A stretch of DNA of 32,669 nucleotides, from assembly GCA_003131625.1 (NCBI GenBank), contig PKVY01000042.1, positions 20,883-53,551 on the forward strand. The letters run 5' to 3'. This document shows positions 1 through 32,669 of this stretch, one piece after another. Source of the DNA: Acidobacterium sp. Its GTDB lineage: Bacteria; Acidobacteriota; Terriglobia; Terriglobales; Acidobacteriaceae. How positions within the stretch are numbered: the first letter of the stretch is position 1; each line of letters opens with the position of its first letter. Below the pieces are notes generated by a model, which ran no database searches, was not told where the DNA came from, and was given only the letters and a program-made list of their open reading frames with translations. The translations under genes were made by a program, and so were the position numbers.

Positions 1-1
1 G

Positions 2-490
2 CTGCATGCGGTGCCCCTGCCGTGGCCGTGCTCCAACGCGCAATATGAGGCGGCGATGCGAGCGGCCTGCGACGCGGCGCTTGCCGAGGGCATCGAGGCG
101 ATTGCCTTTGGCGACCTGTTTCTGGAAGACGTGCGGCGCTATCGCGAGGAGCGGCTGGAAGGAACTGGCCTGAAGCCGGTCTTTCCGGTCTGGGGCAAGG
201 ACACGCGCCTGCTCGCCGAGGAGATGATCGCGGGGGGCCTGCGCGCGCGCATCGTGTGCGTCGATCCGAAAAAGCTGCCGGCGGAGTTTGCCGGGCGGGA
301 ATTCGATGTGGATTTTCTGCGCGATCTCCCCGAGGGAGTGGATCCCTGCGGCGAAAACGGGGAGTTTCACAGCGCGGTTTATGCGGGACCGATGTTTCGC
401 GAGCCGATTCCGATCGAGAGCGGGGAAGTGGTCGAGCGGGATGGATTTGTGTTTGCCGACGTGCGGCTGGCGGAGCTGGCGCCGGCGTAA
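2..490 (+). CDS. Diphthine-ammonia ligase-like ATP-binding protein (C-terminal part, 5' end outside window)
   Basis: The open frame enters from the left edge, so only about 163 C-terminal residues are present. The sequence LHAVPLPWPCSN followed by YEAAM, then a central AFGDLFLEDVRRYREE block and a GLKPVFPVWG block, is characteristic of the PF01902 family (Dph6/MJ0570-like adenine nucleotide alpha hydrolases). The PP-loop SGGKDS of this family lies in the N-terminal part and must be upstream of position 1. In eukaryotes and archaea the family makes diphthamide on EF-2; bacterial members have no firmly assigned substrate, so ATP-dependent amide ligation is only a family inference. A GTG at 11 could be read as a start, but the family match continues upstream of it. 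The next gene starts 33 bp downstream. Confidence 0.8.
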   Translation: MHAVPLPWPCSNAQYEAAMRAACDAALAEGIEAIAFGDLFLEDVRRYREERLEGTGLKPVFPVWGKDTRLLAEEMIAGGLRARIVCVDPKKLPAEFAGREFDVDFLRDLPEGVDPCGENGEFHSAVYAGPMFREPIPIESGEVVERDGFVFADVRLAELAPA

Positions 491-511
491 GCGGACGCCA
501 TCTCCCCGGAC

Positions 512-517
512 TACAAT
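512..517 (+). promoter_or_regulatory. Candidate -10 element (TACAAT), leaderless geometry
   Basis: TACAAT ends six bases before the ATG at 524. A sigma-70 -10 hexamer at this distance would put the transcription start at or next to the start codon, giving a leaderless mRNA. No clear Shine-Dalgarno sequence precedes this ATG, which fits. No convincing -35 hexamer is visible at 16-18 bp, so the call is weak. Confidence 0.3.
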
Positions 518-523
518 CGCCGC

Positions 524-811
524 ATGGTCATTCACACATTCGCGTTTCGCTGGAAACCCGGCGTTGCGGAGGAGCAGCGGCAGCGCGTGATCGACACCGT
601 GCGCAGCCTGCAGGGGAGGATTCCGGGCCTCGAGGAGACGTGGGTGGGCGTCAACTTCTCTCCGCGATCGCACGGCTACGAGCTGGGTGGGGTGATGAAG
701 TTCACGGATCGCGCCGCCCTCGCCGGGTATGGCGCGCATCCGGCGCATCAGGAGCTGCTGGCGTGGCTGATGCCGCTGATTCTGCCGATCGAAGTGGATT
801 TCGAAGCGTAG
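524..811 (+). CDS. Dabb-domain (stress-responsive A/B barrel) protein
   Basis: This 95-residue protein is about the size of a single dimeric alpha-beta barrel (Dabb, PF07876) unit. It opens with the typical first strand MVIHTFAFRWKPG, continues with an amphipathic helix (EEQRQRVIDTVRSLQG), and has the family's late HPAHQELL helix motif before a final strand. Dabb proteins are small cytoplasmic homodimers; some are cyclases in polyketide-type pathways, but most bacterial members have no known reaction, so none is assigned. The ATG at 524 is chosen because the first beta strand begins there. There is no obvious ribosome binding site, and a TACAAT hexamer six bases upstream suggests leaderless expression. 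nadB follows 67 bp downstream on the same strand. Confidence 0.75.
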   Translation: MVIHTFAFRWKPGVAEEQRQRVIDTVRSLQGRIPGLEETWVGVNFSPRSHGYELGGVMKFTDRAALAGYGAHPAHQELLAWLMPLILPIEVDFEA

Positions 812-878
812 ACGCGCCGCCTGCAAACGGACGCTGCATCGTTCCAGCGGCTTCGAAAATCCTATAGCCTGAAAGTTG

Positions 879-2483
879 ATGGCTGCAGTCGAGGAAACGG
901 ACTTCGTTATTGTAGGCGCGGGGATCGCGGGGCTGCGTGCCGCGATTGGCCTGGCTGCGGATGGCGCGCGCGTGCTGGTGGTGACGAAGGAAGCGCTCGA
1001 CGAATCGAACACTTACTATGCGCAGGGCGGAATTGCCGTTGCGATGAGCGGCGAGGAAGACGTCGCGCTGCATCTGGACGATACGGTGAATGCGGGCGAC
1101 GGCCTGGTAAACCGCGAGGCGGCGCGGGTGCTGGTGGAGGAAGGGCCGCTGCGCGTCGAGGAGCTGCTGCGCTGGGGAACGGAGTTCGACCGCGAAGGCG
1201 GGAAGCTGATGCTGACGCGCGAGGGCGCGCACAGCCGCAATCGGATTCTCCACGCGCACGGCGACGCAACGGGGGCGGAAATTGGACGGTCGCTCCTGCG
1301 CCATGCTCGGGCCGTCGAGAAGATCACGCTGCTGGAATGGACGACGACCACGGACCTGTTGATTGAGGACGGAGCGATTGCCGGTGTTGGCCTGCTCGAT
1401 CGCGACGGCCAGGGGACGCGGGCGCGAGCGCGCGCTGTGCTGCTGGCGAGTGGCGGCGCGGGACAGGTCTACAGCGATACGACGAATCCGGCAGTTGCGA
1501 CCGGCGACGGCATTGCGATGGCGTGGCGCGCCGGGGCCGAGATTGCCGACATGGAGTTCTACCAGTTCCATCCCACGGCGCTGAGTCTGCCGGGCGTGCA
1601 GCGCTTTCTGCTGTCGGAAGCGTTGCGCGGCGAAGGAGCGTACCTGCGGAATGCACGCGGGGAGCGCTTCATGGAGCGCTATCACCCGCTGCTGGAGCTG
1701 GCGCCGCGCGATGTGGTGGCGCGAGCGATCACACGCGAGGGGATGGGGCCGGCAGGCGAGGCGCTGCCTGTCTATCTCGACATGCGGCACGTGACGAAAG
1801 TCGATCCAGCGACGCGGTTTCCGGGGATTTCGAAATTCCTGGCCGAGCATGGACTGGCGTTGCGGCGCGACCTGATCCCGGTGCGCCCGGCGGCGCATTA
1901 TCTGATGGGCGGAGTGCGGACCGACGTGCATGGACGGACGTCGCTTCCCAGGCTATACGCGGCGGGCGAGGTGGCCTGCACGGGCGTGCATGGGGCGAAC
2001 CGACTGGCGAGCAATTCGTTGCTGGAGGGCCTGGTGTTTGGGGCGCGCGCAGCGGAGGCGATGCGAGTAGAGGCAGGGTACAGGGTACAGGGTGCAGGGT
2101 ACAGGGATGCCGTGCGGGGAGACACGCGCGCAGCCGGAAGCGACGACTCGGCGCGTGTGCTGCGTGAATTGCAGCAGACGATGTGGGAGAAGGCTGGTTT
2201 GCTGCGCGATGCGGAAGGCCTGGGGGAAGCGGGCGAAGCGATCCGCGCTTTTGAAGGCGAGAATCTGATGGGGTTCGATCGGCCGCAGGTGGAATTGCGA
2301 AATTTGCAGACGGTTGCGGCGTTGATTGTCCGCTCGGCACTGGCACGGCACGAGAGCCGGGGCGCACACTACCGCAACGACTTTCCGAAACGCGACGATG
2401 CGCAGTTCGGGAAGCATTCTCTGGTTTCGAAGGGCAGAGACGTGACGTTCGTCGATTTTCAGAGGACGGAAGCGCTCGCCTGA
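879..2483 (+). CDS. nadB: L-aspartate oxidase
   Basis: FAD enzyme that oxidises L-aspartate to iminoaspartate, the first step of de novo NAD synthesis; NadA, encoded at 6.6 kb, uses the product. The 534-residue length is normal. Visible features are the dinucleotide-binding GAGIAG at residues 13-18, the YYAQGGIAVAM substrate loop, HSRNRILHA and DATG of the flavin pocket, LRGEGAYLRN with the catalytic arginine region, and the C-terminal GEVACTGVHGANRLASNSLLEG flavin signature (only partly quoted here as separate blocks GEVACTGVHGANR and LASNSLLEG). The ATG at 879 is preferred over the TTG just before it at 876. A TATAGC hexamer lies 10 bases upstream, suggesting a very short leader. Unusually, five tandem heptamers (2073-2107) insert a GYRVQGA-type linker between the FAD part and the helical C-terminal domain. 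The gene ends 1 bp from the convergent neighbour. Confidence 0.95.
   Translation: MAAVEETDFVIVGAGIAGLRAAIGLAADGARVLVVTKEALDESNTYYAQGGIAVAMSGEEDVALHLDDTVNAGDGLVNREAARVLVEEGPLRVEELLRWGTEFDREGGKLMLTREGAHSRNRILHAHGDATGAEIGRSLLRHARAVEKITLLEWTTTTDLLIEDGAIAGVGLLDRDGQGTRARARAVLLASGGAGQVYSDTTNPAVATGDGIAMAWRAGAEIADMEFYQFHPTALSLPGVQRFLLSEALRGEGAYLRNARGERFMERYHPLLELAPRDVVARAITREGMGPAGEALPVYLDMRHVTKVDPATRFPGISKFLAEHGLALRRDLIPVRPAAHYLMGGVRTDVHGRTSLPRLYAAGEVACTGVHGANRLASNSLLEGLVFGARAAEAMRVEAGYRVQGAGYRDAVRGDTRAAGSDDSARVLRELQQTMWEKAGLLRDAEGLGEAGEAIRAFEGENLMGFDRPQVELRNLQTVAALIVRSALARHESRGAHYRNDFPKRDDAQFGKHSLVSKGRDVTFVDFQRTEALA
2073..2107 (+). repeat. Five tandem heptamers inside nadB
   Basis: Five consecutive units of the form RCAGGGW occur: GCAGGGT, ACAGGGT, ACAGGGT, GCAGGGT, ACAGGGA. 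Since 7 is not a multiple of 3, three units encode one seven-residue period, and gain or loss of one unit would shift the nadB frame. A closely related heptamer array lies at 10555-10589. The unit count is read directly; its instability is inference. Confidence 0.9.
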
Positions 2484-2484
2484 C

Positions 2485-3129
2485 TTATTTGTGCAGCAGT
2501 TTGAATGCGTGCGTCCACTCGTTCTTCGTAAACCCGAGGATGCACCACAGCATGCAGAGCGGCTCGATGGCGCGCGCGGCTTCCACCGTGCCCATGTCCG
2601 CGGTCTCCCAGCCAAACTGGTCGAGGATCCCGGTCACCGTTTTCTTGGCCGCGTCATTGTTGCCGCAGATGAACATGGTGGGCCGAACGCCGCCGCCGTA
2701 CTGCGGATTGACCATCTGCGGAGCGCCGACGGAGTTGAAGGCTTTGACCAGGTGCGCGTCGGGAAATTCCTTCTGCAGGTTCTCCATGAGCGACTCGTTG
2801 GGGCCGGTGCTGAACCGCAGAACGCCATGGTCCGGCGGCGCCTCCGCGATGGGGTTGCAGGTGTCGATCACGGTCTTGCCTTTGATATTGTCGTTGCCTG
2901 CACTGCGCAGCACAGCCGCCGCGGCATCGCCTTTAACCGCTAGGATGATGATTTCGGCGAAGGCTGCCGTTTCGCTGGAACTCCCGAGGCGCGCTTTGGG
3001 GTTGGCCTTGTTCCAGTCGGCGAGCTTCGCGGGCTCCCGCGTGCCGATCATCGCCTCATGTCCATGCTTGAGAAATCCAGCCGCGAGCGTTTGCCCCACG
3101 GCTCCCGATCCGAGAACGCCGACTTTCAT
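2485..3129 (-). CDS. NADPH:F420-type / NADP-dependent oxidoreductase with N-terminal Rossmann fold
   Basis: A 214-residue protein of the PF03807 (F420-dependent NADP oxidoreductase-like) family. The N-terminus MKVGVLGSGAVGQ has the GxGxxG nucleotide-binding motif at residues 7-12. It is followed by TREP in the position that usually contacts the 2'-phosphate of NADP, then KGKTVIDTCNP and LVKAFNSVGAPQM, both typical of the family. Archaeal members move hydride between F420 and NADPH. In bacteria without F420 the substrate is unknown, and nothing here shows an F420 pathway, so only a generic NADP(H) oxidoreductase is claimed. The start at 3129 follows GGAGG by seven bases; the TTG two codons upstream is less likely. 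The gene converges with nadB, only 1 bp separating the stops, leaving no room for a hairpin terminator between them. Confidence 0.8.
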   Translation of the reverse strand: MKVGVLGSGAVGQTLAAGFLKHGHEAMIGTREPAKLADWNKANPKARLGSSSETAAFAEIIILAVKGDAAAAVLRSAGNDNIKGKTVIDTCNPIAEAPPDHGVLRFSTGPNESLMENLQKEFPDAHLVKAFNSVGAPQMVNPQYGGGVRPTMFICGNNDAAKKTVTGILDQFGWETADMGTVEAARAIEPLCMLWCILGFTKNEWTHAFKLLHK

Positions 3130-3190
3130 AACCAATCCTCCTCACCAATGCAGAGAAACTATAACGCGACGAGATGAAAGCGGGAAACCA

Positions 3191-4075
3191 TCAGGCGGGG
3201 CGGCCGGGAGCGGCGGCGGGAAGAATCCGGCTGAGAACGGCGAAGATCGCGAGGATGGAGACGATCACCACAAGGGACGTTCCGGCAGGGATTTCGATCC
3301 AGCGCACGGCCAGCATTTTGAAAGCGACAAAGCCGAGGATGCAGGCGAGCCCGTAATGCAGCAGGTGGAAGCGGTCGAGCATGGAAGCGAGGGCGAAGTA
3401 GAGCGCGCGGAGGCCGAGGACGGCGAAGATATTCGAGGTGAAGGCGATCCAGAAGTTGCGGGTGACGGCCAGGACCGCGGGGATGGAATCGAGCGCGAAG
3501 ATCAGGTCGGTGGCCTCGACCGCGATGATGACCAGCAGAAGGGAAGAGAGCGCGAGGCGCGTGCCTTTTGCGTAGCGGAGACAGCAATCGCGAATCCAGC
3601 GGATGGGCCCGCGAGCCGTGGTCGCGCCGGGTTTGGTGAAGAGCAGGCGGATGGCGGCGAAGGCCAGCAACAAGCCGAAGGCGTACTGAACCCAGGCGAA
3701 GTGCGCGAGCAACGTGGTTCCCGTGGCGATGAGGAGGCCGCGCAGCACGATGGCGCCGAGGACTCCCCACAGCAGCACGCGTCGCTGCTGCTCCGCGCCG
3801 AGGTGGAAAGCGCGAAACAGTAACAGAAAGACGAACAAATTATCGATGCTGAGCGAGCCTTCGATCAGGTAGCCGGTGAGGAATTCGAGCGCCGGCTGTT
3901 TGCCGCTGGTGCGCGCCAGGTAGAGCGAGAAGGCGCAGGCAAGCAGGGCGAGAAACGCGGTCCAAAGCCAGGCGACGCGGGGGGATACGTTGCGGCCGCG
4001 ACGCTGCAGGAGCGCGAGGTCCACGATGAGCAGAGCGGCGACGAGCGAGAAGAAGGCGAGCCAGTGGTGGGGCAT
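3191..4075 (-). CDS. TerC/Alx-family integral membrane protein
   Basis: A 294-residue polytopic protein with about seven to nine hydrophobic segments. It carries the TerC (PF03741) signature acidic membrane motifs: SLSIDNLFVF around residues 73-82 and EATDLIFALDSIPAVLAV in the second half, with aspartates in predicted membrane helices. Family members include the E. coli Alx manganese exporter and TerC of tellurium-resistance loci; Bacillus members help metalate exported proteins. Metal-ion export, probably manganese, is a family inference. The next upstream gene ends 9 bp before its ATG, so it is probably the last gene of a tatB-tatC-peptidase-terC unit. No yybP-ykoY-like leader fits in the 9 bp gap. 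Confidence 0.88.
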   Translation of the reverse strand: MPHHWLAFFSLVAALLIVDLALLQRRGRNVSPRVAWLWTAFLALLACAFSLYLARTSGKQPALEFLTGYLIEGSLSIDNLFVFLLLFRAFHLGAEQQRRVLLWGVLGAIVLRGLLIATGTTLLAHFAWVQYAFGLLLAFAAIRLLFTKPGATTARGPIRWIRDCCLRYAKGTRLALSSLLLVIIAVEATDLIFALDSIPAVLAVTRNFWIAFTSNIFAVLGLRALYFALASMLDRFHLLHYGLACILGFVAFKMLAVRWIEIPAGTSLVVIVSILAIFAVLSRILPAAAPGRPA

Positions 4076-4084
4076 CGCGGGCGG

Positions 4085-4975
4085 CTAGCGTTGATCGAGG
4101 AGGCGAATGGTTTCGAGGATGGTGTCGCCGGCGATGGTCAGGCTCTTCGCGCTGAGCTTGTCCATGGTGTCCTCGGCGGTGTGCCAGTATGCGTTGTTGT
4201 AGCCGTAGTCCAGGTCGATGAGGTCGGCACAGGGCACGCCGCGATGGACGAAGGGCAGGTGATCGTCTTCGTCGGAGGTTTTGTTCTCGAAGAAATACGA
4301 CTGCCAGCCGTATTCGGACGCCGCCTGATAGATCAGGTCCTCGAGCCAGGGCGTGGAATTGAGGTCGCGCTGGATGTCGAGATCGCGATCGCCGAGCATG
4401 TCGGCGAGGATGAAGGCCTTGATGCGCTTCAGCGTGCCGTCTGCCTGCCATTTTTCGGCGAGATGCTTGCTGCCGTAAACGGAGTCGGCATCGGTCCAGC
4501 TTTTGATCGCTTCTTCGCCATCGGTGAAAAGCAGCCAGACGCTGTAGCCGTCGAGGGTTTTGCCGCGCAGGTAGTTGGCCATCTCGATCAGAAGGCCGGT
4601 GGTCGAGCCGCCGTCGTTGGCGCCGATGTAATGAATGTCGCGCAGCGGATAGTTGGTCTCGTAGTGCGAGGCGAGGACGATGACCCCGTCCTTCTTGCCC
4701 GGGAAACGCACGATGAAGTTGTGCATCTCCATGGGGCCGGCAGGCGTGTTGGTGGTGAAGGTGTCCTCTTCGAGCTGATCGCGGCGAAATTGGGTTTTCA
4801 GGAATGCTTCGGCTTTGGCGTGACCGGGGCTGCCGATCCAGCGCGGGCCGACGGCGACAAACTGGCGGGTGTAGTCGAGGGCGCGCTTGCCGTCAAATTG
4901 CGGCAGGCCCTGCGCGCGAGCGCTGGAAAGTGCCGCGGCAAGCAGGAGCGCAGCGAGGAGAGCGGATCGTCTCAC
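4085..4975 (-). CDS. Exported M28-family peptidase, glutaminyl-peptide cyclotransferase-like
   Basis: A 296-residue protein with a cleavable signal peptide (MRRS, a long Leu/Ala core, then SSARAQ at about residues 17-22). The rest is an M28 zinc-hydrolase fold of the QPCT type. Visible motifs are VLASHYET, the metal aspartate in GANDGGSTTG, the DGEEA glutamates, an aspartate in ADMLGDRDL and the final metal histidine in YWHTAEDTMDKL. QPCT-like members form N-terminal pyroglutamate, while others are aminopeptidases; the sequence alone does not choose. The GTG start at 4975 is preferred over an ATG at 5080 because it gives a proper signal peptide and overlaps the tatC stop as GTGA, the usual sign of translational coupling. 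The longer frame would run through tatC coding sequence. Confidence 0.82.
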   Translation of the reverse strand: MRRSALLAALLLAAALSSARAQGLPQFDGKRALDYTRQFVAVGPRWIGSPGHAKAEAFLKTQFRRDQLEEDTFTTNTPAGPMEMHNFIVRFPGKKDGVIVLASHYETNYPLRDIHYIGANDGGSTTGLLIEMANYLRGKTLDGYSVWLLFTDGEEAIKSWTDADSVYGSKHLAEKWQADGTLKRIKAFILADMLGDRDLDIQRDLNSTPWLEDLIYQAASEYGWQSYFFENKTSDEDDHLPFVHRGVPCADLIDLDYGYNNAYWHTAEDTMDKLSAKSLTIAGDTILETIRLLDQR

Positions 4976-5775
4976 GCGGCAGCCTTTGCGGCGCGTCTTT
5001 TGCGCGTCGCCGGGTGCACCATCCAGGACACACCGATGCCAAGGAGGTAGAGGACGAGCATGGGGCTGGCGAAAACGCACATGGTGAGCACGTCGGAGGT
5101 GGGCGTGATGATGGCCGCGATGATGAAGATGAGGAGAATGGCGTAGCGGAAGTTTTTCCAGAGGAACTTCGGGCTCACGATGCCGAACAAGGAGAGAAAC
5201 ATAATAAGGATGGGCAGCTCAAAGGTGATGCCGAGGCCGAGGATCACGGTGAGGAAGAGGTCGGTGTATTCGTTGATCTCGATGAGGGCGCGAAAATCCT
5301 GGTTGAAGCTCAGCAGAAAATCGAGCGAGCCGGGATAGACCCAGCGGTATCCGAAATACGCGCCTGCAAGGAACAGGCCGATCGTCGCCGACATGAAGGG
5401 GACGACGTAGCGGCGCTCGTTTTTGTAGAGGCCGGGCGAGATGAACAGCCACACTTCGTAGAGCACGAAGGGGCAGGCGAGGATGCAGCCCGCCATGAAG
5501 CTGATCTTCAGGTACATGTTAAAGGGGTCGATGGGGTTGTGATACACGAGCTGGGTGGGCAAGTGGTGCTTGGCCAGCGCGATGAGGATCGGCTTTTCCA
5601 TGAAGTAGTAAATCTTTTCGTGGAAGAACCACGCGATGAAGAAGCCGACGATAAGGTAGATGGCGGAGTGGATGATGCGGCGGCGCAGCTCGGCAAGATG
5701 CTCGAGCAGGCTCATGCCGGGGAGTTCGGCGCGCTCGGTGACGGCGGCGCGCGCGCGATCGACGAGGTCAACCAT
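4972..5775 (-). CDS. tatC: Twin-arginine translocase subunit TatC
   Basis: The 267-residue multispanning receptor of the Tat system, which recognises twin-arginine leaders of folded proteins. The cytoplasmic N-terminus contains SLLEHLAELRRRI, whose glutamate and arginines are the conserved signal-peptide contact region. It is followed by six hydrophobic segments, the conserved FELP in the fourth, and ITPTSD before the last segments. A basic C-terminal tail ends in Lys/Arg/Ala. The start overlaps the end of tatB by 8 bp and its stop overlaps the next gene by 4 bp, so tatB-tatC-peptidase are translationally coupled. The metallophosphoesterase at 22.2 kb has a Tat leader and is a likely client. 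Confidence 0.95.
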   Translation of the reverse strand: MVDLVDRARAAVTERAELPGMSLLEHLAELRRRIIHSAIYLIVGFFIAWFFHEKIYYFMEKPILIALAKHHLPTQLVYHNPIDPFNMYLKISFMAGCILACPFVLYEVWLFISPGLYKNERRYVVPFMSATIGLFLAGAYFGYRWVYPGSLDFLLSFNQDFRALIEINEYTDLFLTVILGLGITFELPILIMFLSLFGIVSPKFLWKNFRYAILLIFIIAAIITPTSDVLTMCVFASPMLVLYLLGIGVSWMVHPATRKRRAAKAAA

Positions 5776-6289
5776 GGTGCAGAGACTCGCTGGGTACAGC
5801 GGATTCGACGGTCTCGGCGCCGGTTGTAGCGGAGCCGGTGCCGTTGGTGTGCGCAGTCAGGTCGACCGGGGCCGGCGGTGCGGGAGCCGGGACGATGCCG
5901 GGGGCGATGGCGACTTCGGCGGGGGACGGCGTGACTTCGTGTGGATCCGTAGACGCGTTGGCTGGCTCAACCGGGGCTGCAAACGGGGCGCTCGTGCTTA
6001 CCGGCGTGCCCGTCGATGGGGGCAGGATGGTGGGCGAGGCGGCGTTCTCGGCGGTAGTCGCCGGCAGGGCCTCGGCGGTCTTCAGCGCCTGTTGCTCGGC
6101 GAGCTTCTTGCGCCGCTCCTCGTCCTCCATGTTGCGCAATTCTTCCTGAATCTGGAACTTGAACTCGTTGCTGGCGCGCCGAAACTCGGCGAGCAGCTTC
6201 CCGATGGTGCGCCCGATTTCCGGCAGCTTCTTCGGGCCGAAAAGCACCAGAGCCAGCAGGAAGATGAAGATGGAGTCGCCGAAATGCAT
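5768..6289 (-). CDS. tatB: Sec-independent translocase TatA/TatB-type subunit with long Pro/Ala tail
   Basis: A 173-residue protein beginning MHFGDSIFIFLLALVLFGP, the short transmembrane segment plus FGPKKLPEIGR hinge that defines TatA/B. An amphipathic helix and a charged, probably coiled-coil stretch (QEELRNMEDEERRKKL) follow up to about residue 70. Beyond that is about 100 residues of low-complexity Ala/Pro/Thr/Ser sequence, longer than most TatB tails. TatB and TatA cannot be separated safely; the length, the charged helix and the position immediately before tatC favour TatB. No second tatA is visible here, so this gene may serve both roles or tatA may be elsewhere. It is divergent from nadA across a 332-bp gap. 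Confidence 0.85.
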   Translation of the reverse strand: MHFGDSIFIFLLALVLFGPKKLPEIGRTIGKLLAEFRRASNEFKFQIQEELRNMEDEERRKKLAEQQALKTAEALPATTAENAASPTILPPSTGTPVSTSAPFAAPVEPANASTDPHEVTPSPAEVAIAPGIVPAPAPPAPVDLTAHTNGTGSATTGAETVESAVPSESLHHG

Positions 6290-6377
6290 GAATAGCTCAT
6301 GATACCCGCCGCGATTGACGGGTCACAAATGGGGCCCCACACGCCCGCTCGGTGAGCCTCCTGCCCCGCCAGGGGCA

Positions 6378-6406
6378 TTGATCCTTGTTGAAGCTGCGGT
6401 TAAACT
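6378..6406 (+). promoter_or_regulatory. Candidate nadA promoter
   Basis: TTGATC and TAAACT are separated by exactly 17 bp, a plausible sigma-70 pair. It lies upstream of the leader hairpin and the riboswitch, so transcription from here would include both. The hexamers are each only partial matches to consensus. Confidence 0.3.
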
Positions 6407-6424
6407 AATTGCATCGACAAGCCT

Positions 6425-6458
6425 TTGCGGGCTGCCGTTTTTGCGACGAAGCCCGCAA
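6425..6458 (+). other. Perfect 9-bp leader hairpin upstream of the NAD+ riboswitch
   Basis: TTGCGGGCT (6425-6433) and AGCCCGCAA (6450-6458) are exact reverse complements separated by a 16-base loop. It lies in the nadA leader, before the two aptamer-like domains, and is not part of the known nadA-motif consensus as I remember it. There is no T-run behind it, so it is not a standard terminator. Confidence 0.55.
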
Positions 6459-6479
6459 CCGGTGCGTCTAAGAAGTAGA

Positions 6480-6613
6480 GGCTGCAACATCCCCGTTGGC
6501 TGGGCGGGCTCCGATAGCCGCAGCGAGCTGACTGCATGCCGGGTTTGGCTTTCAACATCCCCGTCCAGATTGGTACGAGCCCATAAAGGCACGGGCCGAA
6601 ACGGACTGAAGGC
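6480..6613 (+). promoter_or_regulatory. NAD+-I (nadA motif) riboswitch, two tandem domains
   Basis: The same 12-mer, CAACATCCCCGT, occurs at 6485-6496 and 6553-6564, each within a similar fold. In domain 1, GTTGGC (6495-6500) pairs with GCTGAC (6527-6532, two G-U pairs), enclosing TGGGC, a small GGCT/AGCC hairpin and GCAGCGA (6520-6526). GGC at 6480 closes with GCC at 6538. In domain 2, GTCC (6563-6566) pairs with GGAC (6603-6606), and GCTTT (6548-6552) pairs with AAGGC (6609-6613). Both keep a TG dinucleotide between the inner and outer 3' arms. This matches the tandem nadA-motif RNA of Acidobacteriota, whose domain 1 binds the ADP part of NAD+. The last arm of domain 2 is part of the Shine-Dalgarno region (AAGGCGG) of nadA, so closing it should block translation when NAD+ is plentiful. 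The pairing is seen; the class assignment is from memory of the family. Confidence 0.85.
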
Positions 6614-6621
6614 GGCGTATC

Positions 6622-7752
6622 GTGAGTGTTCTGGAAGAAGTTGCTGTACCTGCATCTGCCGAGGTGTGTTCCCTCGACAGCTATCTTGTGCTGCCGGATA
6701 ACAGCATGGATGAGCGCATTGCTGTGGCGCGGCGCGCGCTGGGCAAGACGACGATCCTGCTGGGGCACCACTACCAGCGCGACGAAGTGATCCGCTTCGC
6801 CGACTTCACCGGCGACTCCTACAAATTGTCGAAAGTGGCCGCGGAGACGGACGCGAACTACATCCTCTTCTGCGGCGTGCATTTCATGGCGGAGAGCGCC
6901 GACATTCTGGCGCACGAAGGACAGCAGGTGATCCTGCCGGATCTGAATGCGGGCTGCTCCATGGCGGACATGGCGGAGATCGGCCAGGTGGAGGAGTGCT
7001 GGGAGACGCTGCTCAACGCGGGGATGAGCGAGAACGAAATTCTGCCAGTCACCTATATGAACTCCTCGGCGGCGATCAAGGCTTTTTGCGGAGAGCGGGG
7101 CGGACTGGTTTGTACTTCGTCGAATGCGCGCAAGGCGTTCGAGTGGGCGTTTGCGCGCGCGAAGAAGATTCTCTTTCTGCCCGATCAGCACCTGGGCCGC
7201 AACACCGGTCATGCGATGGGCATTCCGCTGACGGAAATGGTGGTCTACGACCCGTGGCAGATTGGCGGCGGCATTACGCCGGAGCGGCTGCGCGCGACGA
7301 AGGTCGTTTTGTGGAAGGGACACTGCTCGGTACACCAGCGGTTCCTGCCCGAGCATGTCGACAAGGTCCGGGCAAAGTATCCGGGGATTCAGGTGATCGT
7401 GCACCCGGAATGCCGAATTGAGGTTTGCGAAAAGGCCGATGCGATGGGCTCGACGGAAGGGCTGATCCGGATTGTGAGGGAAGCGCCGCAAGGTTCGAGC
7501 TTCGCGATCGGCACGGAGATTCATCTGGTGAACCGGCTGGCGAAGGAGTTTGCGCCACAGGGCAAGAAGATCGTCACGCTCGACGATACCGGTTGCCTGT
7601 GCACGACGATGTACCGCATCAGCCCGCAGCATCTGGCGTGGGCGCTGGAGAACCTTGTGGAAGGGCGCGTGGTGAATCGCATTCAGGTGCGCGACGATGT
7701 GAAATACTGGGCGCGCGTGGCGCTGGACCGCATGCTGGAGATCAGGACCTGA
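6622..7752 (+). CDS. nadA: Quinolinate synthase
   Basis: A [4Fe-4S] enzyme that condenses iminoaspartate from NadB with dihydroxyacetone phosphate to quinolinate in NAD synthesis. The 376-residue protein shows LLGHHYQRDEV, DFTGDSY, FCGVHFMAE with Cys84, the VCTSSNA block with Cys164, a VHPEC block and DDTGCLCTTMYR near the end; one cysteine from each of the first, second and last groups is expected to ligate the cluster. The start is the GTG at 6622, nine bases after AAGG, inside the sequence masked by the upstream riboswitch. The extended N-terminus (about 30 residues before the first domain) is like the long NadA type. The DUF2203 gene follows 28 bp downstream and is probably co-transcribed. 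nadC is not in the window. Confidence 0.96.
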   Translation: MSVLEEVAVPASAEVCSLDSYLVLPDNSMDERIAVARRALGKTTILLGHHYQRDEVIRFADFTGDSYKLSKVAAETDANYILFCGVHFMAESADILAHEGQQVILPDLNAGCSMADMAEIGQVEECWETLLNAGMSENEILPVTYMNSSAAIKAFCGERGGLVCTSSNARKAFEWAFARAKKILFLPDQHLGRNTGHAMGIPLTEMVVYDPWQIGGGITPERLRATKVVLWKGHCSVHQRFLPEHVDKVRAKYPGIQVIVHPECRIEVCEKADAMGSTEGLIRIVREAPQGSSFAIGTEIHLVNRLAKEFAPQGKKIVTLDDTGCLCTTMYRISPQHLAWALENLVEGRVVNRIQVRDDVKYWARVALDRMLEIRT

Positions 7753-7780
7753 GGTTCCAGGGCCCGCGGGCCGGGAGTGT

Positions 7781-8215
7781 ATGAAAACCTTTACGCTTGA
7801 CGAAGCGCAGGCGTTGCTGCCGATTGTGGAAGGGCTGCTGAACCGCGCCATCGAAGCGAAACAAGCCGCGGTCGATTTGCAGGAAGAGATGGCCGCGCTG
7901 GTACGGCGCGTGTTCGTGAGCGGCGGAATGTTCCTGGACATTGTGGCGGCGCAGAAGCGCAAAGTCACCCTGGAAGCTCTGGTGCAGCGCGCGAAAGACG
8001 CGCTCGAGGAGATCGACGCCATCGGCGTGCAGATCAAGGATCTGGATACCGGGCTGCTCGATTTTCCCTGCCTGCTGGAAGGCGAGACGGTGCTGCTGTG
8101 CTGGAAGCGTGGCGAGGCGCGCATCGACTTCTGGCATCGCATCGAGGACGGATTCGCGGGAAGGCAGCCGATTGACGCGCGGTTTCGGCGGGCCGCGCCG
8201 GAAAAGCTGAACTGA
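7781..8215 (+). CDS. DUF2203 family protein
   Basis: A 144-residue protein matching DUF2203. It opens with KTFTLDEAQALLPIVEGLL, has a long helical middle, then the family's LKDLDTGLLDFPCLLEG-like block (here IKDLDTGLLDFPCLLEGE) and LLCWKRGEARIDFWHR, ending in a basic tail. The function of the family is unknown; it is cytoplasmic by sequence, with no signal or membrane segment. GGGAG lies seven bases before the ATG, and a 12-bp palindrome (7761-7772) precedes that site. The last 57 bp of the gene are repeated in diverged form at 9028-9084, downstream of a GIY-YIG gene, so this 3' end is a likely insertion target that remained intact. Confidence 0.85.
   Translation: MKTFTLDEAQALLPIVEGLLNRAIEAKQAAVDLQEEMAALVRRVFVSGGMFLDIVAAQKRKVTLEALVQRAKDALEEIDAIGVQIKDLDTGLLDFPCLLEGETVLLCWKRGEARIDFWHRIEDGFAGRQPIDARFRRAAPEKLN
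8157..8213 (+). repeat. Left copy of duplicated DUF2203 3' end
   Basis: This stretch encodes the C-terminal GRQPIDARFRRAAPEKLN of the DUF2203 protein and recurs at 9028-9084. Blocks of 16, 7 and about 15 bases are identical, separated by single substitutions and one 2-base gap. Confidence 0.85.
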
Positions 8216-9027
8216 CAGATGCAGTACTATTGCAGGGTTGTGAAGCATGAAGTTAGACAGTTCTTCGGAGCAAAGCTGCGATGCGCCCTACCCGCCAAAA
8301 AAGGACAAGCTCTAGCGCATTGGTATTGAGCCATCTAAGTGGGATTAAACGAGCATTGCTTGAGGGCGAAAAGCGGCCGGCGTTCTTGGAGTTCCTTCGG
8401 CAGACCGACGATCGCCGCGGGCTATATACGCTCTACGACCATACCGGTCGTCTGTACTATGCAGGCAAAGCGTCCGACCTGCCGCGAAGACTGGACCAAC
8501 ATCTCAGCGATAGGCTCGCGGACAGTTGGGACGAAATGACGCTCTTTTTTCTTAGCGGTTCAGCGGACATCGCCGAACTTGAGGGTCTTCTCGTAGCGGC
8601 GGCTCATCCTCCCGGCAACAAGCAGAGACCTCGCTTTGGGTCCGACAGGCGGAAAGAACTCCAGAAATTCCTGCGGCAGGACGCGATGGAACAAATCGAC
8701 AAGGTCGTCTACCCTCATAAGATTCGTCCCGACAAGGAGGAGAATCCAGACACACTGTCCGGCCGAATAACGCCAAAAAAGCTGAAGTCCTTGAAGCAAG
8801 CAAAGTTGGCTACGGTGTTGGGGATTACCCGAGGCAGGGTCAGTCAGCTAGTTAACAAAGAGCCGAATAAATACACGGTCTTGCGAAGGTACATCCAAGA
8901 GGCGGGGCGGCGCGACAGCGTGTTGCTTCTACTTGAGAAAGAAAAAGCGGATTGATTTAGTCTCCGTCGAGGGTTCGTCCGCGAATAGACTGACCCTCCG
9001 CCCTGTTTTCCCCCGATGAAAGGGCCC
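8214..9027. mobile_element. Putative small insertion carrying the GIY-YIG gene
   Basis: About 0.8 kb lies between two direct copies of the DUF2203 3' end. It contains one gene whose base composition is visibly lower in GC and richer in AAA, TTG and CTA codons than its neighbours. No transposase or recombinase and no terminal inverted repeats are seen. The geometry resembles an element that entered a gene end and rebuilt it, but homologous recombination with a related chromosome could give the same picture. Confidence 0.4.
8281..8955 (+). CDS. GIY-YIG nuclease-like protein with C-terminal helix-turn-helix
   Basis: A 224-residue protein with a variant GIY-YIG core: GLYTLYD at residues 47-53, LYYAGKA at 58-64, the arginine-containing DLPRRLDQHL at 66-75, a helix with glutamates (AELEGLLVAA) at about 98-107, and PPGNKQ with the family asparagine at 113. 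These are the expected positions of the tyrosine, arginine, glutamate and asparagine of the nuclease site. A spacer rich in charged residues follows, then a helix-turn-helix (LKQAKLATVLGITRGRVSQL) at 171-190. DNA cleavage guided by the HTH is plausible but inferred. GGAG stands ten bases before the ATG. Codon use differs from the flanking genes, and the gene sits between duplicated DUF2203 ends, so it is probably acquired. Possible roles include a homing-type nuclease or a restriction/defence protein. Confidence 0.7.
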   Translation: MRPTRQKRTSSSALVLSHLSGIKRALLEGEKRPAFLEFLRQTDDRRGLYTLYDHTGRLYYAGKASDLPRRLDQHLSDRLADSWDEMTLFFLSGSADIAELEGLLVAAAHPPGNKQRPRFGSDRRKELQKFLRQDAMEQIDKVVYPHKIRPDKEENPDTLSGRITPKKLKSLKQAKLATVLGITRGRVSQLVNKEPNKYTVLRRYIQEAGRRDSVLLLLEKEKAD

Positions 9028-9084
9028 CGGGAAGGCAGCCGATCGACGCGCTTCCGGCGTGCCGCGCCGGAAAAAGTGAATTAA
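9028..9084 (+). repeat. Right, diverged copy of DUF2203 3' end (gene-end remnant)
   Basis: Aligned with 8157-8213, nearly all substitutions fall at third codon positions: ATT/ATC, TTT/TTC, CGG/CGT, AAG/AAA, AAC/AAT, with stop TGA/TAA and one L/V change. A 2-base deletion breaks the frame before FRRAAPEKVN and the stop. The pattern shows this copy evolved as a working coding end, in another gene copy or another strain, before it came to lie here. Confidence 0.8.
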
Positions 9085-9111
9085 GACGCTGCGCACTTTG
9101 CGGACCTCGCG

Positions 9112-9168
9112 CTAATGGAACTCCAGATAGCCGGCTGGCGAAATGATCACGGTTCCGCCGAACGTGCA
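9112..9168 (-). pseudogene. Possible C-terminal remnant of a PIN-family toxin
   Basis: Directly after the TGA of the RHH gene, in the same frame, come codons for CTFGGTVIISPAGYLEFH and then TAG. A strand ending in IVSP or VISP followed by an aromatic/leucine helix (xxFL) is how many COG1569-type PIN toxins end, and these toxins are usually the gene after this kind of CopG/RHH antitoxin. The fragment is only 18 residues, so the match is suggestive only. If right, almost all of the toxin gene has been deleted. Confidence 0.35.
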
Positions 9169-9438
9169 TCACCGGCGGCGCAGCTTCCTGGCCTCTTCTT
9201 TACGGGTTTGATGAATCAGGCCCGCCACATCATCCGGCGTGTAACCCATGTGACCTTTTTGGCGGCCCGCCTGCTGAGAAGCATCGAGCAGTGCCCGAAT
9301 ACGAACGGCCCGATAAGTTCGAAATGCCTCGCGAAAGAGTTCGCTGATTGTACGGCTTTCGGCTTTTGCGATCGCAGTTACCTGTTCCGCCAGGTCCGGC
9401 GGCAGAGAAATCGTGAATTGGCGGGTAGTTCGCTGCAT
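9169..9438 (-). CDS. CopG/ribbon-helix-helix transcriptional regulator, probable orphan antitoxin
   Basis: An 89-residue protein. RQFTISLPPDLAEQVTAIAK followed by ESRTISELFREAFRTYRA is a standard N-terminal ribbon-helix-helix DNA-binding unit: a short strand, two helices and the SxS turn. The C-terminal 40 residues are charged and would be the toxin-binding tail in an antitoxin. No intact toxin gene follows; the space downstream holds only a short PIN-like tail. An inverted repeat of CATTAC/GTAATG plus a third half-site lies just before the start and is likely its own operator. TTGCAT and TAATGT, 17 bp apart, put the -10 six bases before the ATG, suggesting leaderless autoregulated expression. 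Confidence 0.8.
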   Translation of the reverse strand: MQRTTRQFTISLPPDLAEQVTAIAKAESRTISELFREAFRTYRAVRIRALLDASQQAGRQKGHMGYTPDDVAGLIHQTRKEEARKLRRR

Positions 9439-9445
9439 ACGGATA

Positions 9446-9470
9446 CATTACACAGTAATGCAAAGTAATG
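9446..9470 (-). promoter_or_regulatory. RHH autoregulatory operator and overlapping promoter
   Basis: CATTAC (9446-9451), ACA, GTAATG (9455-9460), CAAA, GTAATG (9465-9470): a perfect 6-bp inverted repeat with 3-bp spacer plus a direct half-site at 10-bp periodicity. On the minus strand TTGCAT, 17 bp and TAATGT overlap these sites, so binding would occlude RNA polymerase. The repeats are seen directly; the binding protein is inferred from adjacency. Confidence 0.6.
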
Positions 9471-9514
9471 CAAACAGGACAAACGAATCCTGGCCTCCCT
9501 GGGCAGCGCGCCCC

Positions 9515-9528
9515 ATGACAACTGTCAT
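9515..9528. promoter_or_regulatory. 14-bp palindrome, candidate site for the DesR/NarL-type regulator
   Basis: ATGACAACTGTCAT has perfect 6-bp arms (ATGACA/TGTCAT) around AC. It lies 96 bp upstream of the ABC ATPase start, the first gene of an operon ending in a NarL-family regulator. NarL-family dimers commonly bind such short two-fold sites, so self-regulation by the 12594-13205 product is the simplest guess. Confidence 0.45.
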
Positions 9529-9623
9529 ATCGCTTTGCTGACAAAGCCCACTGGGGCCGGGCGCGTTTTCCGGCGATCCTGTCTATGCCGCTGAAATCCC
9601 TCAAAGCGGCAGGAGAGCAAGCG

Positions 9624-10571
9624 ATGTCAGCAACCGCAGTCATTACCGCAACCGGGCCGGCGGCGTGGCCCATGCCGCTTTCGCAGACCAGGACCGTGGC
9701 CAAACTGCATTCCGTGACCAAGCGCTACGGGCCGATCACCGCGCTCGACAACTTTTCGCTGGAGCTGGGCGCCGGTGAAGTGGTCGCGCTGCTGGGTCCG
9801 AACGGCGCAGGCAAAACCACCGCTGTGCGGCTGCTGCTGGGGCTGATTGCGCCCAACACGGGCAGCGTGCGGGTGCTGGGGCGCGATCCCCGCGATGCTG
9901 AGACGAGGACGCGCATCGGCGCCATGCTGCAGGTAGCCCGCGTGCCGGAGATGCTGCGCGTGCGCGAACACATCGACCTGTTCCGCAGCTACTATCCCCA
10001 TCCGCTGCCGGCAGCCGAGGTCCTGCGCATCGCGAAGCTCGAGGGCATCGCGGATCAGCTGTTCGGCAAGCTTTCCGGCGGGCAGAAGCAGCGGGTGCTG
10101 TTCGGGCTTGCGCTGTGCGGGAATCCCGATCTGATTTTCCTGGACGAGCCGACGGTGGGCATGGATATTGAGTCGCGCCGCGGCTTGTGGGATCAGGTGC
10201 GGGCGCTTTCCGCGGCGGGTAAGACGATTCTGCTGACCACGCACTATCTCGAAGAGGCGGACATGCTGGCCAACCGCATCGTGGTTCTCAACAAGGGCAA
10301 GCTGCTGTGCGAAGGAACGTCGGCGGAGATCAAGCATCGAGTCTCCGGACGGAAAATTCGCTGCGTTACGCAGCTCGATCTGGAGTTTCTGCGGGCCCTC
10401 CCCTCGGTTTCCGACGTGCAGCAGGATCGCGAAGCGGTCCTCATCGTGGCCGAGGATCCGGAGAGGGTGGTTCGCGAGATGCTGTTGCGGGACGAGACGC
10501 TGCAGGGCCTCGAAGTATCGTCGGGAGCGCTGGAAGATGCATTTCTGGAGCTGACCAGGGACAGGGAATAG
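9624..10571 (+). CDS. ABC-2 type transporter ATP-binding protein
   Basis: A 315-residue ATPase of the DrrA/CcmA-like exporter class. It has Walker A GPNGAGKT at residues 58-65, the signature LSGGQKQR, Walker B LIFLDEP and the switch histidine in LLTTHYLEEAD, followed by the about 80-residue C-terminal extension of this class. The start at 9624 follows AGGAGAG by six bases; an in-frame ATG at 9585 lacks a site. It pairs with the permease that starts 36 bp later, and with a DesK/NarL-type pair, as is common for regulated exporters of lipids, antibiotics or unknown compounds; the substrate cannot be told. The stop codon lies inside a heptamer repeat, so its last residues (LTRDRE) come partly from repeat sequence. 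Confidence 0.93.
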   Translation: MSATAVITATGPAAWPMPLSQTRTVAKLHSVTKRYGPITALDNFSLELGAGEVVALLGPNGAGKTTAVRLLLGLIAPNTGSVRVLGRDPRDAETRTRIGAMLQVARVPEMLRVREHIDLFRSYYPHPLPAAEVLRIAKLEGIADQLFGKLSGGQKQRVLFGLALCGNPDLIFLDEPTVGMDIESRRGLWDQVRALSAAGKTILLTTHYLEEADMLANRIVVLNKGKLLCEGTSAEIKHRVSGRKIRCVTQLDLEFLRALPSVSDVQQDREAVLIVAEDPERVVREMLLRDETLQGLEVSSGALEDAFLELTRDRE

Positions 10572-10589
10572 GGAACAGGGAACAGCGAC
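10555..10589 (+). repeat. Heptamer repeat spanning the ABC ATPase stop codon
   Basis: Units CCAGGGA, CAGGGAA, TAGGGAA, CAGGGAA and CAGCGAC run in tandem. The TAG stop of the ATPase gene is within the third unit. The unit is nearly the same as that in nadB (2073-2107), so a common repeat family or mechanism is likely. Confidence 0.8.
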
Positions 10590-10606
10590 ACAGAGGAGCA
10601 GACACA

Positions 10607-11398
10607 ATGGCCACCAACGCAATTGCCGTACCAGCCCCGAGAGGACTCAGCTTCGGCTACTACGCGAACCTCTTCCGCAAAGAGGTGCAGTACGAGTTTG
10701 TGAAGATGCTGCGCACCAAGGCGTTTTCGCTGTCGGTAATCGGCTTCCCGGTGATGTTCTATTTGCTGTTCGGCACCTCGAACCGGCACAACATGTTTGC
10801 GCGCTACCTGATGCCCAGCTACAGCTGCATGGGCGTGGTGTCGGCGTGCCTGTTCGGCATCGGCATGGGCATTGCGATGGAGCGCGCCTACGGCTGGCTG
10901 GAGCTGAAGCAGGCGAGCCCGATGCCGCGGCTGGCCTACCTCGGCGCGAAGGTCATCACCTGCGCCGCGTTTGCGCTGGTGATCGTCGCGGCACTGCTCA
11001 CGCTGGGCATTACGCTGGGCGGTGTTTCCCTGACCGCGTTTGAAGCACTGAAACTCGCCGGGGTGATTCTGGCCGGGTCCATCCCGTTTACGGCGATGGG
11101 GCTGCTGGTGGCGTTGCTGGTTCCCCCGAACGCAGGCCCCGGCGTCATCAACCTGATCTATCTGCCCATGTCGTTCGCGTCGGGGTTCTGGATGCCGGTG
11201 ACCTATCTGCCGCACTGGCTGAAGGTGATCACACCGGCGCTGCCCACGTATCACCTGGCGCAGATCGCGCTGCACATCTTTGGATACGCGGAGCCAGGCA
11301 GCCGCCTGTTGCCGCACTGGGAGGCGCTGGCAGGATTTACCCTGTTGATGGTGGGTGCGGCGTGGATGATCTTCACCCGCAGTGAGGCGAAGGCTTGA
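10607..11398 (+). CDS. ABC-2 type transporter permease
   Basis: A 263-residue membrane protein with about six hydrophobic segments in ABC-2 arrangement. A cytoplasmic N-terminal helix (KEVQYEFVKMLRTKAFSLSV) leads into the first span; the loop after span two has AMERAYGWLELKQASPMPR, and the later AMGLLVALLVPPNAGPGVINLIYLPMSF region (given here as position only, around residues 163-190) is typical of this family. The ATG at 10607 is preceded by GAGGAG at nine bases; a longer frame from 10307 overlaps the ATPase gene and is rejected. Together with the 9624 ATPase it forms an exporter of unknown substrate. Its stop TGA overlaps the TTG start of the kinase, implying coupled translation. Confidence 0.88.
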   Translation: MATNAIAVPAPRGLSFGYYANLFRKEVQYEFVKMLRTKAFSLSVIGFPVMFYLLFGTSNRHNMFARYLMPSYSCMGVVSACLFGIGMGIAMERAYGWLELKQASPMPRLAYLGAKVITCAAFALVIVAALLTLGITLGGVSLTAFEALKLAGVILAGSIPFTAMGLLVALLVPPNAGPGVINLIYLPMSFASGFWMPVTYLPHWLKVITPALPTYHLAQIALHIFGYAEPGSRLLPHWEALAGFTLLMVGAAWMIFTRSEAKA

Positions 11399-12597
11399 AA
11401 TCGGACGATCCCAACGCGCGGACCATGTTTGAGGTTTGCGATAACCCCAGCGCCTTGACGCGGTCCCTCGTCGAGGAGTTGCGGACGGCTGAGGTGGGTG
11501 TGCGGGGAGGGATGGGACGTCTGATCTGGCACGAGCGCAAGGGCCGGTTCTACGATTTCATCTGGTTGGTCTACACCGTTTTCTTCTTTATCCAGCCCAT
11601 CCAGGAACACAGCCGGAATAGGTGGATCCTCTTTAGCGCCGCTTATCTCTGCTTCCTTGGCCTCTATACCGGGCTGGTGTACGCAAAGTCGAAGCGAATT
11701 CAATATTCTGTGCTCGCCCTGATGGCCGTGCTGGGCGTCGCTTACTTCCCCTGGAACGCGGGCGCCAGCGGCATGTTCATCTATGTCGCGGCGTTCATCC
11801 CCTTTATCTCCGAATCCATAGCCGTCTGCGTAGCCACCTTCGTTGGCGCCTGCGCCACCCTGATGCTGGAGGGATGGCTTTTGCATATGAGCCCGTGGAA
11901 CTGGGCTTTCACCGCCTTTTTCTCCGTGGCGGTGGGATTGGGCAATCTGGTCGCGGCGCAGCGCATGCGCGCCAACAAACGGCTCAATCTTGCGCACGAG
12001 CAGATCGCTCACCTGGCCAAGCTGGCCGAGCGCGAGCGTATCGCGCGCGATCTGCACGACGTGCTGGGGCACACGCTGTCGGTGGTGGTGCTCAAGTCGG
12101 AGCTGGCGGGCAAAGTGATGGAGCGCGATCCGGAGCGGGCGCGGAAAGAAATCGGCGAAGTGGAACACATTGCCCGGGCGGCGCTGGGCGAGGTTCGTGA
12201 GGCGATTCGCGGCTATCGGTCGGAAGGACTTGCGGCGGAGATCAATCGTGCCCAGAAGACGCTGGATGCCGCCGGGGTGACCCTGGAGTGGGAGGCGAAG
12301 CCGCTGCAGCTGGCGCCCGCGGAAGAGACGGTTCTTTCGCTGATTGTGCGCGAGGCGGTTACAAATATCGTGCGCCATGCGCAGGCCAGCCACTGCCGGC
12401 TGGAATTCGCGGAGAACGGTGGTGGGACCGCGCTGCTGGTGGAGGACGACGGGCGCGGGGGCATCCAGCAGGAAGGAAACGGGCTGCGTGGGATGCGGGA
12501 ACGCGTGGAGGCGCTGGGCGGCCGTTTCCGGATCGATTCGGCGCAGGGAACGCGGCTGTTCATTGAGTTTCCCCCGCAATCCGGCAGCACGTCGTGA
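11395..12597 (+). CDS. DesK-type sensor histidine kinase
   Basis: A 400-residue kinase with about six hydrophobic segments between residues 55 and 185, then a coiled linker and a HisKA_3 dimerisation domain. Its phospho-acceptor is His221 in ERIARDLHDVLGH. A HATPase domain follows with VREAVTNIVRHA, DDGRGG and GNGLRGMRERV. The sensor half is entirely membrane-embedded with little extracellular loop, as in DesK/LiaS-like kinases that sense the membrane or the partner transporter. The TTG start overlaps the permease stop (TTGA); an ATG at 11425 is the alternative. The stop overlaps the regulator start as GTGA. Signals and ligand are unknown. Confidence 0.88.
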   Translation: MKSDDPNARTMFEVCDNPSALTRSLVEELRTAEVGVRGGMGRLIWHERKGRFYDFIWLVYTVFFFIQPIQEHSRNRWILFSAAYLCFLGLYTGLVYAKSKRIQYSVLALMAVLGVAYFPWNAGASGMFIYVAAFIPFISESIAVCVATFVGACATLMLEGWLLHMSPWNWAFTAFFSVAVGLGNLVAAQRMRANKRLNLAHEQIAHLAKLAERERIARDLHDVLGHTLSVVVLKSELAGKVMERDPERARKEIGEVEHIARAALGEVREAIRGYRSEGLAAEINRAQKTLDAAGVTLEWEAKPLQLAPAEETVLSLIVREAVTNIVRHAQASHCRLEFAENGGGTALLVEDDGRGGIQQEGNGLRGMRERVEALGGRFRIDSAQGTRLFIEFPPQSGSTS

Positions 12598-13205
12598 AGA
12601 AGATTCAGGTTGTGGTGGCCGAGGACCAGGCGATGGTTCTGGGCGCGCTGGCGGCCTTGCTGGAGACGCAGCCGGACATCGCGGTGTGCGCTCGGGCCGC
12701 GAATGGGCGCGAGGCTCTGGCCGCGGTGGGCAAACACAAGCCGGATGTCCTGGTCACGGACATCGAAATGCCGGAGATGACCGGACTGACGCTGGCCGGC
12801 GAGGTGCGGGATCGCTATCCGCAGACGCGCGTGATGATCCTGACGACCTTTGCGCGGTCCGGCTACCTGCGGCGCGCGCTCGACGCCGGGGCAAAGGGCT
12901 ATTTGCTCAAGGACCGGCCGTCGGCAGAACTGGCCGACGCGGTCCGGCGCGTGAACCAGGGGTTGCGCGTGGTCGATCCCGACCTGGCGCTCGAGGCCTG
13001 GGACAGCGGGCCCGATCCGCTGACGGAGCGGGAGCGGCAGATCCTGTGGCGCGCCGGAGAAGGGAAGTCGAGCGGCGAGATCGCCGAGGAGCTGCATCTT
13101 TCCGAAGGCACGGTGAGGAACTACCTTTCCGAGGCCATCAGCAAGCTGGGAGCGTCGAACCGTGTAGAGGCCGCCCGGCTGGCGCGGGCCAAAGGGTGGC
13201 TCTAA
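12594..13205 (+). CDS. NarL/FixJ-family response regulator
   Basis: A 203-residue regulator with receiver and LuxR-type HTH. The acidic pocket is AEDQ at residues 9-12, the phosphorylation site is Asp56 in VTDIEMPEMTG, and the conserved lysine is in GYLLKDR. The DNA-binding domain starts at LTERERQIL and contains the SSGEIAEELHLSEGTVRNYL recognition segment. It starts at a GTG that overlaps the kinase stop (GTGA). It is the partner of the 11395-12597 kinase and the last gene of the exporter operon. Its likely site is the ATGACA/TGTCAT palindrome at 9515-9528, by position only. Confidence 0.93.
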   Translation: MKKIQVVVAEDQAMVLGALAALLETQPDIAVCARAANGREALAAVGKHKPDVLVTDIEMPEMTGLTLAGEVRDRYPQTRVMILTTFARSGYLRRALDAGAKGYLLKDRPSAELADAVRRVNQGLRVVDPDLALEAWDSGPDPLTERERQILWRAGEGKSSGEIAEELHLSEGTVRNYLSEAISKLGASNRVEAARLARAKGWL

Positions 13206-13399
13206 ACGGGTTACTCCTAAAGTCACCACCCCTGTCGTTCCGATGGGGAAGTTCATCATCCCTCTTTCGGTGAATTTCAGCGTGATTCCTACCGTGGTAC
13301 TTTCATCCATCGTTCGCGGGTGCTCGCGAGCGCAGCCTCGGAATGCTCGGCATCGCTCGCCTCTTCCGGCGTCAGGTCTCCCCTGCCCAGGAATCAACA

Positions 13400-13795
13400 G
13401 TGGTTACGGCCGACACAGATCGAGCGACCCCCGCAGGGACGGAAACCGTCCTGGTGGTGGAGGACGACCGCGCGGTGCGGCTCCTCTTCACGAAGATCCT
13501 GCAAAGCGCGGGATATGAAGTGATCGCCTGCGAGAACGGAACCCTTGGCCTCGAAGCGGCGCGCAATCAGATTGAAAAAATCGACGCGGTTATTACCGAT
13601 GCAAGGATGCCCGGGATGCAGGGGCCAAGGCTGATCGCGCGCATACGCGCCATGCGGCCGGAGATTCCCGCGATTCTGGTCAGCGGCAATCCTATGGATA
13701 CGGACATCGACCCGACGACCGTGTTTCTGAGCAAGCCGATTTCGCCGGGAATGCTGACTCGCGAACTGCGGCGTCTCCTGCACGCCAGGATGTAG
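13400..13795 (+). CDS. Stand-alone receiver-domain protein (CheY-like)
   Basis: A single phospho-receiver domain of about 131 residues. [16 protein letters not shown] gives the acidic pair, [11 protein letters not shown] the phospho-aspartate, LVSGN the switch Ser/Thr, and FLSKPISP the lysine. No output domain follows, so it acts by protein contact or as a phosphate relay. No kinase gene is directly adjacent, although two histidine kinases are encoded nearby. The GTG at 13400 is chosen because AGGA stands six bases before it and the domain begins soon after; the longer ATG at 13343 adds 19 poorly conserved residues and lacks a ribosome binding site. The preceding 190 bp hold a GCTCGCGAGC palindrome but no convincing promoter. 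Confidence 0.8.
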
Positions 13796-13842
13796 AATCT
13801 TCAGTCTGCCCCTCAACTCTCTTAGCCGATCGCGGGAGAACC

Positions 13843-14958
13843 ATGATCATTGGTGTGCCGAAGGAAGTGAAGGACCACGAAAGCCGCGTGGGGATTACCC
13901 CTGCCGGGGTTAAATCCCTGAGCGAAGCCGGACATAAAGTGCTGGTGGAAACGGGCGCCGGAGAGCTTTCGGCGCTCACCGACGACGAATACCAGGACGC
14001 GGGCGCGGAGATTGTCGGCTCAGCCCACAACGTGTGGGGCAACGCCGACCTGATCGTCAAGGTCAAGGAGCCGGTGGAGAAGGAATACGTGTTTTTTCGC
14101 GAGGGGCTGGTGCTTTTCACGTATCTGCATCTCGCGCCGCTCCCGGTTCTGACCGAAAAGCTGCTGCAGAAGAAGGTTGTGGGGATCGCGTATGAGACGA
14201 TCCGCGACCGCGCAGGCACGCTGCCGCTGCTGACGCCCATGTCGGAAGTGGCCGGGCGGATGGCAGTGCAGGTGGGCGCGGCGTATCTGGAGAAAGAAAA
14301 AGGCGGGCGCGGCGTTCTCCTCGGTGGCGTTCCGGGCGTGCCTCCGGCTGCCGTCTGCGTGATAGGCGGCGGCATCGTCGGCACGAATGCGGCGAAGATC
14401 GCGCTGGGCATGGGGGCGCGCGTCACGCTGGTGGACGTGAACCTGAACCGTCTGCGGGAGCTCGACGACATTTTCAACGGCCGCATCTTTACCCTGGCCT
14501 CGAATTCCTGGAACATCTCCCGCGCCGTGCAGGAAGCCGATCTGGTGATCGGCGGCGTGCTGATTCCTGGCGCGTCTGCGCCGAAGATCGTCACCCGCGC
14601 GATGGTGATGAAGATGAAGAAGGGCGCGGTGATTGTCGACGTTGCCATCGACCAGGGCGGCTGCGTGGAGACCGCGCACCCGACCACCCACAGCGATCCG
14701 GCGTACGAAGTGAATGGCGTAGTCCACTACTGCGTGACCAACATGCCGGCGGCGGTGCCCAATACTTCCACGCTGGCGTTGACCAACGCGACCTTCCCCT
14801 ACGTCCTGCGTCTGGCGCGGAATGGCGCGAAGCAGGCGATTCTCGACGACGACGGCATTCGCGACGGCGTGAATACGTATGAGGGCACGCTGACCTGCGA
14901 ACCGGTCGCCGTCTCGCAGAAGAAGCCCTGGACGCCGGTGCGCGAGCTGCTGGCGTAG
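13843..14958 (+). CDS. ald: Alanine dehydrogenase
   Basis: A 371-residue enzyme catalysing reversible NAD-dependent deamination of L-alanine to pyruvate and ammonia. The N-terminus [20 protein letters not shown] is the family's substrate-side signature with the arginine and lysine contacts. KVKEP and YLHLAP follow; the NAD-binding [18 protein letters not shown] sits at about residues 178-195. DVAIDQGGC and the [13 protein letters not shown] block with the active-site region are all present. The length is normal (about 370). GGGAGA lies just before the ATG. It stands alone, 47 bp after the receiver gene, with no Lrp-type regulator beside it. NAD dependence gives a loose metabolic link to nadA/nadB in the window but not an operon. 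Confidence 0.96.
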
Positions 14959-15040
14959 AGGCGAGTTCATCACGGGGGAGATGGAATAGCCCGGGCTGAA
15001 AAAGGCGCGTGTTATTGTCTTTGCTCTGTGGCTCGGCCAT
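14591..15040 (-). other. ORF with a strong Shine-Dalgarno but antisense to ald (doubtful gene)
   Basis: An ATG at 15040 follows AAGGAGG by six bases, one of the best ribosome sites in the window. The first 27 residues (MAEPQSKDNNTRLFQPGLFH and on) look like an ordinary polar N-terminus. After that the frame runs antisense through the ald 3' half for about 370 bp and becomes Arg/Ser/Pro-rich, as shadow frames do in GC-rich DNA. It may be the surviving 5' end of a gene truncated at the ald boundary. No homologue is recognised. Confidence 0.15.
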
Positions 15041-15106
15041 GCGTTTCCTCCTTAGGATTCGCATGATCGCCTACACGCCAAACTCAGGGCCACGTGGTTA
15101 ATCCGC

Positions 15107-15162
15107 CTTGGCAATTGTCCACACGTGAGAAATACAAACGGGGTATTTCCCACGTCGCCAAG
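15107..15162 (-). terminator. Long nested inverted repeat just past the 15166-15645 gene
   Basis: ACGTGAGAAATAC (15123-15135) and GTATTTCCCACGT (15143-15155) pair over 13 positions; the single mismatch becomes a G-U pair in minus-strand RNA. The loop is 7 bases. Outside it CTTGGC (15107-15112) pairs with GCCAAG (15157-15162). It begins a few bases after the stop of the minus-strand gene, the place of a terminator, but no T-run follows. It might instead be the end structure of a former mobile element. Confidence 0.5.
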
Positions 15163-15165
15163 CCG

Positions 15166-15645
15166 CTATGGCTTTCGCCTTCGCCTGGACTTCGAGTACG
15201 ACTCCACGCCTTCCAAGCTGAGGGACAGCCCTTCGGCCCTCAATAGGTCTTGAATCTGCTTGTTCGTCTTCCCGGCAGCACGCCAGGCTTGGATTCGCTC
15301 GGCCAGCTGGACGTTCGGCTTTCTCCCCGGTCTTCCTTTCTTGATCTCAAGTCCTGGGGTGTGCCTGTACCACGCTTCGACGGCCTCATGATATGCCTGT
15401 TGGCAAAACCTAGAAGCTACCGATTCGATCACCTCGGCCGAGACGCTAGGTTGGCCTAGCGGCTGAGGCGGCCACTCTTCTTCTGTTGCCCGGCTAGGAA
15501 CTTTGCCAAACGCAGCCACCGCCTCGAGGGGTGACGGGTGGCGACCGGCCTTTTCTGCCCCGGCATAGAAATCCTCGAAGAACTTCTTACTGAACCGGCG
15601 CAAACCTCGGGATAATTTCCTTGCCTGGTCCTTGTTGGAAACCAT
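15166..15645 (-). CDS. Hypothetical protein with basic, HTH-like C-terminus
   Basis: A 159-residue protein not recognised as any named family. The N-terminal half is helical and charged (KLSRGLRRFSKKFFEDFY), the middle has a proline-rich spacer (EEEWPPQPLGQPS), and the last 55 residues read GRPGRKPNVQLAERIQAWRAAGKTNK.. onward, a short segment resembling the GRP-x-hook and helix-turn-helix found at the C-terminus of resolvases and other DNA-binding proteins (only the first residues are quoted). It ends in a run of arginines and lysines. DNA binding is therefore plausible but unproven. There is no signal or membrane segment. Lower GC than its neighbours and the adjacent long inverted repeat suggest an accessory gene. 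It is divergent from the Sel1 gene, sharing a 95-bp promoter region. Confidence 0.6.
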   Translation of the reverse strand: MVSNKDQARKLSRGLRRFSKKFFEDFYAGAEKAGRHPSPLEAVAAFGKVPSRATEEEWPPQPLGQPSVSAEVIESVASRFCQQAYHEAVEAWYRHTPGLEIKKGRPGRKPNVQLAERIQAWRAAGKTNKQIQDLLRAEGLSLSLEGVESYSKSRRRRKP

Positions 15646-15677
15646 GTCACCACCCTCGACCGCTAGGCCTGTAGAAT

Positions 15678-15705
15678 TTGTGGCAAATCAATTCAACTGT
15701 AACTA
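15678..15705 (+). promoter_or_regulatory. Candidate promoter of the Sel1-repeat gene
   Basis: TTGTGG and TAACTA are 16 bp apart in a locally AT-rich stretch between two divergent genes. The hexamers are only partial matches, so this is a weak call. Confidence 0.25.
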
Positions 15706-15740
15706 GCGCGCGCGGAGGAAAGCGCAGAAAGGCAGGCACG

Positions 15741-16742
15741 ATGAATCCTGGACTCTGCCATCCCCTGTGTGTTCTGGCTCTAGCTATCACAGCGTCCAGT
15801 GCAAGGGCGCAGCAGAGCGTGCCGCCAGCATCCGATCAAATGAAGGTTAACCGAAGCTGGGAGGCAACCGTCCGGCTTTCGGAGCTGCAATGCGGATTAC
15901 CCCCCGCATTCGATGAAAAGAGCATCACCACGTTCGAACAGCAAGCTGCCAGTGGCGATGCTGCCGCTCAATGCGGGTTGGGGCGAATGTATTACGTCGG
16001 CGAGGGAGTACCGGAAGACTACTCTCAGGCCGCTCTTTGGTTTCGCAAGGCGGCTGATCAGAATAATGCCACGGCGCAGAGCAATCTTGGGTATGCCTAC
16101 CTGAACGGAAGAGGTGTACCCAAGGATGACGCTCAAGCTGCCTCTTGGTGGCGCAAAGCGGCGGAGCAAGGGGACGCCATGGCGCAAGCTGGCTTGGGGG
16201 CAATGTACGAGGGCGGTCTGAGTCTTGCGCAGGACTACTCGCAGGCGGCGATTTGGTATCGCAAGGCAGCCGAACAGGGCGACGCTGAGGCGCAGGACGG
16301 TCTCGGGCGTTTGTACTACGGCGGCGCCGGTGTGTCGCAGGACTACATAGAAGCGGCCTTCTGGTTTCGCAAGGCGTCGGAGCAGGAAAACGTTCGCGCC
16401 GAGGTCGTACTTGCCACCATGTATGCAAAGGGATTCGGTCTGCCCCAAGACGACACTCAGGCTGTCTTTTGGTTTCGCAAAGCAGCCGAACGGGGCAATG
16501 CTGACGCGGAGTTTACCCTTGCAGGCTTCTATGGGACAGGCCGAGGTGTGCCCCAGGATTTCGCAGAAGCCTGTTTCTGGGTAGATTTGGCCATTTCTGG
16601 CAAGCAGCTCGACTCCTCAGATATGGACCGAGCTGTGAAGCTACGGGACGCTGACGCGTCAATGCTGATGCCCGGCGAGTTGTACGCAGAACGGCAGCGG
16701 GTACTGAAGTGGTTAGAGGAGCATAAGGCAAAGCCACAATGA
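15741..16742 (+). CDS. Exported Sel1-like repeat protein
   Basis: A 333-residue protein with a signal peptide (MNPG, Leu/Ala core, ASSARAQ at about residues 18-24) followed by six tandem 36-residue Sel1 repeats from about residue 73 to 288. Each unit has the form GDAxAQxGLGxMYxxGxGVxxDYxxA followed by AxWFRKAAEQ. Unit 3 deviates (GGLSLAQDY), and the last ends in AISGKQL. Sel1 repeats form curved helical scaffolds that bind other proteins, often in the periplasm; the partner is unknown. The ATG at 15741 is preferred because it opens the signal peptide; the ATG at 15678 would add 21 residues containing the promoter and RBS region. Codon use is less GC-biased than neighbouring genes, perhaps indicating a horizontally acquired gene. 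Confidence 0.9.
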   Translation: MNPGLCHPLCVLALAITASSARAQQSVPPASDQMKVNRSWEATVRLSELQCGLPPAFDEKSITTFEQQAASGDAAAQCGLGRMYYVGEGVPEDYSQAALWFRKAADQNNATAQSNLGYAYLNGRGVPKDDAQAASWWRKAAEQGDAMAQAGLGAMYEGGLSLAQDYSQAAIWYRKAAEQGDAEAQDGLGRLYYGGAGVSQDYIEAAFWFRKASEQENVRAEVVLATMYAKGFGLPQDDTQAVFWFRKAAERGNADAEFTLAGFYGTGRGVPQDFAEACFWVDLAISGKQLDSSDMDRAVKLRDADASMLMPGELYAERQRVLKWLEEHKAKPQ

Positions 16743-16800
16743 AGGGAGCGTCGGCTCTCCCGCTTAACTCGGGGTTCCCTCTGCAACAACGGCCGCCGCC

Positions 16801-16846
16801 AACCCGTCTGAAGAACAGCGGGTTAGGCCATTCCCCGGCCTATAAT
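16801..16846 (+). promoter_or_regulatory. ntrY promoter (-10 TATAAT) overlapped by an inverted repeat
   Basis: TATAAT at 16841-16846 is a perfect -10, 30 bases before the TTG start. AACCCG (16801-16806) and CGGGTT (16819-16824) are exact reverse complements 12 bp apart, and the second arm covers where the -35 should be. No good -35 is visible, so the promoter may need an activator or be blocked by a repressor at this repeat. Confidence 0.5.
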
Positions 16847-16876
16847 CATCGGTAATTTTAGAAGCGGACCATCGAT

Positions 16877-19150
16877 TTGGCTGAAATCAAGCATCGCCGG
16901 GCGACTTTGATCCTGCTGGCGGCAGTGGTGTTTGTGCTGCTGTTGCTGTTGATCGCGCTCAACGCGTTCAATGTCCGCTCTCTGAATCCCACCACCACCG
17001 GCGAGATTTTCCTCCTCACCTCGCTCTCGGTGCTGGTTTTTCTGCTGTTCGTTACGGTCCTGGTGCTGCTGCTGCGCAACCTCATCAAGCTGCTGGCCGA
17101 ACAGCGCAGCCAGGTGCTGGGGGCGCGGCTGCGGACGCGCATGTTCATCGGCGCGTTGCTGTTGTCGTTCGTGCCGGCACTCTTCATGTTTTTGTTTAGC
17201 TTCTTGCTGATGAACCGCTCCATCGACAGGTGGTTCTCCGAGCCGGCTTCCGAGGTTCGCGACGACTCGACGAAGATCGCCATGGAGCTTTCGCACTATG
17301 CGTCGCTGAACGCGCGTGCGGAAGCCGAGAGCATGGCGCGCTCGCCGGCGCTGTCGTCGGCCCTTGGTTCTGAGGACCGCGACGCCATTCTGAACGAAAT
17401 GCGCGCCCACCAGATCACGCTGCAGGGAGGATTCGCCGTCCTCTATCGCGATTCAGCGCCGGTGGCCGCTTACCAGCTGCCGCAGACGTCGAGCGCCGCA
17501 GAAGTGCATTCGTGGCTGAATGGCGACGACCGGCAAAAGATCGAAGCGGGGCAACCGCTCACGGGGGCGATCCTGAAAGCGGCGCGGCGGTCGGACGAGC
17601 CGATGCTGGTGGCGGGTGGGACAGAATATGCCCTGGGCGCGGCGAGCCTTCCGGGTGGAGGGGTGGTCGTCGCCGGTTTGCCCATGCCCGCGGGCCTGAA
17701 TGCCATTGTTGCGGACCTGAGCACCGGGACGAGCCAGTACTGGGCGCTGTACCGGCAGCGGCGCATCATCCGCATGACGTATTTTCTGCTGCTGCTGATG
17801 CTCACGGCGCTGGTGTTTTTCGCCAGCAGCTGGCTGGCGCTGAATGTGTCACGCCAGATGACGGGGCCGCTGGAAGCTCTGGCAGACGCGACGGTCGAGA
17901 TTGGCAAGGGCCACTACAGCCATCGCGTGACCGCGGAGGCGACGGCCGAAATGAGCGAGCTGGTGCGTTCGTTCAATGCTATGGCCGCCGATCTGGAGCA
18001 AAGCCGCCTGCTGGCGGAAACGTCAGCGCGCGAGCTTTCGGCTGCGAATCTGGCGGTCGAGGCGCGGCGCAAGGAACTGGAGACCATCCTCGAGACCATT
18101 CCTTCCGGCGTGGTGACGCTCGACGCGTCGCGTCGCGTAGTGCTGGGGAATCGCGCCTTTGCCGAACTGCTGCGCCTCGAAGGGCAGCCGGACCTGGCCG
18201 GAACTTCGCTGGACGCGCTGCTGCCTGCGGAATTCAACGAGGAGTTGACGCGCCTGGAACGCCGGGCACGCCGCATGGGTGTGGCTTCGTCGGAGTTCGA
18301 GCTGCGCACCTCGCGCGGCTTAGTCAACCTTTCCGTGACCCTGGCCGCACTGGATCCGCCGCACGGGCAAAATCACGGTTCGATCCTGGTGCTGGAGGAT
18401 TTGTCGGAGTTCCTGCACGCGCAACGGCAGGCTGCGTGGAAAGAGGTGGCGCAGAGGGTCGCGCATGAGATCAGAAACCCGTTGACGCCGATTACGCTTT
18501 CCGCAGAGCGCATTCGCCGCCATGTCGAGCGCGGGCTGCCCGAATCGGCGGGCGTGATTCGCAAGTGCTGCGACGTGATCCTGGGCTCGGTGGAGTCGAT
18601 GCGCACGCTGGTGGGCCAGTTCGGCGCGCTCGCGGAGTTTCCCGTGGCGCACCCTCACTCCGCGGATCTGAACGAAATCGTCGAGAGCGCGACCCTGCTC
18701 TTCGAGGGGCGCATCCAGAGCATCCGCGTCGAAAAGCATCTGGATCCGAACCTGCCGCCGGTGATGGCCGATCCGGAAGCGCTGCGGCGCGCGGTCGCCA
18801 ACCTCATCGACAATGCGGCGGAAGCGATGCAGGAGAGCCTGCTGCGCGTGCTTTCGATTGAAACCAGCGCAGGGGAACGCCCAGGCATGGCGGAGATTAT
18901 TGTGGCCGACACCGGGCCGGGATTGACCGATGAGATGCGCGAGCGGCTCTTCCTGCCGTGGTTTTCGACGCGGCAGCGGGGAACGGGGCTGGGGCTCTCG
19001 ATCGTCGCGAAGATCGTGCAGGACCACGGCGGCTCGATCCGCGCCGAAAACAATGTGCCCGCGGGCGCGCGCTTTATTATCGAATTGCCGCTGGCGGAGA
19101 CGAATGGCGTGGAGACCGCGCCTGCCGCAACGCTGACCAGGGCCGTCTGA
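16877..19150 (+). CDS. NtrY-type sensor histidine kinase
   Basis: A 757-residue kinase. Three hydrophobic segments lie in the first 115 residues, then an extracytoplasmic region of about 180 residues, and a fourth segment at about 297-320. Then come HAMP (SRQMTGPLEALADATVEIG), a PAS domain starting near ETILETIPSGVVTLD, and a HisKA domain with His530 in VAHEIRNPLTPITLS. The HATPase has NLIDNAAEAM, ADTGPGLT and the FFLPWFST-like segment LFLPWFSTRQRGTGLGL. This is the NtrY layout; in proteobacteria NtrYX responds to nitrogen status or redox and cell-envelope conditions. The start is TTG at 16877, since no ATG or GTG fits before the first membrane segment; the RBS is weak. ntrX begins 13 bp after the stop. 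Confidence 0.88.
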   Translation: MAEIKHRRATLILLAAVVFVLLLLLIALNAFNVRSLNPTTTGEIFLLTSLSVLVFLLFVTVLVLLLRNLIKLLAEQRSQVLGARLRTRMFIGALLLSFVPALFMFLFSFLLMNRSIDRWFSEPASEVRDDSTKIAMELSHYASLNARAEAESMARSPALSSALGSEDRDAILNEMRAHQITLQGGFAVLYRDSAPVAAYQLPQTSSAAEVHSWLNGDDRQKIEAGQPLTGAILKAARRSDEPMLVAGGTEYALGAASLPGGGVVVAGLPMPAGLNAIVADLSTGTSQYWALYRQRRIIRMTYFLLLLMLTALVFFASSWLALNVSRQMTGPLEALADATVEIGKGHYSHRVTAEATAEMSELVRSFNAMAADLEQSRLLAETSARELSAANLAVEARRKELETILETIPSGVVTLDASRRVVLGNRAFAELLRLEGQPDLAGTSLDALLPAEFNEELTRLERRARRMGVASSEFELRTSRGLVNLSVTLAALDPPHGQNHGSILVLEDLSEFLHAQRQAAWKEVAQRVAHEIRNPLTPITLSAERIRRHVERGLPESAGVIRKCCDVILGSVESMRTLVGQFGALAEFPVAHPHSADLNEIVESATLLFEGRIQSIRVEKHLDPNLPPVMADPEALRRAVANLIDNAAEAMQESLLRVLSIETSAGERPGMAEIIVADTGPGLTDEMRERLFLPWFSTRQRGTGLGLSIVAKIVQDHGGSIRAENNVPAGARFIIELPLAETNGVETAPAATLTRAV

Positions 19151-19163
19151 ACCCCGGGACCTG

Positions 19164-20528
19164 ATGAACCATATCCTCATCGTGGACGATGAAGCGGAGA
19201 TACGCGAGTCTCTCGAAGAGATTCTGCGCGAGGAGGGCTACTCCGTTGCGAGCGCGGGCACGGCGGCGGAGGCGCTGGCGCAGGCGCGCGATCCCGTGTA
19301 CGACGTGCTGCTGCTCGACATCTGGCTGCCTGATCGCGACGGCCTGGAAGTTCTGACAGAGCTGCGCGCGCTCGACGCCGAGTCGCGGCCGGAAGTGATC
19401 GTGATCTCGGGCCACGCGACCATTGAAACCGCCGTCAGGGCCACCAAGCTGGGCGCCTTCGATCTGCTGGAAAAGCCGCTGATGCTGGAGCGGACGCTGA
19501 TCGTGGTGAAGAACGCGATCGAGGCGAAGCGGCTGCGCACGGAGAACCTGGAGTTCCGGCGGCAGCTCTCGCTGGAACAGCAGATCACCGGCGAAAGCGT
19601 GCAGGCGCGAGCGCTGCGGCAGCAGATCAAGCTGATGGCGCCGACCAACGGCCGCGTGCTCATCTACGGCGAATCCGGGTCGGGCAAGGAGCTGATCGCG
19701 CGCGCTATTCACGCGGAGAGCCTGCGCAGCGACCGCGTTTTCGTGGAGCTGAACTGCGCGGCGATTCCCGAGGACTACATCGAGAGCGAGCTGTTTGGCT
19801 ATCGCAACAGCGCCATCAGCGGCGGCCCTCCCGAGAAGCGCGGCACCTTCGAGCGGGCTAACGGCGGCACGCTTTTTCTGGATGAAGTAGGCGACATGAG
19901 CCTGAAAACCCAGGCCAAGGTACTGCGCGCGCTCGATGAGCAGCGCTTCGTCCCGGTGGGCGCGCTGCAGCCCATCAGCGTGGACGTGCGCGTGATCGCG
20001 GCGACTAACAAGGAGCTTGAAGACGAGATCGCCAAAGGGAACTTCCGCGAGGACTTTTTCTATCGCCTGAACGTGATTCCGTTTTACGTGCCACCGCTGC
20101 GCGACCGGCGCGAGGACATTCCGCTGCTGGTGCGCGACTTTCTGCGCGGTTTCGGTCGCGAATACGGACGTCCGCGGGTCGAGATTGCCGAGGACGCGAT
20201 CGAGTTGCTGCGCCAGTATCACTGGCCGGGAAATGTGCGCGAGCTGAAAAATGTGATCGAGAGGGTGTTCATCCTGAACCCTCAGGCGCGGCGCATCGAG
20301 CGCCGCCATTTGCCCATGCTGGTGCACCGCACCGGGCGCGCCGGCGACTTCGACACGCTGCAGCAGGCGCGCGACGCCTACGAACGCGAATACATCCTGA
20401 AGAAGATCGACGACTGCAACGGCAACATGAGCCGCGCGGCGGAAACCCTGGGACTCGAGCGCAGCCACCTCTACCGCAAGATGAAGGCTCTGGGGATCAG
20501 TGTGCGTGAATCGTCAACGGAGCGCTGA
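19164..20528 (+). CDS. NtrX-type AAA+ response regulator lacking GAFTGA
   Basis: A 454-residue protein with receiver (Asp52 in LLDIWLPDRDG, lysine in LLEKPL), a sigma-54-interaction AAA+ domain (Walker A GESGSGKE at 169-176, Walker B GGTLFLDEVGDM at 234-245, arginine-finger region FREDFFYRLNVIPF) and a Fis-type HTH (NMSRAAETLGLERSHLYRKM). Between ELFGY and GTFERA the L1 loop reads RNSAISGGPPEKR, with no GAFTGA. That hexapeptide is needed by classical activators to remodel sigma-54 holoenzyme, and several NtrX proteins are known to lack it. This protein is therefore more likely an ATPase-containing regulator of sigma-70 promoters than a sigma-54 activator. It is co-transcribed with the kinase before it. 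Confidence 0.9.
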   Translation: MNHILIVDDEAEIRESLEEILREEGYSVASAGTAAEALAQARDPVYDVLLLDIWLPDRDGLEVLTELRALDAESRPEVIVISGHATIETAVRATKLGAFDLLEKPLMLERTLIVVKNAIEAKRLRTENLEFRRQLSLEQQITGESVQARALRQQIKLMAPTNGRVLIYGESGSGKELIARAIHAESLRSDRVFVELNCAAIPEDYIESELFGYRNSAISGGPPEKRGTFERANGGTLFLDEVGDMSLKTQAKVLRALDEQRFVPVGALQPISVDVRVIAATNKELEDEIAKGNFREDFFYRLNVIPFYVPPLRDRREDIPLLVRDFLRGFGREYGRPRVEIAEDAIELLRQYHWPGNVRELKNVIERVFILNPQARRIERRHLPMLVHRTGRAGDFDTLQQARDAYEREYILKKIDDCNGNMSRAAETLGLERSHLYRKMKALGISVRESSTER

Positions 20529-20570
20529 ACCGGCGCGCGGCTTGCATCCAGGCTCGGCCGTTCGCCCCGC

Positions 20571-20576
20571 TATAAT
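20571..20576 (+). promoter_or_regulatory. Candidate -10 (TATAAT) of the glycosidase gene
   Basis: A perfect TATAAT lies 26 bases before the GTG at 20603 and just after the end of ntrX. No good -35 is at the right distance; TTGCAT at 20542-20547 is 23 bp away, which is too far. As at ntrY, the -10 follows a G/C-only stretch. Confidence 0.45.
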
Positions 20577-20602
20577 GCGTCTTCGCATCGGGGGTCGTTT
20601 CC

Positions 20603-22219
20603 GTGGCTCGCAAAAGTTTAGTCCTGAGCACGCTGGTTCTATTCGCGGGTGTCGTGTTGTCGCACGCCGAGACGCCTGCCGCGCCCACGCCGCAATCCAG
20701 CCTGCCGCGCATCGAACAGCGCGACGGGCGCTACGCCCTGATGGTCGATGGCGCGCCGTACCTCATGCTCGGCGCGCAGGTGAACAATTCCAGCGCCTGG
20801 CCCGCGATGCTGCCGAAAGTCTGGCCGGCCATCGAGGCTCTCCACGCCAACACCGTGGAGATGCCCATCTACTGGGAGCAGTTTGAGTCGAGCCCGGGGC
20901 ACTTCGACGACTCCGTGCTGCTCACGCTCCTCCAGCAGGCGCGCCAGCACAAGGTCCATCTCGTCTTGCTGTGGTTTGGCACGTGGAAGAACGGCAGCGG
21001 GCACTACACGCCGGAGTGGATCAAACTGGACAACGCTCGCTATCCGCGCGTGATCTGTTCCGACGGGCGGACCATGGATTCGCTCTCGCCGCTCTTTCAG
21101 TCCACGCTCGAGGCCGACCGCGCCGCCTTCACCGCGCTGATGCGCCGCCTGAAAGCCGCCGATCCGCTGCACACCGTCCTCATGGTGCAGGTAGAGAACG
21201 AAGCCGGAACATGGGGCTGCATTCGCGACTACTCGCCAACGGCGCAGCGGCTCTTCGATGGTCCGGTCCCGGCTGAGCTGATTGCCGGCCTCCACAAGCA
21301 GCCGGGCACCTGGCAGCAGATTTTCGGCGACGATGCCGATGAGTTTTTCCACGCCTGGAATGTCGCCCACTACATTGGCGAGGTCGCCGCGGCCGGCAAA
21401 GCCATCGACCCGCTGCCGATGTACGCGAATGCCGCTCTGCGCGATCCATTCCATCCGAAGCGCGGCAGCTACGAAAGCGGCGGACCCACCGACAATGTGC
21501 TCGACATCTGGAAGATCGCGGCGCCCGCCCTCGACGTGCTTTCTCCCGACATCTATAACCCGAGCTACGACGCCTACACGCGTTACCTGGAACTGTACGG
21601 GCGCGCCGGCAATGCGCTGTTCATTCCCGAGACCGGCAACCAGCCACCGTACGCTCGATATTTCTTCGCGGCCCTCGGCCGTGGCGCCATCGGCTTTTCG
21701 CCCTTCGGCGTGGACTACACCGCCAGTGTCAACGAGCCGCTCGGGGCTCCGCGACTCGACAAGGATGCGCTGGCGCCGTTTGCTCTCGACTACGCCATCG
21801 CCGCGCCGATGGATCGCGAACTGGCACGCCTCAGCTTCGAGGGCAAGCTCCAGGGGGTTTCCGAAAGCCCAACCGAACATCGCCAGAGCCTCGACTTCGG
21901 CTCGTGGCGCGCGGTGATTTCCTACGGCATGCCGCAGTTCGGGTTCGGCAAAGAGCCCGGCGGAAATCCGCAGCCGGACGGCGGCGCGCTGATCGGCCAA
22001 CTCGGTCCCGATGAGTTTCTGGTCTCCGCGCTGCATGCGCGCGTCGACTTCACGCCCACAGCAGCCGGCAAACAGCGCCAGTTTTTGCGCGTCGAGGAAG
22101 GCAGCTACGAAAACGGCGTATGGCGGTTCGAGCGCATCTGGAACGGCGATCAGACCGACTACGGCCTGAACTTCACTTCAGCGCCGCAGGTTTTGCGGGT
22201 GAAGCTGGCCACCTACTGA
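20603..22219 (+). CDS. Exported GH-A clan glycosidase (GH35/DUF5597-like, putative beta-galactosidase)
   Basis: A 538-residue protein with an N-terminal signal peptide (MARKSLVLSTLVLFAG, cleavage near residue 22). A (beta/alpha)8-barrel follows: YLMLGAQVNNSSAWP, a TVEMPIYWEQFE strand and LVLLWFGTWKNG near the N-terminal half. The acid/base glutamate is probably Glu200 in MVQVENEAGTWG, preceded by the family Asn, and the nucleophile Glu343 in LFIPETGN. The C-terminal about 130 residues form a beta-rich domain resembling DUF5597 of related proteins. Action on beta-galactosides or similar plant-derived glycans is inferred; the exact substrate is open. The GTG start at 20603 gives a good signal peptide. 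The gene converges with the metallophosphoesterase gene, 7 bp apart. Confidence 0.82.
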   Translation: MARKSLVLSTLVLFAGVVLSHAETPAAPTPQSSLPRIEQRDGRYALMVDGAPYLMLGAQVNNSSAWPAMLPKVWPAIEALHANTVEMPIYWEQFESSPGHFDDSVLLTLLQQARQHKVHLVLLWFGTWKNGSGHYTPEWIKLDNARYPRVICSDGRTMDSLSPLFQSTLEADRAAFTALMRRLKAADPLHTVLMVQVENEAGTWGCIRDYSPTAQRLFDGPVPAELIAGLHKQPGTWQQIFGDDADEFFHAWNVAHYIGEVAAAGKAIDPLPMYANAALRDPFHPKRGSYESGGPTDNVLDIWKIAAPALDVLSPDIYNPSYDAYTRYLELYGRAGNALFIPETGNQPPYARYFFAALGRGAIGFSPFGVDYTASVNEPLGAPRLDKDALAPFALDYAIAAPMDRELARLSFEGKLQGVSESPTEHRQSLDFGSWRAVISYGMPQFGFGKEPGGNPQPDGGALIGQLGPDEFLVSALHARVDFTPTAAGKQRQFLRVEEGSYENGVWRFERIWNGDQTDYGLNFTSAPQVLRVKLATY

Positions 22220-22240
22220 GGCAGCTTCACGCAAGCGTGA
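22199..22240. terminator. Two overlapping inverted repeats between convergent genes
   Basis: GTGAAGCT (22199-22206) and AGCTTCAC (22223-22230) form a perfect 8-bp stem with a 16-base loop over the glycosidase stop. TCACGC (22227-22232) and GCGTGA (22235-22240) form a second stem over the metallophosphoesterase stop. They share four bases, so only one can form at a time. There are no T-runs, so this is only a possible bidirectional stop. Confidence 0.35.
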
Positions 22241-23135
22241 TCACGGTGATTTCCGGAGGGCAGCGGAAACGGAAGGGCACCCCGACCGCGCCGATGCCGC
22301 GGTTCACGTACAACTGCGTGGGGCCGTGCCGGAAGAGCCCCTCGACATAGCGGCGGCCATATTCAGGCAGATCCAGCGGCGGCAGGAAGGGAATCCGCAC
22401 CTGACCGCCGTGGGTGTGGCCGGAGAGCATCAGGTCGACGTTGTAGCGCGCGATATCGGGCAGAATGTCCGGCTCATGCGCCAGCAGAATGACGGGCTCC
22501 TGCGCGACGGCGCGAGGAATGGCGCGCGCCGGATCGGCCTGGTGTTCGCAAATGCTGCCCAGACCCGCCAGCCATAGGCGCTGCCCCTCCCGTTCGAGCG
22601 CGACGGCGGAGTTCATCAGGACAGGAATCCCGTGCTCCTGCAAAGGTCCAGAAACATAGTGCGGCCCAATGTAGTAATCGTGATTGCCGAGGCTGGCATA
22701 GCGAAGCGGGCACTCGATCCCGCTCAGAATGGCCGCGCAGGCTGGCGCAAAACGGCGCGCGAAGGCCCTGGGCAACGGTGAGTAGCTAATGAAGTCTCCG
22801 GTGAGCACCACCATGTCCGGGCGCAGCGCGTTGACTCTCCTCACCATCTCATGCAGGAAAAACGCCTCGGTGAATTCGGCGTAGTGGAAATCCGAAATCT
22901 GCACGATGCGCATGCCGCGGAAGGAATCGGGGAGACGGGCGAGCTGAATGGTGTGCTGCTCAACACTCAGCTCGTGGCGCGAGATCTCGCCGGCATAAAG
23001 GGCGAGGCCGGCCACCGAAGCGGCGGACAAGCTCAGAAAAGATCGCCGCGTCAGCCGGCGCTTCGGCTCCGGCGGCAAAAAATCCAGCTTCTCCTCAGTC
23101 GCTGGGGGCGTTTCGACTGAAATGGTCGTATTCAC
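22227..23135 (-). CDS. Metallophosphoesterase with twin-arginine leader (YkuE/YaeI-like)
   Basis: A 302-residue protein. RRLTRRSFLSLSAAS with Arg30-Arg31 followed by a hydrophobic stretch to about residue 47 is a Tat leader, so export as a folded metal-loaded enzyme by the TatBC of this genome is expected. The calcineurin-like metal site is complete: Asp82 and His84 in ISDFHY, Asp114 in LTGDF, Asn151-His152 in LGNHDYY, His220 in LLAHEPD, and His240/His242 in LSGHTHGGQ. Relatives (YkuE, YaeI/LpxG-type) cleave phosphodiesters or UDP-diacylglucosamine; the substrate is not known here. It starts at GTG with a weak site. The gene is the last before a convergent neighbour, and a terminator upstream separates it from the BON gene. 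Confidence 0.88.
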   Translation of the reverse strand: MNTTISVETPPATEEKLDFLPPEPKRRLTRRSFLSLSAASVAGLALYAGEISRHELSVEQHTIQLARLPDSFRGMRIVQISDFHYAEFTEAFFLHEMVRRVNALRPDMVVLTGDFISYSPLPRAFARRFAPACAAILSGIECPLRYASLGNHDYYIGPHYVSGPLQEHGIPVLMNSAVALEREGQRLWLAGLGSICEHQADPARAIPRAVAQEPVILLAHEPDILPDIARYNVDLMLSGHTHGGQVRIPFLPPLDLPEYGRRYVEGLFRHGPTQLYVNRGIGAVGVPFRFRCPPEITVITLA

Positions 23136-23215
23136 TCTTCGATTGGACGCGAAATTCCTGCTCAGGAGTCGGAGACCGCGAGCCGATCAGGACTGGCGCA
23201 TCTATTTCATTATCG

Positions 23216-23252
23216 CAACAAACAAGAAAGGCCGCCTCGACGAGACGGCCCT
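23216..23252 (-). terminator. Rho-independent terminator after the BON-domain gene
   Basis: In minus-strand reading GGCCGTCTCG and CGAGGCGGCC pair with one G-U, making a stem of about 10 bp, followed by TTTCTTGTTTGTTG. An A-rich run lies on the other side, so the element could also work on the opposite strand. It stands 20 bp after the BON gene stop. Confidence 0.75.
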
Positions 23253-23271
23253 TCTTTGTTTTGAGAATCGA

Positions 23272-24453
23272 TTACCATCCGTAGACGCGATACGGATACG
23301 GATATCCGTACGGATACGGCGGCGCCATATAAACCGGCCTGCGCTGCAGCTGGGGAACGCTCTGCGCCAGACGCTGCGCTTCCTGCCACGAAACCGGCTG
23401 CACCGTGACCGCACTCGTCAGGTGGAAGTTCAGCAGAGACTCGGGAGGCAGATAGAGCCGCGGTCCGTTGGTTCCGGCCGATGCCGCCAGGCCCGCTCCA
23501 CCGCCAACCGCCGCGCCGATCGCCGCGCCGGGTCCGCGACCCAGAATGCCGCCGATGATGGCGCCCACCACCGCGCCGCCGGCGGTGTTGCTCGCGGTGT
23601 AACCGGCCTTATTGGGGCTCCGGTTCGACCAGATATCCGAAACAACCGGATAGCTGTTCCCGCTCAGATTGACTCCGGTAATCTGCAGCTGCAATTCGCC
23701 GCTGCCGCCCAGCGCGCCGGGCTTCTTCACCTTGACCACCGAGCCCTGCAGCACAGCACCCCGCGGAATCGCCAGCACGTTGCCTTCAAACACGTCGCTG
23801 GCGGCGGTCGCCTGGAACGCGGCGCCGTCCTGCAGCTTGGCGATATCCAGTGGCTCGCTGATGCGAATCTGCAGCAGCGTGCCCGCGGGGATCGTCACCG
23901 GTCCGCTGGTTTGCTGCGGCGGATAAGGCTGTCCGTAGCCTCTCTGCGGATAAGGCGCATACGGAGCGCGCGGGGCTGCCGGCTGAGCGGGCTGGGCGGG
24001 CTCGTCGGGGGGAGGTGGGGGAGGAATCTGCTGCGACTCGGGAGCCGCTGCGGGTTGCTGCGTGTCGGCTGGAGGTGGAGGCGGAGTCTGCTGCGCGTCG
24101 GCCGGTGGAGGCGGCGCGGTTTGCGCCTGCGAGGAATCGCTGCCGGCCACGGTGATGTTGTTCTGGATGCCGCTGACGCCCTTCACGTTCGCTGCGACGG
24201 TCTCAGCTTCCTGCCTCTGCTGTTGCGTCTCGACCGTGCCGGTCAGGGTTACGACGCCATTCGCGGTGTACGCCGTCACCGGCTGGTTCTTGAGCATCGG
24301 ATCGTGGGTCAGCGCGCTGGCAACGGCAGCCTGCAGGTCGCCATCGCCGGAACTCTGGGCTAACGTCGCGGTTCCCGCGAGAATCCAAAGGCAACCGGCC
24401 AGGAGGCCCGTGCCCGCCAGCAATGAAAACTTCCGAAAGCCATTCGTAAGCAT
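23272..24453 (-). CDS. Exported BON-domain protein with proline-rich linker and glycine zipper
   Basis: A 393-residue envelope protein. The N-terminal hydrophobic segment ends near ATLAQ (residue 33); an LAGC at 18-21 also fits a lipobox, so lipoprotein processing cannot be excluded. A BON domain follows (about 36-100: LQAAVASALTHDP, GVVTLTGTV, VKGVSGIQNNITV). Next is a Pro/Gln/Ala linker with PPPPADAQQT-like repeats, a beta-rich domain (PAGTLLQIRISEPLD, AIPRGAVLQGSVV) and a glycine zipper (GGAVVGAIIGGILG and on). The end is Tyr/Pro-rich (YPYGYPYPYRVYGW). BON domains bind membranes; glycine zippers sit in outer membranes. The ATG at 24453 is chosen because it opens the signal peptide after GGGAG; a longer frame to 24531 would cross a strong leader hairpin. 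Confidence 0.8.
   Translation of the reverse strand: MLTNGFRKFSLLAGTGLLAGCLWILAGTATLAQSSGDGDLQAAVASALTHDPMLKNQPVTAYTANGVVTLTGTVETQQQRQEAETVAANVKGVSGIQNNITVAGSDSSQAQTAPPPPADAQQTPPPPPADTQQPAAAPESQQIPPPPPPDEPAQPAQPAAPRAPYAPYPQRGYGQPYPPQQTSGPVTIPAGTLLQIRISEPLDIAKLQDGAAFQATAASDVFEGNVLAIPRGAVLQGSVVKVKKPGALGGSGELQLQITGVNLSGNSYPVVSDIWSNRSPNKAGYTASNTAGGAVVGAIIGGILGRGPGAAIGAAVGGGAGLAASAGTNGPRLYLPPESLLNFHLTSAVTVQPVSWQEAQRLAQSVPQLQRRPVYMAPPYPYGYPYPYRVYGW
23290..23318 (-). repeat. Short GGATAC-type repeat encoding the Tyr/Pro tail
   Basis: Near-tandem copies of GATACG and its reverse-complement-like CGTATC/ CCGTAC variants encode the PYPYGYPYPY end of the BON-domain protein. A CGGATATCCG palindrome sits in the middle. 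It is probably only a consequence of the repetitive peptide. Confidence 0.5.
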
Positions 24454-24469
24454 AATGTGCAACTCCCTT

Positions 24470-24526
24470 GCTTCAGGCCGATCTTCTTCTGCGTTCGTGG
24501 GTGTCAGACGCAGCGCCGCCTGAAGC
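24470..24526 (-). ncRNA. Folded 5' leader of the BON-domain gene
   Basis: In minus-strand RNA GCTTCAGGC (24526-24518) pairs perfectly with GCCTGAAGC (24478-24470), enclosing a second stem CTGCGT/ACGCAG (24513-24508 with 24494-24489) with a 13-base loop. The 3' arm ends 16 bases before the ATG, next to the AAGGGAG ribosome site. No known riboswitch is recognised. It could stabilise the mRNA, control initiation or sense something; the pairing itself is seen directly. Confidence 0.5.
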
Positions 24527-24605
24527 GTCACTGTTCTGTCATTTCCAACACCAGATTAGATGAAAAGTTCTGTTGAAAGGCCGCAGGTTATCGGCAGTAA
24601 TCGGA

Positions 24606-26252
24606 TTAACCCTGTTGCTTCCGGTAGCGCTCCATCAGCGCCGTGGTCGAGCTGTCGTGGCTGCCCGGGGCGGGTCCGGAACCCTCGAGCTCACCGATGA
24701 TCTTCTTCGCCAGAACTTTGCCCAGCTCCACGCCCCATTGGTCAAAGGAATCGATCTGCCAGATCACGCCCTGGGTAAAGACGCTGTGCTCGTAGAGCGC
24801 CACCAGCTTGCCCAGCGCCTCGGGCGTCAGCTCGCTGAGCAGGAAGGTGCTCGACGGCCGGTTGCCTTCGAAAACCCGGTGGGGAACCAGCCAGTCCGGC
24901 GTGCCTTCGGCCTTCACCTGTTCTGGAGTCTTGCCGAAGGCCAACGCTTCTCCCTGCGCGAAAACGTTGGCCATCAGCAGGTTGTGATGATCACCTAAAG
25001 GATTGAGTGTCTTTCCGAATCCAATGAAATCACAAGGGATCAGCCGCGTTCCCTGGTGGATGAGCTGATAGAAGGAGTGCTGGCCATTGGTGCCGGGCTC
25101 GCCCCAGTAGATGGGTCCCGTCTGCACGCCGACGGGCGCGCCCGTGAGCGTCACGTGTTTGCCGTTGCTCTCCATGGTGAGCTGCTGCAGATAGGCGGGA
25201 AAGCGCTTCAAATACTGATCATAGGGAAAGACCGCGGCCGTCTGCGCGCCGAAGAAGTCGTTGTACCAGACGCTCAGCAGCCCCATGAGCGCCGGCAGGT
25301 TGCGCTCGAAAGGCGCGCTGCGAAAATGCTCATCCATCGCATGGAAGCCTGCGAGCATGGCGCGAAAGCCCTCCGGACCGATAGCGAGCATGGTGGACAG
25401 GCCCACCGCCGAGTCCATGGAGTAGCGCCCGCCGACCCAATCCCAGAACCCGAACATGTTCTGCGGGTCGATGCCGAATTTGGCCACCTCCTCGGCGTTG
25501 GTCGACACGGCGACGAAATGCCGGCGTATGGCGCGCTCGTCGCCCAGTTTGCGCAAGGCCCACTCGCGTGCCGTGTGCGCATTGGTCAAGGTCTCAAGCG
25601 TCGTAAACGTCTTCGAGCAGACGATGAAGAGTGTCTCCCCGGGATCCAGGTCGCGGGTCGCCTCCGCGAAGTCCGTGCCGTCCACATTGGAGACGAAACG
25701 GAAGGTCATGTCGCGGCGGCTGTAATGGCGCAGCGCCTCATAGGCCATCACGGGCCCCAAGTCGGAGCCGCCGATGCCGATGTTGATGACATTGCGGATC
25801 GGCCGGCCGCTGTGGCCGCGCCAGCTGCCGCTGCGCACGTCGTCGCAGAAGGCCGTCATGCGCGCAAGCACGGCCTGCACTTCGGGCACGACGTCAACGC
25901 CGTCAAGGAGCATCCGCTCACCCGCAGGCGCGCGCAGCGCCACGTGCAGCACGGCGCGCCCCTCGGTCACATTGATCTTCTCGCCGCTGAACATCGCCGC
26001 GATGCGCTCTCGCAGGCCGCATTCGCTTGCCAGACCCATGAGGAGCGCGATGGTCTCGTCGGTGATGCGATTCTTCGAGTAATCCAGATACAGCCCGGCA
26101 GCCTCAAGCGTCAGGCGTTCGCCGCGGCCCGCATCGGCAGCAAAAAGATCCCGCAGATGCAACGTCCCGGTCTTTTTATGATGCTCGAGAAGCGCGCGCC
26201 ACGCCGGGCGCTCGGCAAGCGGCGTCGGCGCGGTACGAGGGATTGCGCTCAT
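24606..26252 (-). CDS. pgi: Glucose-6-phosphate isomerase
   Basis: A 548-residue cytosolic enzyme interconverting glucose 6-phosphate and fructose 6-phosphate. The length fits the E. coli-type Pgi. Visible blocks are [12 protein letters not shown] and VSNVDGTDF at the phosphate pocket, [27 protein letters not shown], and the catalytic region [19 protein letters not shown] with [25 protein letters not shown] has the catalytic glutamate and histidine neighbourhood, and a late [18 protein letters not shown] signature carries the lysine. Its ATG overlaps the tal stop as ATGA, so the two are translated together; some bacteria carry them as one fused protein. No terminator is visible in the 70 bp after the stop. 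Confidence 0.96.
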
Positions 26253-27355
26253 GCGCGCCCCACACTCTTGTGTGTACCGGTGGCAATGGCGACGCTCTTC
26301 GCGACCAGCACATCCATGAGGTCGCGCCAGGATTTGGTGAACGACTCGGCGCCTTCGCGCTGCAGCTGGGCCGCCAGCTGATTCTGATCCACGCCGTCAT
26401 GCGCAAACTCCGCGAGCACATTCGCGGCGTCGCCGCCATCGAGCGGCATGGCCCCCTGCAGGCGGCCGTGATCGGCAAAGGCGTGCAAGGTTTTCTCCGG
26501 CATGGTGTTGACCGTATCCGGTGCGGCGAGGGCATCCACATAGAGAGTGTCGGGAGCGGCCGGATCCTTGGGTCCGGTGCTGGCCCAGAGCAGCCGCTGC
26601 GGCCTAGCCCCGGCGCCGGCAAGCTTGCGCCAGCGCGGCGAGTCCAGAAGTTCACGGTAGGCCTGATAGGCCTGCTTCGCGACGGCAATCCCGAGGCGAT
26701 TGCGCAGCGCCGGCGGCACTTTGTCCTTCACCGCCACGTCCCAGCGGCTGATAAAGAGCGATGCAACCGAGCCGACTTTCGGATCCTGACCGGCGGCAAT
26801 GCGCCGTTCGATGCCGCGCATGTAGGCCTCGGCCGCCGCGATGTACTGCGCGGTTGAAAAGAGCAGAGTCACATTCACGGGCACGCCGGCGAAGATCGCC
26901 TGCTCGATGGCCAAGATGCCCGCGCGAGTACCTGGAATCTTGATGAAGAGGTTCGGGCGCTGTGCACGCTCATGCAGTTGCAACGCCGCCTTGACGGTGC
27001 CGGCCGTGTCATTCGCGAGGAGCGGCGATACCTCGAGCGATACCCAGCCGTCGACGCCGCCGGTCGCGTCGTGAATTGGCCGGAACAGATCCGCGGCCTG
27101 CGTCAAATCCTCAAGGGCCAGCTCGAAGAACAGCCCCTCGCCGGAGCCGCCCGCCGCCGTCTTACGCTCGATCGCATCATCGTAGGCGCTGCTCTTCTTG
27201 ATGGCCTCATCGAAGATCGTGGGATTGGAGGTCAGGCCGGTGATCGAAAGATCCGTGATGTAGCGGCGCAGCGTGCCATCCGCCAGGAGAGTGCGTGTGA
27301 TGTTGTCGAGCCAAAGGCTTTGACCCAGATCATGCAGCTGCTGTGTTGAATTCAC
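26249..27355 (-). CDS. tal: Transaldolase
   Basis: A 368-residue enzyme of the longer Tal type (about 360-380 residues), which moves dihydroxyacetone units between sugar phosphates in the pentose phosphate pathway. [16 protein letters not shown] with the conserved Thr/Asn-Pro, [12 protein letters not shown], the Schiff-base lysine in [11 protein letters not shown], and [19 protein letters not shown] are visible, as is SRWDVAVKD near the barrel end. The GTG at 27355 is chosen because GGGAGG stands five bases before it; ATGs further upstream (27367, 27412) lack the site and the family starts with the following residues ([15 protein letters not shown]). It is the first gene of tal-pgi. A 17-bp palindrome lies about 90 bp upstream. 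Confidence 0.95.
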
Positions 27356-27719
27356 GTGTCCTCCCATCGTGTGCGCTCGGCTTTGAGTGCCGCCGAGCAA
27401 GGCAAGCGCCATTTTGCATCCGTTCGATCAATGGACCGCGGCACGCCCCACAGTGGGGCGCCACGGCAATACCGATGGTGCCGGCGCTACGGGACCTACC
27501 TGCACCGCGCGGACCCCGGCGGTCCAAGCGCATTTCGACCCTCCGAGCGTGCGGTAGTTGCCTGATTCGCTACGGACGCGATCATTGCGCCCACACGCCG
27601 GTGCGCAAAGACGCGAGCAAAGCAAAAGATGTGCCCGCATCTGCAGCGCAAGATCCATCCCAAGGGTACTCGAGACCGTATTGTACGCGTCGAATGTGAG
27701 CCAGAGTTCATCAAATCTT
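27356..27719. other. Gap of 364 bp with no supported gene
   Basis: Between the tal start and the TonB-receptor stop. Reading frames here are Arg/Pro-rich and overlap genes only as shadows. It holds the tal RBS and a perfect palindrome at 27444-27460; no convincing promoter hexamers or terminator for the receptor gene were seen. Confidence 0.6.
27444..27460. promoter_or_regulatory. 17-bp palindrome upstream of tal-pgi
   Basis: CGCCCCAC, A, GTGGGGCG: perfect 8-bp arms around one base, 89 bp before the tal GTG. The one-base centre makes an RNA hairpin awkward, so a dimeric protein site is the better reading. No regulator gene adjoins. Confidence 0.4.
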
Positions 27720-29906
27720 TTAGGGCGACGCGGGCCGATCGCGGTACGCGGCGGTAAACATCACCAAGGCGGTGCGACCGGGTGCCGGCTCGAAGAAGCG
27801 CGAATTCGTCTCGTTGACAATGACCGAGCCCACGTAGCGCCGGTCGGTCAGGTTGTTCACGCTCGCGTACTCCGTGACGTGCCAATGGCCGGCGTCCTGC
27901 TCGAAGCCGAAGCGCACATTCTCTGTCCAATAGCCCGGTGCCGCATCGCTGTTGCGGTCGTCCACGTAGATTTCGGCGCGGCCAATCGTCTCCGCCGTGA
28001 TCGAAAATCCGGCCGGGGCGTAGCGCCAGGTGAGTCCACCATAGACAGAGTTCGCGGGAACGGCAGGCAGGCGATTCCCCTCGGGAATGACGAGCGGATG
28101 ACACGGCACGGTAATGCAGGTGCTGTAGGGCGACACGACGGTCGCCTTGATATAGGTGTAGGCGAGCCTTGCGGTGAAGCCGCCGCTCCACCAGGCGTCG
28201 AGGCCAAGCTCGGCGCCGCGGCGCTGGGTCTCATCAATGTTCTCATCCACCGAGCGTCCGGCGGTATTGGCCGCAACTGCAAGCTCATCATGGGTCCTGA
28301 TGTAAAACGCGTCGAGGCTGCCGCGCACGTGGCTGGCCTCCGCCTTCATCCCCACCTCGAAGTTGTCGCTGCGCGCGGGTTCAAGGCCAAGGTTGAGGCC
28401 AGGGATGCTGCCGTCGGTCGAGCGATAGGCGAGATCATTCAGGGTCGGCGTCTCGAACCCCCTGCCGTAGGAGGCATAGAAGTTGAGCACGGAGGTTGCT
28501 CGGTACGTCACGCCCGCAACCGGATTGGTCGCGCTATAGCGCACGCCGCTTTCACCCACGAGGCCTGCCGAGGCCAAGTGATTGAAGGAGCTTACTTCAA
28601 CGATGCTGTTGCGTAGTCCGGCGACGAGCCGCCAGCGTTCGCCCGGATCCCACTGCGCCTGGAGGTACTCGTCGACATCGTAAACATGATTGGTCTCATC
28701 GCGCCGCAGGGCGCCTTCGACCCCGAGCGTGTCGCCGACGAAATTGAGAAAGCCGCGCCGCGCCTCGTCAAGCTCGTCGTAGCTCACACCCGCCGTCAGC
28801 TGCAGCGGTGTGCCCGAAATGCTGCGGTGATCGGTGACATGCAGATCCGTTCCCCAGTAGGCACGCCCGAGATCAATGACGCCGCCCGGATTGGTAGGGG
28901 CTGACTCGGTGGCCATAGGGATGGCCTGAAACTGAGTGGTATCACGGTGTCCAGTGTAGATCTCGGCCGAGAGATCATCGTGAGCCGTAAGCTGCCTCTC
29001 ATAGTTGGCGCCCGCCTGTTCCTGATTCAGGGATTTTCGAGTGTTGTAGGCCACGGCGTTGACGCCCGCCTGCGTAGGGTCGGCGCCCAGCTGGGCACGC
29101 GTGAGTCCCAGCGGATCCTGCACGAAGGGCGTCTCGATCGCATTGACCACCAGCGTCAGCTTCGATACGTCGGAGAGCGTGATGCCGACTTTGGAATTCA
29201 AATTGTTGCGCTCGGCGTCGCTGTGATCGCGGTAGCCGTCGGTTTGGAAATGCGCGATGTCGGCCACGTAGTTGACAGCGCCGCTCGCGCCGCTGCCTTT
29301 GAGCGCGTAGCGCTGCGTGTCGAAGCTGCCGTACTCGGCCGTGCCTTCGGCTTCGAAACCCGGCTTGCCATCCGCGGTGAAGATTGCGATGACGCCGCCG
29401 GAGGAGTTGCCATAGAGCGCCGAGAACGGTCCGCGCAGCACCTCAATGTGATCCGCCGACCCTAGGTCAAACTGCGAGAACTGGCCCTGCCCGTCGGGCA
29501 TGGTTCCGGGAATGCCGTCGGAGTAGAGCCGCACGCCGCGCACGCCGAAACTCGAGCGGGCGCCAAAGCCGCGCACGGAGAGCTGCAGGTCCTGCGCGTA
29601 ATTCTGACGGCTTTGAACGGAGATGCCGGGCACTTCATCGAGCGATTCGGAGAGGTTGATCTGCAGCTGCCCCTCGTGGATCTGCCGCTCACTCACCCGG
29701 TCCACCGACACCGGCAGATCAAAGCTCGACTGCGCAACGCGCGTTGCGGTAATGACTATCTGAGTGAGCGGGGCGTCGGAGCTCGCAGCATCCGCCGTAG
29801 AAGCTGCGGGAGACTGGATTTCCTGCGCGGTGACGATTCCCCCGAGAGCGGCAACGGTGAGAGCCAAAACACTCGAAAATCTGTTAATTAATCCTCTATT
29901 ATTCAA
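27720..29906 (-). CDS. TonB-dependent outer-membrane receptor
   Basis: A 728-residue receptor. A signal peptide (FSSVLALTVAALGG, cleavage near AQ at about residue 28) is followed by a TonB-box-like QIVITATRV. The plug domain (DLPVSVDRV, SLDEVPGISVQSR, LSVRGFGARSSFGVRG, DGIPGTMPDGQGQ, IEVLRGPFSALYGNSSGGVI) matches FecA/siderophore-type receptors, then a beta-barrel follows to residue 728. No carboxypeptidase-like N-terminal domain, frequent in acidobacterial TonB proteins, is present. The last residues (RPASP) lack the terminal aromatic that usually ends a barrel; the phenylalanine is some way before. The substrate (an iron chelate or other) cannot be named. The start codon is TTG; there is no ATG in frame before the signal peptide. 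The gene stands alone. Confidence 0.88.
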   Translation of the reverse strand: MNNRGLINRFSSVLALTVAALGGIVTAQEIQSPAASTADAASSDAPLTQIVITATRVAQSSFDLPVSVDRVSERQIHEGQLQINLSESLDEVPGISVQSRQNYAQDLQLSVRGFGARSSFGVRGVRLYSDGIPGTMPDGQGQFSQFDLGSADHIEVLRGPFSALYGNSSGGVIAIFTADGKPGFEAEGTAEYGSFDTQRYALKGSGASGAVNYVADIAHFQTDGYRDHSDAERNNLNSKVGITLSDVSKLTLVVNAIETPFVQDPLGLTRAQLGADPTQAGVNAVAYNTRKSLNQEQAGANYERQLTAHDDLSAEIYTGHRDTTQFQAIPMATESAPTNPGGVIDLGRAYWGTDLHVTDHRSISGTPLQLTAGVSYDELDEARRGFLNFVGDTLGVEGALRRDETNHVYDVDEYLQAQWDPGERWRLVAGLRNSIVEVSSFNHLASAGLVGESGVRYSATNPVAGVTYRATSVLNFYASYGRGFETPTLNDLAYRSTDGSIPGLNLGLEPARSDNFEVGMKAEASHVRGSLDAFYIRTHDELAVAANTAGRSVDENIDETQRRGAELGLDAWWSGGFTARLAYTYIKATVVSPYSTCITVPCHPLVIPEGNRLPAVPANSVYGGLTWRYAPAGFSITAETIGRAEIYVDDRNSDAAPGYWTENVRFGFEQDAGHWHVTEYASVNNLTDRRYVGSVIVNETNSRFFEPAPGRTALVMFTAAYRDRPASP

Positions 29907-29965
29907 TCTATTAAGCGCAGAACATAAAGTTAATTATGATCGATCAATCACGGTGCGAGAGCCGC
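29907..29965 (-). promoter_or_regulatory. AT-rich upstream region of the TonB receptor gene
   Basis: A sharp AT-rich patch in an otherwise GC-rich window, containing TTAATTAA-like and TAATTATGATC runs and a TGATCGATCA palindrome. It probably carries the receptor promoter, but no hexamer pair at 16-18 bp is convincing and no clear Fur-type box was identified. Confidence 0.35.
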
Positions 29966-30073
29966 GACACGATCGAGGTCGCGTATCGTACCAGCTCCTA
30001 CCGATGCGCCCGCAGCGCAAAAGATGCGACGCATGGCCGAACGCGTGCGCACTGAGTATCGAAACGCCGCACG

Positions 30074-32161
30074 TTATCCGTTGAAGGTCTTGCCTTCGAC
30101 CGCCAGCCGCGCAAGCAAAGCAGCGGGCTGCCAGGAGCCTGGGTCGGCCACCGGATTGGCGGCGAGACGATGCATGGTGTGAACAATCGTCTGCAGGCCA
30201 ACCGTGTCCGCGTAGAACATGGGCCCGCCACGGAAAAGCGGAAAGCCGTAGCCTGTGAGGTACACGACGTCAATGTCAGAAGCACGCGCGGCGATCCCGT
30301 CCGCCAGGATTTTTGCGCCCTCGTTGATGAGCGCGAACACGCAGCGTTTGACGATTTCATCATCTTTGATGCGCCGCTGGGTGAGCCCCGCGCTCCTGGC
30401 GATGTGGAGGATGATCCGCTCGACCTCCGGATCCGGAAGCGCCTCACGTCCCTCCGGTGCATAGCGGTAGTAGCCCCTGCCACTTTTCTGGCCCAAGCGC
30501 CCAAGCTCGACCAGACGGTCGGCGATCTGCGAATGGGGTGCGCCGGGATCCTCGGCGTACTGGCGCTTGCGGATGAATCCCGCGACGTCGTTGCCCGCAA
30601 GATCTGACATGCGGCAGGGGCCCATCGCCCACCCCCAGCGCTCAAGCGCGCCGTCCAGCTGCGCAGGTAATGCGCCTTCGAGCAGCAGCAGCTCCGCCTG
30701 GCGCATGTAGGGTCGCAGCATGCGATTACCAATGAAGCCATCGCATACGCCCGAAACGACTCCAACTTTCTTGAGCTTCTTCGCAAGCGCAAGGATGCTT
30801 GCGAGTACCTCATCGGAAGTCGCCTGGCCACGCACAATCTCGATGAGGCGCATGACATTCGCCGGACTGAAGAAATGCATGCCGAGAACGTCCGCCGGCC
30901 GTTGCGTGAAATGCGCGATCGTGTCGATGTTGAGAGTCGATGTGTTGGATGCGAGGATCGCACCGGGCTTCGCCACGGCATCGATCTCCTGAAACACTCT
31001 GCGTTTCACTTCGAGGTCTTCAAATACGGCTTCAATGACGATGTCGGCGCCGGCGAGATCCTGCGCGGCAAGAGTGCCGCTGATGAGCCCCGATCTCTGC
31101 GCCAGCTCTTCAGGCGAGAGCTTGCCTTTCTTCGCGGCACTCTCGTAATTCCTGCGCACGATGTCGAGCCCCTTCGCGAGCGCCTCGGCGCTCGCGTCGA
31201 GCACCGTGACCGGAATGCCCGCGTTTGCAAAGTTCATCGCGATGCCGCCGCCCATGGTGCCCGCGCCGATGACGGCGGCGGAGCGGATCCTGCGCACTGC
31301 GGTGTCCGCCGACACGCCTGCGATCTTGGCGGCGGCGCGCTCGGCAAAGAACGCATGACGCAGCGCCGCTGACTCGGGACTCTGCACGAGCTTGTCGAAG
31401 AGCGCGCGCTCCTCCGTCAATCCCTCAGCAAAATCGCCCAGCGAAGCGGCGACGGCGGCTACGCAGGCGGCAGGCGCCGGCAGGTTCTTGGCGAGTGTCT
31501 TGACGGAAGCGCGCGCCCGCCCGAGAACCTCCTGCGCATTGACATCGTGCACCGACAAGTCGCGCACGCGCGGCAGAGGGCGCACAGCGGCCACTTCGCG
31601 GGCAAATTCGATGGCGCCCGTGGCGAGCTCGCCGCCGATCATGCGGTCAAAGAGTCGCGTGTCGGCGAGCTCCTGCGAAAGAACGGACGTCCCGGAGACG
31701 ATCATGTTGAGCGCGCGTTCGAGCCCAATCACCCGCGGCAGGCGCTGCGTGCCGCCCGCCCCCGGCAGCAGACCGAGTTTGACCTCCGGCAGCGCGATGC
31801 GCGCGTCGCGCAGCGCCACGCGATAGTGGCAGCCCAGCGCAAGTTCGAGGCCGCCCCCCATGGCAATGCCGGCGATGGCCGCGATGACGGGCTTGCTGCT
31901 CTCCTCAATCTCGCTCACGAGCGCGCGCAGATTGGGAGCGGCAGATGCCAGGGGAGTGCCGAACTCCTTGACGTCCGCGCCGCCGGAGAAGCCATTCGCG
32001 CTACCGACGAGGACAATGGCGCGCACTTCATCATCATTCTGCGCGCGCTTCACCCCTTCCGAGATGCCCCGGCGCAGCGCAGATCCGAGACCATTGACCG
32101 GCGGATTGTCGAGGGTGATCACGGCGACGTTGCCGAACACTTCAAATCGAGTAGCGCTCAT
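30074..32161 (-). CDS. Bifunctional enoyl-CoA hydratase / 3-hydroxyacyl-CoA dehydrogenase
   Basis: A 695-residue beta-oxidation enzyme of the FadB/FadJ type. The N-terminal crotonase domain has GFSGGADVKEF and the GGGLELALG block (catalytic Glu106), then LPEVKLGLLPGAGG (Glu126). The dehydrogenase part begins near residue 300 with VIGAGTMGGGIAMNFA, the NAD-binding loop, followed by MHFFSPANVMRLIEIV with the catalytic histidine and then two C-terminal helical domains. It would hydrate 2-enoyl-CoA and oxidise the product with NAD. The length is slightly shorter than E. coli FadB. No thiolase (fadA) gene adjoins. The ATG at 32161 is preferred over one at 32197 because the crotonase domain begins soon after it. 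purA is 47 bp upstream and co-directional. Confidence 0.9.
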   Translation of the reverse strand: MSATRFEVFGNVAVITLDNPPVNGLGSALRRGISEGVKRAQNDDEVRAIVLVGSANGFSGGADVKEFGTPLASAAPNLRALVSEIEESSKPVIAAIAGIAMGGGLELALGCHYRVALRDARIALPEVKLGLLPGAGGTQRLPRVIGLERALNMIVSGTSVLSQELADTRLFDRMIGGELATGAIEFAREVAAVRPLPRVRDLSVHDVNAQEVLGRARASVKTLAKNLPAPAACVAAVAASLGDFAEGLTEERALFDKLVQSPESAALRHAFFAERAAAKIAGVSADTAVRRIRSAAVIGAGTMGGGIAMNFANAGIPVTVLDASAEALAKGLDIVRRNYESAAKKGKLSPEELAQRSGLISGTLAAQDLAGADIVIEAVFEDLEVKRRVFQEIDAVAKPGAILASNTSTLNIDTIAHFTQRPADVLGMHFFSPANVMRLIEIVRGQATSDEVLASILALAKKLKKVGVVSGVCDGFIGNRMLRPYMRQAELLLLEGALPAQLDGALERWGWAMGPCRMSDLAGNDVAGFIRKRQYAEDPGAPHSQIADRLVELGRLGQKSGRGYYRYAPEGREALPDPEVERIILHIARSAGLTQRRIKDDEIVKRCVFALINEGAKILADGIAARASDIDVVYLTGYGFPLFRGGPMFYADTVGLQTIVHTMHRLAANPVADPGSWQPAALLARLAVEGKTFNG

Positions 32162-32208
32162 TGAGTCCCGCCTACTACAGGGCGCCGCCCCGCCCACTCT
32201 CCCGAGAT

Positions 32209-32669
32209 TTAATTGGCGAACGGGTGGCGCAGCACAATGGTCTCATCGCGCTCGGCACCGGTTGAAATGAGGTCGATGGGAACGTGCACCAGGGCCTCGA
32301 TGCGCTCCAGATAAGCGCGCGCCGCAGGCGGCAAGCCGCCGTAGTCCGTGACTCCCACGGTCGATTCCGTCCAGCCGGGCATTTCTTCATAGACCGGCTC
32401 GATCTGGTCATAGGACTCGACTGAGAGCGGCGGCTCCGCGACCACCTTGCCATCGATCCGGTAGCCGATGCAGATGCGCAGCGTGTCGAGGCCATCCAGC
32501 ACGTCAAGTTTCGTGATGCAAAGTCCGGACACCGTGGAGTGAATGATCGCGCGGCGCAGCGCCACCGAATCGAACCAGCCACAGCGGCGGCGCCGGCCCG
32601 TCACCGAGCCGAATTCATGACCGACGCGCGACAGGTGCTCGCCGTAGCCATCGAAGAGCTCGGTGGGGG
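32209..32669 (-). CDS. purA: Adenylosuccinate synthetase (C-terminal part, 5' end outside window)
   Basis: The frame leaves the right edge, so about 153 C-terminal residues are present. [21 protein letters not shown], then [11 protein letters not shown] (the GRPRRCGWFD signature that includes the IMP and GTP contacts), [17 protein letters not shown], and a final [19 protein letters not shown] (GTGPxR-type guanine-binding end) are characteristic. The enzyme joins IMP and aspartate using GTP in the first committed step to AMP. It is on the same strand as the gene before it. Confidence 0.95.

Follow-up and report, generated by a model that had tools for sequence, protein, structure and literature searches.

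The leader of the nadA gene in the 32,669-base stretch of DNA analysed here (the window), from an uncultured Acidobacterium sp., carries a tandem NAD+-I riboswitch. It is an ordinary two-domain member of the known NAD+-I (nadA) class, in which ligand binding to domain 1 probably favours closure of the last stem, P1', over the Shine-Dalgarno sequence and so lowers the translation of nadA. The window shows both domains, the nucleotides conserved in them, nadA itself, and a last stem that overlaps the ribosome site. It adds a further case to a class whose structures are already published, and the comparative set of leaders assembled around it is more useful: in that set domain 2 is near-absolutely constrained, and the function of its bulge is left unsettled in the accounts of PMC10702441, PMC7708056 and PMC7297122.

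A tandem NAD+-I riboswitch before nadA had been proposed from the letters of the DNA, together with a covariance-model search by which it could be checked, and the proposal survives that search. Scanning of the whole window with the Rfam covariance models returned two matches to RF03013 (nadA, NAD+-I riboswitch), one at 6481-6539 with 47.6 bits and the other at 6548-6613 with 41.2 bits, both full-length (model positions 1-62) and above the gathering score of 37.5 bits, with E-values of 2.9e-8 and 2.2e-6 over the whole window and of 5.3e-10 and 4e-8 over 601 bases. No other Rfam match in the window exceeds its gathering score, the draft host genome (148 contigs) contains these two RF03013 matches and none further at an E-value of 0.001, and none of 14 control genomes has a match. 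The repeated motif CAACATCCCCGT, reported as two copies 68 bp apart, was located at 6485-6496 and 6553-6564 with exactly that spacing; both copies sit inside the full-length matches, and there is no third copy on either strand of the window. The two tandem stem-loops carry the bulge ACANCCCC at 6487-6494 and 6555-6562, and a gene of NAD+ synthesis, nadA, follows downstream. The features of the locus are listed below; nucleotide numbering within the domains follows PMC7708056.

6467-6472, plus strand: candidate -10-like element TCTAAG of a putative promoter, 7 nt before domain 1
6480-6540, plus strand: domain 1, putative ADP/NAD+-binding domain (RF03013, 47.6 bits at 6481-6539)
6480-6486 and 6533-6540, plus strand: P1 of domain 1, with U6537 bulged (leader parse)
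6487-6494, plus strand: J1 bulge of domain 1, ACAUCCCC (leader parse)
6495-6501 and 6526-6532, plus strand: P1a of domain 1, 7 bp (leader parse)
6502-6503 and 6522-6525, plus strand: J2 of domain 1, G23 G24 and A35 G36 C37 G38 (AGCG), respectively (leader parse)
6504-6521, plus strand: P1b hairpin of domain 1 (leader parse)
6541-6547, plus strand: linker between the domains, 7 nt (sequence)
6548-6613, plus strand: domain 2, putative regulatory domain (RF03013, 41.2 bits at 6548-6613)
6548-6554 and 6607-6613, plus strand: P1' of domain 2 (leader parse)
6555-6562, plus strand: J1 bulge of domain 2, ACAUCCCC (leader parse)
6563-6566 and 6603-6606, plus strand: P1a' of domain 2 (leader parse)
6609-6615, plus strand: nadA Shine-Dalgarno sequence AAGGCGG (sequence; AAGGC lies within the 3' arm of P1')
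6622-7752, plus strand: nadA, quinolinate synthase, 376 aa, GTG start (TIGR00550 and PF02445)

Domain 1 contains every nucleotide that PMC7708056 reports to abolish binding when changed. It has the ADP pocket and J2 nucleotides, with roles as given in that paper, namely the pairs C6-G47 and A7-U46, A8, A10, C13, C14, G23, G24, A35, G36, C37 and G38, next to a P1a of 7 bp. The sequence-only reading had called the core of this domain complete, and the GG...AGCG of J2 is indeed found in domain 1 and missing from domain 2. The outer stem that it drew for domain 1 exists, but its extent had to be corrected to 6480-6486 and 6533-6540, with a bulged U at 6537. The TG that it placed between the 3' arm of the inner stem and that of the outer one is no spacer, since U46-G47 pairs with A7 and C6 and belongs to the outer stem, which makes the two stems contiguous on the 3' side; C6-G47 is a ligand contact according to PMC7708056.

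Domain 2 has no J2, its apex being an irregular hairpin, and the ribosome site falls within its P1' 3' arm. An altered core with the outer and inner stems retained had been claimed for it; P1' and P1a' were both parsed, and an altered core of domain 2 is described in PMC7297122. The last stem, P1', is formed by GCUUUCA and UGAAGGC, and the proposed overlap of its AAGGC with the nadA Shine-Dalgarno sequence is there: AAGG (6609-6612) belongs to the 3' arm and is separated from the GTG at 6622 by 9 nt. GG at 6614-6615, also part of the Shine-Dalgarno sequence, falls outside P1', which counts against the model. The anti-Shine-Dalgarno sequence was assumed, as the usual 16S 3' end was sought in the draft host genome and not found. 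The product of nadA scores 325.9 bits with TIGR00550 (cut-off 262.9), 334.4 bits with PF02445 and 509.1 bits with NF006884, the latter below its own cut-off of 691.

For comparison, 150 leaders were collected from 149 genomes: the window's own, 25 from the search of the nearest genomes, a further 118, and 6 that were mostly low-scoring or single-match cases. From the family search the best places of the 190 matching genomes were taken and 41 matching genomes were left out, so that the set leans to high scorers. Parsing covered 148 leaders (147 genomes), the window's own included; L132 was left out as no 3' arm of domain 2 was found in it, that stretch containing Ns, and L120 as its contig ends after domain 1. 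Six others (L020, L061, L133, L136, L138 and L154) had one domain that scored under the script threshold, and were assigned by eye or after the threshold was relaxed. With a bulge defined by at most one mismatch across seven fixed positions, 149 of the 150 leaders (the 148 parsed ones, and L132 by motif only) have a pair of bulge motifs ahead of nadA, in a set that was itself gathered by means of RF03013; the 150th is L120, cut by the contig end. These counts agree with PMC10702441, according to which no single-domain members are known. In one assembly, G120, separate contigs each hold a nadA leader (L100 and L101), and the tandem riboswitches of the two differ slightly, reflecting either a duplicate gene or a mixed assembly.

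The J1 nucleotides A8, C9, A10, C12, C14 and C15 are invariant in both domains of the 148 parsed leaders, as are C6, A7 and G47 of domain 1; domain 2 likewise keeps C6, A7, U46 and G47 in all 148. Position N11 is free, and in domain 2 it is mostly U (139/148). C13 alone varies among the seven fixed bulge positions of domain 2, where it is C in 137 copies, U in 7 and A in 4, as against C in 146 of the 148 copies of domain 1; the difference (11 changes vs 2, Fisher p 0.02) comes from a post hoc comparison in which relatedness is ignored. J2 is complete in domain 1 of 145 leaders (the exceptions being L024, L025 and L159) and in domain 2 of one, L020, and bases at the J2 offsets of domain 2 are not conserved; the view that domain 2 of the window is degenerate was rejected, as J2 is missing from domain 2 of 147 of the 148 leaders. 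The 5' arm of P1' is GCUUUCA throughout, and its 3' arm is UGAAGGC in 122 leaders, UGAAAGC in 23, UGAGAGC in 2 and UGGAAGC in 1. Pairs 2, 3, 5, 6 and 7 of P1a and pairs 3, 4, 5 and 7 of P1 in domain 1 are formed more often than in any of 500 shuffles, in a test that places the arms by best pairing and does not remove relatedness. In L147, C13 of domain 1 is changed to U and J2 is kept. L024, from the same genus (G006), has a domain 1 without P1b and J2 and with C13 changed to U, which resembles a domain 2 and may be a natural case of a ligand site that is altered or no longer works.

The distance from the end of P1' to the start codon, taken as the first in-frame start after P1', is 8 nt in the window and 6-14 nt in 146 of the 148 leaders. 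The commonest linker length is 7 nt (45/148), counted from a 7-nt 3' arm, so that leaders with a bulged arm, the window's own included, count one longer. Upstream of domain 1, a consensus sigma-70 scan found no plus-strand promoter in 6290-6640, and such a promoter was rejected, leaving TCTAAG as a candidate only. TCTAA occurs 5-40 nt before domain 1 in 27/148 leaders vs 1/148 in a control stretch 50-85 nt before it, and TNTAA in 45/148 vs 13/148.

RF03013 matches were found in 26 of the 61 nearest genomes, in 190 of 300 genomes of the same family and in 38 of 396 genomes of a phylum sample, where the 36 above the cut-off all belong to that family. The other two, G569 and G429, lie outside the family, score 27.7 bits each against 37.5, and were rejected: they have no second bulge motif in range and no nadA match at the locus, and look like chance hits. 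Scanning of named genomes with the domain 2 pattern returned 95 stretches; among the matches listed (80 of the 95) all titles are of Acidobacteriota, including Acidobacteriaceae bacterium KBS 83, Terriglobus, Acidicapsa, Granulicella and Acidobacterium, and one listed match is titled Candidatus Solibacter, which by its title is of another order. This spread supports the earlier assignment of the DNA to an acidobacterial host. The class is not limited to one family, for Candidatus Koribacter versatilis, a riboswitch source named in PMC10702441, is classified in a second family of this order, Candidatus Korobacteraceae.

The presence of the riboswitch tracks the nadA gene. When the NadA of the window was used to search 20 genomes of the family that have no riboswitch, 15 yielded nothing and one (G021) a weak partial match only. 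Three more (G129, G066 and G098, loci L170, L171 and L172) encode a NadA 53-56% identical to that of the window and have no RF03013 match; their divergent nadA adjoins nadC in G066 and G129, and nadB and nadC in G098, and a different nadA in a nadC cluster without the riboswitch suggests that the gene was replaced in these genomes. In G007, of the same genus (L173, 1470-1590), the last 27 codons of nadA abut the first half of domain 2. PF02445 finds no match in this genome, and the nadB match above cut-off seen in G000, G003 and G004 is missing, while nadC is kept, from which it appears that quinolinate synthesis from aspartate was lost, leaving a scar in the riboswitch. In the window itself, nadB (L-aspartate oxidase) is encoded at 876-2483, about 4 kb before nadA, and has no Rfam match of its own; its TIGR00551 match (537.5 bits) lies at G000:C137:21776-23269, i.e. 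window 894-2387. A TerC/Alx family gene at 3191-4075 on the minus strand matches TIGR03718 'R_switched_Alx' with 283.7 bits; the family name suggests a yybP-ykoY-type element, though no such Rfam match above threshold was found in the window.

By analogy with published relatives, which supply the ligand identity, the OFF direction and the coupling of domain 1 to domain 2, domain 1 would bind the ADP half of NAD+ (or ADP/ATP) in a pocket formed by P1 and the ACAUCCCC bulge and held by the C13:G38 and C14:G36 pairs to J2. Ligand binding would favour the folded tandem, in which P1' pairs AAGGC of the Shine-Dalgarno sequence, so that translation of quinolinate synthase would fall when the cofactor is plentiful. 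The published model is the same: domain 1 binds the ADP moiety, P1' holds the ribosome site and cofactor means OFF (PMC10702441, PMC7708056, PMC7297122, PMC9481103). Translational OFF control of nadA is thus likely, and the idea that ligand closes the stem and blocks translation fits both the predicted anatomy and the proposal made in PMC10702441 and PMC7708056. In both papers domain 1 is the site at which ligand binding is easily measured. PMC10702441 reports that domain 2 alone gave no binding by calorimetry and that NAD+ is bound no better than ATP and ADP, so that the true signal is a matter of debate. For the ligand-free window, folding predicts P1' with a probability of 0.0004 and AAGG unpaired with 0.75, as an OFF switch needs, and the riboswitch fold lies 2.1, 6.0, 7.2 and 9.9 kcal/mol above the free ensemble with 0, 9, 20 and 40 downstream bases. 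Across the 148 leaders, AAGG is predicted to be unpaired with 0.21 on average, P1' exceeds 0.5 in 93 and is below 0.1 in 21, and the riboswitch fold is a median of 0.9 kcal/mol away from the free ensemble. The open ligand-free state predicted for the window is not general among the leaders, and since the competing fold is not conserved either, it lends the model little weight.

That competing fold pairs the 3' side of P1b (6512-6521) with the ribosome site and start (6612-6622), and might be taken for a lineage-specific switch acting in the ligand-free RNA. It appears in the predicted minimum-energy fold with at least 9 downstream bases, and the duplex reaches -23.0 kcal/mol in the window (1 of 25 mismatched controls as strong) and -24.4 kcal/mol in L006 (0 of 25). 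However, for the other 9 of the 11 genus members the duplex is equalled by 4 to 21 of the 25 mismatched controls, the mean z over the 148 leaders is -0.05, not beyond chance, and the pairing would also leave the start codon covered when the switch is ON; as a general switch it was rejected on that z value, and as a lineage-specific one we hold it very unlikely. A further reading, that the locus is a chance repeat or a set of unrelated hairpins, can practically be dismissed in view of the two full-length matches above threshold, the 0/14 control genomes, the gene context and the conservation.

The remaining readings concern domain 2 of the NAD+-I riboswitch, and bear on the published debate over one or two ligands per RNA (PMC10702441, PMC7708056). 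If it were only a hairpin sequestering the Shine-Dalgarno sequence, with a bulge left as a functionless relic of duplication, the missing J2 would be explained, as would the published in-line probing in which, as PMC7297122 and PMC7708056 recount, domain 2 showed no binding. A relic should drift, however, and across the 148 leaders just one of the seven fixed bulge positions varies, whereas the J2 offsets of this domain show no conservation; the bulge seems to be still under selection, and we consider the relic quite improbable. Alternatively, domain 2 would bind an NAD+ or ADP of its own at millimolar level, closing P1' and making the tandem a sensor of two concentrations. The nucleotides kept in all domain 2 copies, the crystal structure of domain 2 with NAD+ (PMC7708056) and the weak affinity of 3.4 mM quoted in PMC10702441 speak for such a sensor, whereas the single ligand per full-length RNA, with no domain 2 binding, reported in PMC10702441, and the absence from domain 2 of 147/148 leaders of the J2 signature that holds the high-affinity pocket of domain 1 speak against it, and it seems rather doubtful. 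It is possible, and we put it forward tentatively, that a single composite site exists to which the bulge of domain 2 contributes a functional half, its C12, C14 and C15 docking onto domain 1 or the nicotinamide side of NAD+. Domain 2 relaxes only C13, whose counterpart in domain 1 pairs with G38 of J2, and keeps C14 invariant although the J2 partner of C14 is missing too, a pattern which points to docking or ligand contact by the bulge. A composite site would explain why the class is always tandem. The comparative pattern argues against domain 2 as a mere hairpin and does not settle the debate; natural variants, such as the 11/148 leaders with C13 of domain 2 changed to U or A, L126, L143 and L158 among them, and domain 1 of L024, could help to decide it.

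Compared with the NAD+-I riboswitches of RF03013 as described in PMC7297122, PMC7708056 and PMC10702441, the element has the same two domains, J1 bulge ACANCCCC and 7-bp P1a, the same J2 (GYG) in domain 1 and none in domain 2, and the same ribosome site in P1', nadA downstream and acidobacterial host. The differences are of detail: P1 of domain 1 has a single bulged U, and the apical hairpin of domain 2 is long and irregular. Bulged P1 arms and long domain 2 hairpins are found in relatives too. The tandem glycine riboswitch has a fold different from that of NAD+-I. The two share the arrangement of two homologous aptamers of which the second is tied to the expression platform, a comparison drawn in PMC10702441, but the glycine riboswitch has another ligand, and that paper saw no second ligand on the full-length NAD+-I RNA. 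The NAD+-II (pnuC) riboswitch, for which the window has no Rfam match above threshold, likewise senses NAD+ derivatives, but it does so from the nicotinamide riboside side (PMC10702441) and is linked to pnuC (PMC7749635).
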